This document shows positions 1-64,000 of a stretch of DNA of 64,000 bases, in pieces. This DNA comes from Streptomyces sp. NBC_01481. Lineage in GTDB: Bacteria > Actinomycetota > Actinomycetes > Streptomycetales > Streptomycetaceae. The stretch's first letter is position 1. Every line of letters starts with the position of its first letter. The translations under genes and the position numbers were made by a program. Under the pieces are notes generated by a model. That model had not been told where the DNA came from, made no database searches, and worked only from the letters and a program-made list of their open reading frames with translations. The DNA is taken from contig NZ_JAPEPT010000007.1 in the NCBI RefSeq assembly GCF_026339995.1, forward strand, positions 62,001 to 126,000. Reading direction: 5' to 3'.

Positions 1-40
1 ACATACGGGTGAACGTGTTCCTGAGTGCGGTTGCCGCCGT

Positions 41-649
41 ATGACCCCCGCCCCGCGCCGCCGCAATATCGCGCCGCCCCGAGAGTCCGTGCTCGCAGCC
101 GCCATGGCCACCATCGCCGAGCGCGGGCTCGACGGGCTGACGATGGCCGGGCTCGGGCGGGAGGTCGGGATGAGCAGCGGGCATCTGCTCTATTACTTCC
201 GCACCAAGGACGAACTGCTGCTGCAGACACTGGAGTGGAGCGAGGGCCGCCTCGGCGCCGAGCGCGGTGCGCTGCTCTCCCGGCAGGGCCCGGTGCGCGA
301 GCGGCTCGACGCATACGTCGATCTGTACGTGCCCGACGGGCCGCGCGACCCCCACTGGACGCTCTGGCTCGAAGTCTGGAACCGCTCGCAGAGCGCCGAC
401 GCCGACGCGCGGGCCCGCCAGGCCGCCATCGAGGGGGTCTGGCACCGGGATCTGGTCGCGCTGCTCGCCGAGGGGATCTCGCGCGGCGAGTTCCGCGCGG
501 TCGACGCCGACCGCTACGCCGCCCGGCTCCGTGCCCTCCTCGACGGCTTCAGCGTGCATGTCGCCGTCGGCATACCGGGCACCGGGCGGCCCCAGGTTCT
601 GGCCCATGTGAGGGAGTTCCTCGACGACTCGCTCTTCTCGGGAGCGTAG
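41..649 (+). CDS. TetR-family transcriptional regulator
   Basis: The product is a 202-residue DNA-binding repressor of the TetR/BetI type. An N-terminal helix-turn-helix lies at about residues 15-60 and includes LTMAGLGREVGMSSGHLLYYF followed by a KDELL segment, the usual end of this DNA-binding domain. The rest is an all-helical ligand and dimer domain with a BetI-like C-terminus (motif WLEVWNRS near residue 110). The ligand is unknown. The start is uncertain. No Shine-Dalgarno is visible before ATG 41 and the frame stays open to the window edge, so translation could begin upstream. The HTH spacing nevertheless fits a start at 41. The target is not evident because the upstream neighbour is outside the window. 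Confidence 0.85.
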   Translation: MTPAPRRRNIAPPRESVLAAAMATIAERGLDGLTMAGLGREVGMSSGHLLYYFRTKDELLLQTLEWSEGRLGAERGALLSRQGPVRERLDAYVDLYVPDGPRDPHWTLWLEVWNRSQSADADARARQAAIEGVWHRDLVALLAEGISRGEFRAVDADRYAARLRALLDGFSVHVAVGIPGTGRPQVLAHVREFLDDSLFSGA

Positions 650-689
650 GCCCCGCAGCTCCTCGGGAGGCCGCTGCGCCCGACGGGGC

Positions 690-755
690 CTCGCTCCGGA
701 CCCCCGGTATGCGACCTTCGGCCGCATGTCCTCAAACGCCGGACGGGCTGAAATG
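690..755 (+). repeat. Copy 1 of dispersed intergenic hairpin repeat
   Basis: This segment carries ATGCGACCTTCGGCCGCAT, then TCCTCAAACGCCGG and ACGGGCTGAA. The same string recurs near 9041-9086 and, in reverse orientation, near 28610-28660. This copy is truncated: it keeps one arm of the larger hairpin only. It follows the TetR gene and probably acts as, or derives from, a transcript-end structure. The remaining sequence up to 830 shows nothing else recognisable. Confidence 0.75.
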
Positions 756-830
756 GGCTGCCCCGGCGCGTGGGCGACCGCATCGTGAGACTGTCGTCCA
801 CACCCGCCCGGGCTGTGGCACACTGCCACC

Positions 831-887
831 GTGCTCTCATTCGCCATGATTATCGGCAAGAGCGCGCCGGTCCGCAGTGACCGCTGA
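831..887 (+). CDS. Putative Ile-containing leader peptide of cimA
   Basis: A short frame runs from GTG 831 to TGA 885-887 and encodes an 18-residue peptide, MLSFAMIIGKSAPVRSDR. A second possible start at ATG 846 gives MIIGKSAPVRSDR. Adjacent isoleucine codons (ATT ATC, 849-854) sit early in the frame, and a terminator hairpin with a T-run follows at 944-969, before cimA. A weak -10-like CACACT lies at 819-824, exactly 6 nt before the GTG, which would suit a leaderless transcript. Citramalate synthase serves isoleucine synthesis, so Ile-sensitive attenuation is a reasonable inference. I see no clear antiterminator fold by eye. Confidence 0.5.
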   Translation: MLSFAMIIGKSAPVRSDR

Positions 888-943
888 CCCGTGGACAGTA
901 ACCCCCCGCGGCAGCGGCACCGTGCCCCAGACCCGCGCGCAGA

Positions 944-969
944 CCTCTCGCACCCGCGAGAGGTTTTTT
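944..969 (+). terminator. Intrinsic terminator/attenuator before cimA
   Basis: A perfect 8-bp stem CCTCTCGC / GCGAGAGG (944-951 and 956-963) with loop ACCC is followed immediately by six T residues. It lies between the short leader frame and cimA with no gene ending just upstream. That position fits an attenuator better than an ordinary transcript end. Confidence 0.75.
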
Positions 970-1072
970 CGTTTTACGGCCCCACCCCGGCCAAGGAGCG
1001 AACCGCGCGAAGATGGGGGCAAGTGGAGCCAGAACTTCCGGAGCCACGAATCCGACAGGAGTCAACTCAGCC

Positions 1073-2671
1073 ATGACCACGGAGACCGACGACAGCTTCC
1101 ATGTCTTCGACACGACGCTCCGCGACGGAGCCCAGCGCGAGGGCATCAACCTCACCGTCGCGGACAAGCTGACCATCGCGCGGCACCTGGACGAATTCGG
1201 CGTGGGCTTCATCGAGGGCGGCTGGCCCGGTGCCAACCCCCGGGACACGGAGTTCTTCTCCCGTGCCCAGCAGGAGATCACCTTCCAGCACGCCCAGCTC
1301 GTCGCCTTCGGCGCCACCCGCCGCCCCGGCGCCAGGGCCGCTGAGGACCCGCAGGTCAGGGCCCTCCTGGAGTCGGGCGCTCCGGTGATCACCCTGGTCG
1401 CCAAATCGCACGACCGGCATGTCGAGCTGGCCCTGCGCACGACCCTCGAAGAGAACCTGGAGATGGTCCGCGACACCGTCTCCCACCTGCGCGAACAGGG
1501 CCGCCGCGTCTTCGTGGACTGTGAGCACTTCTTCGACGGCTACCGCGCCAATCCGGAGTACGCCAAGTCCGTGGTCCGCGCCGCGGCCGACGCGGGCGCC
1601 GATGTCGTCGTGCTGTGCGACACCAACGGCGGCATGCTCCCGGCCCAGATCCAGGCCGTCGTCTCCACCGTCCTCGCGGACACCGGCGCGCGCCTGGGCA
1701 TCCACGCCCAGGACGACACCGGATGCGCCGTCGCCAACACCCTCGCCGCCGTCGACGCCGGCGCGACGCACGTCCAGTGCACCGCCAACGGCTACGGCGA
1801 GCGCGTCGGCAACGCCAACCTGTTCCCGGTCGTGGCCGCGCTGGAGCTCAAGTACGCGATGAAGGTGCTGCCCGAGGGCGCGCTGGCCGAGATGACCCGT
1901 ATCTCGCACGCCATCGCCGAGGTCGTCAACCTCACGCCCTCGACCCACCAGCCCTATGTCGGGGTCTCGGCCTTCGCGCACAAGGCCGGGCTGCACGCCT
2001 CCGCCATCAAAGTCGACCCCGATCTCTACCAGCACATCGACCCCGAGCAGGTCGGCAACACCATGCGGATGCTCGTCTCCGACATGGCGGGCCGCGCCTC
2101 CATCGAGCTCAAGGGCAAAGAGCTCGGCATCGACCTCGGCGGCGACCGCGCGCTGGTCGGCCGGGTCGTCGAGCGGGTCAAGGAGCGCGAGCTCAAGGGC
2201 TACACCTACGAGGCCGCGGACGCCTCCTTCGAGCTGCTGCTGCGCGAGGAGGCGGAGGGCCGGGCGCGCCGTTACTTCCGTACGGAGTCCTGGCGGGCCA
2301 TCGTCGAGGACCGCCCCGACGGCACGCACGCCAACGAGGCCACGGTGAAGCTGTGGGCCAAGGGCGAGCGCATCGTCGCCACCGCCGAGGGCAACGGCCC
2401 GGTCAACGCGCTGGACCGGGCGATGCGGGTCGGGCTGGAGAAGATCTATCCGCAGCTCGCCAAGCTGGAGCTGATCGACTACAAGGTCCGCATCCTCGAA
2501 GGCCGCCACGGCTCCGAGTCCACCACCCGCGTCCTGATCACCACGGGCGACGGAGGCGGCGAGTGGGCCACGGTCGGCGTTGCCGACAATGTCATCGCCG
2601 CCTCCTGGCAGGCACTGGAGGACGCGTACACCTACGGCCTGCTGCGCGCCGGGGTCGAGCCCGCCGAGTAG
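1073..2671 (+). CDS. cimA: Citramalate synthase (LeuA-like)
   Basis: The product is a 532-residue enzyme of the 2-isopropylmalate/citramalate synthase family. It is expected to condense pyruvate with acetyl-CoA to citramalate, the first step of the threonine-independent isoleucine route. The N-terminal HMGL-like TIM barrel opens with DTTLRDGAQREG, the metal and substrate signature. The second family signature is visible as GIHAQDDTGCAVAN followed by NGYGERVGNANL. The C-terminal ~130 residues form the LeuA regulatory/dimer domain where leucine or isoleucine usually binds as feedback inhibitor. I chose ATG 1073, preceded by AGGAG at 1057-1061, over an earlier in-frame ATG at 1013 that has no Shine-Dalgarno. 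The long form with DTTLRDGAQREG points to CimA rather than classical LeuA. A role in leucine synthesis cannot be excluded from sequence alone. Confidence 0.88.
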   Translation: MTTETDDSFHVFDTTLRDGAQREGINLTVADKLTIARHLDEFGVGFIEGGWPGANPRDTEFFSRAQQEITFQHAQLVAFGATRRPGARAAEDPQVRALLESGAPVITLVAKSHDRHVELALRTTLEENLEMVRDTVSHLREQGRRVFVDCEHFFDGYRANPEYAKSVVRAAADAGADVVVLCDTNGGMLPAQIQAVVSTVLADTGARLGIHAQDDTGCAVANTLAAVDAGATHVQCTANGYGERVGNANLFPVVAALELKYAMKVLPEGALAEMTRISHAIAEVVNLTPSTHQPYVGVSAFAHKAGLHASAIKVDPDLYQHIDPEQVGNTMRMLVSDMAGRASIELKGKELGIDLGGDRALVGRVVERVKERELKGYTYEAADASFELLLREEAEGRARRYFRTESWRAIVEDRPDGTHANEATVKLWAKGERIVATAEGNGPVNALDRAMRVGLEKIYPQLAKLELIDYKVRILEGRHGSESTTRVLITTGDGGGEWATVGVADNVIAASWQALEDAYTYGLLRAGVEPAE

Positions 2672-2712
2672 CGGCCGGACAGGTTCAGCGCTGCCGGGTC
2701 AGGGCTGAGGGC

Positions 2713-4584
2713 TCAGGTCTGGAGCCGCCACTTCTGGTTGGCGGCTCCGGTGCACGACCAGATCTGCGCCCGGGCCCCGTTCGCCGATGAATTGCCTGTC
2801 ACGTCAAGGCACTTGTCGGCCGGTGCGTTCACCAGGTCGCCGGTGGACGCCTGCCACCGCCACTGCTGCGCGCCCGAGCCGTTGCACCCGTACAGCTGGA
2901 CCTTCGTGCCGTCGGCCGTCGATCCTCCCGTCACGTCCAGGCACTTGCCGAGCGCCTGGACGGTGCCGTCGGAGCGGACCGTCCAGCGCTGGGCAGCCGT
3001 GCCGTTGCAGTCCCACAGCTGTACGGCCGTGCCGTCGGCGCCGGAGCCGCCCGCCACGTCGAGGCACTTTCCGGCCAGCCCGACGAGGCTCCCCGTCGAG
3101 TCCGTACCGCCGCCCTGCGTGCCCGACCACGTGAAGGTCGCGGACGTCTTGCCGGGCAGCGAGTACGTGGCGTGCTGCCCGCCCCAGTTGACGGTGAGGG
3201 ACTGCGCCGACGAGGAGTCGTTGTACGCGATCAGCGCCTTCGAGCCGTCCGGGTTGCGCCAGGCCACGTTCGGCACGGCCGCGCTCGCCGTGGAGGCGAT
3301 CCGCTGGGCGCCGGGCCGGACGAACTTCGTGAGGTGGCCCATCGTGTAGTACTCGATCATGTAGTCGACCTGGCCGTGCCGGCTGTCCCCGTTGTGGACG
3401 GTGATCAGCCCGTCGCAGCCGCCGCAGCCGCCGTTGTGCGGACCCCGGTTCTGGTCGACGGCCAGGGACCATTTGGTCACCGACTTCACCCAGTTACGGG
3501 TGTAGTCGACGATGTTCAGCATGTCCTCGCGCTGCTGGTTGCCGATCCAGGTGCCGCCCGAGTGCTCGGTCTGGAAGGCGTCCAGCTGCGGGTACTGGTT
3601 GTGCACCTCGGTCTGCCGGGAGACATTGCCGCCGTAGCCGTGCCAGGCGATCCCGCCGAAGTTCGGGTGGCTGCGCACCGCCGCGTCGTTCACCGTCGCC
3701 GCGGCGTACGCGTCGTAGGTGTCCCAGTTCCAGTCGTGCGCGAGCACCTTGGTGGGCAGGCCCGCGGACTGGAGCTTGGGCAGCAGCTCGCTCTTGGTGA
3801 AGTAGGCCAGACCCGAGGCGTTCCAGCTCATCGACGGATAACCGGCGCAGCAGGTCGGCTCGTTCTGAGCGGTGACGTAGTCGACCGGGATGCCCTGGTC
3901 GCGGTAGGCGTTCAGATACTTCACGAAGTAGTCGGCGTAGGCGCCGTAGAACTCCGACTTCAGCCAGCCGCCGTTGAGCTCTCCGCTGTCCTTCATCCAC
4001 GCGGGCGCGGTCCACGGCGATGCCACCGTCGTCAGCGCGGGGTTGAGCTGCTTGGCCTGTCTGGTCAGCGGCAGTACGTCGGCGAGATCGTGCGCGACGG
4101 AGAACTTCGACAGGGAGGGGTCGGTCTGGCCTGCCGGGACGTCGTCGTAGGTGTAGCCGAAGCGGGCCAGGTCGGAGCCGCCCATCGGATTGCGTACGAA
4201 GGAGAGCCCGATGCCCTCGGTGGGGGAGAAGAGCTTCTTCATCGTCTCGTCGCGGGTCGCCTGCGAGAGTGCGCCGCTGCTCTTCATCAGCCAGGCCGCG
4301 GTGTCGGTGAAGGAGGCTCCGCCGCCGGTGAAGGTCTGGAAGCGGGTGCTCTCGTCGACGGTGATGTTGGTTCCCGAACCGCCGCTGCCCGCCTGGAAGG
4401 TGAGGGGCGTCTGCTGCTGGAGCCCTCGTGTGACATGCCTGCCGCCGGCGTCGTCGGTGGTGGTGAGCCAGATGTTCACCTGCTCGCCCGCGGCCTGCGC
4501 CGAGCCGGTCGTCAGACCGGTCAGTCCGGCGGCGGCCAGGGCGGATGCGAGCAGGATCCTGATCGTTCTTCTGCGTCGTGCCAT
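2713..4584 (-). CDS. Secreted GH30 glycosidase with C-terminal ricin-type lectin domain
   Basis: This is a 623-residue secreted glycoside hydrolase. It has a signal peptide (MARRRRTIRILLASALAAAG, cleavage near SAQAA), a GH30 barrel at about residues 65-410, a beta-sandwich to about 480, a Gly/Thr linker, and a ricin-B/CBM13 lectin domain with three QxW-type repeats at the end (AAQRW, GAQQW, ANQKW). The GH30 acid/base is Glu242 in TAQNEPTCC and the nucleophile is Glu340 in FQTEHSGG. The start at 4584 has GGAGAGG upstream; the longer upstream frame lacks a signal-like start. The family includes beta-1,6-glucanases and glucosylceramidase-like enzymes. Shared control with a LacI regulator and a GH3 beta-glucosidase-type enzyme favours a microbial beta-glucan as substrate, which is inference. 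Confidence 0.88.
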   Translation of the reverse strand: MARRRRTIRILLASALAAAGLTGLTTGSAQAAGEQVNIWLTTTDDAGGRHVTRGLQQQTPLTFQAGSGGSGTNITVDESTRFQTFTGGGASFTDTAAWLMKSSGALSQATRDETMKKLFSPTEGIGLSFVRNPMGGSDLARFGYTYDDVPAGQTDPSLSKFSVAHDLADVLPLTRQAKQLNPALTTVASPWTAPAWMKDSGELNGGWLKSEFYGAYADYFVKYLNAYRDQGIPVDYVTAQNEPTCCAGYPSMSWNASGLAYFTKSELLPKLQSAGLPTKVLAHDWNWDTYDAYAAATVNDAAVRSHPNFGGIAWHGYGGNVSRQTEVHNQYPQLDAFQTEHSGGTWIGNQQREDMLNIVDYTRNWVKSVTKWSLAVDQNRGPHNGGCGGCDGLITVHNGDSRHGQVDYMIEYYTMGHLTKFVRPGAQRIASTASAAVPNVAWRNPDGSKALIAYNDSSSAQSLTVNWGGQHATYSLPGKTSATFTWSGTQGGGTDSTGSLVGLAGKCLDVAGGSGADGTAVQLWDCNGTAAQRWTVRSDGTVQALGKCLDVTGGSTADGTKVQLYGCNGSGAQQWRWQASTGDLVNAPADKCLDVTGNSSANGARAQIWSCTGAANQKWRLQT

Positions 4585-4738
4585 GGGCTGGGGCCCTCTC
4601 CGGCAGTGGTGTGGGGGTCGAGGCCAGAGTGAACTGCCGTTGGGTATGGCCGTCAAGGGATTGCGCATTCAGGATCTGAACGCACAACGGCCAAGATCCG
4701 CCCAGAAGTTGGGTTCGGACCAATCTCGGCGTGAAGTA

Positions 4739-4767
4739 TTGACGGCACTCTTCGCCAGGGGTTAACT
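4739..4767 (+). promoter_or_regulatory. Probable housekeeping-type promoter of the lacI gene
   Basis: TTGACG (4739-4744) is separated by 17 nt from TTAACT (4762-4767), which resembles a vegetative sigma-70-type promoter reading toward the LacI gene. The palindromic operator lies just downstream, around the expected transcription start. Confidence 0.5.
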
Positions 4768-4782
4768 CACCGCCCAGACCCC

Positions 4783-4806
4783 GGGACCGGTTCCGGAACC
4801 GGTCCC
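4783..4806. promoter_or_regulatory. 24-bp perfect palindrome, probable LacI-family operator
   Basis: The two 12-nt arms GGGACCGGTTCC and GGAACCGGTCCC form a perfect, uninterrupted palindrome. It sits in the 257-nt gap between the divergent GH30 and lacI genes, 35 nt before the lacI start. This is the expected place for autoregulation and control of the hydrolase. The sequence differs from the CebR-type box TGGGAGCGCTCCCA, which suggests a different regulator specificity. Confidence 0.7.
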
Positions 4807-4841
4807 AGCACCCGCCCAAGCCCTCGACGCGGAGGCCCCCG

Positions 4842-5816
4842 ATGCGAGTCACGATCGCCGACGTCGCACGTGAGGCGGGGGTCAGCAAGACCACCGTGTC
4901 CCGCGTCCTCAACACCAAGGGCGAGGTGGACTCCGGCACCGCTTCCCGTGTTCGTGAAGTGATCGCAAGCCTCGGCTATGTCCCCAGCAGCGGCGCCGTC
5001 GGCCTGGCCCGCGGCACCAGCCGTACGGTCGGGATGCTGACGCCCCCGCTCACCTGGCCCTGGATGGGCGAGGTCCTCCAGGGAGTCGTCGACACCGTCG
5101 AGGCCGCGGGATACGGGCTGCTGCTCTTCACCTGCAACCGCGGCGCCGAGTCCGTCGAGCGCTTCACCAGCCAGGTCTCGGCCCGCGCCTTCGACGGACT
5201 GCTGGTGATCGAACCGGAGAACACCCTCGGCACGATCACCGCGATGCACCGCGAGGGCCTCCCGGTCGTCCTCATCGACGACCGCGGCCACCACCCCGAA
5301 TTCCCTTCCGTCGCGACCACCAACCGCGAGGGCGGAGCCTCGGCTGCCCGGCATCTGCTGGCCTCGGGCCGCACCCGCCCGCTGATCGTCACCGGCCGCC
5401 GCCACTTCGGCTGCGTACGCGACCGGCTGGACGGCTTCCGGGACGTCCTGCCGACCGGCACGATCGCCGAGGGCGACTTCACCGAGCTCTCCGGACAGCT
5501 CGCGGTCGAACGGCACCTCGCCGACGGCACCCCCTTCGACTCGGTCTTCGCGCACAACGACCTCAGCGCGGTCGGCGTGCTGAGAGCCCTGCGTGCCGCC
5601 GGCCGGAGCGTGCCCGACGACATCGCCGTCGTCGGCTTCGACGACCTCCCCGTCGCGCAGCACACCGAACCGCCCCTGACGACCGTGCGCCAGCCCATGC
5701 GGGAGATGGGCGAAACGGCGGCGCGGATGCTGCTCGCCCACCTCGGCGGCACCCCGGCGCCGGACGAACCGGTCGTCCTCCCAACGGAGTTGGTCGTCCG
5801 CCGCTCCGCTCCCTGA
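4842..5816 (+). CDS. LacI-family sugar-responsive repressor
   Basis: The product is a 324-residue LacI/GalR repressor. The N-terminal HTH and hinge helix (MRVTIADVAREAGVSKTTVS at residues 1-20, then RVLN) match the family pattern closely. A periplasmic-binding-like sugar domain follows (about 60-320), with the dimer-region motif FAHNDLSAVGVLRAL and the IAVVGFDDLPVAQHTEPPLTTV segment. GGAGG precedes ATG 4842. The gene lies between the divergent GH30 gene and the downstream GH3 gene (gap 53 nt), so it very likely represses both until an oligosaccharide inducer appears. The inducer cannot be read from sequence; a beta-glucan oligosaccharide fits the neighbours. Confidence 0.92.
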   Translation: MRVTIADVAREAGVSKTTVSRVLNTKGEVDSGTASRVREVIASLGYVPSSGAVGLARGTSRTVGMLTPPLTWPWMGEVLQGVVDTVEAAGYGLLLFTCNRGAESVERFTSQVSARAFDGLLVIEPENTLGTITAMHREGLPVVLIDDRGHHPEFPSVATTNREGGASAARHLLASGRTRPLIVTGRRHFGCVRDRLDGFRDVLPTGTIAEGDFTELSGQLAVERHLADGTPFDSVFAHNDLSAVGVLRALRAAGRSVPDDIAVVGFDDLPVAQHTEPPLTTVRQPMREMGETAARMLLAHLGGTPAPDEPVVLPTELVVRRSAP

Positions 5817-5869
5817 CCTGTCGCCGCTCCCTGACCTGTTCCTGCGTCATGACCTACGAAGGAGCCGCA

Positions 5870-8800
5870 ATGCCACCCCGCACCCGCACGCGCTTCAAAA
5901 GCAGAGCCGGAACCGGAACCAGGACCACAACCGCGGTGCTCGCCGCGACCGCCGTGCTCGCCGGTCTGCTGGCCGCCGCCGTCCCCAGTGCCGCCGCCGA
6001 CGACCCCGCCCCCGTCGCCGTCGACCGCTTCGAGGGCGAGGTCCCCTTCGCGAACCCGCCCGCCGAGGGCATCTTCACCTGGGGCAGCGACGCCGACGAC
6101 CAGCCCAGGCTGGAACTCAAGGAGCGAGCCGACGCCCCCGAAGGCGCCAAGGTCCTCGAAGGCAGCTACGACATCAGCGGCTGGGGCGGACTCACCCACG
6201 ACTTCGCCTTCGACAAGCCCGCCCACGACTGGACGGTGCACAAGGGCATCCGCTTCTGGTGGTACGGCCAGAACACCGCACCCCTGCCGCCCGGTTCCGG
6301 CAAGCGCATCAACTTCGAGCTCAAGGACGGCGGCGCCAACGGCGAGGCGTCCGAGCTGTGGACCACGTCGTTCACCGACGACTGGGAGGGCTGGCACCTC
6401 GTCGAGATCCCCTTCGCCGACTTCGTCTACCGCGCCGACTACCAGCCCGTCGGCGGCATCGACCAGATCCTCGGACTCAACGAGATGTGGGGATACGCGC
6501 TCACCCTGCCGCCCGGCGAGCCCGGAAGGTTCGCGATGGACGGCGTCGAGCTGTACGGAAAGGCCGACCCGGCCCTGAAGGCGAAGGTCATCACCGACGC
6601 CGCCGTGTACCCGGTCGACGAGGGCGGCACCGCCCAGGTGAAGATCTCCGTCGCCACCACCGGCTCCGGCCCGATCGACGAGCCCGTGACCGTCGCGTAC
6701 ACGACCGAGGGCGGCAGCGCCGAAGCGGGCACGGACTACGCCCCGGTCTCCGGCACCGTCACCTTCCCGGCCGGATCGGTCTCCGGTACGTCCAAGACCG
6801 TCACAGTCGCCACCAAGAAGGACTCCGCGGCCGAGTCCGCCGAGACGATCCCGCTCAAACTCACCGTCACCGGCGCCAAGCCGCCGGCCGAGACCCCGCA
6901 GGTCGTCGTCGACGCCCACGGACTGCCGTATCTCGACGCCGGGCTCCCGGTGAAGAAGCGCGTCGCCGACCTCCTCTCCCGGATGACACTCGCGGAGAAG
7001 GCCGGCCAGATGACCCAGGCCGAGCGCAACGCCCTCAAGTCCCAGGGTGACATCGCACGGTACGACCTCGGCTCACTGCTCTCCGGCGGCGGCTCGGTGC
7101 CCACGCCCAACGCCCCCGAGGCCTGGGCCAGGATGGTCGACGCCTACCAACTGCGCGCCCAGGCAACGCGGTTCCAGATCCCGCTGATCTACGGCGTGGA
7201 CGCGGTCCACGGCCACAACAATGTCATCGGGTCGACGATCATGCCGCACAACATCGGCATCGGAGCCACCCGTGACCCGGCCGTCGCCGAGAAGACCGGA
7301 GCGGTGACGGCGAAGGAAGTACGCGCCACCGGCATTCCGTGGGACTTCGCACCCTGCCTCTGCGTCACCCGCGACGAGCGCTGGGGCCGCTCGTACGAGG
7401 CCTTCGGCGAGGACCCGGCCTTGGTCACCGCCATGGAGACCGTCATCAAGGGCATGCAGGGACCGCCCTCCGGCAAGGACCTCGACCGCAACGACAAGGT
7501 GCTGACCACCGCGAAGCACTTCGTCGGCGACGGCGGCACGGAGTACGGCTCGTCCGCCACCGGCTCGTACACGATCGACCAGGGCATTACGAAGGTCACC
7601 CGTCAGGAGCTGGAAGCGGTCCACCTCGCGCCTTTCGCCGAAGCGGTGAAGCGCGGTACCGGCTCGGTCATGCCCTCGTACTCCTCGCTCGACATCGTCG
7701 GCGACGACCAGGGCCCCGTGAAGATGCACGCCAGTGCCGAGACGATCAACGGCGTGCTCAAGGACCGGATGGGATTCAAGGGCTTCGTCATCAGCGACTG
7801 GCAGGCGATCGACCAGATTCCCGGCGACTACGCGAGTGACGTCCGCACGTCGGTGAACGCGGGACTCGACATGATCATGGTCCCGACGGCGTACCCCGAC
7901 TTCCACAAGACCCTTCTGGACGAGGTGAACGCGGGCCGCATCAGCCGGGCCAGGATCGACGACGCGGTCTCCCGGATCCTGACCCAGAAGTTCACGCTCG
8001 GCCTCTTCGAGAAGCCGTACGCGGACACCGCCAACATCGGCACGGTCGGCTCGGCCGCACACCGCGCGGTCGCCCGCGAGGCCGCCGCCAAGTCCCAGGT
8101 CCTGCTGAAGAACGACGGCGCGGTGCTGCCGCTGAAGCCGTCGCAGAAGGTGTACGTCGCCGGGTCCAACGCCGACGACCTCGGCAACCAGGCCGGCGGC
8201 TGGACCGTCACCTGGCAGGGCTCCTCAGGAAAGATCACCACCGGCACGACGATCCTGGAGGCCATGAAGAAGGCCGCGCCGGACGCGGCCCTCACCTACT
8301 CCAAGGACGCCTCCGCGCCGACGGACGGCCATGACGTCGGCGTGGTCGTCGTCGGCGAGACCCCGTACGCGGAGGGCATCGGCGACGTCGGCAACGGCCA
8401 CGACCTGGAGCTCGGCGCCGCGGACAAGGCGGCGGTCGACAAGGTCTGCGGGGCCATGAAGTGCGCGGTCCTCATCGTCTCGGGCCGCCCCCAGCTCATC
8501 GGCGACCGTCTCGGCGACATCGACGCGCTCGTCGCCTCCTGGCTCCCCGGCACAGAGGGCGACGGCGTCGCCGATGTCCTCTACGGCAAGCGGCCCTTCA
8601 CCGGGCAGCTGCCGGTCACCTGGCCCAAGTCGGCCGACCAGCTGCCGATCAACGTCGGCGACGCGGCGTACGACCCGCAGTACCCCTACGGCTGGGGCCT
8701 GACCACGCTCCGCAAGCCCCCGTCGGGAGGGGAGCTCACCCTCAAGGCGATCGCCCTCGCGGCAAGGGTTCTGGAGGCGACGGGCCGCGGCGACTCCCCG

Positions 8801-8968
8801 GAGGCCCGGGCGCTCGTCTCCCAGGCCCGCCTGATCGCCCAGCAGAAGATCGGCCAGCACGTGACGCCGGCGTCGGCGAAGCCGTTCGCGGAGGCGGATC
8901 ACTTGGCGCTGGGGGGTGAGGTGAGGGGGGCGGTGGCGAAGCTGACGGCGGCGTTCAGGGCGGGTTAG
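5870..8968 (+). CDS. Secreted multidomain GH3 glucosidase/exoglucanase with Calx-beta domain
   Basis: This is a 1032-residue secreted GH3 enzyme. After a signal peptide (hydrophobic stretch TTTAVLAATAVLAGLLAAAV) comes a CBM11-like beta-sandwich (about 45-235), then a Calx-beta repeat (about 240-335, SAEAGTDYAPVSGTVTF). The GH3 N-terminal barrel (about 345-705) has nucleophile Asp643 in VISDWQAID and the KHFVGDGGT motif. The GH3 C-terminal domain runs to about 950, followed by a short helical FIVAR-like tail. GAAGGAG at 5857-5863 supports ATG 5870 over ATG 5849. The KHFVGDGGT/SDWQ pair is typical of exo-1,3/1,4-beta-glucanases and beta-glucosidases. The substrate is probably glucan ends released by the neighbouring GH30. 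The Calx-beta insert is unusual in this family. Confidence 0.9.
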   Translation: MPPRTRTRFKSRAGTGTRTTTAVLAATAVLAGLLAAAVPSAAADDPAPVAVDRFEGEVPFANPPAEGIFTWGSDADDQPRLELKERADAPEGAKVLEGSYDISGWGGLTHDFAFDKPAHDWTVHKGIRFWWYGQNTAPLPPGSGKRINFELKDGGANGEASELWTTSFTDDWEGWHLVEIPFADFVYRADYQPVGGIDQILGLNEMWGYALTLPPGEPGRFAMDGVELYGKADPALKAKVITDAAVYPVDEGGTAQVKISVATTGSGPIDEPVTVAYTTEGGSAEAGTDYAPVSGTVTFPAGSVSGTSKTVTVATKKDSAAESAETIPLKLTVTGAKPPAETPQVVVDAHGLPYLDAGLPVKKRVADLLSRMTLAEKAGQMTQAERNALKSQGDIARYDLGSLLSGGGSVPTPNAPEAWARMVDAYQLRAQATRFQIPLIYGVDAVHGHNNVIGSTIMPHNIGIGATRDPAVAEKTGAVTAKEVRATGIPWDFAPCLCVTRDERWGRSYEAFGEDPALVTAMETVIKGMQGPPSGKDLDRNDKVLTTAKHFVGDGGTEYGSSATGSYTIDQGITKVTRQELEAVHLAPFAEAVKRGTGSVMPSYSSLDIVGDDQGPVKMHASAETINGVLKDRMGFKGFVISDWQAIDQIPGDYASDVRTSVNAGLDMIMVPTAYPDFHKTLLDEVNAGRISRARIDDAVSRILTQKFTLGLFEKPYADTANIGTVGSAAHRAVAREAAAKSQVLLKNDGAVLPLKPSQKVYVAGSNADDLGNQAGGWTVTWQGSSGKITTGTTILEAMKKAAPDAALTYSKDASAPTDGHDVGVVVVGETPYAEGIGDVGNGHDLELGAADKAAVDKVCGAMKCAVLIVSGRPQLIGDRLGDIDALVASWLPGTEGDGVADVLYGKRPFTGQLPVTWPKSADQLPINVGDAAYDPQYPYGWGLTTLRKPPSGGELTLKAIALAARVLEATGRGDSPEARALVSQARLIAQQKIGQHVTPASAKPFAEADHLALGGEVRGAVAKLTAAFRAG

Positions 8969-9240
8969 TCCCCAATCCCGCCCCTTCCCGTAACGGGGGG
9001 CAAGCCCCCAGACCCCCGACGGTGCTTCGCCCCGGACCCCGTATGCGACCTTCGGCCGCATGTCCTCAAACGCCGGACGGGCTGAATGTGCGGCGGGGCC
9101 TCACATTCAGCCTCGCCGGCGTTTGAGGCGCGGGGGTCCGGGGGCAGCGCCCCCGGTTCGGGAAGGGGCGGGTAGGGGAACAGGCCCGCCGCAGGCGCAG
9201 GCGCAGGGGTTCGGGGGCGGAGCCTCCGCAAGGGGGCCGG
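8969..9240. repeat. Copy 2 of dispersed intergenic hairpin repeat
   Basis: The 353-nt gap after the GH3 gene is mostly repeat DNA. A long imperfect hairpin runs 9065-9090 against 9102-9127: CTCAAACGCCGG plus ACGGGCTGAATGTG pairs with CACATTCAGCC plus TCGCCGGCGTTTGAG. Upstream are GGGGGGCAAGCCCCC and ATGCGACCTTCGGCCGCAT; downstream is GGGGGCAGCGCCCCC. The same modules occur at 690-755 and 28560-28750. The hairpin probably also ends transcription of the GH3 gene. Confidence 0.85.
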
Positions 9241-9321
9241 GGCGGTGGCCCCGGGACCGCGTCCCGGTTCCGTAAGGCCCGTGCTTGCCCAGATTCGCCC
9301 TGATTCGGGTAGCGTCGAAGT

Positions 9322-10656
9322 ATGAAGACCCGGCTGCTCACCGCACTGTCCGGTCTGCTGCTCGCCTTCTCCGCCACCGCCCTCCTTGCGGCGACGGAAG
9401 CGCAAGCCGCCACCGGCCCCGAGACCGTGGCCGAAGCGCTGAAGAAGAGCCCGGTCTACGTCGATCCCCGCGCCTCCGGCCAGCTCTCGAAGGCCGACGC
9501 CGACGCCCTCACCCAGAAGATCAAGGACGCCGACAAGCCCCTCTTCGTGGCCGTCCTTCCCAACGCCGCCGAGTTCCCCCCGGACTCGGTCCTGCGCAAC
9601 CTCCGCACCGAGACCGGCATCACCGGCCTGTACGCCGTCCGCCTCGGCAACGGCTTCAACGCGGGCGCGGACCGCAGCGTCATGTCCAACCAGGCCGTGC
9701 AGAACCTCGTCACCGCGGTCAAGACGCCCCCCGGCGCCGACGCCGCGACCCAGCTGAACAACTTCGTCGACCAGGCCCTGCCCCAGCTGCGCGGCAGCGC
9801 CCCGTCCTCCTGGGGCACCGGCCCCGACGACAGCTCGAACTACGGAACCCTGATCGTGCTCGGCGCGGTCGTGGCCGCCGGCGGCGCGGGCGCGTACACG
9901 ATCGTCCGCCGCAAGCGCCAGAGGAAGGCCGCCGAGGAGCGGGCCGCGCTCGACAAGCTGCGCGTGGTCGTCGACGAGGACATCACCGCCTTCGGCGAGG
10001 AGCTCGACCGGCTCGACTTCCACCCTTCGGAGAAGGGCGCGGACGACGCCATGCGCGCCGATTACGAGCGCGCACTCGACTCGTACGACAAGGCGAAATC
10101 CCTGATGGGCGCGGCCGAACACCCCAGTGACGTACGCCCGGTCACGCAAGCCCTCGAAGACGGCCGGTTCTCACTCGCGGTCCTGGACGCCCGCCGTACG
10201 GGCGAGGCCATTCCGGAGCGCCGGTCTCCGTGCTTCTTCGACCCGCGCCATGGCCCCTCGACGGCGGACATGACCTGGACCCCGGCGGGCGGCTTCCCCC
10301 GCCAGGTCCCGGTCTGCGCCGCCGACGCCGCCCGTCTGGAGGACGGCGAGGACCCGATGGCCCGCACGGTCGATACGGCGTCCGGCCGCCGCCCGTACTG
10401 GGAGGCGGGCCCCGCCTACGGCCCGTGGGCGGGCGGCTACTTCGGCGGCGGCCTCCTGCCCGGCCTGCTCGTCGGCACGCTGCTGGGCAGCGCGCTCTCC
10501 ACCCCGGCGTACGCGGCGGAATACGGCGGCGGCGACTACGGCGGCGGTGACTACTCCGGGGCCGACTTCAGCTCCTCCGACTTCGGCGGAGGCGACTGGG
10601 GTGGCGGCGGAGACTTCGGAGGCGGGGGCGGATTCGACGGAGGAGGTGGCTTCTGA
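9322..10656 (+). CDS. Membrane-anchored extracellular TPM-like protein with Gly-rich tail
   Basis: The 444-residue protein has a signal peptide (about 1-30), an extracytoplasmic alpha/beta domain (about 35-160) reminiscent of TPM-domain proteins, and one membrane segment (about 175-192, LIVLGAVVAAGGAGAYTIV). A basic, helical cytoplasmic region follows. A second hydrophobic stretch (GLLPGLLVGTLLGSAL) leads into a C-terminal tail rich in Gly, Asp, Phe and Ser, ending in GGGGF repeats. Its function is not known. There is no Shine-Dalgarno, but TAGCGT (9310-9315) ends 6 nt before the ATG, which suggests a leaderless mRNA. Its stop codon overlaps the next start by one base (TGATG), so the two proteins are probably made together. 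Confidence 0.75.
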   Translation: MKTRLLTALSGLLLAFSATALLAATEAQAATGPETVAEALKKSPVYVDPRASGQLSKADADALTQKIKDADKPLFVAVLPNAAEFPPDSVLRNLRTETGITGLYAVRLGNGFNAGADRSVMSNQAVQNLVTAVKTPPGADAATQLNNFVDQALPQLRGSAPSSWGTGPDDSSNYGTLIVLGAVVAAGGAGAYTIVRRKRQRKAAEERAALDKLRVVVDEDITAFGEELDRLDFHPSEKGADDAMRADYERALDSYDKAKSLMGAAEHPSDVRPVTQALEDGRFSLAVLDARRTGEAIPERRSPCFFDPRHGPSTADMTWTPAGGFPRQVPVCAADAARLEDGEDPMARTVDTASGRRPYWEAGPAYGPWAGGYFGGGLLPGLLVGTLLGSALSTPAYAAEYGGGDYGGGDYSGADFSSSDFGGGDWGGGGDFGGGGGFDGGGGF

Positions 10657-10925
10657 TGCAGACCAAGAAGTGGAATGTCGAGATCGTCATCACGGAGAAC
10701 GACCACTTGACCAAGGCCGAGGCCAGGCTGCGAGGTCAGAACTCGGAACTGATCCTCGGGGAGGGCACGGCGCACCGTAATCGTGCGGACCAGAACGTCC
10801 CGCACATCGGAGACGAACTGGCCGTGGCCCGTGCCCTCAGCGAGGTGACTCATCGGCTGCTGCACGAAGCGGCATCGGAGATCGAGACCCACACCGGCCA
10901 GCGGGTGGATCACCTCCGCGCCTGA
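10656..10925 (+). CDS. DUF1876 (dsRBD-like) small protein
   Basis: The product is an 89-residue soluble protein matching the DUF1876 pattern common in actinomycetes: KKWNVEIVITE at the start, an ARLRGQ segment, an IGDELAVARAL helix and an HLLHEAA-type C-terminal helix. It overlaps the preceding membrane-protein stop by one nucleotide, which implies translational coupling. The fold is thought to resemble a small alpha/beta double-stranded-RNA-binding-like domain, but no biochemical role is established. Coupling to a Gly-rich membrane protein is the only contextual clue. Confidence 0.82.
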   Translation: MQTKKWNVEIVITENDHLTKAEARLRGQNSELILGEGTAHRNRADQNVPHIGDELAVARALSEVTHRLLHEAASEIETHTGQRVDHLRA

Positions 10926-10944
10926 GCTTGTGGGCGAGCAACGG

Positions 10945-10977
10945 ACGACCCGCGAGCGTGGTCGCGTCGCGGGTCGT
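10945..10977. terminator. Bidirectional hairpin between convergent genes
   Basis: Arms ACGACCCGCGA (10945-10955) and TCGCGGGTCGT (10967-10977) form an 11-bp stem with an 11-nt loop. It lies between the DUF1876 gene and the convergent secreted-protein gene. Confidence 0.65.
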
Positions 10978-10996
10978 TCTGTTGCTGTTGTCGGCT

Positions 10997-11410
10997 CTAG
11001 AAGTTGCCCAGGTTCTTCGAGATGCCGTTGGTCGTGTCGGTAACCACGACGTTGGTGAAGGTGACAGTCATCGGCGGGCTGCATTCAGGGCTGAACGAGG
11101 CAGTAACGGACAGGCTGAAGATGGCCTTGCCGTTCTGCACCGGGACGTCTACCGACGAGTTCAAGGACTGCTTGTTGGCAGCCTTGGGGCCGTGACCACC
11201 AGGATTGATGCAGTTGGCGGTGGCGTCCAGTGTGATGTTGACCTGTTCCAGGTTGCCCAGCCCGGCTTCCTTGCCGGTAACAGTCAAGGTGTTGCCGGAC
11301 CTTGAACCGTCAACAGAAACGAAGTGGGCGCTACCGGCCCAGGCGTTCGGAGCGAACATACCCGCGATGCCGAGCAGCACAGCAGATATGAGGAGAAATA
11401 CGCGTCGCAT
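10997..11410 (-). CDS. Small secreted protein of unknown function
   Basis: A 137-residue exported protein. The N-terminus MRRVFLLISAVLLGIAGMFA is a clear Sec signal ending near AWA. The mature ~112 residues are Ser/Thr/Asn-rich beta-strand material (TLTVTGKEAGLGNLEQVNIT), with two cysteines that may form a disulphide. I do not recognise a named family. Proteins of this size and style are common in Streptomyces. It lies 108 nt downstream of the XRE/DUF397 pair on the same strand and could be in the same unit, but there is space for its own promoter. Base composition is slightly less GC-rich than the neighbours. Confidence 0.72.
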   Translation of the reverse strand: MRRVFLLISAVLLGIAGMFAPNAWAGSAHFVSVDGSRSGNTLTVTGKEAGLGNLEQVNITLDATANCINPGGHGPKAANKQSLNSSVDVPVQNGKAIFSLSVTASFSPECSPPMTVTFTNVVVTDTTNGISKNLGNF

Positions 11411-11518
11411 GGAGAATCACCACTTGGTGCACGCATGAGTGTGAAAACGTTGAGGGACCGTTACGGTCGTAACGTATGCGCGTCATTCGGCTCAAAAAAG
11501 CTCGAATCAGGGCGAATT

Positions 11519-11761
11519 CTACTCTGTTTGGTCTGAACGCGACACCTGGGGCACGAAGGCGGCCCAGGCGTCCGGGGTCACGGTGAGGATGGGCCCGGTG
11601 GGGTTCTTGGAGTCGCGGACGTGGACGGCGAGGGGGTGCGCGGAGACCTCTACGCACGCGCCCCCCTGGTCGCTGCTGTAGCTCGACTTCCGCCAGTCGT
11701 AGGCAACTTGGACGCAGTCTCCACCTTGATCGCTGCTGTAACTGGACTTGAACCAGTTCAT
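11519..11761 (-). CDS. DUF397 protein with duplicated N-terminal motif
   Basis: An 80-residue DUF397 protein, the usual small partner of an XRE-type regulator in Streptomyces. The characteristic motif appears twice in tandem: FKSSYSSDQGGDCVQVAY then RKSSYSSDQGGACVEVS. The VRDSKNPTGP segment and a PDAWAAFV C-terminus follow. Most members have the motif once. The start overlaps the stop of the upstream XRE gene by 4 nt (ATGA), so the two are translationally coupled. The family includes antitoxin-like or Bld-type partners; which applies here is not evident. Confidence 0.88.
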   Translation of the reverse strand: MNWFKSSYSSDQGGDCVQVAYDWRKSSYSSDQGGACVEVSAHPLAVHVRDSKNPTGPILTVTPDAWAAFVPQVSRSDQTE

Positions 11762-12579
11762 GATTCTCCTAGCAGTTCGTCCAGCAGGCCCATGCTCTCC
11801 GCGGGGGAGAGGGCCTGCGAACGCAGCATCCCATATTTCTGCTGAAGGACACTGACCTTGTCTGGATCATCATGTAGGAAACTGACCAGGGGCCCTTCGA
11901 TATAGGCCAGTTGGTCGTGGTCGGGAGTCTCCAAGAGCACCATGGGGCCCGCTAGCCCTGCGTGCTTCTCTCGTTTGGTCGGCATGATCTGCAGCCCCAG
12001 AAAAGGGAGTTCGGCGCACTGCCGCAGGTGCCGGATCTGGTTGCGCAGTACGCAGTGGCCCCCGATGGGGCGGTGCAAAGTGGCCTCCTCCAGCAGGAAA
12101 TTGGCCATTGGCCGGGGCTTGCGCTCAAGGATTCTTTGCCTGTTGAGGCGGGCGGAGACCCACTCTTCCAGCTCTTCTTCGTCAAGCGGCGGATAGAGGC
12201 AGCCGAAGACTGCTCTGGCGTACTCCTCAGTCTGGAGCAGTCCCGGTACGACCTGGTTCTCGTACCAGAGCAAGGTAAGCGCCTCCTGCTCGTGGTCCAC
12301 GAAGTCCTGCGCGAACGCCGGAAACCGCTCCCGTTCCGGCACCTTCCGTACCGCCGTCTGCAACGCCATCTTCGTTTCGAGCAGCTCGTCCAGGATCTCC
12401 GCCAGGTCCAGCTTCAGCGGCCTGCGTCCCTGCTCGATGGACGCGATGGTTTCCTCCCCCGCGCCCAGTTGCCGCGCGAGCTCCGCCTGGGTCAAACGTG
12501 CCGCGTTCCGGAAGACGGCGAGCTGCGCGCCGATGACGTGCCAAGAGGTGACCCGCTTGGGCCGTTTAGCCGAGTGCAT
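11758..12579 (-). CDS. XRE-family regulator with DUF5753 domain
   Basis: A 273-residue regulator. It has an N-terminal helix-turn-helix (about 15-70, LAVFRNAARLTQAELARQLG followed by IASIEQGRRPLKLDL) and a C-terminal DUF5753 domain (about 90-270) with the typical WYENQVVPGLLQTEEYARAV segment and the FLHDDP stretch near the end. I chose ATG 12579, preceded by GGAAGGGGG, over an in-frame start at 12654. It is coupled by ATGA to the DUF397 gene. Pairs of this kind control development or antibiotic production in several Streptomyces. The target here may include the adjacent secreted protein, which is inference. Confidence 0.9.
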   Translation of the reverse strand: MHSAKRPKRVTSWHVIGAQLAVFRNAARLTQAELARQLGAGEETIASIEQGRRPLKLDLAEILDELLETKMALQTAVRKVPERERFPAFAQDFVDHEQEALTLLWYENQVVPGLLQTEEYARAVFGCLYPPLDEEELEEWVSARLNRQRILERKPRPMANFLLEEATLHRPIGGHCVLRNQIRHLRQCAELPFLGLQIMPTKREKHAGLAGPMVLLETPDHDQLAYIEGPLVSFLHDDPDKVSVLQQKYGMLRSQALSPAESMGLLDELLGES

Positions 12580-12755
12580 GGTGGCCCCCTTCCCATCGCA
12601 GAGCGCGCTTGACCCGTCACGGGCCGTACGAACTGGCCGTACGGCCCAGCGCACCGGTCCACATGGGGGGCGTAAATCGAACCACTACTAAAAGTGCTCG
12701 AACAGCGACCGTACGTGATTGACCGTGATCGTTTTTGCCCGCTTGACTTGTGCGC

Positions 12756-13946
12756 ATGCCAAACCGAACGAGGCTCAAAGCCTTTGCCGCCGCGGCCCTT
12801 GCCGCCTTCCTGATGTCCGCCGGACCGCTCTCCGCGTCCGCCGAGCCGTCCGCCCCCAGCCCGGCCCCGCTGTACCACTCCGCGAAGGCACTGAAGGGCC
12901 GCTACATCGTGTCGCTCAGCGCGAGCGCCGACCCGGACGAGCTGGTGCGCAAGCTCGGCCTGACGTCGCAGTACTCCTACAAGTCCGCACTGCGCGGCTT
13001 CGCCACCACGCTCACCGCGCTTCAGCTGAAGACGGTGCGCACGATGCCCGGTGTTTCTGCCGTCGAGGAGGATGCCGAGGTCTCCGTGCTGCCCACGGAG
13101 GAGGTCCGTGCGCCGCGAGTATCGTCCGCGTCCTGGGGTCTCGACCGGATCGATCAGCGCCGTCTGCCGCTCAGCACCCAGTACAGCGTGCATGGCACCG
13201 GCACGGGTGTCACCGCGTACATCCTCGACACAGGAATCGACTTCGGCCACAGCGAGTTCGGCGGGCGCGCCACGTACGGCTATGACGTCGTCGGGGACGG
13301 GCAGCGCGGCCGGGACTGCCAGGGGCACGGAACGCATGTCGCGGGCACGGTCGGCGGCGCGACCTACGGTGTCGCGCGCGGTGTGTCGCTGGTGAGTGTC
13401 CGCGTACTCGACTGTGAGGGCACGGGCACCTGGTCGGGGGTCCTCGCCGGGTTCGACTGGGTGGCCGAGCACGCCGTGCAGCCCGCCGTGCTCAACGCCT
13501 CCCTCGGCGGCGACAAGTCCGTCACGGTGAACGAGGCGGCGACCGCGCTCGCGGACAGCGGAGTCCTGCCGGTCGTCGCGGCGGGCAACGAGGCGACGGA
13601 CGCCTGCAGCGTCTCGCCGGCGTCCGCGGACGGCGTGGTCACGGTCGCCGCGTCCGGCCGCCGCGACGAGGAGACCGACTTCTCGAACTACGGCGAATGC
13701 GTCTCGCTCTATGCTCCCGGCGCCGCCATCGTCTCCGCGAAGCTCGGCGGTGGCAGCGTCGCCCTGAGCGGCACGTCCATGGCTTCTCCGCATGTCGCGG
13801 GGGCTGCCGCGCTCTACAAGGCGATCAACCCGACCGCGGCGCCGGACCAGGTCGCGGCCTGGCTGGGAATCTGGTCCACCAAGAACGTCCTGACCAGTGT
13901 CAGCCCCGGGTCGCCCAACAAGCTCCTCTACACCGACGGCCTCTGA
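12756..13946 (+). CDS. Secreted subtilisin-like serine protease (S8)
   Basis: A 396-residue secreted protease. It has a signal peptide (AFAAAALAAFLMSAGPLSASA) and an I9 inhibitor prodomain (about 45-115, GRYIVSLSASADPDELVRKL ending in VSAVEEDAEV). The peptidase S8 domain follows, with catalytic Asp158 (ILDTGID), His191 (GHGTHVAG) and Ser341 (GTSMASPHVAG). The oxyanion Asn lies in AAGNEATDACS. The length is that of the aqualysin/proteinase-K type without a C-terminal P-domain. A GTG lies two codons upstream at 12750. Neither start has a clear Shine-Dalgarno, so a leaderless message is possible. It has its own promoter region, divergent from the XRE gene. Confidence 0.92.
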   Translation: MPNRTRLKAFAAAALAAFLMSAGPLSASAEPSAPSPAPLYHSAKALKGRYIVSLSASADPDELVRKLGLTSQYSYKSALRGFATTLTALQLKTVRTMPGVSAVEEDAEVSVLPTEEVRAPRVSSASWGLDRIDQRRLPLSTQYSVHGTGTGVTAYILDTGIDFGHSEFGGRATYGYDVVGDGQRGRDCQGHGTHVAGTVGGATYGVARGVSLVSVRVLDCEGTGTWSGVLAGFDWVAEHAVQPAVLNASLGGDKSVTVNEAATALADSGVLPVVAAGNEATDACSVSPASADGVVTVAASGRRDEETDFSNYGECVSLYAPGAAIVSAKLGGGSVALSGTSMASPHVAGAAALYKAINPTAAPDQVAAWLGIWSTKNVLTSVSPGSPNKLLYTDGL

Positions 13947-13973
13947 GCCGCGGGATCAGGCGGCCGCACGACC

Positions 13974-14017
13974 GAGCGCCCGCCCCGGCCGCGGGGGACG
14001 GCAGGGCGGGCGCGCTC
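13974..14017. terminator. GC-rich hairpin between convergent protease and YceI genes
   Basis: GAGCGCCCGCCC (13974-13985) pairs with GGGCGGGCGCGCTC (14004-14017), with a 2-nt bulge. It lies between the two convergent genes. Confidence 0.55.
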
Positions 14018-14037
14018 AGGGGGTGGGGCGCCGAGGA

Positions 14038-14652
14038 TCAGGCGGCGGCCTTGATGGCGGAGATGTCGAAGGTCAGCTTGACCTTGTCGCTGACCATGAC
14101 GCCGCCGGTCTCGAGCGCCGCGTTCCAGGTCAGGCCCCAGTCGGAGCGCAGGATCTCGGCCTTGCCCTCGAAGCCGACGCGCTCGTTGCCGTAGGGGTCG
14201 GTGGCGGAGCCGTTGAACTCCAGGTCGATGGCGAGCGGGCGCGTGACGTCCTTGATCGTCAGGTCACCGGTGATGCGGTACGTGTCGCCGCCCAGCTGCT
14301 CGGCCTGTGTGGAGCGGAAGGTCATCAGCGGGTACTGCTCGGCCTCGAAGAAGTCGGCGCTGCGCAGGTGGCCGTCGCGGTCGGCGATCCCAGTGTCGAT
14401 GCTGGCGATCTTGACGTCGATCTCGGCGGTCGAGTGGTGGGGGTCGGCGCCGTTGAGGTGCAGGCTGCCGGAGAAGTCCCCGAACGAGCCGCGGACGTTG
14501 GTGACCATGGCGTGGCGGACGGTGAAGCCGATGCTGCTGTGGGCCGGGTCGATGCTGTAGTCGCCGGTGAGGGCGATCAGCGCCGGGTCCACCTCGCGGG
14601 TGGCGGTGGCGGTGGCTGCAGCGGTGTCGGCCTTGCGGTTGAAGAGACCCAT
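14038..14652 (-). CDS. YceI-like lipid-binding family protein
   Basis: A 204-residue cytoplasmic YceI-family protein. The family core begins at GDYSIDPAHSSIGFTVRHAM (near residue 30), with the SIDTGIADRDGHLRS and ITGDLTIKDVTRPL motifs. These mark the lipocalin-like beta-barrel that binds isoprenoids or other amphiphiles. No signal peptide is present; the extra N-terminus is Ala/Thr-rich. ATG 14652 is chosen because AAGGAG precedes it; the longer frame to 14727 has no such site. Upstream, TTGAA-type half-sites (TTGAAGCTTAAAC and TTGAACTTTGAA on the minus strand) could be a MarR-type operator. The ligand is unknown. Confidence 0.88.
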   Translation of the reverse strand: MGLFNRKADTAAATATATREVDPALIALTGDYSIDPAHSSIGFTVRHAMVTNVRGSFGDFSGSLHLNGADPHHSTAEIDVKIASIDTGIADRDGHLRSADFFEAEQYPLMTFRSTQAEQLGGDTYRITGDLTIKDVTRPLAIDLEFNGSATDPYGNERVGFEGKAEILRSDWGLTWNAALETGGVMVSDKVKLTFDISAIKAAA

Positions 14653-14893
14653 GACGCACTCCTTGGGGGACGTGGTGGCGTGTTGTTTAAGCTTCAACGA
14701 CATCGACTGTAGATGCATTCCCTTCAAAGTTCAACATCTTCGCGAGAGGTTCACCCGGAGGTCGCGACCGCGCTCTGGCGGACGCGCGTAGAAGTCGGGA
14801 CCATCTCTCTGCTCCACCTGCACGGCGCTCCACCTGCACGGCCGTCCCCCAGGAATCCACGGTCCTCAAAAGTCATCAGCAGGAGGGAACCCC

Positions 14894-15406
14894 ATGAAAA
14901 TCCGCTCCGTAACAACCGCCCTCGCGCTCGTCACCGGCGCGCTCTTCGCGCCCGGCTTCGGCGTCATCACCGGCGCGACCGATGCTCACGCGGTCACCAA
15001 GATCAGCCATGCCACGGCGACGTCGATGTTCCGCTCGTCCGGGATCACGTGGTCCTCGTCCGGCGGCTGCTCCGACCGCAACAACCCGACGTGTACGTCC
15101 TTCGAGCAGCTGAACCTCGCGACCGCGAAGGGGGCGCAGACGCTCAGGAGCGCGAGCGGGTGCGCGCTCAACATCACCGGGGGTACGGAAGCCGGGCACG
15201 CGAGCGGGACGTACTCGCACTGGAACGGCTACAAGCTGGACTACAGCAAGTACACGTGCGTCGGGAACTACATCAGGAACACCTTCACGTACATCGGGGC
15301 GCGGCCCGGTGACGGGGCTCCGCAGTGGAAGTCGGGGTCGGGGAACATCTACGCGGACGAGGGCAGCCACTGGGACGTCCTGTACTACAACTGCGGCGGC
15401 TGCTGA
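14894..15406 (+). CDS. Small secreted protein with M15/hedgehog-like His pattern
   Basis: A 170-residue exported protein with a strong Shine-Dalgarno (AGGAGGG) and a signal peptide ending near ADAHA. The mature part contains SGITWSSSGGCSDRNNPTCT, a NITGGTEAGHASGTYSHWNGY block and a closing SHWDVLYYNCGGC. The spacing H-x-x-G-x-x-S-H-x-x-G-Y-x-x-D near residues 95-112 resembles the zinc-binding region of D-Ala-D-Ala peptidase/hedgehog-fold proteins (M15 type), and a late SHWDV could provide the last histidine. This is motif resemblance only. Several cysteines suggest disulphides. A cell-wall or peptide hydrolase is plausible but not established. Confidence 0.65.
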   Translation: MKIRSVTTALALVTGALFAPGFGVITGATDAHAVTKISHATATSMFRSSGITWSSSGGCSDRNNPTCTSFEQLNLATAKGAQTLRSASGCALNITGGTEAGHASGTYSHWNGYKLDYSKYTCVGNYIRNTFTYIGARPGDGAPQWKSGSGNIYADEGSHWDVLYYNCGGC

Positions 15407-15567
15407 GCTTGTTCTTTATCTTCAGGTCGCTTGAAGCGCTGCGACGGTGACTTCGCGTTTGACGGTATTGCCGACGTCGTAGCGAGGTGCCCGATGATGG
15501 TTCTTGACGCCGGGCTGTCGTCCCGGGCAGGTGCCGGTGGGTTTGGGAACATGGGCCGGGCAGAGGA

Positions 15568-17227
15568 GAGGCTGTCGCACGGCTCCGGCCCGGTGAAGGT
15601 CAAGAGCGATTCGTTGTTCGGTTCCGAGGATTAGGGAAGCGTCGGAATCTTGGCTGGTGGGGCGGAACTTCTTGTCGTGCGACCGTGAATGTGATCTTGA
15701 GATGCCGCGGGATGTCCGGGAGTGGCTGCCGCCCGAGCACCTGTGCTGGAAGGTTCTCGACGTCGTCGAGCTACTTGACCTATCGGCGTTCGAGAACAGC
15801 TACCGTGACGACGGGCGGGGCGGGGTGGCCTACCCTCCCGCGAGCCTGATTGCGTTGCTCCTGTACTGCTACAGCAAGGGAGTGCGTTCCTCCCGTCGCA
15901 TCGAGCAGGCTTGCTGGGACGACGTGGGCTGCCGAATCATCACCGCGAACCGCCGAGTGGACCACTCCACCGTCGCGCGGTTCGTACGACGCCACCGTGC
16001 CGCCTTGAACTCGCTGTTCGTGCAGGTGTTGTCGCTGTGCGGCCGACGTGGCCTGGTCGATCTTTCGGCAGTGGCCGTGGACGGCTCACCGATGGAGGCG
16101 AACGCCTCACGCGACGCCAACCAGCGGCTCCAGCGCCTGGAGGAGACCATCTCCCAGTGCGAGAAAGAGATCCACGCGCTGATGGAGGATGTAGTCGACC
16201 ACGCGCTGAGCGTCGAGGCCGATGGCTCGGCAGCACAGGGCGATGGCGAGGACGCGTGCGACAACTGGCCTCGCCTGTCCCGGCTGTGCGACCGGCTCAC
16301 CCGGGCCCACTTGGCCAGGGACAGACTGCATGAACGGGCTATGCCTTCACCCACCGAGATCCGGATCAAGGTCGAAGCCGCCGAGCGGATGGTGGCCCGC
16401 GCGGAGAAGCGCCTGGCTGCCGAAACCGAGGCTCACCAGGAGAAGCTGAAGAAGTACGAGCTCCGCGTCCGAGAGGACCGGGCGGCAGGACGTCGTGGAG
16501 CGAACGGACGGCCGCCGGTCCCGATGGAGCAAAAGACCGTCCTCGTTCGCCAGCGAACGCGACTGGTGAAGATGCGGGCCTGGCTGGAGCGGGCCCGCAC
16601 ACCCCGACCGGCCCCCTCCCCGGAGTCCCGTGCCTGCCTGAGCGATCCCGACTCCCGGCTGATTCCCGGCAAACGCGGCGGCTACCTACAGGGATACAAC
16701 ATCCAGATCGTGTGCGCCCGCCGTCAATTCTTGCTGGCTATCGAAGCGCACGACAATCCCTCGGACAGGACGGCCCTCGTTTTGATGGTGAAGAAGACCC
16801 AGCACAATCACCAGGCCGCACGGCTCCCCGGCGACATCCAACTCTGGCTCGCCGACAGTGGGTACGCTTCCGCCGCGTCCTTCGAGGCCCTCGCCGACCT
16901 CCCGCTACTGGTCTCGGTCACCAGCGATGCCGACCAGGCAGGCTTTCCCGCGAAACGTCAGCAGGCCCCTGCCGGCCAGCAGGACATGGCGGCCCGCCTC
17001 GCCACCCCAACAGGACGGGCCCAGTACCGTCAACGCAGTGCCCTGGTCGAGCCGGGATTCGCCCAGATCTTCCAACGCTTCGGACGACACCTCAACTACC
17101 GCGGCCGCCAGGCGGTGGACGCCGAGATCAAGCTCCTCGGCACGGTACACAACCTCAACAAGCTCATCAATCACACGCCCAAGAAGCACTCTTGACCTTC
17201 ACCGGGCCGGAGCCGTGCGACAGCCTC
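15568..17227 (+). mobile_element. Complete IS1182-like insertion sequence (1660 bp)
   Basis: Perfect 39-bp terminal inverted repeats lie at 15568-15606 (beginning GAGGCTGTCGCACGGCTCC) and 17189-17227 (ending GGAGCCGTGCGACAGCCTC). The flanking 4 bases are AGGA on both sides (15564-15567 and 17228-17231), a likely target duplication. One intact transposase gene fills the element. Beyond the perfect arms the flanks share weaker inverted similarity (GCCGGTGGGTTTGGGAACAT on the left, GCCGGGGGTTCAGGAACAT on the right, read outward to inward), so the outer boundary may be wider. The 15407-15567 stretch to its left has no recognisable gene. Confidence 0.9.
15657..17195 (+). CDS. IS1182-family DDE transposase
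   Basis: A 512-residue transposase. The N-terminal domain (about 15-110, WLPPEHLCWKVLDVVELLDL) matches the DUF772-type region of IS1182/IS4-group enzymes. The DDE core opens at VAVDGSPMEANAS (first Asp) and continues after a long charged coiled insert (about 160-300). A second Asp lies in LWLADSGYASAASF, and the conserved Glu is probably in SALVEPGFAQIFQRFGRHLNYRGR. The frame is intact from GTG 15657 to the stop inside the right inverted repeat, so it may be active. Codon use includes rarer codons (CTA, CTT), unlike neighbouring genes, as expected for transferred DNA. Confidence 0.9.
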   Translation: MGRNFLSCDRECDLEMPRDVREWLPPEHLCWKVLDVVELLDLSAFENSYRDDGRGGVAYPPASLIALLLYCYSKGVRSSRRIEQACWDDVGCRIITANRRVDHSTVARFVRRHRAALNSLFVQVLSLCGRRGLVDLSAVAVDGSPMEANASRDANQRLQRLEETISQCEKEIHALMEDVVDHALSVEADGSAAQGDGEDACDNWPRLSRLCDRLTRAHLARDRLHERAMPSPTEIRIKVEAAERMVARAEKRLAAETEAHQEKLKKYELRVREDRAAGRRGANGRPPVPMEQKTVLVRQRTRLVKMRAWLERARTPRPAPSPESRACLSDPDSRLIPGKRGGYLQGYNIQIVCARRQFLLAIEAHDNPSDRTALVLMVKKTQHNHQAARLPGDIQLWLADSGYASAASFEALADLPLLVSVTSDADQAGFPAKRQQAPAGQQDMAARLATPTGRAQYRQRSALVEPGFAQIFQRFGRHLNYRGRQAVDAEIKLLGTVHNLNKLINHTPKKHS

Positions 17228-17301
17228 AGGATGTGGGCGCGGATGTTCCTGAACCCCCGGCGGACGTCGAGGCAGGCCGCCTGAGTGGGTTGCGTAACGG
17301 C

Positions 17302-17342
17302 TTGACGCCCTACAGTCGTAACACTTAACGTTACGACTGTAG
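17302..17342 (+). promoter_or_regulatory. Promoter and operator of the Rrf2 regulator gene
   Basis: TTGACG (17302-17307) and TAACGT (17326-17331) have an 18-nt spacer. A perfect 13-bp inverted repeat, CTACAGTCGTAAC (17310-17322) and GTTACGACTGTAG (17330-17342), separated by 7 nt, covers the spacer, the -10 and the start region. This arrangement predicts autorepression. Confidence 0.75.
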
Positions 17343-17359
17343 GGAGGTGAGGAGAGCGA

Positions 17360-17791
17360 GTGAGTGCGAACAGCAGGCTGACGATCGCGGCCCATGCCCT
17401 GGCATGGATGGAGCTCAACAAGCGCTACGGCCGAGAGGTCGCCACTTCTGAGCAGATCGCGGAAAGCGTGAACACCAATCCTGTGGTCATCCGACGCTTG
17501 CTGGCGGAGCTGCGCAAGGCGGGGCTCGTCGAGTCCCGGCGCGGGGCGGGCGCGGGCTGGACGCTGACGCGTGAGCTGGAGGCCATCACGCTTCTGGACG
17601 TCTATGAGGCCGTCGAACCCGGCGCGCTGTTCGCCATGCACCGTGCCACTCCGAACCAGGAGTGCCCGGTGGGCTCCGGCATCCAGCCGGCGATGCAGCG
17701 CATCTACGACGGGATCGAGGGCGCCGTGCGAGGCGAATTGGCCCGCACCACGCTCGCGGAGGTGCTGCGGAGCGTGCTGGCCGCCCGATAG
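17360..17791 (+). CDS. Rrf2-family transcriptional regulator (no Fe-S cysteines)
   Basis: A 143-residue winged-helix regulator. Residues 1-65 give LTIAAHALAWMELNKR, then ATSEQIAESVNTNPVVIRRL and the RGAGAGWTLTR wing. This is the Rrf2 DNA-binding layout, with an ITLLDVYEAVE dimer helix after it. Iron-sulphur members (IscR, NsrR) have three clustered cysteines near residue 92. Here only one Cys (QECPVG) is present, so it is probably the cluster-free YwnA-like kind. The GTG start has AGGGAGGTGAGG upstream. It precedes an SDR gene that shares the same operator half-sites, implying a two-gene regulon responding to a small reactive molecule. Confidence 0.88.
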   Translation: MSANSRLTIAAHALAWMELNKRYGREVATSEQIAESVNTNPVVIRRLLAELRKAGLVESRRGAGAGWTLTRELEAITLLDVYEAVEPGALFAMHRATPNQECPVGSGIQPAMQRIYDGIEGAVRGELARTTLAEVLRSVLAAR

Positions 17792-17852
17792 TTCACCTGG
17801 GCCTCCGGGGCACGAAGAACCGGAGGCGACACCCTACTTCCGAACGCCTAGA

Positions 17853-17875
17853 GATGTAACAAAAATAGTTACATC
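17853..17875. promoter_or_regulatory. Operator before the SDR gene
   Basis: GATGTAAC (17853-17860) and GTTACATC (17868-17875) form a perfect inverted repeat with a 7-nt AT-rich spacer. The core GTAAC-N7-GTTAC is identical in sequence and spacing to the core of the Rrf2 gene operator, so the same repressor probably binds both. Confidence 0.75.
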
Positions 17876-17888
17876 GAGGAGGGAAATC

Positions 17889-18638
17889 ATGGGACAGCTC
17901 GACAGCAAGGTGGCGCTCGTGACCGGTGGCTCAAGCGGGATCGGTCTCGCCATTGCCCGCCGCTTCGCCGCCGAAGGAGCCACCGTCTACCTCACCGGCC
18001 GGCGTAAGGCCGAGCTTGACGCGGCAGTCGATGCCGTCGGGGATAAGGCCATCGGCGTGCAAAGCGACGTGTCGAAGCTCGATGATCTCAACCGGCTCTT
18101 CGCGACGATCGACGCCCGCAGCGGACGACTGGATGTCGTGGTGGCCAACGCGGGCGTCGGCGAGTATGCCCGGCTCGGGGAGATCACCGAGGAAAGCTAC
18201 GACAAGACCTCCGACATCAATGGCAAGGGAACGCTCTTCACCGTCCAGAAGGCGTTGCCGCTGCTTCCGGACGGCGCCTCAGTGATCCTGCTCTCCTCCA
18301 GCTCTGCCGTTCAGGGCATCCCGGGGCTCAGCGTCTACGCCGCTACCAAGGCCGCCATCCGCAGCTTCGGCCGCGCCTGGGCGGCCGAGCTGGCGGGCCG
18401 TGGCATCCGGGTCAACACACTCACCCCCGGACCGGTCGCGACCCCCGGCGGAGATCAGGCGAGGGCCGCGATGGCGCAGGCCCAGCAGGAGGAGGGCGGC
18501 CCCGCGCCCGCGATCCCGCTCGGCCGGGTAGGGCACCCCGACGAAGTCGCCGCCGCGGCCCTCTTCCTCGCCACGAACCAGAGCTCTTTCACCACCGGAG
18601 CCGAACTGTTCGTCGACGGCGGCATCACCCAGATCTGA
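17889..18638 (+). CDS. Short-chain dehydrogenase/reductase (SDR)
   Basis: A 249-residue classical SDR. The nucleotide-binding TGGSSGIG is at about residues 12-19. TGRRKAEL suggests NADP(H) preference. The NAG motif is in VVANAGVGEY. The catalytic Ser lies in LLSSSSAVQG and the YxxxK is YAATK near residue 150. C-terminal GRVGHPDEVAAAALFLA and FVDGGITQI are typical of the FabG-like group. The strong site GAGGAGGG precedes ATG 17889. The substrate is unknown. Control by an Rrf2 repressor through GTAAC-N7-GTTAC suggests detoxification of an aldehyde, quinone or similar stressor rather than primary metabolism. Confidence 0.92.
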   Translation: MGQLDSKVALVTGGSSGIGLAIARRFAAEGATVYLTGRRKAELDAAVDAVGDKAIGVQSDVSKLDDLNRLFATIDARSGRLDVVVANAGVGEYARLGEITEESYDKTSDINGKGTLFTVQKALPLLPDGASVILLSSSSAVQGIPGLSVYAATKAAIRSFGRAWAAELAGRGIRVNTLTPGPVATPGGDQARAAMAQAQQEEGGPAPAIPLGRVGHPDEVAAAALFLATNQSSFTTGAELFVDGGITQI

Positions 18639-18761
18639 ACGGCCCATCTCCTCCCATCGGGTCGGCATGTTCTCCATGGCCCGCAACGCCGACGCCGGGT
18701 GAACCAACATTCCGTCCGTCCATATCCTGACCGACTCCGACCTTCACACGTCCTACTGATG

Positions 18762-18802
18762 GGCGGGCTGGGTGTGCGGCGCGGCCGCACACCCAGCCCG
18801 CC
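18762..18802. terminator. Strong bidirectional hairpin terminator
   Basis: A 19-bp perfect stem, GGCGGGCTGGGTGTGCGGC (18762-18780) with GCCGCACACCCAGCCCGCC (18784-18802), has a 3-nt loop. It lies between the convergent SDR and GH64 genes. Confidence 0.85.
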
Positions 18803-18808
18803 CTGCCG

Positions 18809-20035
18809 TCAGCTCCCGACCGTCACCGTGAACCGCCTCGGGTTCCCGTCAAACGCCGCCCCCGACACGTCCGGCTGTCCGTCCGGCCGGACATCGTCGT
18901 ACGGGAAGGCATAGCCGATCGGGGTGTTCGCGTGGACCACGCGCGACCAGTGGTTGGTGGCCGGGTCCAGGTAGTAGTCCGCCGTGGTCGCACCGTTCGG
19001 CTGGTCGGGATGCGTCAGCAGTGTCGTCCGGTTGAAGGCGGCCGCGATCCTGGCCAGCAGGGCCTTCTTGTCGTCCGGGTCGCCCGGGTTGTTCGCGAAG
19101 GGCCCGTGATTGCAGGTGAAGATGTCCTTCGAGGCGGGCCTGGCGAAGCTGTGCCCCCCGGTGAAGCTGAGGACGTCGCCGTTCACGCGGCCGGTGAGCA
19201 CGCCGCGCCCGCCCTGGAGGTCGACCTTGAGGTCGGTTGAGCGGTACTTCTCCCAGACTTTGTCGATGTAGTCGTCGAAGACGTCCCGGAAGGGCATCTC
19301 GGCCGGCCGGTCGAAGTAGGGCGCCATTACGGTCTGCGGTGATATGACCCGCAGCACCTCGCCGTCCGACCCGCGGATGATCAGCTTGTCCCAGGGCTGC
19401 CCGTCGTGCGCGGCCTGCGCGGTGAGGTCGTCGGCGATCTTCTTCAGCGCGCCGTCGGGGAGCGGCGCGACGGTGTGGGTCTCGTCGCCTTCGAGCGTGA
19501 GGCCGATGGGGAGCGCGGTCACCAGGTCGACGTAGCTGATGTTGGCGAACAGCTGCTGCGGGTTGAAGGTGAACTCGCAGAAGGACCAGGTGCGCCCGTA
19601 GTTGGGGTCGGCCTCCGTCGCGAAGGCGGGTTCGACGAGGGAGGGCCCGGGGTTGAGGAAGAAGTCCAGCTTGCTGTCGCGTACGAAGTAGACGCGCGCG
19701 CCGTACATCTGAGGAAGCGTCAGCACGACCGGGCCCGCGCCCGCCCCCTTCAGCGGGATCGCACAGTCGACGGGGAGCGGGGTCTGCGGCGCGGAGGGGG
19801 AGTCGGGCCGGTAGACGCTTCCGTCCGCGCGCAGCAGCACCCATTGGTTGGTGTCCTGTGCGTGGCCGGTGACATAGGCGTGGACCGTGCCGGGCAGCGA
19901 CCTGTTCTCCAGGGCCAGTTCGCAGGTGGGGGGCGCGGCCTTGGCCCGGGGGCTGAGAGCGCTTCCCCAGGCCGGATAGGTGAGTGCGGTCGCTGCAGCG
20001 GCTGTTCCTGTCAGGAACATACGTCGGGATATCAC
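18809..20035 (-). CDS. Secreted GH64 endo-beta-1,3-glucanase
   Basis: A 408-residue secreted enzyme of the GH64 (laminaripentaose-producing beta-1,3-glucanase) family. The N-terminus MISRRMFLTGTAAAATALTY carries a twin-arginine-like RRMFL motif, so export may be by Tat. The mature domain shows the thaumatin-like start (LALENRSLPGTVHAYVTG) and the segments VYFVRDSKLDFFLNPGPSLVEPAF and FCEFTFNP typical of GH64. Catalytic acids of the family lie in the central cleft; I cannot assign them securely by eye. No carbohydrate-binding module is attached, unlike many relatives. A 16-bp LacI-type operator lies about 70 nt upstream in the shared divergent region. The substrate is expected to be fungal or algal beta-1,3-glucan. 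Confidence 0.88.
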   Translation of the reverse strand: MISRRMFLTGTAAAATALTYPAWGSALSPRAKAAPPTCELALENRSLPGTVHAYVTGHAQDTNQWVLLRADGSVYRPDSPSAPQTPLPVDCAIPLKGAGAGPVVLTLPQMYGARVYFVRDSKLDFFLNPGPSLVEPAFATEADPNYGRTWSFCEFTFNPQQLFANISYVDLVTALPIGLTLEGDETHTVAPLPDGALKKIADDLTAQAAHDGQPWDKLIIRGSDGEVLRVISPQTVMAPYFDRPAEMPFRDVFDDYIDKVWEKYRSTDLKVDLQGGRGVLTGRVNGDVLSFTGGHSFARPASKDIFTCNHGPFANNPGDPDDKKALLARIAAAFNRTTLLTHPDQPNGATTADYYLDPATNHWSRVVHANTPIGYAFPYDDVRPDGQPDVSGAAFDGNPRRFTVTVGS

Positions 20036-20105
20036 GGATGTACTCCTGGAGTTGTGGGGGGAAGCCCACTCTTGCGACGCGTGAAGCAGCCGTCAAGAGT
20101 TGTGA

Positions 20106-20121
20106 CTGAGAGCGCTCTCAG
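20106..20121. promoter_or_regulatory. LacI-type operator between GH64 and GH101 genes
   Basis: CTGAGAGCGCTCTCAG is a perfect 16-bp palindrome with the central AGCGCT core of CebR-like LacI operators (known CebR box TGGGAGCGCTCCCA). It sits in the 217-nt divergent region, so one repressor could govern both glycosidase genes. No such repressor gene is adjacent. Confidence 0.75.
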
Positions 20122-20252
20122 ATTCTTTCGGGCTTCACAACCTGACGGTCCGGGCGGCGACTTGGACTAACGCGCGGCGGTTGTTGGACTACCGCTCGCC
20201 GGAGCGCACGACTTCGTTGACGATGGCGAGAACGGAGGGCTACTCAGTCCCC

Positions 20253-23200
20253 ATGCCACGAAGACTCCGTGCGGCGTGCGCCCTCACCGCCGTCTCATCC
20301 GCCGTGTTCGCCCTCGCAGGACCCGCGCTCCCGGCCGCCGCGGGCGAGGACGAAGCCCCTGCCGTCATCGGCTCGCCGCAGCTCTCGGTCGCCGTGGCCA
20401 AGGACTTTCCGCGGGTCCTGACGTACACCGACCGGACCGGTGGGGCCACGCTCCTCGGGAGTACGAGCGCGGTCACCGAGGTCACCCTCAACGGCACGGC
20501 GTACGCGGTGCAGTTGAAGGGCATGCCCACCCTCACGGCGTCGAGTGCCGCGTACATCCTGGCCTTCGCCGCGCTGCCCGGGGTCGAGATCGACGCGAGG
20601 CTGACCGTCGCGGGGCGGGCCCTGACCTTCAAGGTCACCGCGGTCCGCGACACCGAGGCCTTCCGCGTGGGCACGATCGACATCCCCGGACACGACCTCG
20701 TCTCGGTCGGCAGTACGGATTCCGGCGCCGAGACCGCCTTCACGCGACTCGACCCCGACTCGACGCGGACCGCCGACGTCTTCGGCAGGGTCACCGACCA
20801 GACGGCGCCGGACGCGGCACCGGTCGGCGCCTCGTACGCCCTCGTCAACACCGGCTCCCTCGCCGCCGCCGTCGAGTCCAACTCCAGCTACGACAGGCCC
20901 AGCGGCGCCACCGGCGGCGACGACGCCCGCTTCTGGCACCAGGCCCGCAAAGCGCCGGACGGCAGCACGCGCGTCGGCGTCTGGTCGGGGCAGTGGACCT
21001 ACCGGGGGAGCGGCGCCCCGAAGCCCGAGAGCGGCAGGGACCTGCCCTGGGCGAAGGTCGTCGTCACCCCCGACGCCAACGGCGACAAGAAGGTCGACTG
21101 GCAGGACGGAGCCGTCGCCTTCCGCTCGATCGGGGTCAGGGCCCCGGGCAGCGAGCAGACGCCGGACCGGGTGATCACCCATATCCCGTTCAACTTCGCC
21201 AGCCAGGCCACCCACCCCTTCCTGCGCACCCTGGACGACGTCAAGCGGATCTCGCTCGCCACCGACGGGCTCGGCCAGCTGGCGCTGCTCAAGGGATACG
21301 GCTCCGAGGGCCACGACTCCGCGCATCCCGACTACGGCGGCAACTACAACAAGCGGGCCGGCGGACTCACCGACCTCAATACGCTGCTCAAGCACGGCAA
21401 GAAGTGGGGCGCGACCTTCGGTGTGCATGTGAACGCCACCGAGTCGTACCCGGAGGCGCACCACTTCAGCGAGAGCCTCGTCGACAAGACCAAGCCCGGC
21501 TGGAACTGGCTGAACCAGAGCTACTACATCGACCAGCGCCGGGACATCAACAGCGGTGATCTGGCCCGCAGATTCCAGCAGTTGAGGGACGAGACTGACC
21601 GCAATCTCTCCCTCCTCTACATCGACGTCTACTACACGCACGGCTGGATCGCCGACAAGACCATGCGAGCCGTGCAGGCACAGGGCTGGAACGTCGGCAC
21701 CGAATGGGCCGACAAGTTCGAACGGGCCTCGCTCTGGTCGCACTGGGCCAACGACCTCGACTACGGCGGGGCCACCAACAAGGGCCTCAACTCCCGGATC
21801 ATCCGCTTCATCCGCAACGGTGAGAAGGACGTCTGGAACAACCACCCGGTCCTCGGCCAGACCGCCCTGGAGGACTTCGAGGGCTGGACGGGCGAGAGCG
21901 ACTGGAACGCCTTCTACGCCAATGTCTGGCAGCGCGACCTGCCCGCCAAATATCTTCAGCAGGAGAAGATCACCCGCTGGAACGGCAACGATCTGACCTT
22001 CACCGGCGGCGTGCGGGGCGCGGTCGAGGACGGCCGCCGCACCTTCTACGACCACGGCCGCAAGGTCCTGGACGGCGACGCCTATCTGCTGCCGTGGGAC
22101 GGCGGAAGGAAGCTCTACCACTACAACAAGGCCGGTGGCAGCAGCAGTTGGGCCGTCGGCGGCGCAGCCTCGTACACCGTCTACAAGCTCACCGACAACG
22201 GGCGCGTCAAGACCGGCACCGTGCGTGCGGTCGGCGGAAGGATCAGCCTGACCGCGGCCGCCGGGCAGCCGTACGTCCTCTACCCGGACCGCGCGCCCGC
22301 CCCCGCGGACCCGCGGTGGGGCGAGGGCGGGCCGGTCGCCGACCCCGGCTTCAACGACGCGGGCCTGGACGACTGGTCCACGCGCGGCACGGTCGCCCGG
22401 GACACCGACGACCACGGCCGCAACAGTGCCGTGCTCAGCGGGACGTCCGCCGCCTCGCTCTCCCAGCGGCTGACCGGGCTCACACCCGGGGCCCGCTACA
22501 GCGCGTCCGCCTGGATCGAGGTCCAGCCGGGCAAGGAGCGCCGTACGACCCTGTCCGCCGGCGGCGCGTCCGTCACAGTCGAGCGCTCGACGGCGAAGGA
22601 CCAGGTCGCCGCGTCCGACCGGCACGACACCTACTTCCAGCGGGCCAAGCTGACCTTCGCCGCGCCCGCGGACGGCACGGCCACCCTCAAGGCCGAGGCG
22701 GCGAGCGGCAGTTCGGCGCGGGTGCGGATCGACGACGTGCGCGTCGTCAAGAACGCACCCGCGACCAGGCCGGGCACGGTGGCGTACGAGGACTTCGAGG
22801 CCGTCGACCAGGGCTGGGGCCCCTTCCTCAAGGGCGACGCGGGCGGCGTCACCGACCCGCGAACCCACATCGCGCAGAAGCACGCCCCGTACACCCAGAC
22901 GGGCTGGAACGGGAAGCTGATCGACGACGTGCTGGGCGGGGCCGAGTCCCTGAAGTCCCACGAGGAGAACACCGGTCTGGTCTACCGCACGGCACCCTGG
23001 ACCGTGCCGATGAGCAACGGGCACAGCTACAGGGTCGAGTACGACTACCAGTCGAGCCATGCGGGCGCGTACGAGTGGGTCACCGGATACGACCGGATCG
23101 GCGCGGACGGGGCCCCCGCCTCCGTCGAGACCCGCCGTACTCCGATCGGGCAGCTGGGGGCACCTCCCAGCGGTAGCTGGGGGAGCGCCACCAGGCACTT

Positions 23201-24122
23201 CACCGAGACCGTCACGGCGGGCTGCGGCGACACCTGGACCGGTCTGCGCAAACGGGACGACGCCCCGGACGGTGCCGACTTCGTCCTCGACGGCTTCACC
23301 GTCACCGACCTGGGTCCGGCGGACGGGCAGGCGGCCTGCGGGACGCTCAGCGTCGAACCGGCCGCCGAGACCCTGGAGCCCGGCCGGAAGAACGAGGTCA
23401 AGGCGGTGTTCACCAGCTACGAGGCGCAGCCCGCGACCGGTGTCTCGATCGCTCTCGCACTGCCCGACGGGTGGACGGCTGAGCCCGCCGGGCCGGTCTT
23501 CTTCGACGCGGTCGCACCGGGTGCGAAGGTCACCGCCGCCTGGCAGGTCACACCGCCCGCCGACGCCAAGTACCAGACGTACACGCTGGGTTCACAGGTC
23601 ACCTACACCGTGGGCGCCTCCGCGCGGAAGCTCACCGCCTCGACCTCCGTACGCACCCTTCCGCCACCGCCCGCCGCCGACGCCTGGGCCAGTGACATCG
23701 ACTGGACGTCCGCGGAGAACGGCTGGGGGCCGGTCGAGCGCGATGTCTCCAACGGCGAGACGGGGACGGGTGACGGCAGCCCGTTGACGATCGGGTCAGT
23801 GGCGTACGCCAAGGGGCTCGGCACGCACGCTCCGGCGAAGGTCCGCTACTACCTGGGCGGGCAGTGCACGTCCTTCACCGCCGAGGTGGGGGTGGACGAC
23901 GTCCAGACCTCGCGCGGCAGCGTCCAGTTCAGCGTGCTGGCGGACGGCGCCGAGAAGGTGAAGTCGCCGGTCCTGAAGGCCGCGGACGCCGCCTGGCAGC
24001 TGACCGCGGACGTCACCGGCGCCTCGTATGCCGATCTGGTCGTCGGCGACGGCGGCGACGGGAACGGCAATGACCACGCCGACTGGGGCAGTGCGCGGTT
24101 CAAATGCGGAGCCCCGGGGTAA
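20253..24122 (+). CDS. Secreted GH101 endo-alpha-N-acetylgalactosaminidase
   Basis: A 1289-residue secreted enzyme that should release the core-1 disaccharide Gal-beta-1,3-GalNAc from Ser/Thr of mucin-type glycoproteins. Order of parts: signal peptide, N-terminal beta-sandwich (about 35-270), and the GH101 barrel (about 270-600) with candidate nucleophile Asp458 (LLYIDVYYTHGW) and acid/base Glu484 (NVGTEWADKFERASLW). Then come beta-sandwich and galactose-binding-like domains, an NEW3-like segment (about 1030-1130), and an NPCBM domain at the end (GLGTHAPAKVRYYLGG). I chose ATG 20253 before the signal peptide, with GGAGGG 14 nt upstream; upstream in-frame ATGs (20181, 20223) are less likely. 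A common Streptomyces short repeat is fixed in frame at 23154-23187. Confidence 0.88.
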   Translation: MPRRLRAACALTAVSSAVFALAGPALPAAAGEDEAPAVIGSPQLSVAVAKDFPRVLTYTDRTGGATLLGSTSAVTEVTLNGTAYAVQLKGMPTLTASSAAYILAFAALPGVEIDARLTVAGRALTFKVTAVRDTEAFRVGTIDIPGHDLVSVGSTDSGAETAFTRLDPDSTRTADVFGRVTDQTAPDAAPVGASYALVNTGSLAAAVESNSSYDRPSGATGGDDARFWHQARKAPDGSTRVGVWSGQWTYRGSGAPKPESGRDLPWAKVVVTPDANGDKKVDWQDGAVAFRSIGVRAPGSEQTPDRVITHIPFNFASQATHPFLRTLDDVKRISLATDGLGQLALLKGYGSEGHDSAHPDYGGNYNKRAGGLTDLNTLLKHGKKWGATFGVHVNATESYPEAHHFSESLVDKTKPGWNWLNQSYYIDQRRDINSGDLARRFQQLRDETDRNLSLLYIDVYYTHGWIADKTMRAVQAQGWNVGTEWADKFERASLWSHWANDLDYGGATNKGLNSRIIRFIRNGEKDVWNNHPVLGQTALEDFEGWTGESDWNAFYANVWQRDLPAKYLQQEKITRWNGNDLTFTGGVRGAVEDGRRTFYDHGRKVLDGDAYLLPWDGGRKLYHYNKAGGSSSWAVGGAASYTVYKLTDNGRVKTGTVRAVGGRISLTAAAGQPYVLYPDRAPAPADPRWGEGGPVADPGFNDAGLDDWSTRGTVARDTDDHGRNSAVLSGTSAASLSQRLTGLTPGARYSASAWIEVQPGKERRTTLSAGGASVTVERSTAKDQVAASDRHDTYFQRAKLTFAAPADGTATLKAEAASGSSARVRIDDVRVVKNAPATRPGTVAYEDFEAVDQGWGPFLKGDAGGVTDPRTHIAQKHAPYTQTGWNGKLIDDVLGGAESLKSHEENTGLVYRTAPWTVPMSNGHSYRVEYDYQSSHAGAYEWVTGYDRIGADGAPASVETRRTPIGQLGAPPSGSWGSATRHFTETVTAGCGDTWTGLRKRDDAPDGADFVLDGFTVTDLGPADGQAACGTLSVEPAAETLEPGRKNEVKAVFTSYEAQPATGVSIALALPDGWTAEPAGPVFFDAVAPGAKVTAAWQVTPPADAKYQTYTLGSQVTYTVGASARKLTASTSVRTLPPPPAADAWASDIDWTSAENGWGPVERDVSNGETGTGDGSPLTIGSVAYAKGLGTHAPAKVRYYLGGQCTSFTAEVGVDDVQTSRGSVQFSVLADGAEKVKSPVLKAADAAWQLTADVTGASYADLVVGDGGDGNGNDHADWGSARFKCGAPG
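23154..23187 (+). repeat. Short Streptomyces repeat inside GH101 coding sequence
   Basis: CTGGGGGCACCTCCCAGC followed by GGTAGCTGGGGGAGCG is a self-complementary module (CTGGGGG / CTCCCAG, AGCTGGGGG). A related intergenic form occurs at 53590-53626 (GGGGGCACCTCCCGTGCCC ... GGGGGAG). Here it lies in frame and encodes a GAPPSGSWGS-type loop. Confidence 0.7.
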
Positions 24123-24130
24123 CTGAGCCG

Positions 24131-24172
24131 CGCTTGCCCCTCGTGTGGAATGCGGAAACCGAGGGGCAAGCG
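24131..24172. terminator. Hairpin between GH101 and PL8 genes
   Basis: CGCTTGCCCCTCG (24131-24143) pairs with CGAGGGGCAAGCG (24160-24172), a perfect 13-bp stem with a 16-nt loop, but no T-run. The right arm merges into AAGCGCTT (24168-24175), a LacI-type operator core 24 nt before the PL8 start, so the site may be regulatory as well as a transcript end. Confidence 0.6.
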
Positions 24173-24198
24173 CTTCCCACCCCTTTCAGGAGGCTGCC

Positions 24199-26508
24199 GT
24201 GTGGTCACGCCGAACCGTTCTCGGGATGATGGCAGCGAGCGCTTTCGTCCTCGCCTCTCCAGGACCCGCCATGGCCGACGACGAGTACGAGACCCTGCGG
24301 CAGCGGTGGCTGGAGATCAGCCTCGGCACCGGCTACGACCCGGCAGCCGAGCCCTACGCGTCCCGCCTCGCCGAGACCGGGCGGCTCGCCGCCGGATTCC
24401 GTACCTCCATGGCCCCCACCGACACCTCCCTGTGGCCCGGCTACCCCTTCAACCCGTCCGCCGGGATCACCCAGAGCTACAGCCGCCTGTGGACCATGAC
24501 CCAGGCGTACGCACAGCCGGGCACCGGCCTCACCGGTGACGCCGGACTCCTCGCCGACATCGTCCGGGGCCTCGACCATCTCGCAGCGAAGATCTACAAC
24601 CCGTCCACCACCCGCTACGGCAACTGGTGGGACTGGCGGATAGGCAGCCCCCGCCTCCTCATGGACACCGTCACCGTCCTGTACGACCGGCTCACCGCCG
24701 CACAGCGCGAGGCCGCCTTCGCCGCCGTCGACCACTTCATCCCCGACGCGGTGCTCGGCGACTACAGCGGTACCTCCACGGGCGCCAACCGCGTCGACCT
24801 GTGCCGCTCCGTCGTGCTGCGCGGCGTCCTCGGCCGGAACCCGGCCAAGATCGCCCTCGCCCGGGACGCCCTCTCGCCCGTCTTCCCCTACGTCACCAAG
24901 GGCGACGGCCTCTACGCCGACGGCTCGTTCGTCCAGCACACCTGGGTCGCCTACTCCGGCACGTACGGACAGGTCATGCTCGACGGTCTGGGCCGCCTGT
25001 TCGCCCTGCTCGCGGGCTCGGCCTGGGCCGTCACCGACCCAGGCCGGCAGATCATCCTGGACAGCGTCGAGCACGCGTACGCGCCGCTGATCCACGACGG
25101 GCTGATGATGGACAGCGTCAACGGCCGTGCCATCAGCCGGGGTTACCTCAAGAGCGACGACCGCAGGCTCATGCGCAGCGATCATTTCCACGGGCAGGGG
25201 CTCATCGCCGCGATCGCGCTGCTCGCGGGCGGGGCATCGGCCGCCGAGCGGGACAGGTGGCACGCCCGGATCAAGGGCTGGATCGAGCGGGACACCATCA
25301 CCCCGATCCTCACCGCGGGCCAGTTCGGCGTGGCCGACCTCTCCCGGCTGCACGCGGTCGCCGCCGCGCCCGTGGCCGCGGCGCCCGAGCCGGTCGGCCA
25401 TCAGCTCTTCGCCTCCATGGACCGGGCCGTGCACCGCCGGCCCGGCTGGGCCGCGAACATCGCCATGGCCTCGGAGCGGATCGCGTACTACGAGTGCGGC
25501 AACGGCGAGAATCCTCGTGGCTGGCACACCGGAGCCGGGATGACCTACTGGTGGACCCCCGGCAACGGCGGCCAGTACACCGACTGGTTCTGGCCCACCG
25601 TCGACTTCTACCGGCTGCCCGGAACGACCGTGTCGACCAAGCGACTTGCCGACCGGGCGGGCGGTGAATGGGGTGAACCCAAGCCCGCCGCGACGTGGGT
25701 CGGCGGGGCGAGCGACGGCGAATTCGCGGCCGTCGGCCAGCATCTGCTCGGCCTCGGCTCCACCCTCCAGGCCCGCAAGTCGTGGTTCTGCGTCGCGGAT
25801 GCCGTCATCTGCCTGGGCGCGGGCATCACCAGCACCGACGGGTTACCCGTCGAGACGATCGTCGACAACCGCAACCTCGGCGCCGACGGCAGAAACGAAC
25901 TCACCCTCGGCCGTGGCTGGGCCCACCTCGAAGGCCACGGCGGCTGGGTCTTCCCGTGCGGTACGCAGCGACTGCGCACCCTGCGCGAGGAGCGCACCGG
26001 AGCCTGGAGCGACATCAACACCACCAGCTCGACCGAGCGCGTCACCCGCCGCTACCAGACCCTCTGGCTCGACCACGGGACCGACCCGGTGGACGCCTCG
26101 TACGCGTATCTGCTGATGCCCGGGGCGGGACGCCGCGCGCTCGCCGCCCGCGCAGGGGACGAACGATGGCTGCGGATCCTCGCCAACAGCGGCGCCTGCC
26201 AGGCCGTCGCCGTCCGCTCCCTGGGACTGACCGCGGCGAACTTCTGGCAGCCCGGTACGGTGGGCCCCCTCACCGTGACGGCACCGGCGAGTGCCCTCGT
26301 TCGGAGTAATCGGCACACTGCGAGCCTGCATGTCAGCGAGCCGCCGCGCACGGGAGCGCCGCTGGAGATCACCTGGCACCACCCGGTGCGTAAGGTGACC
26401 AGCAAGGACGCGTCGGTCGAAGTCCTCTCCACGGGAGACTCGCTGCGGCTGCGGATCACCGGCGGCACCGCCGGAGCCGCCCAACACTGTGAAGTGGCTC
26501 TCAGGTGA
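24199..26508 (+). CDS. Secreted PL8 polysaccharide lyase (hyaluronate/chondroitin type), TTA codon
   Basis: A 769-residue secreted PL8 lyase, expected to cleave hyaluronan or chondroitin by beta-elimination. The N-terminus MWSRRTVLGMMAASAFVLAS is a Tat-type signal. The helical toroid holds the conserved NWWDWRIGSPR (Asn near 141) and HTWVAYSGTYG, with His247 and Tyr256 as probable catalytic residues. Arg in VNGRAISRGY completes the set. Beta-sandwich domains follow to the end. GTG 24199 has AGGAGG 6 nt upstream. Codon 549 is TTA (25843-25845), so efficient translation should need the bldA tRNA. It follows GH101 on the same strand (gap 76 nt), and together they look like an animal-glycan utilisation pair. 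Xanthan lyase is an alternative within PL8. Confidence 0.9.
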   Translation: MWSRRTVLGMMAASAFVLASPGPAMADDEYETLRQRWLEISLGTGYDPAAEPYASRLAETGRLAAGFRTSMAPTDTSLWPGYPFNPSAGITQSYSRLWTMTQAYAQPGTGLTGDAGLLADIVRGLDHLAAKIYNPSTTRYGNWWDWRIGSPRLLMDTVTVLYDRLTAAQREAAFAAVDHFIPDAVLGDYSGTSTGANRVDLCRSVVLRGVLGRNPAKIALARDALSPVFPYVTKGDGLYADGSFVQHTWVAYSGTYGQVMLDGLGRLFALLAGSAWAVTDPGRQIILDSVEHAYAPLIHDGLMMDSVNGRAISRGYLKSDDRRLMRSDHFHGQGLIAAIALLAGGASAAERDRWHARIKGWIERDTITPILTAGQFGVADLSRLHAVAAAPVAAAPEPVGHQLFASMDRAVHRRPGWAANIAMASERIAYYECGNGENPRGWHTGAGMTYWWTPGNGGQYTDWFWPTVDFYRLPGTTVSTKRLADRAGGEWGEPKPAATWVGGASDGEFAAVGQHLLGLGSTLQARKSWFCVADAVICLGAGITSTDGLPVETIVDNRNLGADGRNELTLGRGWAHLEGHGGWVFPCGTQRLRTLREERTGAWSDINTTSSTERVTRRYQTLWLDHGTDPVDASYAYLLMPGAGRRALAARAGDERWLRILANSGACQAVAVRSLGLTAANFWQPGTVGPLTVTAPASALVRSNRHTASLHVSEPPRTGAPLEITWHHPVRKVTSKDASVEVLSTGDSLRLRITGGTAGAAQHCEVALR

Positions 26509-26662
26509 ACGCCTTGTTGAACCTCCACAAAGCTTGGTGGCACTCAGCTGGTACTAGGGCTGCAGTGGGCAAGCGTTCTGTTCGGTGGTGACAGGAGAAC
26601 GCTCCGGAGACTGTGTGGAGTCGACGGGACTGTTTTCTTGGTCGGATCCGTAGGGTCGATGC

Positions 26663-28246
26663 ATGACCGTTTTGGACGAGACCACCAGCGAGCCGAGTGA
26701 CACGCGCGGACGCGTGGCCGAACTGCATGCCCTTCGTGAGGAGGCCCGTCGTGGGCCGAGTGAGAGGGCGACCGAGGCGCAGCATGCGAAGGGCAAGCTG
26801 ACGGCGCGGGAGCGGATCGGGCTGTTGCTGGATGAGGGGTCGTTCCATGAGGTCGAGCAGTTGCGTCGGCACCGGGCGACGGGGTTCGGTCTGGAGGCGA
26901 AGAAGCCGTACACGGATGGTGTGATCACCGGGTGGGGCACGGTCGAGGGCCGCACGGTGTTTGTGTACGCGCATGATTTCCGGATCTTCGGCGGGGCGCT
27001 GGGTGAGGCGCATGCCACGAAGATCCACAAGATTATGGACATGGCGATCTCGGCGGGTGCGCCGCTGGTGTCGCTGAACGACGGTGCGGGTGCGCGGATC
27101 CAGGAGGGTGTCTCGGCGCTGGCCGGGTATGGCGGGATCTTCCAGCGCAACACCCGTGCGTCGGGGGTGATCCCGCAGATTTCGGTGATGCTGGGCCCGT
27201 GCGCGGGCGGGGCTGCCTACAGTCCGGCGCTGACCGATTTCGTGTTCATGGTGCGGGAGACCTCGCAGATGTTCATCACCGGGCCGGATGTGGTCAAGGC
27301 GGTGACGGGTGAGGAGATCTCGCAGAACGGGCTGGGCGGTGCGGATGTGCACGCCGAGACCTCGGGGGTGGCGCACTTCGCCTACGACGACGAGGAGACC
27401 TGCATCGCCGAGGTGCGCTATCTGCTGGCGATGCTGCCGTCGAACAACCGGGAGAACCCGCCGGTGGTGGCTTCGGACGATCCGGCCGACCGGCGCAGTG
27501 AGGCGCTGCTGGACCTGGTGCCGGCGGACGGCAACCGGCCCTACGACATGCACAAGGTGATCGAGGAGCTCGTCGACGACGGCGACTACCTGGAGATCCA
27601 CGAGCGCTGGGCCCGCAACATCATCTGCGCGCTGGCCCGTCTGGACGGGCAGGTGGTGGGGATTGTGGCCAACCAGCCGCAGTCGCTGGCCGGGGTGCTG
27701 GACATCGAGGCCTCCGAGAAGGCGGCCCGGTTTGTGCAGATGTGCGACGCGTTCAACATCCCGATCGTGACGCTGCTGGACGTGCCGGGGTTCCTGCCCG
27801 GGGTGGACCAGGAGCACGGCGGGATCATCCGGCACGGCGCGAAGCTGCTGTACGCGTACTGCAACGCCACCGTGCCCCGTATTTCGCTGATCCTGCGCAA
27901 GGCGTATGGCGGGGCGTACATCGTGATGGACAGCCAGTCCATCGGCGCGGACCTGACCTACGCGTGGCCGACCAACGAGATCGCGGTGATGGGCGCCGAG
28001 GGTGCCGCCAATGTCATCTTCCGCCGGCAGATCGCCGATGCCGAGGACCCCGAGGCGATGCGGGTGCGCATGGTCAAGGAGTACAAGGCCGAGCTGATGC
28101 ACCCGTACTACGCCGCCGAGCGCGGTCTGGTCGACGACGTCATCGACCCGGCCGAGACCCGCGGGGTGCTGATCGCATCCCTGGCCATGCTCCGCACCAA
28201 GCACGCCGACCTGCCCTCCCGCAAACACGGCAACCCCCCGCAGTGA
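26663..28246 (+). CDS. accB: Propionyl/acetyl-CoA carboxylase beta subunit (carboxyltransferase)
   Basis: A 527-residue carboxyltransferase subunit. It moves carboxyl from biotin on the alpha subunit to propionyl- or acetyl-CoA, giving methylmalonyl- or malonyl-CoA for fatty acids and polyketides. It shows the crotonase-fold N and C halves: SLNDGAGARIQEGV and GPCAGGAAYSPALTDF (oxyanion-forming glycines), then LLDVPGFLPGVDQEHGGIIR and YGGAYIVMDSQSIGADL. The sequence fits PccB of actinomycetes. No Shine-Dalgarno is visible. TAGGGT (26651-26656) ends 6 nt before the ATG, suggesting a leaderless message. The epsilon subunit gene follows after 28 nt. The alpha (biotin) subunit is not in the window. 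Confidence 0.93.
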   Translation: MTVLDETTSEPSDTRGRVAELHALREEARRGPSERATEAQHAKGKLTARERIGLLLDEGSFHEVEQLRRHRATGFGLEAKKPYTDGVITGWGTVEGRTVFVYAHDFRIFGGALGEAHATKIHKIMDMAISAGAPLVSLNDGAGARIQEGVSALAGYGGIFQRNTRASGVIPQISVMLGPCAGGAAYSPALTDFVFMVRETSQMFITGPDVVKAVTGEEISQNGLGGADVHAETSGVAHFAYDDEETCIAEVRYLLAMLPSNNRENPPVVASDDPADRRSEALLDLVPADGNRPYDMHKVIEELVDDGDYLEIHERWARNIICALARLDGQVVGIVANQPQSLAGVLDIEASEKAARFVQMCDAFNIPIVTLLDVPGFLPGVDQEHGGIIRHGAKLLYAYCNATVPRISLILRKAYGGAYIVMDSQSIGADLTYAWPTNEIAVMGAEGAANVIFRRQIADAEDPEAMRVRMVKEYKAELMHPYYAAERGLVDDVIDPAETRGVLIASLAMLRTKHADLPSRKHGNPPQ

Positions 28247-28274
28247 TCCTGCGAAGACTGGAGCCTGATCGCCC

Positions 28275-28493
28275 ATGAGTACTTCCGCCGAAAGCCCGTT
28301 GTCCTCCTCTCTGCTGCGCGTCGAGAAGGGTCAAGCCGACCCCGAGGAGCTGGCCGCGATCACCGCGGTGCTGCTCGCGCGTGCGGCCGCGCAGCCTGAG
28401 GCTCCGGCCGCGCACCGTGGCCGCTCCACGGCCGGCTGGCGCCGCCTGGAGCGCCAGCGGGGCTTCCAGCCCTCCCACAGCTGGCAGGGCTGA
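28275..28493 (+). CDS. accE: Acyl-CoA carboxylase epsilon subunit
   Basis: A 72-residue epsilon subunit typical of Streptomyces acyl-CoA carboxylases. The central helix LLRVEKGQADPEELAAITAV, then LLARAA, is the family signature (RGxPdxEElAAl-like). The Arg/Trp-rich C-terminus WRRLERQRGFQPSHSWQG matches the family as well. The small subunit binds the beta core and raises activity. It lies 28 nt downstream of the beta gene and is almost certainly cotranscribed. Confidence 0.9.
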   Translation: MSTSAESPLSSSLLRVEKGQADPEELAAITAVLLARAAAQPEAPAAHRGRSTAGWRRLERQRGFQPSHSWQG

Positions 28494-28559
28494 CGCCCGG
28501 CCTTCCTACGGCCTTCTGCGGCCCCGCCCACCGGTGTTGGTGGACGGGGCCGTTGTTTG

Positions 28560-28750
28560 TTCCCGGGGGCGCTGCCCCCGGACCCCCGCGCCTCAAACGC
28601 CGGCGGGGCTGAAGTTCAGCCCGTCCGGCGTTTGAGGACATGCGGCCGAAGGTCGCATACGGGGTTCGGGGCGGAGCCCCGTCGGGGGGCTGGGGGCTTG
28701 CCCCCAGTTCGGGAAGGGGCGGGGTGGGGAACAGGCCCGCCGCAGGCGCC
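28560..28750. repeat. Copy 3 of dispersed intergenic hairpin repeat (reverse orientation)
   Basis: Modules of the 9 kb copy appear inverted. The hairpin CCTCAAACGCCGGCGGGGC (28591 on) pairs with CCCGTCCGGCGTTTGAGG (ending 28637). It is followed by ACATGCGGCCGAAGGTCGCAT and GGGGGCTTGCCCCC. The 342-nt gap between accE and cvnD otherwise holds only the terminator at 28767-28798. Confidence 0.85.
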
Positions 28751-28766
28751 CCCCCGTACAGCAGAG

Positions 28767-28798
28767 AGCCCCCGCCCTCCCGAAGGAGCGCGGGGGCT
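28767..28798 (-). terminator. Terminator of the second conservon
   Basis: AGCCCCCG (28767-28774) pairs with CGGGGGCT (28791-28798), extended by CTCC/GGAG around a CGAA loop. It lies just past the cvnD stop on the minus strand. Confidence 0.6.
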
Positions 28799-28835
28799 TC
28801 CCCACAGAGACAGACACGCGACCGCGGCAGGCGGC

Positions 28836-29417
28836 TTACCGCAGGCGCGCCATCAGCGCGTGCTCAACCAGGGTGATGAGCGCGCTCTTCGCGTCCGCGC
28901 GGTGCCGCGCGTCCGTCGTGATGATCGGGGTGTCGGGGCCGATCTGCAGCGCCTCCCGCACCTCTTCCGGGTTGTACGGCTGGTGTCCGTCGAAGCCGTT
29001 GAGGGCGATGACGAAGGGCAGTCCGCTGTTCTCGAAGTAGTCGACCGCCGGGAAGCAGTCCGCGAGGCGGCGCGTGTCGACGAGGACGACGGCGCCGATG
29101 GCGCCGCGGACCAGGTCGTCCCACATGAACCAGAAGCGGTCCTGTCCGGGCGTGCCGAACAGGTACAGGATCAGGTCCTGGTCCAGGGTGATACGGCCGA
29201 AGTCCATCGCGACGGTGGTCGTCGTCTTGTCTCCGGTGTGCGTGAGGTCGTCGATGCCCGCGGACGCAGACGTCATCACGGCTTCGGTACGCAGCGGGTT
29301 GATCTCCGAGACGGCGCCGACGAACGTGGTCTTGCCCACGCCGAAGCCGCCCGCCACCACGATCTTCGCGCTGGTGGTTGAGCGGGCTGCACCGCCGCTA
29401 GAGCTTGCGAAGTCCAC
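28836..29417 (-). CDS. cvnD: Conservon small GTPase CvnD
   Basis: A 193-residue Ras-like GTPase of the conservon type. The P-loop is GGFGVGKTT (about 23-31), G3 is FGTPGQDRF, and ALNG occupies the position of the G4 motif. In conservons CvnD acts with the roadblock protein CvnB and kinase-like CvnA as a membrane-linked G-protein-like switch. The ATG overlaps the cvnC end by 20 nt. It is almost the same protein as the CvnD at 33997-34578: by eye only three conservative differences (Ile/Val, Asp/Glu, Arg/Lys) in 193 residues, far closer than the CvnA pair. Confidence 0.93.
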   Translation of the reverse strand: MDFASSSGGAARSTTSAKIVVAGGFGVGKTTFVGAVSEINPLRTEAVMTSASAGIDDLTHTGDKTTTTVAMDFGRITLDQDLILYLFGTPGQDRFWFMWDDLVRGAIGAVVLVDTRRLADCFPAVDYFENSGLPFVIALNGFDGHQPYNPEEVREALQIGPDTPIITTDARHRADAKSALITLVEHALMARLR

Positions 29418-29961
29418 TGAGCACCCTTTCGAGCAGTGTCACGGCTGGCTGGCCGCCGGCGGACTCGTCGCCGCCGGGCTGGTGAATGGCGACAAGTCCG
29501 GCCTCCGCCAGGTCGGCGACGAGGATCCGGGCAACGCCGAGGGGAATGGTGAGAAGCGCCGAGATCTCCGCGACCGACTTGATCTCGATGCACAGCCGGC
29601 AGATCCGCTGGTGCTCGGGCAACTGCCCTTGCAGCCGGGAGGGATCGGCCGTGGTGCTGACCAGTGCCTCGATGGCGAGCTGGTAGCGCGGCCGCGTACG
29701 GCCGCCGGTCATGGCGTAGGGACGCACCAACGGGTTGTGCGCCGCGGGTGCGGCCTCCGGCGCCCGCCGGGGCTGCACCGGCTGAATACGCGGCTGCTGC
29801 GGCTGGTTGTACGACGGGTCGTACGGCGACTGCGGCTGCTGGTAGGGCTGCTGGGCGCCCTGTCTGCTCGGCGTAGAAGGAAAGTTGAAACGGTTCTGAG
29901 AGTGATCACCAGGCGTTTGGTGAGCACCGTCATAGGGGCGTCCGCCCGGGGGTGTTGCCAC
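29398..29961 (-). CDS. cvnC: Conservon protein CvnC (DUF742)
   Basis: A 187-residue DUF742 protein. The conserved C-terminal ~110 residues begin at NPLVRPYAMTGGRTRPRYQL and contain ICRLCIEIKSVAEISALL, then IPLGVARILVADLAEAGLV, a winged-helix-like unit. The N-terminal ~75 residues are Gln/Pro/Tyr-rich and probably unstructured, and are absent from the shorter CvnC at 34559-34963. The last 20 nt overlap the cvnD start, giving translational coupling. Confidence 0.92.
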   Translation of the reverse strand: MATPPGGRPYDGAHQTPGDHSQNRFNFPSTPSRQGAQQPYQQPQSPYDPSYNQPQQPRIQPVQPRRAPEAAPAAHNPLVRPYAMTGGRTRPRYQLAIEALVSTTADPSRLQGQLPEHQRICRLCIEIKSVAEISALLTIPLGVARILVADLAEAGLVAIHQPGGDESAGGQPAVTLLERVLSGLRKL

Positions 29962-30059
29962 GTTTCCTCCTCCGACTGCCGCTCGCCGGTTCCATGTCCC
30001 TGTGGAGCCCGCGCCACCGCACCCTATGGTGCGGTGGCGTGAAACGCACTGTCTGTCTG

Positions 30060-30482
30060 TTAGTTGAGAAGACTTCCCTGGAGCTCCGCACGGAGGTCCG
30101 GCGTCAGCACGCTGCCCGCACGGTCCACCAGCAGAGCCATCTCGTAACCCACCAGACCGATGTCGGCCTCGGGGTGTGCGAGTACGGCCAGCGAGGAACC
30201 GTCGGAGATGGACATGAGGAAGAGGAAGCCTCGTTCCATCTCCACCACCGTCTGGTTGACCGCACCGCCTTCGAAGATCCTGGACGCCCCCGCGGTGAGC
30301 GAGGTCAGACCGGAGGCAACTGCCGCCAGCTGATCGGCTCGGTCCCGCGGGAAACCCTCGGACATCGCCAGCAGGAGTCCGTCGGCGGAGACCACCACTG
30401 TGTGGGACACCCCAGGGGTGTTGTCCACGAAGTTGGTGATCAACCAGTTCAGATTCTGCGCCGCCTGGCTCATCGGGCTCAC
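30060..30482 (-). CDS. cvnB: Conservon protein CvnB (roadblock/LC7)
   Basis: A 140-residue roadblock/LC7-fold protein (VSHTVVVSADGLLLAMSEGF and SGLTSLTAGASRIFEGG are the family strands and helix). Such proteins regulate small GTPases, here CvnD. The likely start is GTG 30482, one base after the cvnA stop, with AGGAG 7 nt upstream. ATG 30473 is an alternative giving 137 residues. By eye it differs from the other CvnB (35092-35514) at about five positions. Confidence 0.92.
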   Translation of the reverse strand: MSPMSQAAQNLNWLITNFVDNTPGVSHTVVVSADGLLLAMSEGFPRDRADQLAAVASGLTSLTAGASRIFEGGAVNQTVVEMERGFLFLMSISDGSSLAVLAHPEADIGLVGYEMALLVDRAGSVLTPDLRAELQGSLLN

Positions 30483-30483
30483 A

Positions 30484-33400
30484 CTAACGCTCCTGGTTGT
30501 AGGTACTGCCCGGGCCGAAGCCCAGTCCGTTCGTGTCCGTTCCCGCGCTGCGTCCCTGCTGGACACCGCGCCGCAGGTTGCTCAACCTGCCGCGCACGGC
30601 GTCCGGGGCGCGGGAGACCTGGGGGCCGCCCTGGGGCGTCTGCTCCGCGGTGCCCTCGATGAGATTGGCCTTGGGCACCCGCCGCGGAAGGCCGGAGGAG
30701 GTGACCCCGCCCGCCTTCGGATCGCGAAGCTTCTCCGCCCGCTGCCAGCGCTCGTCGTTGGTCGAGCGCCAGTCCTCGGAGCCGGTGGCGCTGATGCTGT
30801 TGCCGGGCGCCTCGGTCTGATCGCTCTGCGGAGCCTGTCGGTCCTGCTCCGCCGGCTGCTGCCACTGCTGCTCGGACTGCGGCTGCTGGGTGCTGCCGCG
30901 CCGCGGGAGACCGGCGTTGGTCATCGCGTGGCTGCTGCTCGGAGCGGGCCCGGGTCGGTCGAAGCCTACGCGGTCGGGAGCGTTCGCGGGAGCGCCGGGG
31001 GCAGATTCCGCTTCCGCCCGGTACTCCGGCTCGTACGCACCCTGGTACGGACCTTGATCCTGCCACTCCGCCTGGTGGGACGGGGTGTCGTACTGACCGT
31101 CGTACTGAGCGTCGGACCCCTGCGAAGCCTGGTAATTGGCTTCCGCATATGCGCCCGCGGGCTGGTCCTGCTGCTCCTGGTACTCCTGGTGCTCGGGGTA
31201 GCCACCGGGCGTCTGGTAGCCGTCGTACGCCTGCTGGTCCTGGGCGTAACCCTGCTCCTGGAACTCCTGGCCGTACTCGGAGCCGTACTGCTGCTGCTCC
31301 TGCGGGTAGTCCGCCTCGTCGCGGAAGAGGGGGCGCTCACCGCCCTGAGCCTGCGCCTCCAGCGCCGCACGGCGCTCCTCGCGCATCAGCGAGCGGCCCA
31401 CCGGGTCGAGCTGCGGAGAGCCCTCGGACTGCTCCTCGTACCGCGAGTCGTCGAAGCCGAGCTCCGCCGCCGTGCGCATCGGCGCACTCTGGAGCGGGGG
31501 GTGCTCGTAGGACTGCTGCTCCGGAATGATCTGGGAGACCGTGAAGTCGTCCTCGGGGAGCGCCTCGCCACCGCCACCGTGGGTGATGGCGTCGGGGAGC
31601 ATGACCAGCGAGGTGGTGCCCGCCTGCTCGCCGGAGGGGCGCAGCTGGACGCGGACGCCGTGCCGGTCGGCGAGGCGGCCGACCACGAACAGGCCCATGC
31701 GCTGCGAGACGGCGGCGTCCACGGTCGGCGGGTTGGCCAGCTTGTGGTTGATGTCGGCAAAGTCCTCGGCAGTCAGGCCGATGCCCTTGTCGTGGATCTC
31801 GATCATGACTCGACCGTCGGGGAGACGGGTTGCCGTCACCCGAACCTTGGTCTGCGGCGAGGAGAACGTCGTGGCGTTCTCCAGAAGCTCGGCCAGCAGG
31901 TGCACGAGGTCGGTCACGGCCTGGCCGTGGATGTCCGTCTCCGGGACACCGGTGAGCTCGATGCGCTCGTACGACTCCACCTCGGAGGAGGCGGCACGCA
32001 GCACGTCGACGAGCGGCACCGGCTGGTTCCAGCGGCGGCCGGGCTCCTCGCCCGCGAGGACGAGGAGGTTCTCGCCGTTGCGGCGCATACGGGTCGCCAG
32101 GTGGTCCAGCCGGAAGAGGTTCTCCAGCTGGTCCGGGTCGGCCTCGTTGTTCTCCAGGTCGGTGATCAGGGTCAGCTGGCCCTCGATCAGCGACTGGTTG
32201 CGGCGCGAGAGGTTGGTGAAGATCGCGTTGACGTTGCCACGGAGCATGGCCTGCTCGGCGGCGAGCCGCACGGCCTCGCGGTGGACCTGGTCGAAGGCGC
32301 GGGCGACTTCGCCGATCTCGTCCTGGGTGTCGATCGGGATCGGCTGCACCCGGGTGTCGACGCGGCCCGGCTCCGTACGTGAGAGCTGGTCGACCAGCAT
32401 CGGCAGGCGCTGCTCGGCGATGCCGAAGGCGGCGGTGCGCAGCTGGCGCATCGAGCGGCTCATCTGGCGGGCCATGAGACCGGCCAGGATGAAGGCGGTG
32501 AGCAGGGCGATCACGACGATGGCGCCGGTGGTGATGGCGTCGCGCTTGGCGTCGTCGGAGATCTCGGCGGCCTCGGTCACGGACTTGGTGAGGAGGTCGT
32601 TCTCGATCTCGGTGTAGCCGTCGAACTTGGCGGTGGCCGCACCCATCCACACCTCGGGCGTGGTGCCGCCCTGCTTCAGCTCCTTGGGGCTGAGCCCCTG
32701 GCCGATCGCGGCGGACATGCCCGCCAGGACCGAGCCCTTGTCGTCCTTCGGCGGGTTGAGGCCGGCGGCCTTGAGCTTCTTGCCGCCCTCGACGGCCTTG
32801 GCCGTCATGATCTGCTCGAGCTTGTCGGCGTCGTCCTGCGTACCGCCGGAGACGTACTCGGCGAGCGCGATCTGCTCGAGGTAGTTGTACGAGTTGAACG
32901 CGATGGTCTGCTTCGCGCGGATCGTGTCGTCCTGGCTGGGCCGGATCAGCAGGTGCAGACCGATGGAGCGCTGGAGCGACGCGGCGGCCTTGGCCAGCTG
33001 GACCGCGTAGACCGTACGGCCGTAGCTGGTGATGTTGCCGGTGCCCAGGCCTAGCTCGTTGGAGAACTCCATCAGCGAGTGCTGGACCTTGACGTAGCTC
33101 TCTTCGGTGCCGACCGCGGACTTCTTCTCGACGGCCTCGGTGTAGGCGAACTTGCGGATGTCGGCGAGGCCGGGCTCCTCGGCCCGGAAGAGGCTCAGAC
33201 GGCGCTCCAGGCCCTGCTTCTCGGGCAGAACCTTGACGGCCTCGTCGAACTTACTCTTCGCGTTGTCCGTGTTCGCGTACGCCTTGGTGACTTCCGGATC
33301 CTGGCGGGCACCGGCGAGCAGCTTGGGCGCCGTGAGGTCACGCTCGTTGAGCAGCGCCTGGCCGTACTCCGAGGCGGCGCGCACGATCAGCGCCGTCTTC

Positions 33401-33648
33401 TCGGCGTCCTGTGCCTCCTGCCAGGTGTCGATGGACGACTTGACCTGGAAGCCGCCCATCACCAGCCCGACGAGCACGGGTATGAGCAGGATCGCGTTCA
33501 GACGGGTGGGCACCCGCCAGTTGCGCGGGGACAGCCGGCTGGAGCTTCCGGTGGCCGGGGACGGACCGGGCGCATCCGCAGGCGACGCCGCTGTGCGCGG
33601 CGGCGGGGTGAAGTTACCCCGCGCCTGCTGCTCTGCGGAGCTCGTCAT
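30484..33648 (-). CDS. cvnA: Conservon sensor-kinase-like protein CvnA (nitrate-sensor, HAMP, HATPase)
   Basis: A 1054-residue membrane sensor. It has a short cytoplasmic N-terminus, TM1 (LNAILLIPVLVGLVMGGFQV, about 50-68), and an extracytoplasmic NIT-type helical domain (about 70-385). TM2 (AIVVIALLTAFILAGLMARQ, about 395) leads into HAMP, a kinase dimer region with RLDHLATRMRRNGENLLVLA, and an HATPase core (LLAELLENATTFSSPQTKV, then DKGIGL). A long Gln/Gly/Pro/Tyr-rich tail of roughly 380 residues follows. No response regulator is adjacent. In conservons the output is thought to pass to CvnB-D instead. ATG 33648 follows GTGAGG; GTG 33660 is possible. The cvnB start follows the stop by one base. 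Confidence 0.92.
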   Translation of the reverse strand: MTSSAEQQARGNFTPPPRTAASPADAPGPSPATGSSSRLSPRNWRVPTRLNAILLIPVLVGLVMGGFQVKSSIDTWQEAQDAEKTALIVRAASEYGQALLNERDLTAPKLLAGARQDPEVTKAYANTDNAKSKFDEAVKVLPEKQGLERRLSLFRAEEPGLADIRKFAYTEAVEKKSAVGTEESYVKVQHSLMEFSNELGLGTGNITSYGRTVYAVQLAKAAASLQRSIGLHLLIRPSQDDTIRAKQTIAFNSYNYLEQIALAEYVSGGTQDDADKLEQIMTAKAVEGGKKLKAAGLNPPKDDKGSVLAGMSAAIGQGLSPKELKQGGTTPEVWMGAATAKFDGYTEIENDLLTKSVTEAAEISDDAKRDAITTGAIVVIALLTAFILAGLMARQMSRSMRQLRTAAFGIAEQRLPMLVDQLSRTEPGRVDTRVQPIPIDTQDEIGEVARAFDQVHREAVRLAAEQAMLRGNVNAIFTNLSRRNQSLIEGQLTLITDLENNEADPDQLENLFRLDHLATRMRRNGENLLVLAGEEPGRRWNQPVPLVDVLRAASSEVESYERIELTGVPETDIHGQAVTDLVHLLAELLENATTFSSPQTKVRVTATRLPDGRVMIEIHDKGIGLTAEDFADINHKLANPPTVDAAVSQRMGLFVVGRLADRHGVRVQLRPSGEQAGTTSLVMLPDAITHGGGGEALPEDDFTVSQIIPEQQSYEHPPLQSAPMRTAAELGFDDSRYEEQSEGSPQLDPVGRSLMREERRAALEAQAQGGERPLFRDEADYPQEQQQYGSEYGQEFQEQGYAQDQQAYDGYQTPGGYPEHQEYQEQQDQPAGAYAEANYQASQGSDAQYDGQYDTPSHQAEWQDQGPYQGAYEPEYRAEAESAPGAPANAPDRVGFDRPGPAPSSSHAMTNAGLPRRGSTQQPQSEQQWQQPAEQDRQAPQSDQTEAPGNSISATGSEDWRSTNDERWQRAEKLRDPKAGGVTSSGLPRRVPKANLIEGTAEQTPQGGPQVSRAPDAVRGRLSNLRRGVQQGRSAGTDTNGLGFGPGSTYNQER

Positions 33649-33996
33649 GCTTCGCCTCACTCGACCAACAACCTCTCGGCGTCGGCACCTACGCTGTGCC
33701 GTGTTTCGTTCAGAGCTCTACTACTCGGGAGTTCGTCGAATTCCAGCACGCGGAGGGGCCCCGTTCCAAACAGTTGGAATTGGCCATTCCGTGTGTGCAG
33801 ACCCGAGATATTTCGGGCATATAGAGCAAGTGGCGTCAAATTGCGGGTAAAAAGTGAGCGCAGGGACACCGGCCGGATGCACCGGGTGGCCGAGCCATCT
33901 TAATTCTCTGTCGAAACGTTATGAACACGAGGGCGGACCGTGTCAAAGGACACAGTCCGCCCACGCATAACTACGACAACTGCCGTATGTCGGTGT
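33649..33996. other. Gap between the two conservons: promoter and terminator region
   Basis: This 348-nt gap holds the terminator of the upstream conservon (33932-33963) and an AT-richer stretch (33700-33920) that presumably carries the promoter for the second cvnA. GGAATTGGCCATTCC (33776-33790) is a near-palindrome of unknown meaning. No gene is visible. Confidence 0.55.
33932..33963 (-). terminator. Terminator of the first conservon
   Basis: GGGCGGAC plus GTGTC pairs with GACAC plus GTCCGCCC around an AAAG loop, with one C/A mismatch. It lies 34 nt beyond the cvnD stop on the minus strand. Confidence 0.75.
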
Positions 33997-34578
33997 CTAC
34001 TTGAGGCGGGCCATCAGGGCGTGCTCCACCAGCGTGATCAGCGCGGACTTGGCATCGGCACGATGACGGGCGTCCGTCGTGATGATCGGGGTGTCCGGGC
34101 CGATCTGCAGCGCCTCCCGCACTTCCTCCGGATTGTACGGCTGATGTCCCTCGAAGCCGTTGAGGGCGACGACGAAGGGCAGTCCGCTGTTCTCGAAGTA
34201 GTCGACCGCCGGGAAGCAGTCCGCGAGACGGCGCGTGTCGACGAGGACGACGGCGCCGATGGCGCCGCGGACCAGGTCGTCCCACATGAACCAGAAGCGG
34301 TCCTGTCCGGGAGTGCCGAACAGGTACAGGATCAGGTCCTGATCCAGGGTGATACGGCCGAAGTCCATGGCCACCGTCGTGGTGGTCTTGTCCCCGGTGT
34401 GCGTGAGGTCGTCGATGCCCGCGGACGCAGACGTCATCACGGCTTCGGTACGCAGCGGGTTGATCTCCGAGACGGCGCCGACGAACGTGGTCTTGCCCAC
34501 GCCGAAGCCGCCCGCCACCACGATCTTCGCGCTGGTTGTCGATCGGGCAGCGCCGCCGCTAGAGCTTGCGAAGTCCAC
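33997..34578 (-). CDS. cvnD: Conservon small GTPase CvnD (second copy)
   Basis: A 193-residue GTPase with the same motifs as the 28836-29417 protein (GGFGVGKTT, FGTPGQDRF) and nearly identical at both protein and DNA level. It starts 20 nt inside the end of cvnC. Such identity next to strongly diverged CvnA partners suggests gene conversion between copies or very strong selection. It is probably cvnD of the cvn1-type operon by position beside gltX. Confidence 0.93.
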   Translation of the reverse strand: MDFASSSGGAARSTTSAKIVVAGGFGVGKTTFVGAVSEINPLRTEAVMTSASAGIDDLTHTGDKTTTTVAMDFGRITLDQDLILYLFGTPGQDRFWFMWDDLVRGAIGAVVLVDTRRLADCFPAVDYFENSGLPFVVALNGFEGHQPYNPEEVREALQIGPDTPIITTDARHRADAKSALITLVEHALMARLK

Positions 34579-34963
34579 TGAGCACCCTTTCGAGCAGTGT
34601 CACATCCGGCGTGCCGCCGGCCTCTCCGTTGCCCGGCTGATGGATGGCCACCATGCCCGCCTCCGCCAGGTCGGCGACGAGGATACGGGCAACCCCGAGC
34701 GGCATCGACAGCAGCGCCGAGACCTCGGCCACCGACTTGACCTCACGGCACAGGTGGCAGATCCGCTGGTGCTCCGGCAGCAGCCCGGCCAGGTGCGCCG
34801 GGTCGGCCGTGGTGCTGACCAGTGCCTCTATCGCGAGCTGGTAGCGCGGCCGGGTCCGGCCGCCGGTCATGGCGTACGGACGGACCAGCGGCTGATCGCC
34901 TTCTCCGTACGACGCGTCGACTGAGGCGCCGTACGGATCGTGAGAGGCGGGTGGCGGGGTCAT
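34559..34963 (-). CDS. cvnC: Conservon protein CvnC (DUF742), short form
   Basis: A 134-residue DUF742 protein with PLVRPYAMTGGRTRPRYQLA at about residue 26, followed by ICHLCREVKSVAEVSALL and PLGVARILVADLAEAGMVAI. It has only a ~25-residue N-terminal extension, unlike its 187-residue paralogue. The C-terminal coding end overlaps cvnD by 20 nt, exactly as in the other conservon. Confidence 0.92.
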   Translation of the reverse strand: MTPPPASHDPYGASVDASYGEGDQPLVRPYAMTGGRTRPRYQLAIEALVSTTADPAHLAGLLPEHQRICHLCREVKSVAEVSALLSMPLGVARILVADLAEAGMVAIHQPGNGEAGGTPDVTLLERVLSGLRKL

Positions 34964-35091
34964 GAATCCTCCGGGCGTGACAGCAAGTGGTCTGCGTGCC
35001 GTCTGAGTGGAGCCGGTGGGGGGCCTGTGGGCGGCCTGACGGTAACTGTGCGGTGGCGTCTATCTGAAACACCTCGTGGGGGAGGCGGATA

Positions 35092-35514
35092 TCAGTGCAG
35101 CAGGCTCCCCTGGAGCTCGGCGCGCAGGTCCGGAGTGAGGACGCTGCCCGCCCGGTCGACCAGGAGGGCCATCTCGTAGCCCACGAGGCCGATGTCGCAC
35201 TCGGGGTGTGCGAGCACGGCCAGCGAGGAACCGTCGGAGACGGACATGAGGAACAGGAAACCGCGCTCCATCTCGACCACGGTCTGGCTGACCGGGCCGC
35301 CTTCGAAGATCCGGGAGGCGCCCGCGGTCAGCGAGGTCAGCCCGGAGGCCACGGCCGCCAGCTGATCGGCGCGGTCGCGCGGGAAACCTTCTGACATTGC
35401 CAGCAGAAGACCGTCGGCGGAGACCACCACTGTGTGGGACACCCCAGGGGTGTTGTCCACGAAATTGGTGATCAACCAGTTCAGATTCTGCGCCGCCTGG
35501 CTCATCGGGCTCAA
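35092..35514 (-). CDS. cvnB: Conservon protein CvnB (roadblock/LC7), second copy
   Basis: A 140-residue roadblock protein. The frame begins with TTG 35514, immediately after the cvnA stop and 6 nt after AGGAG, the same geometry as the GTG start of its paralogue. ATG 35505 is the alternative. A TTG start here would keep the first residues LSPMSQ/VSPMSQ aligned between copies. It presumably acts on the downstream CvnD GTPase. Confidence 0.9.
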   Translation of the reverse strand: MSPMSQAAQNLNWLITNFVDNTPGVSHTVVVSADGLLLAMSEGFPRDRADQLAAVASGLTSLTAGASRIFEGGPVSQTVVEMERGFLFLMSVSDGSSLAVLAHPECDIGLVGYEMALLVDRAGSVLTPDLRAELQGSLLH

Positions 35515-38500
35515 CTAGTGCTCCTGCTGGTGAGTGGGGCCGAGGTTGAAGCTGCCGGTCGTCGAATTCTGCTGACGGCCCTGCTGAATGCCACGACGGA
35601 GATTGGTCAGCCGGCCGCGTACATCATCGGGTGCACGCGAAACCTGCGGTCCGGCCTGGTGGTTCTGCTCCTGGGCGGTTCCCGGCACAAGGTTGGCGCG
35701 CGGGACCCGACGGGGCAGACCAGAGGTGGTGACGCCGCCCGCCGCGGGCTTCCTGACCCGCTCGGCCTGGCGTACCAACTCGTCATTGGGCGAGGAGCGC
35801 CATGCGGCACCACTCGCGTTGGGCGCGTTGCCCGGGGTCGCCGGGCTCTGCGCGGGGGCGCGCTGCGGCATCGGCGGAACGGGACGCTCCGCCGGCTGCT
35901 GCGGGACAGCTGCCGACGGACCCTGCGGCTGCTGCTGCGCGGACTGACCGCTCTGCGGACCGTGGAACCAGTTCGTCTCCAGCGTGTCGTACAGCGGAGT
36001 ACGGCCGTCGCCGGGACCGGCCGGCGGCAGCGCCTCGGGCTGCGGCTGCGGAGGCAGCGCATTCGCGGGGCGCGGGGCGCGGAAGCCGTCCTGGCCACCG
36101 CGCGGACGCGGAGCCTGGGCGGGAGCGGGCGGGGCGTTGAAGTCCGGACGCGCGAACTGCGCGGTGGACGCCGGGTCCTGCGAACCGGCGCCCGAGCCGT
36201 TCACGTCCGGGCGGGCGTACTGACCCGTGGACGAGGAGTCCGGAGCGCCGAACACGTCGGGCCGTACGAACTGCCCGGTGGCACCGGCACCACCGCGCGG
36301 CGGGCCCGCGTTGTAGTCGGGCCGCGCGAACTCCGACGTCGAGCCCGCACCGCGCCCGGAGTCGCTGTCCTCGTGCCCGCGCGGAGAGTCCGCGGCATGG
36401 CGCCGAGGGGCGCCCTGCTGCTCGTTGCCCCAGCTGGTGGCCTGGGGGCGCTGCGGCTCCTCGCGGCGGGGGCTGCCGGGCAGTTCGGCGCGCGGACCGC
36501 CGGACGCCGGCAGCTGCCGGCCGCGGTCGCCCGCGCCCGGCGCACTCTGCGGGAAGCCGTTCTGCCGCTCGTTGCGGGCCGGGGCGTTCTGCGCGCCACG
36601 TCCCGCACCGGAGCCGAAGGCCCCGGCGAGACCGCGGCCCTGCCCCTGGGAGGCCTGTTGGCCCTGGCCCGGAGCACCGTCACGGGCCGGCAGCGCGGCA
36701 CGCGCACCCGAGCCCGCACCGACCTGGCCGCGCGGCGCACCGGTACCGAGCCGACCGCCCGCGGGAGCCCCTGCGGGACCCGCGCCGGGGCCGCCGCCGA
36801 GACCGGGACGGCCGCCGCCCGTACCGCCGGGACGGCCGCCGATACCCGCCGGACCACCCGGCCCCGGGGGAACGGCGCCCTGGCCGCCCGCACCGGGCAT
36901 GCCCGTCGGAGGCTTCTTGCCGCCGTTGGCGACATCGACGGGGAGCATGACCAGCGCGGTCGTACCACCGGAGTCGGAGGGGCGCAGCTGGATGCGGATG
37001 CCGTGTCGCAGGGACAGCCGGCCGACCACGAACAGACCCATGCGGCGCGAGACCGAGACGTCCACGGTGGGCGGCGACGCCAGCCGCTCGTTGATCGCGG
37101 CGAGGTCCTCGGGGGAGAGGCCGATGCCGGTGTCGTGGATCTCGACCAGCACACGGCCGTCGGGCAGTGCGTGACCGGTGACGCGGACCTTGGTCTGCGG
37201 CGAGGAGAAGGAGGTCGCGTTCTCGAGCAGCTCGGCGAGGAGGTGCACGAGGTCGTTGACGACGCGTCCGGCGACCTCGGTCCCGGGGACCGAGGCCAGT
37301 TCGATGCGCTCGTACTGCTCCACCTCGGAGGCGGCGGCACGGAGCACGTCGACCAGCGGGACCGGCCGGGTCCACCGGCGGCCCGGCTCCTCGCCCGCGA
37401 GGACGAGGAGGTTTTCGCCGTTCCGGCGCATACGGGTCGCGAGGTGGTCCAGCTTGAAGAGGGAGGACAGCTGGTCCGGGTCGGCCTCGCGGGACTCCAG
37501 CTCGGAGATGAGCGAGAGCTGACGCTGGATAAGACCCTGGCTGCGGCGCGAGAGGTTGGTGAACATCGCGTTGACGTTGCCCCGCAGAAGGGCCTGCTCG
37601 GCGGCGAGGCGGACGGCCTCGCGGTGCACGTCGTCGAAGGCCGCGGCCACCTGGCCGATCTCGTCCCGGGAGTGCACACCGACGGACTCGACGGAGGTGT
37701 CGACGTCCTGCGGGTCCGACTCGGACAGCTGCTTGACCAGCTCGGGCAGACGGTCCTGGGCGACCCTGGTCGCGGTGTCCTGCAGCCGGCGCAGCGAGCG
37801 GATCATGGAGCGGGCCACGACGAAGGCGCCCACGAGGGAGACACCGAGGACGATGAGGATCAGTGCACCGTTGATGATCGCCTCGCGCTGCGAGGCCTCA
37901 CGCAGCTCACGGGCCTTGGTCTCCATCTGGCCGAGCAGCGTGGCCTCGATGGTCTTCATGGCGTTGATGCGGACCGTGTAGTCGTCGGTCCAGTCCAGGT
38001 GCGAGCGAATGGGCTTCTGGGAAGCCAGGCCGTTCTTGGTGTCCAGCACGCGCTTGGCGTAGAGCTCGGCCGCCTCGATGGTCGGGTTGCCGTCCTCCAT
38101 CGGTTCCGTCAGCTCGTCGGCGTTGCCGCCGGAGGACTCGTAGACCGCCTTGAAGGCCTTGAGCTGGGTCTCGCCTTGCTCGCGGGCGGCCTGGCCGTAC
38201 TGCCGGTCGGACTCGGTCAGGCCGGGGACCACGCCCTTGTCGCCGATCGGGAGCGCTGCGGCGATGACGGCGCGCTGGATGGAGGCGTACTCCTTGGCGG
38301 ACGAGAAGGCCGCCAGGGCGCGGGTCCGCTTGATCATCTCCGGGTTGTTCGTCGCCTGCGCCATGTCCTGGGACAGGCTCAGCAGGGCGTCGATCAGCCG
38401 GCTGTACTTGTCGATGGTGAGGGAGGTCGGCTGCTCCGCCTTGTACGCGTTGGCCCGGATGCCGTTGAGTTCGTGGACCTGGACGGCGATCTGGTTCGCG

Positions 38501-39078
38501 TTGGCCCGGATGCTCTCCAGGGCCTCGTCCTCATCCGTGTTGGGGATGTCGCGGGTGGCATCGAGGAAGGCGTTCCTGGCCCGGTCGGTCGCGGTGCGGG
38601 GACCTGTGACCTTGAAGTCGGTGACGGCGGCAGGGTCGTTGCGAATCGGGCCCGCCGACAGGTCGCGCTCCGTCTGGAGCTGCGTCGCCAGTTCGGTCGC
38701 CTGCTTGGTCATCTTGGTGAGCAGCTGCATGTGATCCAGCTGCTTCATGTCTTCCATGGACTCGTTGATACGGAGTCCGCCCAGCGTGGTCGCTGCGACG
38801 ACCGGCAGGGTCAGCAGGGAGACAAGGCGCGTGCTGATGCGCCAGTTGCGCAGGGCTATTCGCGGCCCGGTGTCCGTCGGTCCCTTCGGCTTCAGCGGGG
38901 CCGTGGGCCTCTCGCCGCCGGGTGCCGCAGTGCCGGGGCGCGCGGCACGTTCGCCGCTGTCGCCGGGCGCTGCCGGTCCCTGGTTTTGGGTGTGCTGGGG
39001 CGAGGAGCCGCGGTCGGTCCCGCCGCGCGGCTCCTGTTCCGCCGCAGCGCTGCCATCCCTCTTGAAACGTCCCTGCAC
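35515..39078 (-). CDS. cvnA: Conservon sensor-kinase-like protein CvnA, second copy (long tail)
   Basis: A 1187-residue sensor with the same order as its paralogue: a charged N-terminal region (about 75 residues), TM1 (LVSLLTLPVVAATTLGGL), an extracytoplasmic NIT-type helical domain, and TM2 (EAIINGALILIVLGVSLVGAFVVA). HAMP, a dimer region (LDHLATRMRRNGENLLVLAG) and the HATPase (LLAELLENATSFSSPQTKV, then HDTGIGL) follow. The tail of about 480 residues is rich in Gly, Pro, Gln and Ala and carries repeated F/Y-A-R-P-D units (TSEFARPDYN, TGQFVRPDVF, TGQYARPDVN, TAQFARPDFN). The start is taken as GTG 39078 (MQGRFKRDG). The longer frame to 39294 lacks a good ribosome site. It probably corresponds to cvnA1. 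Confidence 0.92.
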   Translation of the reverse strand: MQGRFKRDGSAAAEQEPRGGTDRGSSPQHTQNQGPAAPGDSGERAARPGTAAPGGERPTAPLKPKGPTDTGPRIALRNWRISTRLVSLLTLPVVAATTLGGLRINESMEDMKQLDHMQLLTKMTKQATELATQLQTERDLSAGPIRNDPAAVTDFKVTGPRTATDRARNAFLDATRDIPNTDEDEALESIRANANQIAVQVHELNGIRANAYKAEQPTSLTIDKYSRLIDALLSLSQDMAQATNNPEMIKRTRALAAFSSAKEYASIQRAVIAAALPIGDKGVVPGLTESDRQYGQAAREQGETQLKAFKAVYESSGGNADELTEPMEDGNPTIEAAELYAKRVLDTKNGLASQKPIRSHLDWTDDYTVRINAMKTIEATLLGQMETKARELREASQREAIINGALILIVLGVSLVGAFVVARSMIRSLRRLQDTATRVAQDRLPELVKQLSESDPQDVDTSVESVGVHSRDEIGQVAAAFDDVHREAVRLAAEQALLRGNVNAMFTNLSRRSQGLIQRQLSLISELESREADPDQLSSLFKLDHLATRMRRNGENLLVLAGEEPGRRWTRPVPLVDVLRAAASEVEQYERIELASVPGTEVAGRVVNDLVHLLAELLENATSFSSPQTKVRVTGHALPDGRVLVEIHDTGIGLSPEDLAAINERLASPPTVDVSVSRRMGLFVVGRLSLRHGIRIQLRPSDSGGTTALVMLPVDVANGGKKPPTGMPGAGGQGAVPPGPGGPAGIGGRPGGTGGGRPGLGGGPGAGPAGAPAGGRLGTGAPRGQVGAGSGARAALPARDGAPGQGQQASQGQGRGLAGAFGSGAGRGAQNAPARNERQNGFPQSAPGAGDRGRQLPASGGPRAELPGSPRREEPQRPQATSWGNEQQGAPRRHAADSPRGHEDSDSGRGAGSTSEFARPDYNAGPPRGGAGATGQFVRPDVFGAPDSSSTGQYARPDVNGSGAGSQDPASTAQFARPDFNAPPAPAQAPRPRGGQDGFRAPRPANALPPQPQPEALPPAGPGDGRTPLYDTLETNWFHGPQSGQSAQQQPQGPSAAVPQQPAERPVPPMPQRAPAQSPATPGNAPNASGAAWRSSPNDELVRQAERVRKPAAGGVTTSGLPRRVPRANLVPGTAQEQNHQAGPQVSRAPDDVRGRLTNLRRGIQQGRQQNSTTGSFNLGPTHQQEH

Positions 39079-39660
39079 TAGCGTCGCAACCTCTGGACCA
39101 GGCGTCCCTCCGCTCTCACGGCGGGACGGTGTCGGCGTCTCGGGGCGAAAATATGGTGCCCCATGGTGGTCGTTGAGTGACCGGCGCTGCTCCCCCTTTC
39201 CCGCCGCCACTCGGCGCTGCGTTGCGCCCCATGCGCGCCGGCCTGAAACCGCGGCGGTGCGTGGAATTCCAGCACAGTGCAGGATCTCCAACAAGAGCCG
39301 TGTACCGGCCTGTGACCTGGATGACGCGGTGTGAGCGTCGCGTCACAAGACGTAGAAATGGTTCACGGATGAAACGGACTTTTCCGTACGAGTCGCTTAG
39401 GGGTGGGGGGTGTCCCAGTAGCGATGATCAGGAGCGGAATGGTCGCTTCAGTGGCGCAATGTCCGTTTCCCTCAACTGACCCGTCATCCGGAATGTCCGA
39501 ATTGACTGTCAACTCGTGAGGAAACTCACACGTAGATCGCTGAGTCTTCCGGGCTTTCCCGGGGAATTGGATGTTTAGCCTGACGCTTTACAGGGATGGG
39601 AAATCCGTCAACCCGGCGTTAACCGCAGCGCCCGCACACCGACAAGGTCTGAAACAACCG
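39079..39660. other. Divergent control region between cvnA and a small ORF
   Basis: These 582 nt show no convincing gene. They contain TTGACTGTCAA (39502-39512, palindrome) and GTGAG-GAAA-CTCAC (39516-39529, a 5-bp hairpin with a GAAA loop). Several AT-richer segments could carry promoters for both directions, but no -35/-10 pair is clear. Confidence 0.5.
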
Positions 39661-39834
39661 ATGAAGACGACGATGATGTTCCGCAACATAGCCAACCCCC
39701 GGCGTACCACGCTCGCGCACCTCACGGACGCGGACGAACTGCAGATGCCGGAACAGCCGGAGCACGCGATCGATCTTCCCATGCAGACGGCCAACCCCCG
39801 CCGCACGGTCCTGATGGACGCCCCCGCCCAGTAA
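39661..39834 (+). CDS. 57-residue peptide with duplicated NPRRT motif
   Basis: A small frame from ATG 39661 (alternatives ATG 39673 and 39676) to TAA 39832. The product begins MKTTMMFRNIANPRRTTLAH and ends PMQTANPRRTVLMDAPAQ. The unit ANPRRT-(T/V)-L occurs twice, separated by an acidic, Pro/Glu-rich stretch (LTDADELQMPEQPEHAIDL). Third codon positions are mostly G or C, as expected for a Streptomyces gene. AAGG lies too far upstream to be an ideal ribosome site. There is no signal peptide and no cysteine. I do not recognise the family. The layout of a charged leader with repeated cores could fit a precursor peptide or a short protein-binding adaptor; both are guesses. Confidence 0.6.
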   Translation: MKTTMMFRNIANPRRTTLAHLTDADELQMPEQPEHAIDLPMQTANPRRTVLMDAPAQ

Positions 39835-39880
39835 TACGCGAGGCGGTGCCCCCACCAATACGCGAGGCGGTCCCCGCACC
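39833..39880. repeat. Two tandem 24-nt repeats after the small ORF
   Basis: AATACGCGAGGCGGT plus GCCCCCACC is followed directly by AATACGCGAGGCGGT plus CCCCGCACC, with two mismatches between units. The first overlaps the stop codon of the 57-residue ORF, and the block lies before the FAA hydrolase gene. Confidence 0.8.
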
Positions 39881-39941
39881 CGCGTTAGCCTGGAGCGTCA
39901 GACTCCAGCCAGCGTCATCAAAAGAGGGGCACCCGCATCCC

Positions 39942-40733
39942 GTGCGCATCGCCAGGTTCTCCATCGACGGCAATGTGGCCTTCGGCGCGGTCGAGGGCGA
40001 AGGCCCCGACGGCCTCGTCCTCGACATCATCAAGGGCATCCCGTTCGCGGACTTCGAGCTCTCCGGCACCAAGGTCCCGCTGGCTCCCGGCTCCAAGGAC
40101 AGGGTCCGGCTGCTGCCGCCCGTGCTTCCCAGCAAGGTCGTGGCCTTCGGCCGCAACTACGCGGAGCACGCCGCGGAGCTCGGCAACGAGGTCCCCGACG
40201 CGCCGTTCGCCTTCTTCAAGCCGTCCACCTCGGTGATCGGCCCCGGCGACCCCATCGCGTACCCCTCCTTCTCGCAGGAACTGCACCACGAGGCCGAACT
40301 GGCCGTGGTCATCGGCCGGATGTGCCGCGAGGTCCCGCTCGAGCGGGTCAAGGACGTCATCCTCGGCTACACCTGCGCCAACGACGTCACCGCCCGCGAC
40401 GTCCAGAAGCGCGAGAAGCAATGGGCCCGGGCCAAGGGCTTCGACAGCTCCTGCCCGCTCGGCCCCTGGGTGGAGACCGACCTCGACCCGAGCGACCTTG
40501 CCATCCAGTGCACGGTCAACGGCGAACAGCGCCAGCTCGGCCGTACGAGCCAGATGATCCACTCCATCGAGGAGCTGATCGTCAATGCCTCCGAGGCGAT
40601 GACACTGCTCCCCGGCGACGTCGTCCTCACCGGCACACCGGCCGGGGTCGGCCCGCTCAACGTCGGCGACGAGGTCGCCGTCACCATTCAAGGCATCGGC
40701 ACTCTCACCAACAAGGTGATCAAGCGTGGCTAA
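39942..40733 (+). CDS. Fumarylacetoacetate hydrolase-family enzyme
   Basis: A 263-residue FAH-superfamily protein (FAA hydrolase, HpcE/HHDD isomerase or acylpyruvase-like). The catalytic core runs VVAFGRNYAEHAAELG, then FKPSTSVIGPGDPI, then the metal-binding pattern HHEAELAVVIG, then ANDVTARDVQ. The closing PGDVVLTGTPAGVGPLNVGDEV is typical. GTG 39942 fits homologue length and has GAGGGG upstream. The gene overlaps gltX by 8 nt, so the two are cotranscribed. The substrate is a 2,4-dioxo acid or related compound and cannot be fixed from sequence. Confidence 0.88.
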   Translation: MRIARFSIDGNVAFGAVEGEGPDGLVLDIIKGIPFADFELSGTKVPLAPGSKDRVRLLPPVLPSKVVAFGRNYAEHAAELGNEVPDAPFAFFKPSTSVIGPGDPIAYPSFSQELHHEAELAVVIGRMCREVPLERVKDVILGYTCANDVTARDVQKREKQWARAKGFDSSCPLGPWVETDLDPSDLAIQCTVNGEQRQLGRTSQMIHSIEELIVNASEAMTLLPGDVVLTGTPAGVGPLNVGDEVAVTIQGIGTLTNKVIKRG

Positions 40734-42201
40734 CGCGAACGTCCGCGTACGTTTCTGTCCGTCCCCGACCGGCAACCCCCATGTGGGCCTGGTCCGCACC
40801 GCCCTGTTCAACTGGGCCTACGCCCGGCACACCGGCGGCACCATGGTCTTCCGTATCGAGGACACCGACGCGGCCCGCGACTCCGAGGAGTCGTACAACC
40901 AGCTGCTCGACTCGATGCGCTGGCTGGGCCTGGACTGGGACGAGGGCCCCGAGGCGGGCGGCCCGCACGCCCCCTACCGCCAGTCGCAGCGGATGGACGT
41001 CTACCAGGACGTCGCCGAGAAGCTGATGGCCGGCGGCTACGCGTACGAGTGCTTCTGCACCGCCGTCGAGCTGGAGGCCCGCCGCGACGCCGCCCGTCTG
41101 GCCGGCAAGCCGTCCGGTTACGACGGCACCTGCCGCAACCTCTCCGCCGAGCGCATCGCGCGGTACAAGGACGAGGGCCGCCCGGCCATCGTCCGCTTCA
41201 AGATGCCCGACGCGCCGATCACCTTCACCGACCTGGTCCGCGGCGAGCTGACCTTCACCCCGGACAACGTGCCGGACTACGGCATCGTCCGCGCCAATGG
41301 CGCCCCGCTGTACACGCTGGTCAACCCGGTCGACGACGCGCTGATGGAGATCACGCACGTACTGCGCGGCGAGGACCTGCTCTCCTCGACCCCGCGCCAG
41401 ATCGCGCTCTACAAGGCGCTGATCGAGCTGGGCATCGCCAAGGAGATCCCCGCGTTCGGTCACCTCCCGTACGTCATGGGCGAGGGCAACAAGAAGCTCT
41501 CCAAGCGCGACCCCCAGGCGTCCCTGAACATCTACCGGGAGCGCGGCTTCCTCCCGGAGGGCCTGCTCAACTACCTCTCCCTCCTCGGCTGGTCCTTCTC
41601 GGCCGACCAGGACGTCTTCTCGATCGAGGAGATGGTGGCGAAGTTCGACGTGGTGGACGTCAACGCCAACCCGGCTCGCTTCGACCTGAAGAAGGCCGAG
41701 GCGATCAACGCCGACCACATCCGCCGCCTCGATGTGAAGGCCTTCACCGAGGCGTGCGGCCCCTGGCTGCGGGCCCCGCACGCCAACTGGGCCCCGGAGC
41801 AGTTCGACCAGGCGGCCTGGGAGGCGATCGCCCCGCACGCCCAGACCCGGGTGACCGTCCTCTCGGACATCACGGCCAATGTCGACTTCCTCTTCCTGAA
41901 CGCCCCGGTCGAGGACGAGGCGTCCTGGACGAAGGCGATGAAGGAGGGCTCCGACGCGCTGCTGCGCACGGCCCGCGAGAAGCTGGCCGACGCGGACTGG
42001 TCCAGCCCCGAGTCCCTGAAGAACGCGGTCCTGGCGGCGGGCGAGGAGCACGGCCTGAAGCTCGGCAAGGCCCAGGCCCCGGTACGCGTCGCGGTCACGG
42101 GCCGCACGGTGGGCCTGCCGCTGTTCGAGTCGCTGGAGATCCTGGGCAAGGACAAGACGCTGGCGCGGATCGACGCGGCGCTGGAGAAGCTCGCGTCCTG
42201 A
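40726..42201 (+). CDS. gltX: Glutamyl-tRNA synthetase
   Basis: A 491-residue class I aminoacyl-tRNA synthetase. The HIGH-like motif is in PSPTGNPHVG (about residue 11-20), and the KMSKS-like motif is KLSKRDP (about 256). The C-terminal helical anticodon-binding half follows. In actinomycetes this enzyme usually charges both tRNA-Glu and tRNA-Gln, the latter corrected by GatCAB. The tRNA-Gln and tRNA-Glu genes about 1 kb downstream fit that role. GTG 40726 overlaps the FAA hydrolase stop by 8 nt, indicating coupling. Confidence 0.95.
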   Translation: MANANVRVRFCPSPTGNPHVGLVRTALFNWAYARHTGGTMVFRIEDTDAARDSEESYNQLLDSMRWLGLDWDEGPEAGGPHAPYRQSQRMDVYQDVAEKLMAGGYAYECFCTAVELEARRDAARLAGKPSGYDGTCRNLSAERIARYKDEGRPAIVRFKMPDAPITFTDLVRGELTFTPDNVPDYGIVRANGAPLYTLVNPVDDALMEITHVLRGEDLLSSTPRQIALYKALIELGIAKEIPAFGHLPYVMGEGNKKLSKRDPQASLNIYRERGFLPEGLLNYLSLLGWSFSADQDVFSIEEMVAKFDVVDVNANPARFDLKKAEAINADHIRRLDVKAFTEACGPWLRAPHANWAPEQFDQAAWEAIAPHAQTRVTVLSDITANVDFLFLNAPVEDEASWTKAMKEGSDALLRTAREKLADADWSSPESLKNAVLAAGEEHGLKLGKAQAPVRVAVTGRTVGLPLFESLEILGKDKTLARIDAALEKLAS

Positions 42202-42234
42202 CTCCGAGGCACCGCCGAAGCCCGCGTTCTAAGC

Positions 42235-42274
42235 TCGGCTCATGCCGATCCGCGCGGTCCTGTGGGACATCGAC
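42235..42274 (+). repeat. Upstream copy of the HAD gene 5' end (40-bp direct repeat)
   Basis: The 40 nt from TCGGCTCATGCCGATC to GACATCGAC are identical to 42335-42374, exactly 100 nt further on, which cover the start of the HAD gene. This copy begins a 17-codon frame (ATG 42242 to TAA 42293) encoding MPIRAVLWDIDTALIGG and is cut off by GGGGGATAACCCCC. It is preceded by TAAGCT (42230-42235), 6 nt before its ATG. Confidence 0.9.
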
Positions 42275-42334
42275 ACTGCACTCATCGGGGGATAACCCCC
42301 GAACCCCCAGCAGGGGGCGGCGCGGCGGGTACGG

Positions 42335-42374
42335 TCGGCTCATGCCGATCCGCGCGGTCCTGTGGGACATCGAC
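42335..42374 (+). repeat. Second copy of the 40-bp direct repeat (start of HAD gene)
   Basis: Identical to 42235-42274. It includes the ATG and first 11 codons of the intact HAD hydrolase gene. Confidence 0.9.
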
Positions 42375-43061
42375 GACACGATCTTCGACTACGCCCGCGC
42401 CGACCGCGCCGGAATGCAGCGGCACCTCGAAGCCGAGGGCCTGGTGGACGGATACGACTCCGTCGACCAGGCCCTCGGTCGTTGGCGCGAGATCACCGAC
42501 CAGCACTGGGCGCGCTTCTCCGCCGGTGAGACCGACTGGCAGGGGCAGCGCCGCGACCGCGTGCGGTCCTTCACCGGCCGGCCACTCGGCGATGCCGAGG
42601 CCGACGCCTGGTTCCAGCGCTACATCGTGCACTTCGAGGCCGCCTGGTCGCTCTTCCCGGACGCCGTCCCCGCGCTCGACCTGCTCGCCGACGGCTACCG
42701 CCATGCGGTCCTGTCCAACTCCTCGCTCCACAACCAGGACCGCAAGCTGCGCGTCCTTGGCGTACGCGACCGGTTCGAGGCGGTCGTGTGCGCGGCCGAG
42801 CTGGGTGTGTCCAAGCCCGCCCCCGAGGCGTTCCACGCGGCTTGCGAGGCCCTCGCGCTGCCGCCCGAAGAGGTCGCGTACGTGGGGGACCAGCCGGACA
42901 TCGACGCACTGGGGGCCGTGGCCGCGGGTCTCACCGGTATCTGGCTGGACCGCACCGGCCTCGGAGGGCGTCCTGAACTCACGCGTATCACCGGTCTCGC
43001 CCAGCTCCCCGGCCTGCTGCGGCGCGATACTCGTTTTGGAGCGCCGGACACCTTCAGGTAA
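42342..43061 (+). CDS. HAD-family hydrolase (phosphatase-like)
   Basis: A 239-residue haloacid-dehalogenase-superfamily protein. Motif I is LWDIDDTIFD (residues 7-16, nucleophile Asp9 and acid/base Asp11). Motif II lies in HAVLSNSS, motif III has the Lys of GVSKPAPEAF, and motif IV is VGDQPDIDALGA. A helical cap lies at about 20-85. It resembles YjjG/PynA-like nucleotidases, but the substrate is unknown. There is no Shine-Dalgarno. TACGGT (42330-42335) ends 6 nt before ATG 42342, so the message is probably leaderless. Its 5' end is duplicated 100 nt upstream. Confidence 0.9.
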   Translation: MPIRAVLWDIDDTIFDYARADRAGMQRHLEAEGLVDGYDSVDQALGRWREITDQHWARFSAGETDWQGQRRDRVRSFTGRPLGDAEADAWFQRYIVHFEAAWSLFPDAVPALDLLADGYRHAVLSNSSLHNQDRKLRVLGVRDRFEAVVCAAELGVSKPAPEAFHAACEALALPPEEVAYVGDQPDIDALGAVAAGLTGIWLDRTGLGGRPELTRITGLAQLPGLLRRDTRFGAPDTFR

Positions 43062-43147
43062 TGTTCTTCCTGCGCCGCCCGAGTGGGCCGAGAGGTCCGG
43101 CCGGGGAGCGCAAACCAAACAAACCCCCTCTCGGGGTTGAGTTTTGG

Positions 43148-43219
43148 TGGGCTATGGTGTAATTGGCAACACTACGGTTTCTGGTACCGTCATTCTAGGT
43201 TCGAGTCCTGGTAGCCCAG
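43148..43219 (+). tRNA. tRNA-Gln (CTG)
   Basis: Acceptor arms TGGGCTA and TAGCCCA pair. The anticodon loop TTCTGGT gives CTG, reading CAG. The T-loop is GGTTCGAGTCC. The 72-nt gene includes discriminator G. No CCA is encoded. Confidence 0.93.
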
Positions 43220-43240
43220 CTCGCAGAGTTCTTCTGCAAA

Positions 43241-43313
43241 GCCCCCGTTGTGTAGCGGCCTAGCACGCTGCCCTCTCAAGGCAGTAGCGCCGGTTCGAAT
43301 CCGGTCGGGGGTA
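43241..43313 (+). tRNA. tRNA-Glu (CTC)
   Basis: Acceptor GCCCCCG pairs with CGGGGGT. The anticodon is CTC in the loop CTCTCAA, reading GAG. The anticodon stem is CTGCC/GGCAG. 73 nt, discriminator A. Confidence 0.93.
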
Positions 43314-43397
43314 CAGATCCATCCTGCTGATCATTCAGGGTCGCACCCGATGACCGCGCAGTGACATCACCCGGCTCTGCCGGGTGGGATCGCTAGG

Positions 43398-43470
43398 GCC
43401 CCCGTTGTGTAGCGGCCTAGCACGCCGCCCTCTCAAGGCGGTAGCGCCGGTTCGAATCCGGTCGGGGGTA
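43398..43470 (+). tRNA. tRNA-Glu (CTC), copy 2
   Basis: Same as the first tRNA-Glu except that the anticodon stem is CCGCC/GGCGG, a compensated base-pair change. Confidence 0.93.
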
Positions 43471-43486
43471 CTGGTCTAAACCACCA

Positions 43487-43558
43487 TGGCCTATGGTGTA
43501 ATTGGCAACACTACGGTTTCTGGTACCGTCATTCTAGGTTCGAGTCCTGGTAGGCCAG
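43487..43558 (+). tRNA. tRNA-Gln (CTG), copy 2
   Basis: Matches the first tRNA-Gln except that the acceptor is TGGCCTA/TAGGCCA instead of TGGGCTA/TAGCCCA, again a compensated change. Anticodon CTG. Confidence 0.93.
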
Positions 43559-43579
43559 CTCGCGGAGCTCATCCGCAAA

Positions 43580-43652
43580 GCCCCCGTTGTGTAGCGGCCT
43601 AGCACGCCGCCCTCTCAAGGCGGTAGCGCCGGTTCGAATCCGGTCGGGGGTA
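43580..43652 (+). tRNA. tRNA-Glu (CTC), copy 3
   Basis: Identical in structure to copy 2 (CCGCC/GGCGG anticodon stem). The array ends with a strong hairpin right after it. Confidence 0.93.
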
Positions 43653-43658
43653 CGCATC

Positions 43659-43692
43659 GAAGAGGCCCTCCGCCATCGCGGAGGGCCTCTTC
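43659..43692 (+). terminator. Terminator of the tRNA array
   Basis: GAAGAGGCCCTCCGC (43659-43673) pairs perfectly with GCGGAGGGCCTCTTC (43678-43692) around CATC. It lies 6 nt after the last tRNA. Confidence 0.88.
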
Positions 43693-43748
43693 GCGTTCTT
43701 CGCGTACGGACCTTCCTGCGGCGGCAGCCCCTGGCGGATACTCCGCCC

Positions 43749-44102
43749 ATGGATGCTGTCGGCGCGGAACCTCTCGTACGTACCGCGGAGTTACGCATCT
43801 CCCGCATCCAACAGCCCCCGGGGCTGAGGATCGAGGGCATCGTCGACGTCCATGCCCACCGACACCTGAGCGGCGCTCTCGACGTGATCGCCTCGGTCGA
43901 AGGGGATCTCCAACTCGACCTCTCGGGGCTGGAGTTCCTCGACCTCGGCGGACTGCGCCTGCTGATAGGCCTGGCCCGGACCCGAAAGCCGGGCGACCAT
44001 GTGGAGTTGGCGGGACTCGCCCCGCATCTGCGGAATGTGATCGCGCTCGTGGGCTGGGACGACACACCCGGTCTGCGGCTGGGAGACCGCCGTGTCAACT
44101 GA
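43749..44102 (+). CDS. STAS-domain anti-sigma-antagonist-like protein, TTA codon
   Basis: A 117-residue STAS protein (LRIEGIVDVHAHRHLSGALD, then LQLDLSGLEFLDLGGLRLLI). In SpoIIAA-type antagonists the phosphorylated Ser follows the FLD segment. Here the sequence is FLDLGGL, with Gly in that place, so normal kinase switching is probably lost. Codon 15 is TTA (43791-43793), implying bldA dependence early in the message. GATACT (43737-43742) ends 6 nt before the ATG with no Shine-Dalgarno, suggesting a leaderless transcript. The end overlaps the MEDS gene by 11 nt. It may bind the downstream kinase-like protein. Confidence 0.82.
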   Translation: MDAVGAEPLVRTAELRISRIQQPPGLRIEGIVDVHAHRHLSGALDVIASVEGDLQLDLSGLEFLDLGGLRLLIGLARTRKPGDHVELAGLAPHLRNVIALVGWDDTPGLRLGDRRVN

Positions 44103-45060
44103 CCGGGTCCCGGGCGGCTTTGAGCACCAGGCCTGTCTGTACGGCGACGAGGAAGAGTTCCTGGCGATGGCCGTGCCGTTCGCCGACGAAGGGCTGGCCG
44201 CGGGGGAGCCGGTGCTCGCTGCCACGACCCCCGCGAACATCGCGCTCCTGCGGGACGCGCTGGGGGAGCGGGCGCACGCCCTCGACACCGCCGAGATCGC
44301 CTGCTTCGGCCGCCTGCCGGTTGACCGGGTCGCCGCGTTGCTGCGGTACACGGACAGCTTCCGGGCGCGGGGCCGCCCGGTGCGGATGATCGTCGAACCG
44401 GTCTGGGCGGGGCAGTGCACCCGGCAGATCAACGACTGGAAGCGGCTGGAGTCCGGGCTCAATGTCCTGCTCGCCCACACCGACGCTCGGCTGATCTGCC
44501 CGTACGACACCCGCAGCGTGCCGGACCACGTCGTGGAGGCGGCCTGGGCGACCCATCCCCGCCATGTGGTGGGGGACCTGGTGCTGCCCTGCGGCACCTA
44601 CACCGAACCGGAGACCTACGCCGCGTCCAGGGACAGCCCGCTCCCGCCGCCGCCCCCGCACGCCGCGCTCCTGGAGCCACCGGCCTCGCTGGACGCGGTA
44701 CGGCGCTTCGCGCGGCTGCGGGCAGAGACGGCGAGCCTGAACGAGGAGCGCGTCGCGCAGGCCGAGACCCGGGTGAACGAGGCGCTGACCTGGCTGCTCG
44801 CGCGCGGGGCGTCCGATGCGGAGCTGCGGGTCTGGGAGGAGCCGGGCGCGGTGGTCTGGGACCTGCTGGGCCTGGGGCGGCAGGCGACCGTGCCGGGGTG
44901 CTTCGCTGGTTTCGTCCCACCGGGACCGCAGCCGTCGGCGGACGACGCGCTGTGGCTGGTGCGGAGCCTGTGCGAGGCGGTGGAGATCCGTGCGATGACC
45001 GACGGCGGTCTGCGACTGCGGCTCCGCTGCGCGGGCGCGCGCGCCCTGCACTGGCCTTGA
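44092..45060 (+). CDS. MEDS-domain sensor with degenerate anti-sigma kinase domain
   Basis: A 322-residue protein. Residues 10-175 form a MEDS domain (HQACLYGDEEEFLAMAVPF, then EPVLAATTPANIALL), a possible ligand or hydrocarbon-sensing module. A proline-rich linker follows. The C-terminal ~120 residues resemble an RsbW-like HATPase: ETRVNEALTWLLARGA at the N-box and DDALWLVRSLCEAVEIR near the end. The glycine-rich ATP lid is poor, so kinase activity is doubtful. The gene overlaps the STAS gene by 11 nt and is coupled to it. Together they look like a partner-switching module whose sigma factor lies elsewhere. Confidence 0.82.
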   Translation: MSTDRVPGGFEHQACLYGDEEEFLAMAVPFADEGLAAGEPVLAATTPANIALLRDALGERAHALDTAEIACFGRLPVDRVAALLRYTDSFRARGRPVRMIVEPVWAGQCTRQINDWKRLESGLNVLLAHTDARLICPYDTRSVPDHVVEAAWATHPRHVVGDLVLPCGTYTEPETYAASRDSPLPPPPPHAALLEPPASLDAVRRFARLRAETASLNEERVAQAETRVNEALTWLLARGASDAELRVWEEPGAVVWDLLGLGRQATVPGCFAGFVPPGPQPSADDALWLVRSLCEAVEIRAMTDGGLRLRLRCAGARALHWP

Positions 45061-45093
45061 GTTTCCCGCCGGGGTCGGACTGAACATCAGGCC

Positions 45094-45126
45094 GACCCCC
45101 CGCCGCGGGCGAGGACGGCGGGGGTC
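45094..45126. terminator. Hairpin between convergent MEDS and ndgR genes
   Basis: GACCCCCCGCCG pairs with CGGCGGGGGTC, with one bulged C. It reaches into the ndgR stop codon. Confidence 0.6.
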
Positions 45127-45841
45127 AGCCCGAGCGTCGCAGCGCCTCGCTCAGGCGGCCCGCCGCGTCGATGACCGCCTGCGCGTGCATCCGGCCGGGG
45201 TGACGGGTCAGCCGCTCGATCGGGCCCGAGACCGACACCGCGGCCACGACCCGGTTCGACGGCCCCCGCACCGGCGCCGAGACGGACGCCACGCCCGGCT
45301 CGCGTTCACCGATCGACTGGGCCCAGCCCCGGCGCCGTACGCCGGACAGGGCCGTGGCCGTGAAACGGGCGCCCTGCAGGCCCCGGTGCAGGCGCTCCGG
45401 CTCCTCCCAGGCCATCAGGATCTGGGCCGACGACCCGGCCTTCATGGTGAGCGTGGAGCCGACCGGCACGGTGTCCCGCAGTCCGGACAGCCGTTCCGCC
45501 GCTGCCACGCAGATACGCATGTCGCCCTGCCGGCGGTAGAGCTGCGCGCTCTCGCCCGTCACATCGCGCAGATGCGTGAGAACGGGTCCCGCCGTGGCGA
45601 GCAGCCGGTCCTCGCCCGCCGCCGCGGCCAGCTCGGCCAGCCGCGGGCCCAGGATGAACCGGCCCTGCATGTCCCTCGCCACCATCCGGTGGTGTTCCAG
45701 TGCCACGGCAAGGCGATGTGCCGTGGGTCGTGCAAGCCCTGTCGCCGCGACCAGCCCGGCGAGGGTGGCCGGACCGGACTCCAGAGCGCTCAGTACCAGA
45801 GCTGCCTTGTCGAGAACGCCGACGCCGCTAGAGTTGTCCAT
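45125..45841 (-). CDS. ndgR: IclR-family regulator of leucine genes
   Basis: A 238-residue IclR-type regulator. The winged helix occupies residues 1-65 (VLDKAALVLSALESGPATLA, then TGLARPTAHRLAVALE). The effector domain follows (AQLYRRQGDMRICVAAAERL, then GSSAQILMAWEEP). Size, position divergent from leuC, and sequence match NdgR of Streptomyces, which regulates leuCD and other amino-acid and stress genes. ATG 45841 is chosen over an in-frame start at 45862 because it leaves a typical N-terminus MDNSSGVGVL. The intergenic palindromes 45859-45900 are likely binding sites for it. Confidence 0.93.
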   Translation of the reverse strand: MDNSSGVGVLDKAALVLSALESGPATLAGLVAATGLARPTAHRLAVALEHHRMVARDMQGRFILGPRLAELAAAAGEDRLLATAGPVLTHLRDVTGESAQLYRRQGDMRICVAAAERLSGLRDTVPVGSTLTMKAGSSAQILMAWEEPERLHRGLQGARFTATALSGVRRRGWAQSIGEREPGVASVSAPVRGPSNRVVAAVSVSGPIERLTRHPGRMHAQAVIDAAGRLSEALRRSG

Positions 45842-45858
45842 GCAACGATATTCACGTC

Positions 45859-45900
45859 TCACACTGTGAAACGCAAGTTCAAATTTCCCGCGAACTTGCG
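45859..45900. promoter_or_regulatory. Palindromes in the ndgR-leuC control region
   Basis: TCACACTGTGA (45859-45869) is an 11-nt palindrome. CGCAAGTTC (45872-45880) and GAACTTGCG (45892-45900) form a perfect 9-bp inverted repeat with an 11-nt AT-rich spacer. Both sit between the divergent starts and are good candidates for NdgR operators. Confidence 0.65.
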
Positions 45901-45984
45901 ACTCTGTAGTGGCGGCCCGCGGACCAACGGGCTCTGCACAAGATCTCTAGTTGCGTCGGCGAACAGCCGGCCGGAGGGAAAGCG

Positions 45985-47409
45985 ATGGGTAGGACACTCG
46001 CGGAGAAGGTCTGGGACGACCATGTCGTCCGGCGCGCCGAGGGCGAGCCCGACCTCCTCTACATCGACCTGCATCTGCTGCACGAGGTCACCAGCCCCCA
46101 GGCTTTCGACGGGCTGCGCCAGAATGCCCGGCAGGTGCGGCGTCTCGACCTCACCATCGCGACCGAGGACCACAACACCCCGACGATCGACATCGACAAG
46201 CCCATCGCGGACCCGGTCTCCCGCGCCCAGTTGGAGACGCTGCGCAAGAACTGCGCGGATTTCGGTGTACGGCTGCACCCGCTGGGTGACGTCGAGCAGG
46301 GTGTCGTCCACGTCGTGGGCCCCCAGCTGGGTCTGACCCAGCCCGGCACCACCGTGGTCTGCGGCGACTCGCACACCTCCACCCACGGCGCGTTCGGCGC
46401 GCTGGCGTTCGGCATCGGCACCTCCCAGGTGGAGCATGTCCTGGCCACCCAGACGCTGCCGCTGGCCCGCCCCAAGACCATGGCCATCACGGTCGAGGGC
46501 GAACTGCCCGACAGCGTCACCGCCAAGGACCTGATCCTGGCCATCATCGCCCGGATCGGCACCGGCGGCGGCCAGGGATACATCCTGGAGTACCGCGGCT
46601 CCGCCATCGAGAAGCTCTCGATGGAGGCCCGGATGACCATCTGCAACATGTCGATCGAGGCGGGCGCCCGGGCCGGAATGATCGCCCCGGACCAGACCAC
46701 CTTCGACTATCTGCGGGGCCGTGACCACGCCCCCGAGGGCGAGGACTGGGACGCCGCCGTCGCGTACTGGAAGACGCTGCGCACCGACGACGACGCCGTC
46801 TTCGACGCCGAGGTGTTCATCGACGCCACCGAACTGGCGCCGTTCGTCACCTGGGGCACCAACCCCGGCCAGGGCGCGCCCCTGTCGTCCAGCGTCCCCG
46901 ACCCGGCTTCGTACGAGGACGCTTCGGAGCGCCACGCCGCCGAAAAGGCCCTGGAATACATGGGGTTGAGCGCCGGCCAGCCACTGCGCGACATCAAGGT
47001 CGACACCGTCTTCGTAGGCTCCTGCACCAACGGCCGCATCGAAGACCTGCGCTCGGCCGCCGCCATTCTGGACGGCCGCAAAGTCGCCGACGGCGTACGG
47101 ATGCTGGTGGTCCCCGGCTCCGTACGGGTCGCGCTGCAGGCCGTCGAGGAGGGCCTGAACAAGGTCTTCACCGAGGCGGGCGCCGAATGGCGGCACGCGG
47201 GCTGCTCGATGTGTCTGGGCATGAACCCCGACCAACTGGCCCCCGGCGAGCGCTCCGCGTCCACCTCCAACCGCAACTTCGAGGGCAGGCAGGGCAAGGG
47301 CGGACGCACCCATCTGGTCTCGCCGCAGGTCGCCGCCGCCACCGCGGTACTGGGCCATCTGGCCTCGCCCGCCGACCTGTCCGAAGCCCCCGCGACCGTC
47401 GGAGTCTGA
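45985..47409 (+). CDS. leuC: 3-isopropylmalate dehydratase large subunit
   Basis: A 474-residue aconitase-family subunit that isomerises 2- to 3-isopropylmalate with LeuD in leucine synthesis. The [4Fe-4S] ligands are the Cys of [15 protein letters not shown] (near residue 348) and the two in [15 protein letters not shown] (near 408-411). [16 protein letters not shown] is the family signature. GGAGGG precedes ATG 45985. LeuD follows after 5 nt. The divergent ndgR gene indicates regulation by amino-acid status. Confidence 0.95.
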
Positions 47410-47414
47410 GCACC

Positions 47415-48008
47415 ATGGAAGCTTTCACTGCACACACCGGCCGGGCCGTCCCGCTGCGCCGCAGCAACGTCGACACCGACCAGATCATCCCGGCCCACTG
47501 GCTGAAGAAGGTCACCCGCGACGGCTTCGAGGACGGGCTCTTCGAGGCCTGGCGCAAGGACTCCTCCTTCGTCCTCAACCAGCCCGAGCGGCAGGGCGCC
47601 ACGGTTCTGGTGGCGGGCCCCGACTTCGGCACCGGCTCCTCCCGCGAGCACGCCGTGTGGGCCCTGCAGAACTACGGCTTCAAGGCCGTCATCTCCTCCC
47701 GGTTCGCCGATATCTTCCGCGGCAACTCGCTCAAGAACGGTCTGCTGACCGTGGTTCTGGACCAGAAGGTCGTGGACGCGCTCTGGGAGCTGACCGAAGC
47801 CGACCCGACAGCGGACGTCACCGTGGACTTGGAGAAGCGACAGGTTTTGGCCGAAGGAATCACGGCCGACTTCGACCTTGACGAGAACGCCCGGTGGAGG
47901 CTGCTGAACGGGCTGGACGACATCAGCCTCACCCTTCAGAACGAAGCCGACATCACGGCTTACGAGGCCTCCCGACCGGCCTTCAAACCCCGCACAATTC
48001 AGGCCTGA
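47415..48008 (+). CDS. leuD: 3-isopropylmalate dehydratase small subunit
   Basis: A 197-residue swivel-domain partner of LeuC. It shows [20 protein letters not shown] at the start and [20 protein letters not shown], the substrate-binding loop. It is in a tight operon with leuC. A strong terminator follows at 48026-48057. Confidence 0.95.
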
Positions 48009-48025
48009 GCAGCGCTTTTCCCGTA

Positions 48026-48057
48026 CTGCGCCCCCCACCGTCCGGTGGGGGGCGCAG
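48026..48057 (+). terminator. Terminator of leuCD
   Basis: CTGCGCCCCCCACCG (48026-48040) pairs with CGGTGGGGGGCGCAG (48043-48057), a perfect 15-bp stem. Confidence 0.85.
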
Positions 48058-48112
48058 TCGCTTGTTGAGACCCTGCCGGGCGACAACTCGCCCCAGATGG
48101 CACAATCGGTGC

Positions 48113-48340
48113 ATGGAACGCGACAGCCAACTCGAGCTCTACGAGGCAGTCGCCGCCCGACTGAAGGAAGCGCACACAAGAGTGCGCGCACTGCAAGTCC
48201 CGGAGGGCGTAAGGATGGCGCTGTCCCGGAAGCTGCTGGTCGTCACGGCAGCGGCGAAGCACGATCTCCCGGATGCGGCTAGGCGCCTGGACCGCTTGAT
48301 GAAGGACCTCGACGAGGGCCGATTCCCTGAAGGCGACTGA
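48113..48340 (+). CDS. Conserved small helical protein upstream of hupS
   Basis: A 75-residue, highly charged, probably all-helical protein ([20 protein letters not shown], then [20 protein letters not shown], then [19 protein letters not shown]). There is no signal or membrane segment. The family is unknown to me beyond being conserved between leuD and hup in Streptomyces. CACAAT (48101-48106) ends 6 nt before the ATG, suggesting a leaderless transcript. It may be an RNA- or protein-binding helper; no function is claimed. Confidence 0.78.
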
Positions 48341-48483
48341 CACCCGAAGTTCCGCGAAGGTCGACTTCGTTGCGGCACTAGGGTGATTAGCCCGTTTCGT
48401 GTTTGATTTGCGGTATATATCTGCCTAACGTGCGAAAAAGCCTGGACGCATTCGTTCCGGCCAATGTCTCCGAAGGGGAAGAC

Positions 48484-49149
48484 GTGAACAAGGCGCAGCT
48501 CGTAGAAGCGATTGCCGACAAGGTCGGCGGCCGTCAGCAGGCCGCAGACGCTGTCGACGCGGTACTTGACGCGATCGTCCGCGCAGTTGTCGGCGGAGAC
48601 CGGGTTTCGGTCACCGGCTTCGGCTCGTTCGAGAAAGTCGACCGTCCTGCCCGTTACGCCCGCAACCCGCAGACGGGTGAGCGCGTGCGGGTCAAGAAGA
48701 CCTCGGTTCCGCGCTTCCGTGCGGGGCAGGGCTTCAAGGACCTGGTGAGCGGCTCGAAGAAGCTCCCCAGGGGCGGCGAAGTCGCCGTCAAGAAGGCTCC
48801 CAAGGGGAGTCTCACGGGCGGCGTCGCCGCAGCCCGTACGACCGTCAAGAAGGCGGCCGCCAAGAAGACCGTCGCCAAGAAGGCGGCCGCCGCGAAGAAG
48901 ACGGTCGCCAAGAAGGCGGCGGCAGTGAAGAAGACCGCGGCGAAGAAGACGGTCGCCAAGAAGGCGACCGCGAAGAAGGCCGCCGCCAAGAAGGCGACTC
49001 CGGCGAAGAAGGCGCCCGCCAAGAAGGCGACGGCGAAGAAGGCCGCCGCCAAGAAGACCGCGCCGGCCAAGAAGGCGACGGCGAAGAAGGCGCCCGCCAA
49101 GAAGGCGACGGCGCGCAAGACCGCCGCCAAGAAGAGCGCCGCCAGGTAG
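48484..49149 (+). CDS. hupS: HU-like nucleoid protein with Lys/Ala-rich tail
   Basis: A 221-residue two-part HU protein. Residues 1-90 are an HU DNA-bending domain ([20 protein letters not shown], then [20 protein letters not shown], with the DNA-binding arm around RNPQTGERV). Residues from about 115 to the end are KKA/KKT repeats resembling histone H1 tails. This combination is typical of HupS of Streptomyces, used in sporulating nucleoids. GTG 48484 follows GGGGAAGAC; an upstream frame to 48403 adds unlikely residues. The tail repeats make the DNA locally repetitive. Confidence 0.93.
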
Positions 49150-49184
49150 TAAGCGGCACAAGGTCACAGGGCCACTCACGCGCC

Positions 49185-49214
49185 GGGCCGGGCTCCCCTC
49201 GGGGAGCCCGGCCC
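49185..49214. terminator. Strong hairpin terminator after hupS
   Basis: GGGCCGGGCTCCCC (49185-49198) pairs with GGGGAGCCCGGCCC (49201-49214) around TC. It serves hupS and the convergent small gene. Confidence 0.85.
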
Positions 49215-49222
49215 GCGGCGTT

Positions 49223-49426
49223 TCAGAGGGTTGCCAGTGTCACCAGCGTGATGCGCAGGGCCTCACCCTGGCCCTCGGTCTCGATACGGACCCGCTGGCC
49301 CGGCCGCAGCAGCCGCAGACCGCCCGCGTCGAAGGCCGCGGCATCGAACTCCACCGGGGTGCCGTCGTCGAGCAGCACACTCCCGCTGCGGGTTTCGGAG
49401 TCGTAGGTGTACGAGGTCGCCTGCAT
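49223..49426 (-). CDS. Small cold-shock-like or beta-barrel hypothetical protein
   Basis: A 67-residue soluble protein ([20 protein letters not shown], then [20 protein letters not shown], then [12 protein letters not shown]). The alternation of strands and the LRPGQRVR turn resemble a small OB-fold or cold-shock-type barrel, but RNA-binding aromatic residues are not obvious. It is conserved between hupS and cofC as I recall. The function is unknown. Confidence 0.75.
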
Positions 49427-49471
49427 ACCGGCAGCTTAGGGGGTGTCCTCGGAATCCAGAGGGTGTGGGCA

Positions 49472-49652
49472 CTAGGCCGTGTCTGACAAATCTCGCCTGG
49501 CGCGCGACGCCCGGCACGCACACTCGCTGCGTTGTCGGAGTCATCCAAGTACGTCCAGTACGAGGATGATCCTCCGCCTTGCGATTGCACGCACCGGACG
49601 CCGCGCACCCCGCCCTGCGGGCGGACGGCGCTATTTGTCAGACAGGGCCTAG
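49472..49652. mobile_element. MITE-like element 1 with CTAG ends
   Basis: The 181-bp segment begins CTAGGCCGTGTCTGACAAAT and ends ATTTGTCAGACAGGGCCTAG. The ends are inverted repeats of 20 bp with one mismatch. There is no ORF inside. An internal palindrome lies near TCATCCAAGTAC / GTACGAGGATGA. The terminal CTAG on the right contains the TAG stop of cofC. Tc1/IS630-type elements favour CTAG targets with TA duplication, so a non-autonomous relative is plausible. Confidence 0.75.
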
Positions 49653-50326
49653 AGGGTGCGGGCGCCCGCGGCCCAGCGCTCAGCGGTCCGCGGTCCCACT
49701 CCCAGAGCCAGCGCGGCCGCCAGATCGTCCCCCGTGTCCACGTCCTGCCGGACCGAATCCACGCCGTCGAGCAGGATTTCCGCGGCCCCCGACGCCAAAT
49801 GCCGACGGCGGGATCGGCCACCGAAAGCCGGACGCAATTCCGTGCCCGGTGCCGCGGAGAGGAAAGTCGTGCCGATTCCGGCCGCATCCGCCAGAAATGC
49901 CCGGGGAAATACCGAAGCGCGAACCAGTACCCGGGCCAATTCCTCGGGGCGCAATGCGGGCAGATCGGCGTTGAGTGCCGCGACGGCCGCGCCCGGACGC
50001 AGCGCCCGCACCACCTCCGCCCCGTGCGCGAGCGCCGCGTTGAGGCCGGCGCCCGGGCTGTCCGGCACGATCCGCGCGCCCAGAGCGGCCAGCTCGCCGC
50101 CCGCCGCCGGATCGTCCGTGACGACCGCCACATCCCGTACCACGCCGCACGCCAGCGCCGCGGCCACCGTGTCCTGGGCAAAGGCGAGCGCGAGATGCGG
50201 CCGCAGAATGCCGTCGGCGGCCCCCGCGAGCCTGCTCTTGGCCAGAACGAGGGGCTTCAGCGGGACCACCAGGGACCAGCCGTCCGTCGAGTCGGTGTTC
50301 GTGGCGAGCTCTCCGTCCATGCGCAT
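49649..50326 (-). CDS. cofC: 2-phospho-L-lactate/PEP guanylyltransferase (F420 biosynthesis)
   Basis: A 225-residue nucleotidyltransferase-fold enzyme that activates phospholactate or phosphoenolpyruvate with GTP for coenzyme F420. The N-terminal LVVPLKPLVLAKSRLAG is the family's GTP and metal-binding loop. VAVVTDDPAAGGELAALGAR, then GAGLNAALAHGAEVV, and NADLPALRPEEL match CofC/FbiD. Starts at ATG 50326 or 50320 are equally possible. The stop TAG lies inside the CTAG end of the MITE-like element, so the last residues may have been altered by the insertion. Confidence 0.88.
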   Translation of the reverse strand: MRMDGELATNTDSTDGWSLVVPLKPLVLAKSRLAGAADGILRPHLALAFAQDTVAAALACGVVRDVAVVTDDPAAGGELAALGARIVPDSPGAGLNAALAHGAEVVRALRPGAAVAALNADLPALRPEELARVLVRASVFPRAFLADAAGIGTTFLSAAPGTELRPAFGGRSRRRHLASGAAEILLDGVDSVRQDVDTGDDLAAALALGVGPRTAERWAAGARTL

Positions 50327-50474
50327 CGGGCCCCATTGTGGCGCGAGCCTTTGATGAGCCGGAGGCCCGGGCCCGGAGCCGAGGCGTACGGTGTTCTCGA
50401 CAGACCAGGGGCCTGGGGCGACACTTGACCCCCAGCAGCCGGGCGGTAGCCCGGCAATAGAGGAAGGTGTCCGA

Positions 50475-51227
50475 GTGTCCCGCCGTAGAATCGGCTTCTG
50501 GTACCGCCTGGCGGCGGTCATCGCTAAACCGCCGCTGTTGGTTCTGTTCAAGCGGGACTGGCAGGGAATGGAACACATTCCGGCGGACGGCGGATTCATC
50601 ACCGCTATCAATCACAACTCGTACCTCGACATGTTCTCCTACGGGCACTTCCAGTACAACAGCGGACGTGTGCCCCGATTCCTGGCCAAGGCCGTGCTCT
50701 TCAAGGCGCCCGTTGTCGGCACCCTCCTGCGGGGCACCGGTCAGATTCCCGTCTACCGAGAGTCCTCCAACGCCTTCGGCGCCTTCCGCGCGGCCGTCGA
50801 GGCCATCGAGCGCGGTGAATGCGTCGCCTTCTACCCGGAGAGCACGCTCACCCGCGATCCCGGTATGTGGCCGATGACCGCGAAGACCGGAGTCGCGCGT
50901 GCGGCGCTGCTGACCAAGGCGCCGGTCATTCCGATCGCCCAGTGGGGCGCCAACTTGGCGATGCCGCCGTACGCCAAGGAGAACAAGGTCCGTTTCTTCC
51001 CGCGCAAGACGCTTCAGGTGAAGGCGGGCCCGCCGGTCGACCTCGACCGCTTCTACGGTCAGGAGCCGACCCCCGAGGTGCTGAAGGCGGCGACTGAAGA
51101 CATCATGGCCGCGATCACCGCGCTGCTGGAGGAGATCCGCGGCGAGAAGGCCCCCGACAAGCCGTACGATCTGCGCGAAGTCCTCGCGCACCAGCGCCGC
51201 AAGGCCGCCGAGGAGGGCACCAAGTGA
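50475..51227 (+). CDS. plsC: 1-acyl-sn-glycerol-3-phosphate acyltransferase
   Basis: A 250-residue PlsC-type acyltransferase for phosphatidic acid synthesis. It shows the NHNSYLD motif (H-x4-D) near residues 46-52, the FPES-like substrate motif in VAFYPESTLTRD, and APVIPIAQWGA. GTG 50475 follows AGGAAGG. A weak hydrophobic N-terminus (FWYRLAAVIAKPPLLVLF) suggests membrane contact. The stop overlaps gpsA by 4 nt, coupling two steps of phospholipid precursor synthesis. Confidence 0.93.
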   Translation: MSRRRIGFWYRLAAVIAKPPLLVLFKRDWQGMEHIPADGGFITAINHNSYLDMFSYGHFQYNSGRVPRFLAKAVLFKAPVVGTLLRGTGQIPVYRESSNAFGAFRAAVEAIERGECVAFYPESTLTRDPGMWPMTAKTGVARAALLTKAPVIPIAQWGANLAMPPYAKENKVRFFPRKTLQVKAGPPVDLDRFYGQEPTPEVLKAATEDIMAAITALLEEIRGEKAPDKPYDLREVLAHQRRKAAEEGTK

Positions 51228-52237
51228 CGCGCGCCGCCACCAAGGCAGCAGTATTCGGAACCGGCTCCTGGGGCACGGCCTTCGCCATGATTCTCGCCGA
51301 CGCCGGCTGCGAGGTGACCCTGTGGGCCCGCCGCGCCGAACTCGCCGCATCGGTCAACGCCACCCGGACCAACCCCGACTATCTGCCGGGAATTGAGCTG
51401 CCCGAGGCGGTACGGGCGACCAGCGACCCCGCCGAGGCCGCGGCCGGTGCCGAGTTCACCGTGCTGGCCATCCCTTCCCAGACCCTGCGCGGCAATCTCG
51501 CCTTGTGGGCACCGCTCCTCGCGCCGGACACCGTGCTCGTCTCCCTGATGAAGGGCATCGAACTCGGCACCGCCAAGCGCATGAGCGAGGTCATCGAAGA
51601 GGTCGCCAAGGTCTCCGCCGAACGCGTCGCCGTCGTCACGGGCCCCAATCTGGCCAAGGAGATCGCCCAGCGCCGGCCCGCCGCCGCGGTGGTCGCCAGC
51701 CGCGACGAAAGCGTCGCCCGGCGGCTCCAGTCCGCCTGCCACACCCCGTACTTCCGCCCGTACACCAACACCGATGTGGTCGGCTGCGAACTGGGCGGCG
51801 CCGTCAAGAACGTCATCGGCCTCGCCGTCGGCATCGCGGACGGCATGGGCCTCGGCGACAACGCCAAGGGCTCGCTGATCACGCGCGGCCTCGCCGAGAC
51901 CACCCGCCTCGGCCTGGCGATGGGCGCCGACCCGATGACCTTCTCCGGGCTCGCCGGACTGGGCGATCTGGTCGCGACCTGCTCCTCGCCGCTCTCCCGC
52001 AACCACACCTTCGGCACCAACCTCGGCCGCGGGATGACGCTCGAGGAGACCATCGCGGCCACGAAGCAGACCGCCGAGGGCGTCAAGTCCTGTGAATCGG
52101 TACTGGATCTGGCCCGCAGGCACGGCGTCGACATGCCGATCACCGAGACGGTCGTCGGCATCGTCCACGAGGGCAAGCCGCCGGTCGTCGCGCTGAAGGA
52201 ACTGATGTCACGCAGCGCCAAGGCGGAGCGGCACTGA
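51224..52237 (+). CDS. gpsA: NAD(P)H-dependent glycerol-3-phosphate dehydrogenase
   Basis: A 337-residue enzyme making sn-glycerol 3-phosphate. The Rossmann motif is VFGTGSWGTAFA. The signature Lys lies in GGAVKNVIGLAVGI, and GLGDLVATCSSPLSRNH is also present. GTG 51224 overlaps the plsC stop by 4 nt. ddlA follows after 34 nt. Confidence 0.95.
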   Translation: MTRAATKAAVFGTGSWGTAFAMILADAGCEVTLWARRAELAASVNATRTNPDYLPGIELPEAVRATSDPAEAAAGAEFTVLAIPSQTLRGNLALWAPLLAPDTVLVSLMKGIELGTAKRMSEVIEEVAKVSAERVAVVTGPNLAKEIAQRRPAAAVVASRDESVARRLQSACHTPYFRPYTNTDVVGCELGGAVKNVIGLAVGIADGMGLGDNAKGSLITRGLAETTRLGLAMGADPMTFSGLAGLGDLVATCSSPLSRNHTFGTNLGRGMTLEETIAATKQTAEGVKSCESVLDLARRHGVDMPITETVVGIVHEGKPPVVALKELMSRSAKAERH

Positions 52238-52271
52238 CGTGATTCAAGCCAGCGGGTAGTCTCATCGCGAT

Positions 52272-53429
52272 ATGAGCAGCGAGAACCTCCCCCAGAGCCC
52301 TGAGCAGCAGCCGCGCAAGCCGCGCGTAGCCGTCGTCTTCGGCGGTCGCAGCTCCGAACACGGGATCTCCGTGGTCACCGCCGGCGCCGTACTGCGCGCC
52401 ATCGACCGTACGAAGTACGACGTGCTGCCGATCGGCATCACGACGGACGGCCGGTGGGCGCTGACCGCCGACGAGCCGGAGCGGATGGCCATCACCGACC
52501 GCCGTACGCCGAGTGTCGAGCAGCTCGCGGACTCCACCGAGGGCGGCGTGGTGCTCTCCGTGGATCCCGCCAACCGCGAGGTCGTCTACAGCGAGCCCGG
52601 CGCCGTCCCCAAGGCGCTCGGCGAGGTCGACGTCGTCTTCCCCATGCTGCACGGCCCGTACGGCGAGGACGGCACCCTCCAGGGCCTCCTGGAGCTCTCC
52701 GGCGTCCCGTACGTCGGCTCGGGCGTCCTTGCCTCGGCAGTCGGCCAGGACAAGGAGTACATGAAGCGCGTCTTCATCTCCTTCGGCCTGCCCGTCGGCC
52801 CGTACACGGTCATCCGCCCCCGCGAGTGGGAGCTCGACCCGTCCGCCGCCCGCAAGAAGATCATCGACTTCGCGGGCGAGCACGGCTGGCCGCTCTTCAT
52901 CAAGCCCGCGCGTGCCGGATCCTCCATCGGCATCACCAAGGTCGACGACATCTCCGGCCTGGACGAGGCGATCACGGAGGCGCAGCGCCACGACCCCAAG
53001 ATCCTTGTGGAGTCGCTGCTGCGCGGCCGCGAGATCGAGTGCGGGGTGCTGGAGTTCGAGGACGGCCCGCGTGCCAGCGTCCCGGCCGAGATCCCGCCCG
53101 TCACGGCCCACGAGTTCTACGACTTCGAGGCCAAGTACATCGACTCGGCAGCCGGTCTGGTGCCCGCGCCGCTGACCGAGGCGCAGACCGCCGAAGTACG
53201 CCGGCTCGCGGTCGAGGCCTTCGACGCCGCGTCCTGCGAGGGCCTGGTGCGGGCGGACTTCTTCCTCACCGAGGACGGCGAGTTCGTCATCAACGAGATC
53301 AACACGATGCCCGGCTTCACGCCGATCTCGATGTACCCGCGGATGTGGCAGGAGACCGGCGTCGGCTACTCCGAGCTCGTCGACCGGCTGATCCAGGCGG
53401 CGCTGCGCCGCCCGACCGGATTGCGCTAG
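52272..53429 (+). CDS. ddlA: D-alanine--D-alanine ligase
   Basis: A 385-residue ATP-grasp ligase for peptidoglycan precursors. It begins with VAVVFGGRSSEHGISVVTAG. ATP-grasp follows with FIKPARAGSSIGITKV, then VRADFFLTEDGEFVINEINT, then MPGFTPISMYP. The catalytic Tyr/Ser set of D-Ala:D-Ala ligases, rather than D-Ala:D-Lac ligases, appears kept, though I have not checked each residue. The stop TAG lies in a CTAG that begins MITE-like element 2. TAGTCT (52257-52262) lies 9 nt before the ATG, a possible near-leaderless promoter. Confidence 0.93.
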   Translation: MSSENLPQSPEQQPRKPRVAVVFGGRSSEHGISVVTAGAVLRAIDRTKYDVLPIGITTDGRWALTADEPERMAITDRRTPSVEQLADSTEGGVVLSVDPANREVVYSEPGAVPKALGEVDVVFPMLHGPYGEDGTLQGLLELSGVPYVGSGVLASAVGQDKEYMKRVFISFGLPVGPYTVIRPREWELDPSAARKKIIDFAGEHGWPLFIKPARAGSSIGITKVDDISGLDEAITEAQRHDPKILVESLLRGREIECGVLEFEDGPRASVPAEIPPVTAHEFYDFEAKYIDSAAGLVPAPLTEAQTAEVRRLAVEAFDAASCEGLVRADFFLTEDGEFVINEINTMPGFTPISMYPRMWQETGVGYSELVDRLIQAALRRPTGLR

Positions 53430-53674
53430 GTCCTGTCCGGTCGATCAGGCCGGATCAGTGAGCGGCCCGCCGCGGAGCGGCTGATGTCACTGTGGTGCGT
53501 GCGATCGCAGGCCGGAGGATGGGGGGTCCCCCCGCCGAAGGCAGGGGGAGAGCCGACGCGGAGCGTCGGCGACTGACGCAACGCGGCATGGGGGCACCTC
53601 CCGTGCCCGAAGGGCTACGGGGGAGTGCGTGCCAGGGCACGCGAACCCGGCAAGATCCGAACGACAGGCCCTAG
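53426..53674. mobile_element. MITE-like element 2 with CTAG ends
   Basis: The 249-bp segment starts CTAGGTCCTGTCCGGTCGAT and ends ATCCGAACGACAGGCCCTAG. The ends are imperfect inverted repeats. There is no ORF. Inside are hairpins GGGGGGTCCCCCC and GAGCCGACGC / GCGTCGGCGA, and the module GGGGGCACCTCCCGTGCCC. The left CTAG overlaps the ddlA stop. The right end lies 4 nt from the stop of the convergent DUF3515 gene. Confidence 0.7.
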
Positions 53675-53678
53675 GGCC

Positions 53679-54161
53679 TTACGGGACCTCGAGTCTGGCC
53701 GGCACCGTCTTCTTGACGGCGTCGGCCAGTTCGGCGAGCGGCGTGATGTCGTGGGCGTACCGCTTGTCCATCGTGACCTCGACATAGGTCTTGCGGTACG
53801 TGGTGGTCAAGCGGGGGCCGTCGGGCTCCTCCTCCAGCAGCCAGTTGACTCCGTCCGCCTCCACGGCCTTCGACTGTGCGTCGCTCATCTTCGCGGGCCG
53901 CGGGACACCACAGCGCAGTACGATCGCCGCATCGCCCCAGCCGGCGGTCAGATCGGAAGCCGGCTCAGGGTCGCTGCGGTCCTCACCGGCCACGGACTTC
54001 GGCAGCTCCTTGTCCAGCGCACCGCACAGGGCTGCCTCGTTCGACGGCGGGCTGGGAACCGTGACCGACGACGCTGCGTCCGTGGAGGAGCAGCCCGCGG
54101 CAGCCAGCAGCACCAGGGCGGCAGCGGACAGAAAGAAGGGCCGGCGGCGGGAAGACGTCAC
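53679..54161 (-). CDS. DUF3515 lipoprotein
   Basis: A 160-residue exported lipoprotein. The signal FFLSAAALVLLAAAGC ends in a lipobox with the lipidated Cys. The mature protein has ALCGALDKELPKSVAG and IVLRCGVPRPAKMSDAQ, the family core with two cysteines likely in a disulphide, and VEADGVNWLLEEEPDG. The family is conserved near thiL in actinomycetes. The function is unknown and may concern the cell envelope. Confidence 0.88.
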   Translation of the reverse strand: MTSSRRRPFFLSAAALVLLAAAGCSSTDAASSVTVPSPPSNEAALCGALDKELPKSVAGEDRSDPEPASDLTAGWGDAAIVLRCGVPRPAKMSDAQSKAVEADGVNWLLEEEPDGPRLTTTYRKTYVEVTMDKRYAHDITPLAELADAVKKTVPARLEVP

Positions 54162-54181
54162 CGGCCAAGCGTAGACGGGGG

Positions 54182-54415
54182 CTACAGGTGCACGACCGGG
54201 CAGGTCAGGGTGCGGGTGATGCCGTCCACTTGCTGGACCTTGGCGACCACCATGCGACCGAGATCGTCTACCGTCTCGGCCTGGGCGCGCACAATCACGT
54301 CATAGGGACCGGTCACGTCCTCGGCCTGAATCACTCCCGGAATCTTGCCGATGGTCTCGGCGACGGTCGACGCCTTGCCCACCTCGGTCTGAATGAGGAT
54401 GTACGCCTGTACCAC
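54182..54415 (-). CDS. Stand-alone Lrp/AsnC ligand-binding (RAM) domain protein
   Basis: A 77-residue protein that consists only of the Lrp/AsnC effector domain (VQAYILIQTEVGKASTVAET, then IPGVIQAEDVTGPYDVIVRA, then RTLTCPVVHL). It lacks a DNA-binding domain. Such SMLRP-type proteins may bind amino acids and modulate other Lrp regulators. It is divergent from thiL. The stop is 20 nt from the DUF3515 start, so the two may be cotranscribed. Confidence 0.88.
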   Translation of the reverse strand: MVQAYILIQTEVGKASTVAETIGKIPGVIQAEDVTGPYDVIVRAQAETVDDLGRMVVAKVQQVDGITRTLTCPVVHL

Positions 54416-54642
54416 GGAACCTCCAGGGCGGCCACGAGGATCATGTGGGGGGAAGGGACGCCACGGTATCGCGTCGCCGCGGGCCGCGGGGAGACCCGCG
54501 CGCCGGGTGACGCCCGCAGCGTGGCGTACGGAAGGCAGAAGTTGACGTATCTCTTGACGGTACCCAGGGCGCGTACGGCTCGCGACCGCAAGCGAGCAGC
54601 ACTGCCGGAGGTCCCGGCAGGACGACGGAGAGGTGAGACTCG

Positions 54643-55614
54643 GTGAAGGGCACTGTGGGCGAGTTGGGGGAGTTCGGGCTCATCAGGGAGCTCACCTCAC
54701 GGCTCACCTCCACCCCCGCGGTCCGGCTCGGACCCGGTGACGACGCGGCGGTCGTGGCCGCACCCGACCGCAGGGTCGTGGCGAGCACGGACGTACTGCT
54801 GGAGGGGCGGCACTTCCGCCGTGACTGGTCGACGGCGTACGACGTGGGGCGCAAGGCCGCCGCACAGAATCTGGCCGACATCGCGGCCATGGGCGCGGTC
54901 CCGACCGCGCTGCTGCTCGGCCTCGTCGTCCCGGCCGAACTCCCCGTCACCTGGGCCACCGAGCTCATGGACGGCATCCGCGACGAGTGCCAGGTGGCCG
55001 GGGCGGCGGTGGTCGGCGGCGATGTCGTACGCGGCGACCTCATCACGCTCGCGATCACCGCGCTCGGCGATCTGCGCAACCACGAACCGGTCACCCGGGC
55101 CGGCGCCCAGCCCGGCGATGTCGTCGCGTACACCGGCTGGTTGGGCTGGTCGGCCGCCGGGCACGCGGTGCTCTCACGCGGCTTCCGCTCGCCGCGCGCC
55201 TTCGTCGAGGCGCACCGGCGGCCCGAGCCGCCCTACCACGCGGGCCCCGCGGCGGCCGGACTCGGCGCAACCGCCATGACTGACGTCAGCGACGGACTCG
55301 TCGCCGACCTCGGGCATATCGCGGAGGCCAGCAAGGTCCGTATCGATCTGCGTTCGGGCTCCATCGACATCCCCTCGCAGATGAACGACATCGGCCAGGC
55401 CGTCGGCGTCGACCCGCTGCAGTGGGTGCTGACCGGGGGAGAGGACCACGCGATCGTCGCGACCTTCCCGCCGGACGCGAAGCTTCCGGCCCGCTGGAAG
55501 GTGATCGGCGAGGTGCTCAACCCGTCGGCGCTGCCGCAGGTGACGGTCGACGGTGCGCCGTGGACCAAGAAGAGCGGCTGGGACCACTTCGGGGACATCG
55601 AGGACGGCAAGTAG
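54643..55614 (+). CDS. thiL: Thiamine-monophosphate kinase
   Basis: A 323-residue ThiL that phosphorylates TMP to TPP. It shows [10 protein letters not shown] at the N-terminus and [20 protein letters not shown], then [28 protein letters not shown] and [14 protein letters not shown] carry the ATP and Mg ligands. The GTG start follows GGAGAGG. The upstream 227 nt show no TPP riboswitch by eye. thiD follows 10 nt after the stop. Confidence 0.94.
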
Positions 55615-55624
55615 ATTCGGGGGC

Positions 55625-56422
55625 ATGGACATACCCGCCCTGCCTCCTCGTGTGCTCACCGTCGCCGGGTCCGACTCCGGCGGCGGTGCGGGCATTCAGG
55701 CCGACCTGAAGACGATGCTGGCACTCGGTGTGCACGGCATGAGCGTGCTCACCGCGGTCACCGCGCAGAACTCGCTGGGTGTGCAGGGCGCGTGGGAACT
55801 GCCCGTCGATGCGGTACGGGCCCAGTACCGCAGCGTCGTCGACGACATCGGCGTACAGGCAGTGAAGACGGGCATGCTGGCGTCTGCGCCCCTCGTCGAG
55901 ACGGTTGCCGAGCTGCTGGCCGGAACGGACGCGCCGGTCGTCGTCGACCCGGTGGGCGTCTCCAAGCACGGGGATCCGCTGCTGGCCGCCTCCGCGCTCG
56001 ACTCCGTGCGCACCAAGCTGCTGCCCCTCGCGACCGTGGCAACGCCGAATCTGGACGAGGTCGAGCAGCTCACAGGCGTGCGGGTGGAGGCCGAGGCGGA
56101 TCTGCGCCGGGCGGCGGACGCGGTGCTGGGCTTCGGGCCGCGGTGGGCGCTGATCAAGGGCGGGCATCTCGCGGGCGACGCGGTGGACCTGCTGACGGAC
56201 GGCGCGCAGGAGCACTGGCTGCGCGCGCCCCGGCACGACAACCGGCACACGCACGGGACGGGCTGCACGCTGGCGTCGGCGGTGGCCTCGGGGCTGGCGA
56301 AGGGGATGGAGGTTCCGGGGGCCGTACGGGCCGCGAAGGAGTACGTCACGGGGGCGATCGCCGCGGGGTTCGCGCTGGGGCACGGGATCGGCCCGGTTGA
56401 TCACGGCTGGCGCCTGCGCTGA
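55625..56422 (+). CDS. thiD: Hydroxymethylpyrimidine (phosphate) kinase
   Basis: A 265-residue ribokinase-fold kinase for the HMP branch of thiamine synthesis. It opens with [20 protein letters not shown], the family signature. [30 protein letters not shown], and [18 protein letters not shown] with the anion-hole Gly and Asp region follow. TAGATT (55612-55617) overlaps the thiL stop and ends 7 nt before the ATG, so a leaderless internal promoter may supplement the operon. Confidence 0.93.
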
Positions 56423-56462
56423 TCGCCGGGTTGTCTCAGCGACTGCCGTCCGGGCACGGCAA

Positions 56463-56492
56463 AAAGCCGGTCCACCGAGGTGGACCGGCTTT
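56463..56492. terminator. Bidirectional intrinsic terminator between thiD and rpmB
   Basis: AAAGCCGGTCCACC (56463-56476) pairs perfectly with GGTGGACCGGCTTT (56479-56492). A-rich and T-rich flanks suit both directions. Confidence 0.88.
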
Positions 56493-56533
56493 CAAGGCAA
56501 CCGGAGGGGCTGCGCTACGACGAAACGTCGCGG

Positions 56534-56719
56534 TTAGCGCGAGACCTTGCCGGCCTTGATGCACGAGGTGCAGACGTTGAGCCGCTTCGGCGTCCGACCG
56601 ACCACGGCACGCACACGCTGGATGTTGGGGTTCCAGCGACGGGACGTACGGCGGTGCGAGTGCGAAATGTTGTTGCCGAAGCCCGGCCCCTTGCCGCAGA
56701 CGTCGCAGTTGGCAGCCAC
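56534..56719 (-). CDS. rpmB: 50S ribosomal protein L28 (zinc-ribbon form)
   Basis: A 61-residue L28. [20 protein letters not shown] is followed by [14 protein letters not shown] and [14 protein letters not shown]. Two CxxC pairs show the zinc-binding C+ form, as opposed to the zinc-free paralogue found elsewhere in many Streptomyces. GGAG lies upstream on the minus strand. Confidence 0.95.
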
Positions 56720-56974
56720 GGGTCACTCCAAAGACTTCAGATGCACTTACAGTGAATTCCGGCGCGCCGGATCAGTGATCTGATTGGTGGCTTTGCCGGG
56801 GGAATGGCCCGACTCTCATCGGGCAACCGGAGCAGCATACAACGACTGCGTCCGAGATACGAAACTACCATGGCTTCTCCCGCCCCCGCCCCGGACCCCG
56901 CTCCCGCCAGGGGTCTACCCTGCGGTGCAACCCGCTGCTCAGGGCCCTTCCGGCCGTTCAAGGAGGATCACCAG

Positions 56975-58576
56975 GTGCCGCAGACCCTCGACGCCGCAGC
57001 GGTACGCACCTGGTGCTCACTGGCACTGGAAGCGCTGGGCCGGGAGCGCGAGGAGATCGACGCGATCAACGTCTACCCGGTCGCGGACGGGGACACCGGA
57101 ACGAACCTGTATCTGACCGTCGAGTCTGCGGCCCAGGCCGTGGAGGCGGTCTTCTCCGCGCACGAGACCGAACACTCGGCGCCCGCGCCCGCCGATGTGG
57201 TGCGGGCGATGGCCCACGGCGCGCTGATAGGCGCCCGGGGCAACTCCGGGACGATCCTGGCGCAGCTGCTGCGGGGCATGGCGGAACGGCTCGGTGCCGG
57301 AGACCACCTCGTAGACGCGCTGCGCCGGGCCGCCGGGCTGGCGCGCGAGGCGGTCGCGCATCCCGTCGAAGGCACGATCCTCACGGTCGCGGCGGCGGCG
57401 GCGGACGCGGCGGAGGCCTCACCGGACGATCCCGTGCGCGCCGCGTACGAGGGGGCCCGGGCCGCGCTCGACGCGACGCCGGGACAGCTTGCGGTGCTGG
57501 ACCGCGCGGGGGTCGTGGACGCGGGCGGGCGCGGGCTGCTGGCGGTGCTGGGGGCGCTCGTGGAGGCGGTGACGGGGGAGGCTCCTTCCGCGCCCGGTCC
57601 CACGCATGTACACCCCCCGGTAGTTGCCGCCGTCGCGGCGGGAGGCGGCGAACCGTGCGCGGACGGAGGGCCGGCGTTCGAGGTGATCTACCTCCTGGAG
57701 GCCGACGACGCGGCCGTGGCCCGGCTGCGGACCCGGCTGGACGGGCTAGGTGACTCGCTGGTCGTCGTCGGCGGTGACGGGCTGTGGAACGTACACGTGC
57801 ACGTCGACGACGCGGGCGCGGCGGTCGAGGCGGGCGTCGAGGCCGGACGGCCGTACCGGATCCGGATCACCCACTTCGACAGCGCCGCGGGGGTGCCGCG
57901 CGAGCAGGTGCAGCGGGCGGTCGTCGTGGTCGTCCCCGGGGAGGGCCTGGCGGACCTGTGCGCCGAGGCGGGCGCGACGACGGTGCTCGCGCGTCCGGGG
58001 GAGCCGCCGGCCAGCGGCGAACTGGTCGAGGCGATCCGGCGCGCGCATGCCCGTGAGGTGGTTCTGCTGCCGAACTCCGCGGAGCTGCGGCACACCGCGG
58101 CGGCGGCCGCGGAACAGGCCCGTACGGAGGGCGTACGGGTCGCCCTCATCCCCACCCGCGCGGCGGTCCAGGGCATCGCGGCGCTCGCCGTCCACGAACC
58201 GGACCGCCGCTTCGACGAGGACGTCGTCGCGATGACAGCGGCGGCGGGCGCGACCCGCTACGCCGAACTGGCCGTCGCGGAACGGCAGTCGTGGACGACG
58301 GCGGGCGTGTGCCAGGCCGGTGACGTCCTCGGTCTGATCGACGGCGACGTGGCGGTGATCGGCGCGGACCTGCCGGGCACGGCGGAGGCGGTCCTGGACC
58401 GGATGCTGGCGGCGGGCGGCGAACTGGTGACGCTGATCCTGGGCGAGGACGTACCGGAGGGCGACGCGGTGGCGGAGCGCCTGGAACGGCACGTCAGGGA
58501 AGGCCACTTGGCGGTGGACACGGTGGTCTACCTGGGCGGCCGGGGGGCGTCACCGCTGCTGATCGGGGTGGAGTAG
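56975..58576 (+). CDS. DAK2/DegV-type (FakA-like) kinase domain protein
   Basis: A 533-residue protein of the DhaL/FakA group. The N-terminal DAK2 domain has INVYPVADGDTGTNLYLTVE (Asp residues coordinate Mg-ATP) and HGALIGARGNSGTILAQLLR. A middle domain and a C-terminal DAK1-like/DUF1949 part follow. In firmicutes FakA phosphorylates fatty acids bound by FakB (DegV). No FakB gene is adjacent. GTG 56975 follows AGGAGG at 56961-56966; the longer frame to 56804 is unlikely. Next to recG, as in other actinomycetes. Confidence 0.9.
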   Translation: MPQTLDAAAVRTWCSLALEALGREREEIDAINVYPVADGDTGTNLYLTVESAAQAVEAVFSAHETEHSAPAPADVVRAMAHGALIGARGNSGTILAQLLRGMAERLGAGDHLVDALRRAAGLAREAVAHPVEGTILTVAAAAADAAEASPDDPVRAAYEGARAALDATPGQLAVLDRAGVVDAGGRGLLAVLGALVEAVTGEAPSAPGPTHVHPPVVAAVAAGGGEPCADGGPAFEVIYLLEADDAAVARLRTRLDGLGDSLVVVGGDGLWNVHVHVDDAGAAVEAGVEAGRPYRIRITHFDSAAGVPREQVQRAVVVVVPGEGLADLCAEAGATTVLARPGEPPASGELVEAIRRAHAREVVLLPNSAELRHTAAAAAEQARTEGVRVALIPTRAAVQGIAALAVHEPDRRFDEDVVAMTAAAGATRYAELAVAERQSWTTAGVCQAGDVLGLIDGDVAVIGADLPGTAEAVLDRMLAAGGELVTLILGEDVPEGDAVAERLERHVREGHLAVDTVVYLGGRGASPLLIGVE

Positions 58577-58684
58577 GGGGACGGGGCCGCCCGGCGGACC
58601 GCCATGCCGGTGCCCGGTTCGCGGCACCGGTGTGACCAGCGGTTATCCACAGGTGCGCGACGTCTGTCAGTGCTGTGGTGTGCA

Positions 58685-60871
58685 ATGGATCGCGTGTCCG
58701 CGCTCGACGAACCCCTGAAGAAGACGCTCGGAGCCGCCACCGCGAAGGTGATGGCCGAGCATCTGGACCTGCACACCCTCGGTGATCTGCTGCACCACTA
58801 CCCGCGCAGGTACGCGGAGCGGGGCGAGCTCACGCACCTGTCCGATCTGCCGCTGGACGAACACGTCACCGTGGTCGCCCAGGTGGCGAGCGCCCGCGTG
58901 CTCACCTTCAGCGGCTCGAAGGGGCGGGGCCAGCGGCTGGAGGTCGTCATCACGGACGGCAGCGGTCAGCTGCAACTGGTCTTCTTCGGCAAGGGTGTTC
59001 ACAAGCCCCACAAGGATCTTCTGCCCGGCACCCGCGCGATGTTCGCCGGCAAGGTGTCGGTCTTCAACCGCAAGCTGCAGCTCGCCCACCCCGCGTACGA
59101 ACTGCTCCACGGAGACAGCGACGAGGCCGTCGACTCCTGGGCCGGAGCCCTCATCCCGATCTATCCGGCCTCCACGAAACTCGAGTCGTGGAAGATCGCC
59201 AAGGCGGTCGACGCGGCACTGCCCAGGGCCCGGGAGGCCGTCGACCCCCTGCCGGACGCACTGCGCGAAGGACGCGACCTCGTCCCGCTCCCCGAGGCCC
59301 TGCTGAAGATCCACCGGCCGCACACCAAGGCGGACATCGCGGTCGCACGCGACCGTCTCAAGTGGGACGAGGCCTTCGTCCTCCAGGTCGCCCTCGCCCG
59401 CCGCCGGTACGCCGACACCCAACTGCCCGCGGTGGCCCGCACACCGCGGCCGGACGGGATGCTCGACGCCTTCGACGCCAAGCTGCCCTTCACCCTGACC
59501 GATGGCCAGCAGAAGGTCACCAAGGAGATCTTCGACGACCTGGCGACCGAGCATCCGATGCACCGCCTGCTCCAGGGCGAGGTCGGCTCGGGCAAGACCA
59601 TGGTGGCCCTGCGGGCGATGCTCGCCGTCGTCGACGCGGGCGGTCAGGCGGCCATGCTCGCGCCCACCGAAGTCCTCGCCCAGCAGCACCACCGCTCGAT
59701 CACCGAGATGATGGGCGAGCTCGCGGAGGGAGGGATGCTCGGCGGCGCCGAGCACGCCACCAAGGTGGTGCTGCTGACCGGTTCGATGGGCGCGGCCGCG
59801 CGCAGGCAGGCGCTGCTCGATCTGGTGACCGGTGAGGCCGGGATCGTGATCGGTACGCATGCGCTGATCGAGGACAAGGTGCAGTTCCACGATCTGGGGC
59901 TGGTCGTCGTCGACGAGCAGCACCGCTTCGGCGTGGAGCAGCGCGACGCCCTGCGTTCCAAGGGCAAGCAGCCGCCGCATCTCCTGGTCATGACCGCGAC
60001 CCCCATTCCGCGTACGGTCGCGATGACGGTCTTCGGTGATCTGGAGACCTCGGTCCTGGACCAGCTGCCTGCCGGGCGCTCGCCGATCGCCAGCCATGTG
60101 GTCCCCGCCCAGGACAAGCCGCACTTCCTCGCGCGCGCCTGGGAGCGTGTGCGCGAAGAAGTGGAGAGCGGCCACCAGGCCTATGTGGTGTGTCCCCGCA
60201 TCGGTGACGGTGAGGACGAGCCGAAGAAGAAGTCCGCGGAGGACGAGGCCGAGAAGCGGCCTCCGCTGGCCGTGATCGAGATCGCCGGCCAGCTCGCGGC
60301 GGGCCCGCTGAAGGGCCTGCGGGTGGAGGTCCTGCACGGCCGGATGCAGCCTGACGACAAGGACGACGTCATGCGCCGCTTCGCCGCGGGCGCTGTCGAT
60401 GTCCTGGTCGCCACCACCGTCATCGAGGTCGGTGTCAATGTCCCCAACGCCACTGCGATGGTGATCATGGACGCGGACCGGTTCGGAGTCTCGCAGCTGC
60501 ACCAGCTGCGCGGCCGGGTCGGCCGTGGCTCGGCCCCCGGGCTGTGCTTGCTCGTCACCGAGATGCCCGAGGCCGCCCCCGCCCGTGCCCGGCTGGGCGC
60601 GGTCGCCGCCACGCTCGACGGCTTCGAGCTCTCCCGTATCGACCTCGAACAGCGCCGAGAGGGCGATGTGCTGGGCCAGGCCCAGTCCGGCGTCCGCTCC
60701 TCGCTGCGGATGCTCACCGTCATCGACGACGAGGAGATCATCGCGGCGGCCCGGGAGGAGGCCGTCGCGATCGTCTCCGCGGATCCGGAGCTCGAGCACC
60801 AGCCGGACCTGCGTACGGCGCTGGACGCGCTGCTCGACACCGAGCGGGAGCAGTACCTCGACAAGGGCTGA
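58685..60871 (+). CDS. recG: ATP-dependent DNA helicase RecG
   Basis: A 728-residue branch-migration helicase for stalled forks. It has an N-terminal wedge OB domain (about 50-160), a Walker A in GEVGSGKTMVALRAM, a DEQHRFG Walker B box, ATPIPRTVAM, and helicase C motifs LVATTVIEVGVNVPNA and QLRGRVGRG. The start is ATG 58685; GTG 58694 is an alternative. No good Shine-Dalgarno is present. Confidence 0.94.
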   Translation: MDRVSALDEPLKKTLGAATAKVMAEHLDLHTLGDLLHHYPRRYAERGELTHLSDLPLDEHVTVVAQVASARVLTFSGSKGRGQRLEVVITDGSGQLQLVFFGKGVHKPHKDLLPGTRAMFAGKVSVFNRKLQLAHPAYELLHGDSDEAVDSWAGALIPIYPASTKLESWKIAKAVDAALPRAREAVDPLPDALREGRDLVPLPEALLKIHRPHTKADIAVARDRLKWDEAFVLQVALARRRYADTQLPAVARTPRPDGMLDAFDAKLPFTLTDGQQKVTKEIFDDLATEHPMHRLLQGEVGSGKTMVALRAMLAVVDAGGQAAMLAPTEVLAQQHHRSITEMMGELAEGGMLGGAEHATKVVLLTGSMGAAARRQALLDLVTGEAGIVIGTHALIEDKVQFHDLGLVVVDEQHRFGVEQRDALRSKGKQPPHLLVMTATPIPRTVAMTVFGDLETSVLDQLPAGRSPIASHVVPAQDKPHFLARAWERVREEVESGHQAYVVCPRIGDGEDEPKKKSAEDEAEKRPPLAVIEIAGQLAAGPLKGLRVEVLHGRMQPDDKDDVMRRFAAGAVDVLVATTVIEVGVNVPNATAMVIMDADRFGVSQLHQLRGRVGRGSAPGLCLLVTEMPEAAPARARLGAVAATLDGFELSRIDLEQRREGDVLGQAQSGVRSSLRMLTVIDDEEIIAAAREEAVAIVSADPELEHQPDLRTALDALLDTEREQYLDKG

Positions 60872-60941
60872 CCTGCGGGAAAGTGTCGCCGGTGGGAAGG
60901 TGGCGAGTGGGAGACGGCGTACCGGAAAGGAGGGTGCCGCC

Positions 60942-61313
60942 ATGGACTCCGGCACTGACCCCCGCTCGGTAGTGCGCGCCTATCACGATGCCTGGACCCG
61001 TGGGGACTTCGAGACCGCGGTCGGCCTGCTTTCCCCCGGCCTCAAGGTCGAGGTGCCTGTCAACGACTACCCCACGACCGAGTCGTTCGCCGGGGCCCTC
61101 GCTGCCTTCGGCGGGCTCGCCACTCGCGTGGCACTGCTCTCGGAGCTCTACGGAGAAGATGAGGCAATGCTGCTCTACGACATGGATGTCCAGGGGCTGG
61201 GAACGCTGCGTGTGGCGGAACACTTCACCGTCGCCGCCGGCCGGATCACCCGGATCCGCCAGATCCACGACACCGTGGCGATTCGCGCCGCGGGGTTCGC
61301 GCAGAACGGCTGA
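60942..61313 (+). CDS. SnoaL/NTF2-like protein
   Basis: A 123-residue NTF2-fold protein (VVRAYHDAWTRGDFETAVGL, then LSPGLKVEVPVNDYPTTESF, then GRITRIRQIHDTVAIRAAGF). The fold serves as a small enzyme or binding protein in many pathways. It is preceded by AAGGAGGG and is convergent with an MFS exporter. The substrate is unknown. Confidence 0.85.
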   Translation: MDSGTDPRSVVRAYHDAWTRGDFETAVGLLSPGLKVEVPVNDYPTTESFAGALAAFGGLATRVALLSELYGEDEAMLLYDMDVQGLGTLRVAEHFTVAAGRITRIRQIHDTVAIRAAGFAQNG

Positions 61314-61373
61314 ACCCGGGGTTCGGCTGCGGCAGGTTCACGCGGCACAGTGCCTGCGAGCGCCGCAGAGTTC

Positions 61374-62867
61374 CTACGAGTCGGTCCGCGCCATCTGGGG
61401 CATGGCCTGGGCGTCGGCGGCGCGAGTGGCAGAGCCCGGCGCCTCGACCGGATGCGGCCCCTCGTGCCGGGGTGCGAGAAGCGCCGAGACGATGCCGACC
61501 GCTGCCAGACCCGCTCCGACCCACAGGGCCGGTTTGAAGGCGTCCACGAACGCGTCGGGCGATCCGTAGACGGCCGGGCCGGTGAAGACGGCCGCGAGGA
61601 CGGCGATACCGAAGACGCCGCCGAGTTCACGGACCGCGCTGTTCGTCCCCGAGGCGACTCCGGCCTCCTGCTGCGGCACGGAGCCCATCACCGCGTTGGC
61701 CACGGTCGGGAAGCACATCGACGTCCCGACGCCGGCCACCGTGAGGGCGGCGCTCAGCTCCGCGTAGCCCATACCGGGGTCGGCGATCGCGGCGACCCAC
61801 CCGAGTCCGATCGCCTGCAGTGCCAGTCCGGCGGCCATGAAGGGGCGGTTGCCCCAGCGGTCGGCCAGGGTGCCCGCAACGGGCGCGATCAGCATGGGCG
61901 TCGCGGTCCAGGGGAGGATCCACAGCCCGGCCGCCAGCGGCGAGTTGCCGAGCCCGATCTGCAGGAACTGCGACATCAGGAACAGCGCGCCGAAGAGCGA
62001 GGCGTACATGAAGAAGCTGACGCCGTTCGCCGTGGCGAAGCCGCGCAGCCGGAACAGGCCGAGGGGAACCATCGGATTGCGGGCACGCCGCTGCCAGGCG
62101 ACGAAGCAGGCCACGAGCGCTGCCCCGGCCAGCAGCGAGGAGATCACTTCGGCACTCTCCCAGCCGACCGTGTTCGCGCGCACCAGCCCCCAGGTCAGGC
62201 CGAAGAAGCCCGCTCCGGCCAGAGCGAGTCCCAGCAGGTCGAGGCGGGGCCTCGGCCCGAAGCTCTCGGTCAGCCGGCGGAGCGCCAGCGGGACCAGGAC
62301 AAGACCGATCGGGACGTTGAGCCAGAAGATCCACTGCCAGTCGAGACCGTTGGTGATGGCTCCGCCGACGACCGGTCCCATGGCGACCGCCGTTCCGGCG
62401 ATGCCGCCCCAGAGCCCGATGGCCATCCCGCGCTTCTCCGCCGGGAAGGCCTGGCTGATCAGGGTGAGCGTCAGGGGCATCACGATCGCGGCGGCTCCGC
62501 CCTGCACCGCGCGGGCCGCGATCAGTGCTCCGACGGAGGTCGAGAGGGCCGCCCCGGCCGAGGCGACGGCGAAGGCGAAGAGCCCGATGGCGTACATACG
62601 CCGCCTGCCGAAGCGGTCGCCGAGCGCGGCCCCGGTCAACAGCAGGCAGGCAAAGCTCAGGTTGTAGGCGTTGACCGTCCATTCGAGGTCGGTGAGTTTC
62701 GCGTCCAGGTCGACGCGCAGCACGGGCAGCGCGGTGGCCACGACGAGGGTGTCGAGGGCGACCATGAACAGCCCGAAGGAGGCCAGGACCAAGGTCCATC
62801 CCTTGTGGGGGCCGACTGCGGCGGGGACGCGGGGGGTGGTTTCGTACGGCACGTTTTCCTGCGGCAT
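61374..62867 (-). CDS. MFS drug:H+ antiporter (DHA2, 14 TM)
   Basis: A 497-residue exporter of the DHA2/EmrB-QacA type with about 14 hydrophobic segments. Motif A is GDRFGRRRMYAIGL between TM2 and TM3. The motif C-like GIAGTAVAMGPVVGG lies in TM5. The N-terminal LALDTLVV pattern appears as VALDTLVVATALPVLRVDLD. ATG 62867 has AAGGAGCGG upstream. It may export a drug or a self-made metabolite. It is divergent from the DGPF gene, and no dedicated repressor is adjacent. Confidence 0.92.
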   Translation of the reverse strand: MPQENVPYETTPRVPAAVGPHKGWTLVLASFGLFMVALDTLVVATALPVLRVDLDAKLTDLEWTVNAYNLSFACLLLTGAALGDRFGRRRMYAIGLFAFAVASAGAALSTSVGALIAARAVQGGAAAIVMPLTLTLISQAFPAEKRGMAIGLWGGIAGTAVAMGPVVGGAITNGLDWQWIFWLNVPIGLVLVPLALRRLTESFGPRPRLDLLGLALAGAGFFGLTWGLVRANTVGWESAEVISSLLAGAALVACFVAWQRRARNPMVPLGLFRLRGFATANGVSFFMYASLFGALFLMSQFLQIGLGNSPLAAGLWILPWTATPMLIAPVAGTLADRWGNRPFMAAGLALQAIGLGWVAAIADPGMGYAELSAALTVAGVGTSMCFPTVANAVMGSVPQQEAGVASGTNSAVRELGGVFGIAVLAAVFTGPAVYGSPDAFVDAFKPALWVGAGLAAVGIVSALLAPRHEGPHPVEAPGSATRAADAQAMPQMARTDS

Positions 62868-63054
62868 GGCTTTCCGCTCCTTGCGGATCGTTGTCTCGGA
62901 ATCCGTCTCACTCCCTCGACGGGCGGGGAGGGGGCGAATCGACACAGACCGCAGGAAAATTGCTGGGGAGAGGCTGTCGATCCGGGCGGGTGCCGTACGT
63001 CGGCATCATCAGAAGGCCCGAGCGGCGGGCCCACGAGCGAGAAGGGATCGCGCC

Positions 63055-63402
63055 ATGGCGCAGTACCTGATCCTGATCTACCACGACGAGCAGGCCTGGG
63101 CGGATGCCCCGCAGGAAGTGTGGGACCGGACTCTGAAGGAGCACCGCGCCTTCCAGGAGGCCAACGGGGGAGCCATCCTCGGGAGCAACGCCCTGCACCC
63201 GACCGCCACGGCCACCTGCGTCCGCACGGACGACTCGGGTGCCCTGGCCGTCACGGACGGACCGTTCGCCGAGACGAAGGAGGCGCTCGGCGGCTACTAC
63301 CTCGTGGAAGCCGCCGACCTGGACGAGGCCATCGCCGTGGCCAAGCAGTGCCCGATGGCCTTCGGCGGTATCGAGGTACGGCCCGTTCAGATCTTCCACT
63401 GA
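63055..63402 (+). CDS. YCII/DGPF-domain protein
   Basis: A 115-residue YCII-related protein with the family motif TDGPFAETKEALGGYYLVEA and an N-terminal YLILIYHDE strand. DGPF proteins accompany ECF42-group sigma factors; the next gene is such a sigma factor, 13 nt away. The pair forms a known but poorly understood regulatory unit. The start is ATG 63055. Confidence 0.92.
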   Translation: MAQYLILIYHDEQAWADAPQEVWDRTLKEHRAFQEANGGAILGSNALHPTATATCVRTDDSGALAVTDGPFAETKEALGGYYLVEAADLDEAIAVAKQCPMAFGGIEVRPVQIFH

Positions 63403-63415
63403 CGGGAGGCCCCCG

Positions 63416-64000
63416 GTGGCCAGGGACGGCGCGGCCGGCGGGGTCCGCACGGACCCCGCGGTCGCCGCCGCTGTCGCGGACGCGCACCGCCGCGAGTGGG
63501 CCTTCGTGCTCGCCGCGACAGCGCGCCTGACGCACGACCTCGACCTGGCGGAGGAGTGCGTGCAGGACGCGTACGCCAAGGCGCTGACAGTGTGGGGCGA
63601 GCGCGGCATCCCGCGCCGCCCCGGCGCCTGGCTGACCACTACCGCCCGCAACCGGGCACTGGACGTGCTCCGGCGGGACGCGACCCTGCGCAGGTCGCTG
63701 CCCCAGCTCCTGGACCTCTCTGGCGATCCCTTCACGGAACCGGAGGCTCTGGTGGACGGGGACGGGCCGGAGGAGTTCCCCGACGACCGGCTGCGGCTGA
63801 TCTTCACCTGCTGCCACCCCGCGCTCGCCGAAGAGGCGAAGGTCGCCCTCACATTGCGGCTGCTGTGCGGCCTGACGACCGCGGAGGTGGCGCGCGCCTT
63901 TCTGGTCGGCGAGCCCGCGATGGCCGCCCGGATCACCCGGGCGAAGAAGAAGATCGCCGCCGCGCGGATCCCCTACCGGGTGCCGCCCGCCGACGAGCTG
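63416..64000 (+). CDS. ECF42-type RNA polymerase sigma factor (partial, cut at window end)
   Basis: The first 195 residues are present. The start is GTG 63416 after GGGAGG. Sigma region 2 is AHRREWAFVLAATARLTHDL, then AEECVQDAYAKALTVW and GAWLTTTARNRALDVLRR. Region 4 is KVALTLRLLCGLTTAEVARA, then FLVGEPAMAARITRAKKKI. The IFTCCHPAL segment between regions 2 and 4 is characteristic of the ECF42 group, which also carries a long C-terminal extension missing here. It pairs with the DGPF gene upstream. There is no anti-sigma factor in view. Confidence 0.92.
   Translation, partial: MARDGAAGGVRTDPAVAAAVADAHRREWAFVLAATARLTHDLDLAEECVQDAYAKALTVWGERGIPRRPGAWLTTTARNRALDVLRRDATLRRSLPQLLDLSGDPFTEPEALVDGDGPEEFPDDRLRLIFTCCHPALAEEAKVALTLRLLCGLTTAEVARAFLVGEPAMAARITRAKKKIAAARIPYRVPPADEL

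Follow-up and report, generated by a model that had tools for sequence, protein, structure and literature searches.

The locus and its genes

The DNA discussed here—the window, a stretch of 64,000 nucleotides from Streptomyces sp. NBC_01481—holds a small gene that lies between a conservon, cvn1, on the opposite strand and a gene of the FAH-hydrolase family on its own strand. The genes of this neighbourhood are listed below, together with a repeat that adjoins the small gene.

33997..34578, minus strand: cvnD1, small GTPase (Pfam ATP_bind_1)
34559..34963, minus strand: cvnC1 (DUF742), by domain match
35092..35514, minus strand: cvnB1 (Roadblock/LC7), by domain match
35515..39066, minus strand: cvnA1 (NIT, HAMP, HATPase_c), the divergent neighbour; start at 39066 chosen, frame open to 39294
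39661..39834, plus strand: small protein gene, 57 codons and TAA; ATG here, GTG in most aligned relatives
39833..39880, plus strand: 24-nt tandem repeat, two copies; strain-private and outside the conserved system
39942..40733, plus strand: FAH-hydrolase family gene, the downstream neighbour, with its own promoter-like TTAGCCT

Beyond the FAH gene lies a frame that we take to be gltX. On the other side, at 28836-33660, cvnD1 is followed by another frame that by eye looks CvnA-like and by a GTPase gene, and two conservons seemingly stand in tandem. Ahead of the FAH gene, positions 39885-39908 read TTAGCCTGGAGCGTCAGACTCCAG, where a TTAGCCT element resembling a -10 region overlaps a CTGGAG/CTCCAG inverted repeat; sequences like TTAGCCTGGAGCGTCAGACTCCAG are visible in several relatives, and an element of the TTAGCCT type also precedes the small gene.

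Translation of 39661-39834 gives MKTTMMFRNIANPRRTTLAHLTDADELQMPEQPEHAIDLPMQTANPRRTVLMDAPAQ, 57 residues, and the GC content of the frame by codon position is 0.65/0.44/0.89. Its start codon is GTG in 87 and ATG in 57 of 144 aligned rows. An earlier note on this DNA, made from the letters alone, had described a 57-residue frame opposite cvnA with two ANPRRT(T/V)L motifs, an acidic linker between them and two 24-nt tandem repeats beginning in the stop codon. All of this is borne out: the motif copies occupy residues 11-18 and 44-51, with a 17-nt direct repeat as their trace in the DNA; the linker is acidic; cvnA is divergent; and the tandem repeats run from 39833 to 39880, their onset lying in the TAA at 39832-39834. 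The repeats were discarded as a functional part, being private to the source strain—a downstream tandem repeat of any kind was found in 7 rows from 193 loci, two of them the source genome and the other five (four genomes) carrying unrelated sequences.

Distribution of the small protein

The frame picked out in the earlier note proved to be conserved, the small gene being nearly universal in Streptomycetaceae. Two samples, with seven genomes in common, together cover 211 Streptomyces genomes, and the protein turned up in 209 of these. In a protein search, 35 of 37 Streptomyces genomes gave a match with E no higher than 3.5e-13; in the larger sample, a search profile built from 30 relatives matched all 181 Streptomyces genomes and the one genome of another Streptomycetaceae genus, with a single match per genome in nearly all of them. 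Other genera of the family were positive in 34 of 35 genomes, 32 by profile and two by eye; the latter, G508 and G523, escaped the profile, yet at the corresponding position each has a frame in which both motifs can be recognised. In G520, of another genus, neither the profile nor inspection of the locus showed a small gene. One genome counted among the profile matches, G500 (76% complete, locus L186), was left out of the 196 loci described below; its match has an E of 8.4e-6, and a frameshift, whether genuine or introduced in assembly, seemingly disrupts its frame at motif 1.

The profile found the protein in none of 15 genomes from other families of the order. A sample of the class (296 genomes) gave 28 Streptomyces matches and six weak ones outside the family, with E values from 6e-4 to 7e-3, and in a scan of named genomes the best 80 loci were all Streptomyces by title except for one labelled Kitasatospora aureofaciens. 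A plasmid or phage origin was considered and rejected: the one weak match, in Sinorhizobium (E 0.3), lies inside an aminotransferase, and there was no phage match up to E 1.

Two Streptomyces genomes deserve separate mention. In G001 (79% complete) there was no match to the small protein and none to FAH at E up to 1e-60; since the FAH match is absent as well, this assembly probably does not include the locus. The assembly of G010 has no occurrence of the 17-base ANPRRT pattern anywhere. Elsewhere, other 17-base ANPRRT sites are scattered, and among the matches listed there is no second locus common to genomes that would indicate a paralogue.

For the comparisons that follow, 196 loci were gathered by a text pattern requiring two ANP-type motifs, and the invariance of A and N in sets drawn from them leans on that pattern; the pattern lost none of the first 175 loci fetched (L001-L175). 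The 196 loci include repeats of the same genome, and 167 of them are distinct.

Motifs, linker and selection

The small protein can be divided into three conserved or variable segments, as follows:

39688..39714, plus strand: motif 1, IANPRRTTL, residues 10-18; dN/dS 0.026; A, N, P and the second R invariant in 67 of 67
39715..39786, plus strand: variable acidic linker, residues 19-42; 21-38 residues long among the 67; dN/dS 0.74 at residues 22-38
39787..39813, plus strand: motif 2, TANPRRTVL, residues 43-51; T, A, N, the second R and T invariant in 67 of 67

The 67 diverse sequences were chosen by a similarity cut, with L160 and L204, which come from one genome, omitted. Among them copy 1 reads [IT]-A-N-P-R-R-[TS]-x-L and copy 2 reads T-A-N-P-R-R-T-x-L, with at most three exceptions per position. 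The residue after the two arginines is threonine throughout motif 2 (67 of 67), and in motif 1 it is threonine in 65 sequences and serine in two. The linker varies in both sequence and length and is net negative in 61 of the 67; none of the 67 has a cysteine. L160 and L204 also have KTANPRRTP, resembling a third copy of the motif, ahead of the usual start and in frame with it.

Selection was measured as dN/dS by the Nei-Gojobori method on 1500 random pairs from 145 unique proteins, taken from the 169 loci, out of 196, in which a K-T-T pattern allowed the start to be recognised; the 27 loci omitted are mostly from other genera. The ratio is 0.026 at residues 10-18, 0.085 at residues 19-21, 0.74 in the linker (residues 22-38) and 0.18 at residues 39-51; it is 0.64 in the tail, 0.92 at residues 2-9 and 0.38 over the whole gene. 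Throughout the 145 proteins motif 1 keeps A, N, P, both R, T(17) and L without change and has T or S at position 16, although several codons of these residues vary. Being conserved, and constrained at the protein level in both motifs, the frame lies far beyond chance, and we regard it as virtually certain that 39661-39834 encodes a real conserved protein.

Two features of the start region stand apart. Synonymous divergence (pS) over codons 2-9 (39664-39687) is 0.13, compared with 0.33-0.43 elsewhere in the gene; this region looks as if it were constrained at the nucleotide level too, and protein-level constraint there is not clear. The isoleucine at residue 10 (39688-39690) is encoded by the rare codon AUA in 77 of 132 relatives that carry isoleucine there; the codon is seen in other genera as well (as grouped by locus number). 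AUA makes up none of the 113 other isoleucine codons of the small-protein family and 8 of 387 in 23 genes of the window.

An AlphaFold2 model made with the 67-row alignment has a pLDDT of 62.9 and a pTM of 0.15, and contains no helix of four residues and no strand of three. The small protein has no match in Pfam (E up to 1), NCBIfam, PHROGs or PDB. It is predicted to be intrinsically disordered and is probably cytoplasmic. Together these results have the pattern of two putative short linear motifs for binding, carried on a flexible tether.

The shared control region

Between the small gene and cvnA1 lies a long upstream region in which four elements can be placed:

39322..39334, unstranded: BldD box TGACGCGGTGTGA (TNAC-N5-GTNA), by consensus match
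39410..39416, unstranded: partly conserved GTGTCCC block, from the upstream consensus
39516..39529, unstranded: palindrome GTGAGGAAACTCAC, probable operator, from the conservation of GTGA-N6-TCAC
39574..39581, plus strand: TTTAGCCT, probable -10 region of the small gene, inferred (TWAGCCT in upstream regions)

The form GTGA-N6-TCAC occurs in 161 of the 167 distinct upstream regions, compared with 0.6% of shuffled ones, and its 14-base core, GTGAG(C/G)AAACTCAC, in 137 of the 167. TWAGCCT is found in 121 of the 167, and in every one of these 121 it stands 58 or 59 nt from the palindrome. The 15-base form GTGAGNAAACTCACA has exactly one copy in seven of eight genomes tested and none in the eighth. 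As it stands at 39516-39530, the palindrome GTGAGnAAACTCACA, also written GTGAGCAAACTCAC, is apparently a dedicated operator. In G010 the small gene is lost and the palindrome kept, so the palindrome may also serve cvnA1.

The GTGTCCC block holds GACAC on its minus strand, presumably a WhiA-type motif. Rfam gave no element above threshold in 38900-40100, and one miRNA match below it (E 0.095). The palindrome itself was rejected as a BldD box: GTGA-N6-TCAC has the opposite orientation to the consensus TNAC-N5-GTNA in the available text of PMC4151990. A box of the published form is present in the control region of the small gene at 39322-39334, as expected of the BldD regulon, and such boxes lie within 600 nt upstream at 163 of the 196 loci, compared with 12 of 196 after shuffling (one mononucleotide shuffle per locus).

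Developmental regulators have been placed at this region in published work. In the portions of the literature available, cvnA1 is a target of BldC and BldD (PMC6428758, PMC5859096), WhiAB binds upstream of cvn1 (PMC6428758), and a figure legend names a WhiB ChIP trace at cvnA1 (PMC4850268); the same portions cite a cvn1 mutant as impaired in aerial mycelium formation (PMC6428758, PMC5859096). BldD binding is there assigned to cvnA1, and those portions do not name the small gene (PMC6428758, PMC5859096).

Linkage to cvn1

A cvnA gene is divergent upstream of the small gene at all 196 loci (167 distinct). The FAH gene is present at 190 of the 196, and three of the other six end at contig edges; in the remaining three, all from Streptomyces (G007, G218 and G074; loci L250, L251 and L252), two opposite-strand genes lie between the small gene and FAH, and these resemble genes for a small secreted protein and a lipoprotein. 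In three genomes from other families of the order (G037, G038, G045) FAH is present, with no cvnA in the approximately 5 kb fetched upstream and no small gene within 900 nt upstream of FAH.

Two genomes keep cvnA-D without the small gene. Measured against the Cvn proteins of the window, best-segment identities for A, B, C and D are 69%, 94%, 86% and 96% in G010 (Streptomyces) and 40%, 94%, 78% and 86% in G520 (another genus); the small protein is thus not needed for the retention of Cvn1 itself. Overall, linkage favours Cvn1 over FAH-gltX, the cvnA side being unbroken and the FAH side split in three genomes, but the arrangement was inherited as a single synteny and does not amount to many independent events.

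Protein distances point the same way. At the 68 of 94 loci that have near-full-length neighbours, the partial rank correlation between the small protein and CvnA, given FAH and GltX, is 0.36; it is 0.08 between the small protein and FAH, given CvnA and GltX, and -0.16 between the small protein and GltX, given CvnA and FAH. The correlation with CvnA could reflect a better clock, because CvnA evolves faster than FAH and GltX.

Proposed mode of action

We suggest that the main functional content of the small protein is its two near-identical linear motifs, [IT]-A-N-P-R-R-T-x-L, and the flexible acidic tether that joins them. Each motif would fit a small groove on a partner protein; the pair, sharing one tether, could then hold both subunits of a dimer or connect two copies, and such a bivalent grip would give higher affinity or hold the partner in one state. 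We lean slightly towards the small protein being a bivalent linear-motif ligand of this kind. Its partner, with less confidence, would be the Cvn1 G-protein system—either the CvnA1 histidine-kinase dimer or the CvnB1 roadblock dimer; Cvn1 is the leading candidate, and we name it tentatively. Also with less confidence, production of the small protein may be timed to a particular stage of development, given that its promoter sits in the cvn1 control region that is reported to be bound by BldD, BldC and WhiAB. Taken whole, as a disordered bivalent motif protein that acts on a dimeric partner and is expressed from a control region shared with cvn1, the explanation is in our judgement evenly poised between right and wrong.

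Three functions had been guessed at in the earlier note, and of these an adaptor for the conservon is the best placed. The divergent cvnA at every locus, the predicted disorder and the two binding-type motifs agree with it; the retention of cvn1 A-D without the small gene in G010 and G520 does not. A peptide signal is without support, the sequence having no visible secretion signal or hydrophobic stretch, and the third guess, a modified-peptide precursor, is weak, for reasons given below.

Alternative explanations

Disorder and invariance would look alike for a kinase substrate or for the ligand of an unrelated partner, and the alternatives are here taken in order of how well they survive. The most serious retains a disordered bivalent motif protein and gives it a partner with no relation to Cvn1, such as a developmental or housekeeping dimer whose gene lies elsewhere, so that the small gene would stand beside cvnA1 merely through stable inheritance. 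The persistence of Cvn1 without the small protein in G010 and G520 agrees with this, as does the single occurrence of the upstream site in seven of eight genomes; in addition, the block from cvn1 to gltX is largely syntenic anyway, which makes adjacency weak evidence. On the other hand, the cvnA side is unbroken across the 196 loci while the FAH side is interrupted, and the closest rate correlation is with CvnA. We consider an unrelated partner possible though doubtful.

Less probable, and in our view unlikely, is a phospho-switch, in which a Ser/Thr kinase would phosphorylate the threonine after the two arginines, and a partner (an FHA protein, say) would recognise the phosphorylated form. 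This threonine is indeed invariant in motif 2 and nearly so in motif 1, and basic residues directly precede it; however, the threonine is no more invariant than A, N and the second R, which a kinase consensus would not obviously need. The orthologue of the small gene in S. coelicolor is, we assume, SCO5545, and under that locus number no report of phosphorylation was found in the open literature.

The precursor of a ribosomally made, post-translationally modified peptide, with the motifs as repeated cores or recognition sequences, would account for a short protein in which a highly conserved motif is duplicated around a variable spacer. We think it quite improbable: the 67 sequences have no cysteine, and the 12 neighbours scanned with Pfam, of which 11 have a match, include no modification enzyme (five conservon proteins, FAH, MEDS, IclR, aconitase, HU, a carboxyltransferase and one protein with no match). 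The distribution is genus-wide, not patchy, with one profile match per genome nearly throughout, and there is no NCBIfam match.

A role for the frame as leader or attenuator of FAH-gltX, which lie downstream, is very improbable. The small gene does lie just upstream of those genes on the same strand, its codons 2-9 are low in synonymous divergence and a rare AUA codon is favoured at residue 10, but the motifs are constrained at the protein level with their synonymous codons free, FAH has its own promoter-like sequence, two genes separate the small gene from FAH in three genomes, and Rfam found no element above threshold across the region. Finally, a chance open frame, which a short frame in a GC-rich genome might suggest, is ruled out by conservation in 209 of 211 Streptomyces genomes and by dN/dS, and we give it next to no weight.

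Comparison with known systems

A bivalent ligand of Cvn1 would invite comparison with the accessory proteins already known from conservons. In the available portion of the published account (PMC13343842), these are CvnF, a GAF protein, and CvnE, a cytochrome P450, both encoded after cvnA-D and associated with a CvnA that lacks a sensory domain. Like them, the small protein is encoded with a conservon, and, should the leading guess at its partner prove right, the CvnA dimer would be its target. Unlike them, it has neither a GAF nor a cytochrome P450 domain (no Pfam match, E up to 1), its gene is divergent to cvnA at 196 of 196 loci whereas theirs follow cvnA-D, and the window's CvnA1 carries the extracytoplasmic NIT sensor domain (E 9.9e-42) that their partners lack. 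The small protein therefore falls outside the CvnE and CvnF definitions, which lowers any claim of membership and not the claim that it might act alike. We raise, still more tentatively than the choice of Cvn1 as partner, the prospect of a third, new kind of G-protein accessory—a disordered two-handed ligand, divergently encoded, that clamps the CvnA1 or CvnB1 dimer, with BldD, BldC and WhiAB setting both the receptor system and its modulator.

Among more general classes, the closest in kind are the short disordered bacterial regulators that act via linear motifs. The small protein resembles these in being small and (by prediction) disordered, with its function apparently confined to short invariant motifs; it differs in that neither [IT]ANPRRTxL nor its duplicated arrangement has a counterpart in Pfam, NCBIfam, PHROGs or PDB. 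RiPP precursors are similar in length and in having a repeated short conserved segment, and the differences are those already given—no cysteine, a genus-wide distribution and no modification enzyme among the 12 scanned neighbours. Tat signal peptides share a near-invariant RR followed by L two residues on, but the small protein has no hydrophobic stretch after RR and carries its motif twice. The idea of a Tat decoy was dropped for the same lack of a hydrophobic stretch; the position that is hydrophobic in Tat signals is T, V, I, N, Q or K in the small protein.

Significance

In the open literature (subscription papers and supplementary files being outside the scope of our search) we found no description of the small gene, and the searchable literature yielded no binding, expression or phenotype data for its protein. 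A protein that is present in 209 of 211 Streptomyces genomes, at the same place in 196 loci and with near-unchanging motifs, must be useful. The binding of BldC, BldD and WhiAB that has been assigned to cvnA1 may also, or instead, concern the small gene. The [IT]ANPRRTxL motif is a ready bait for identifying the partner, and if the small protein acts on Cvn1 it would offer a handle on how conservons are regulated.
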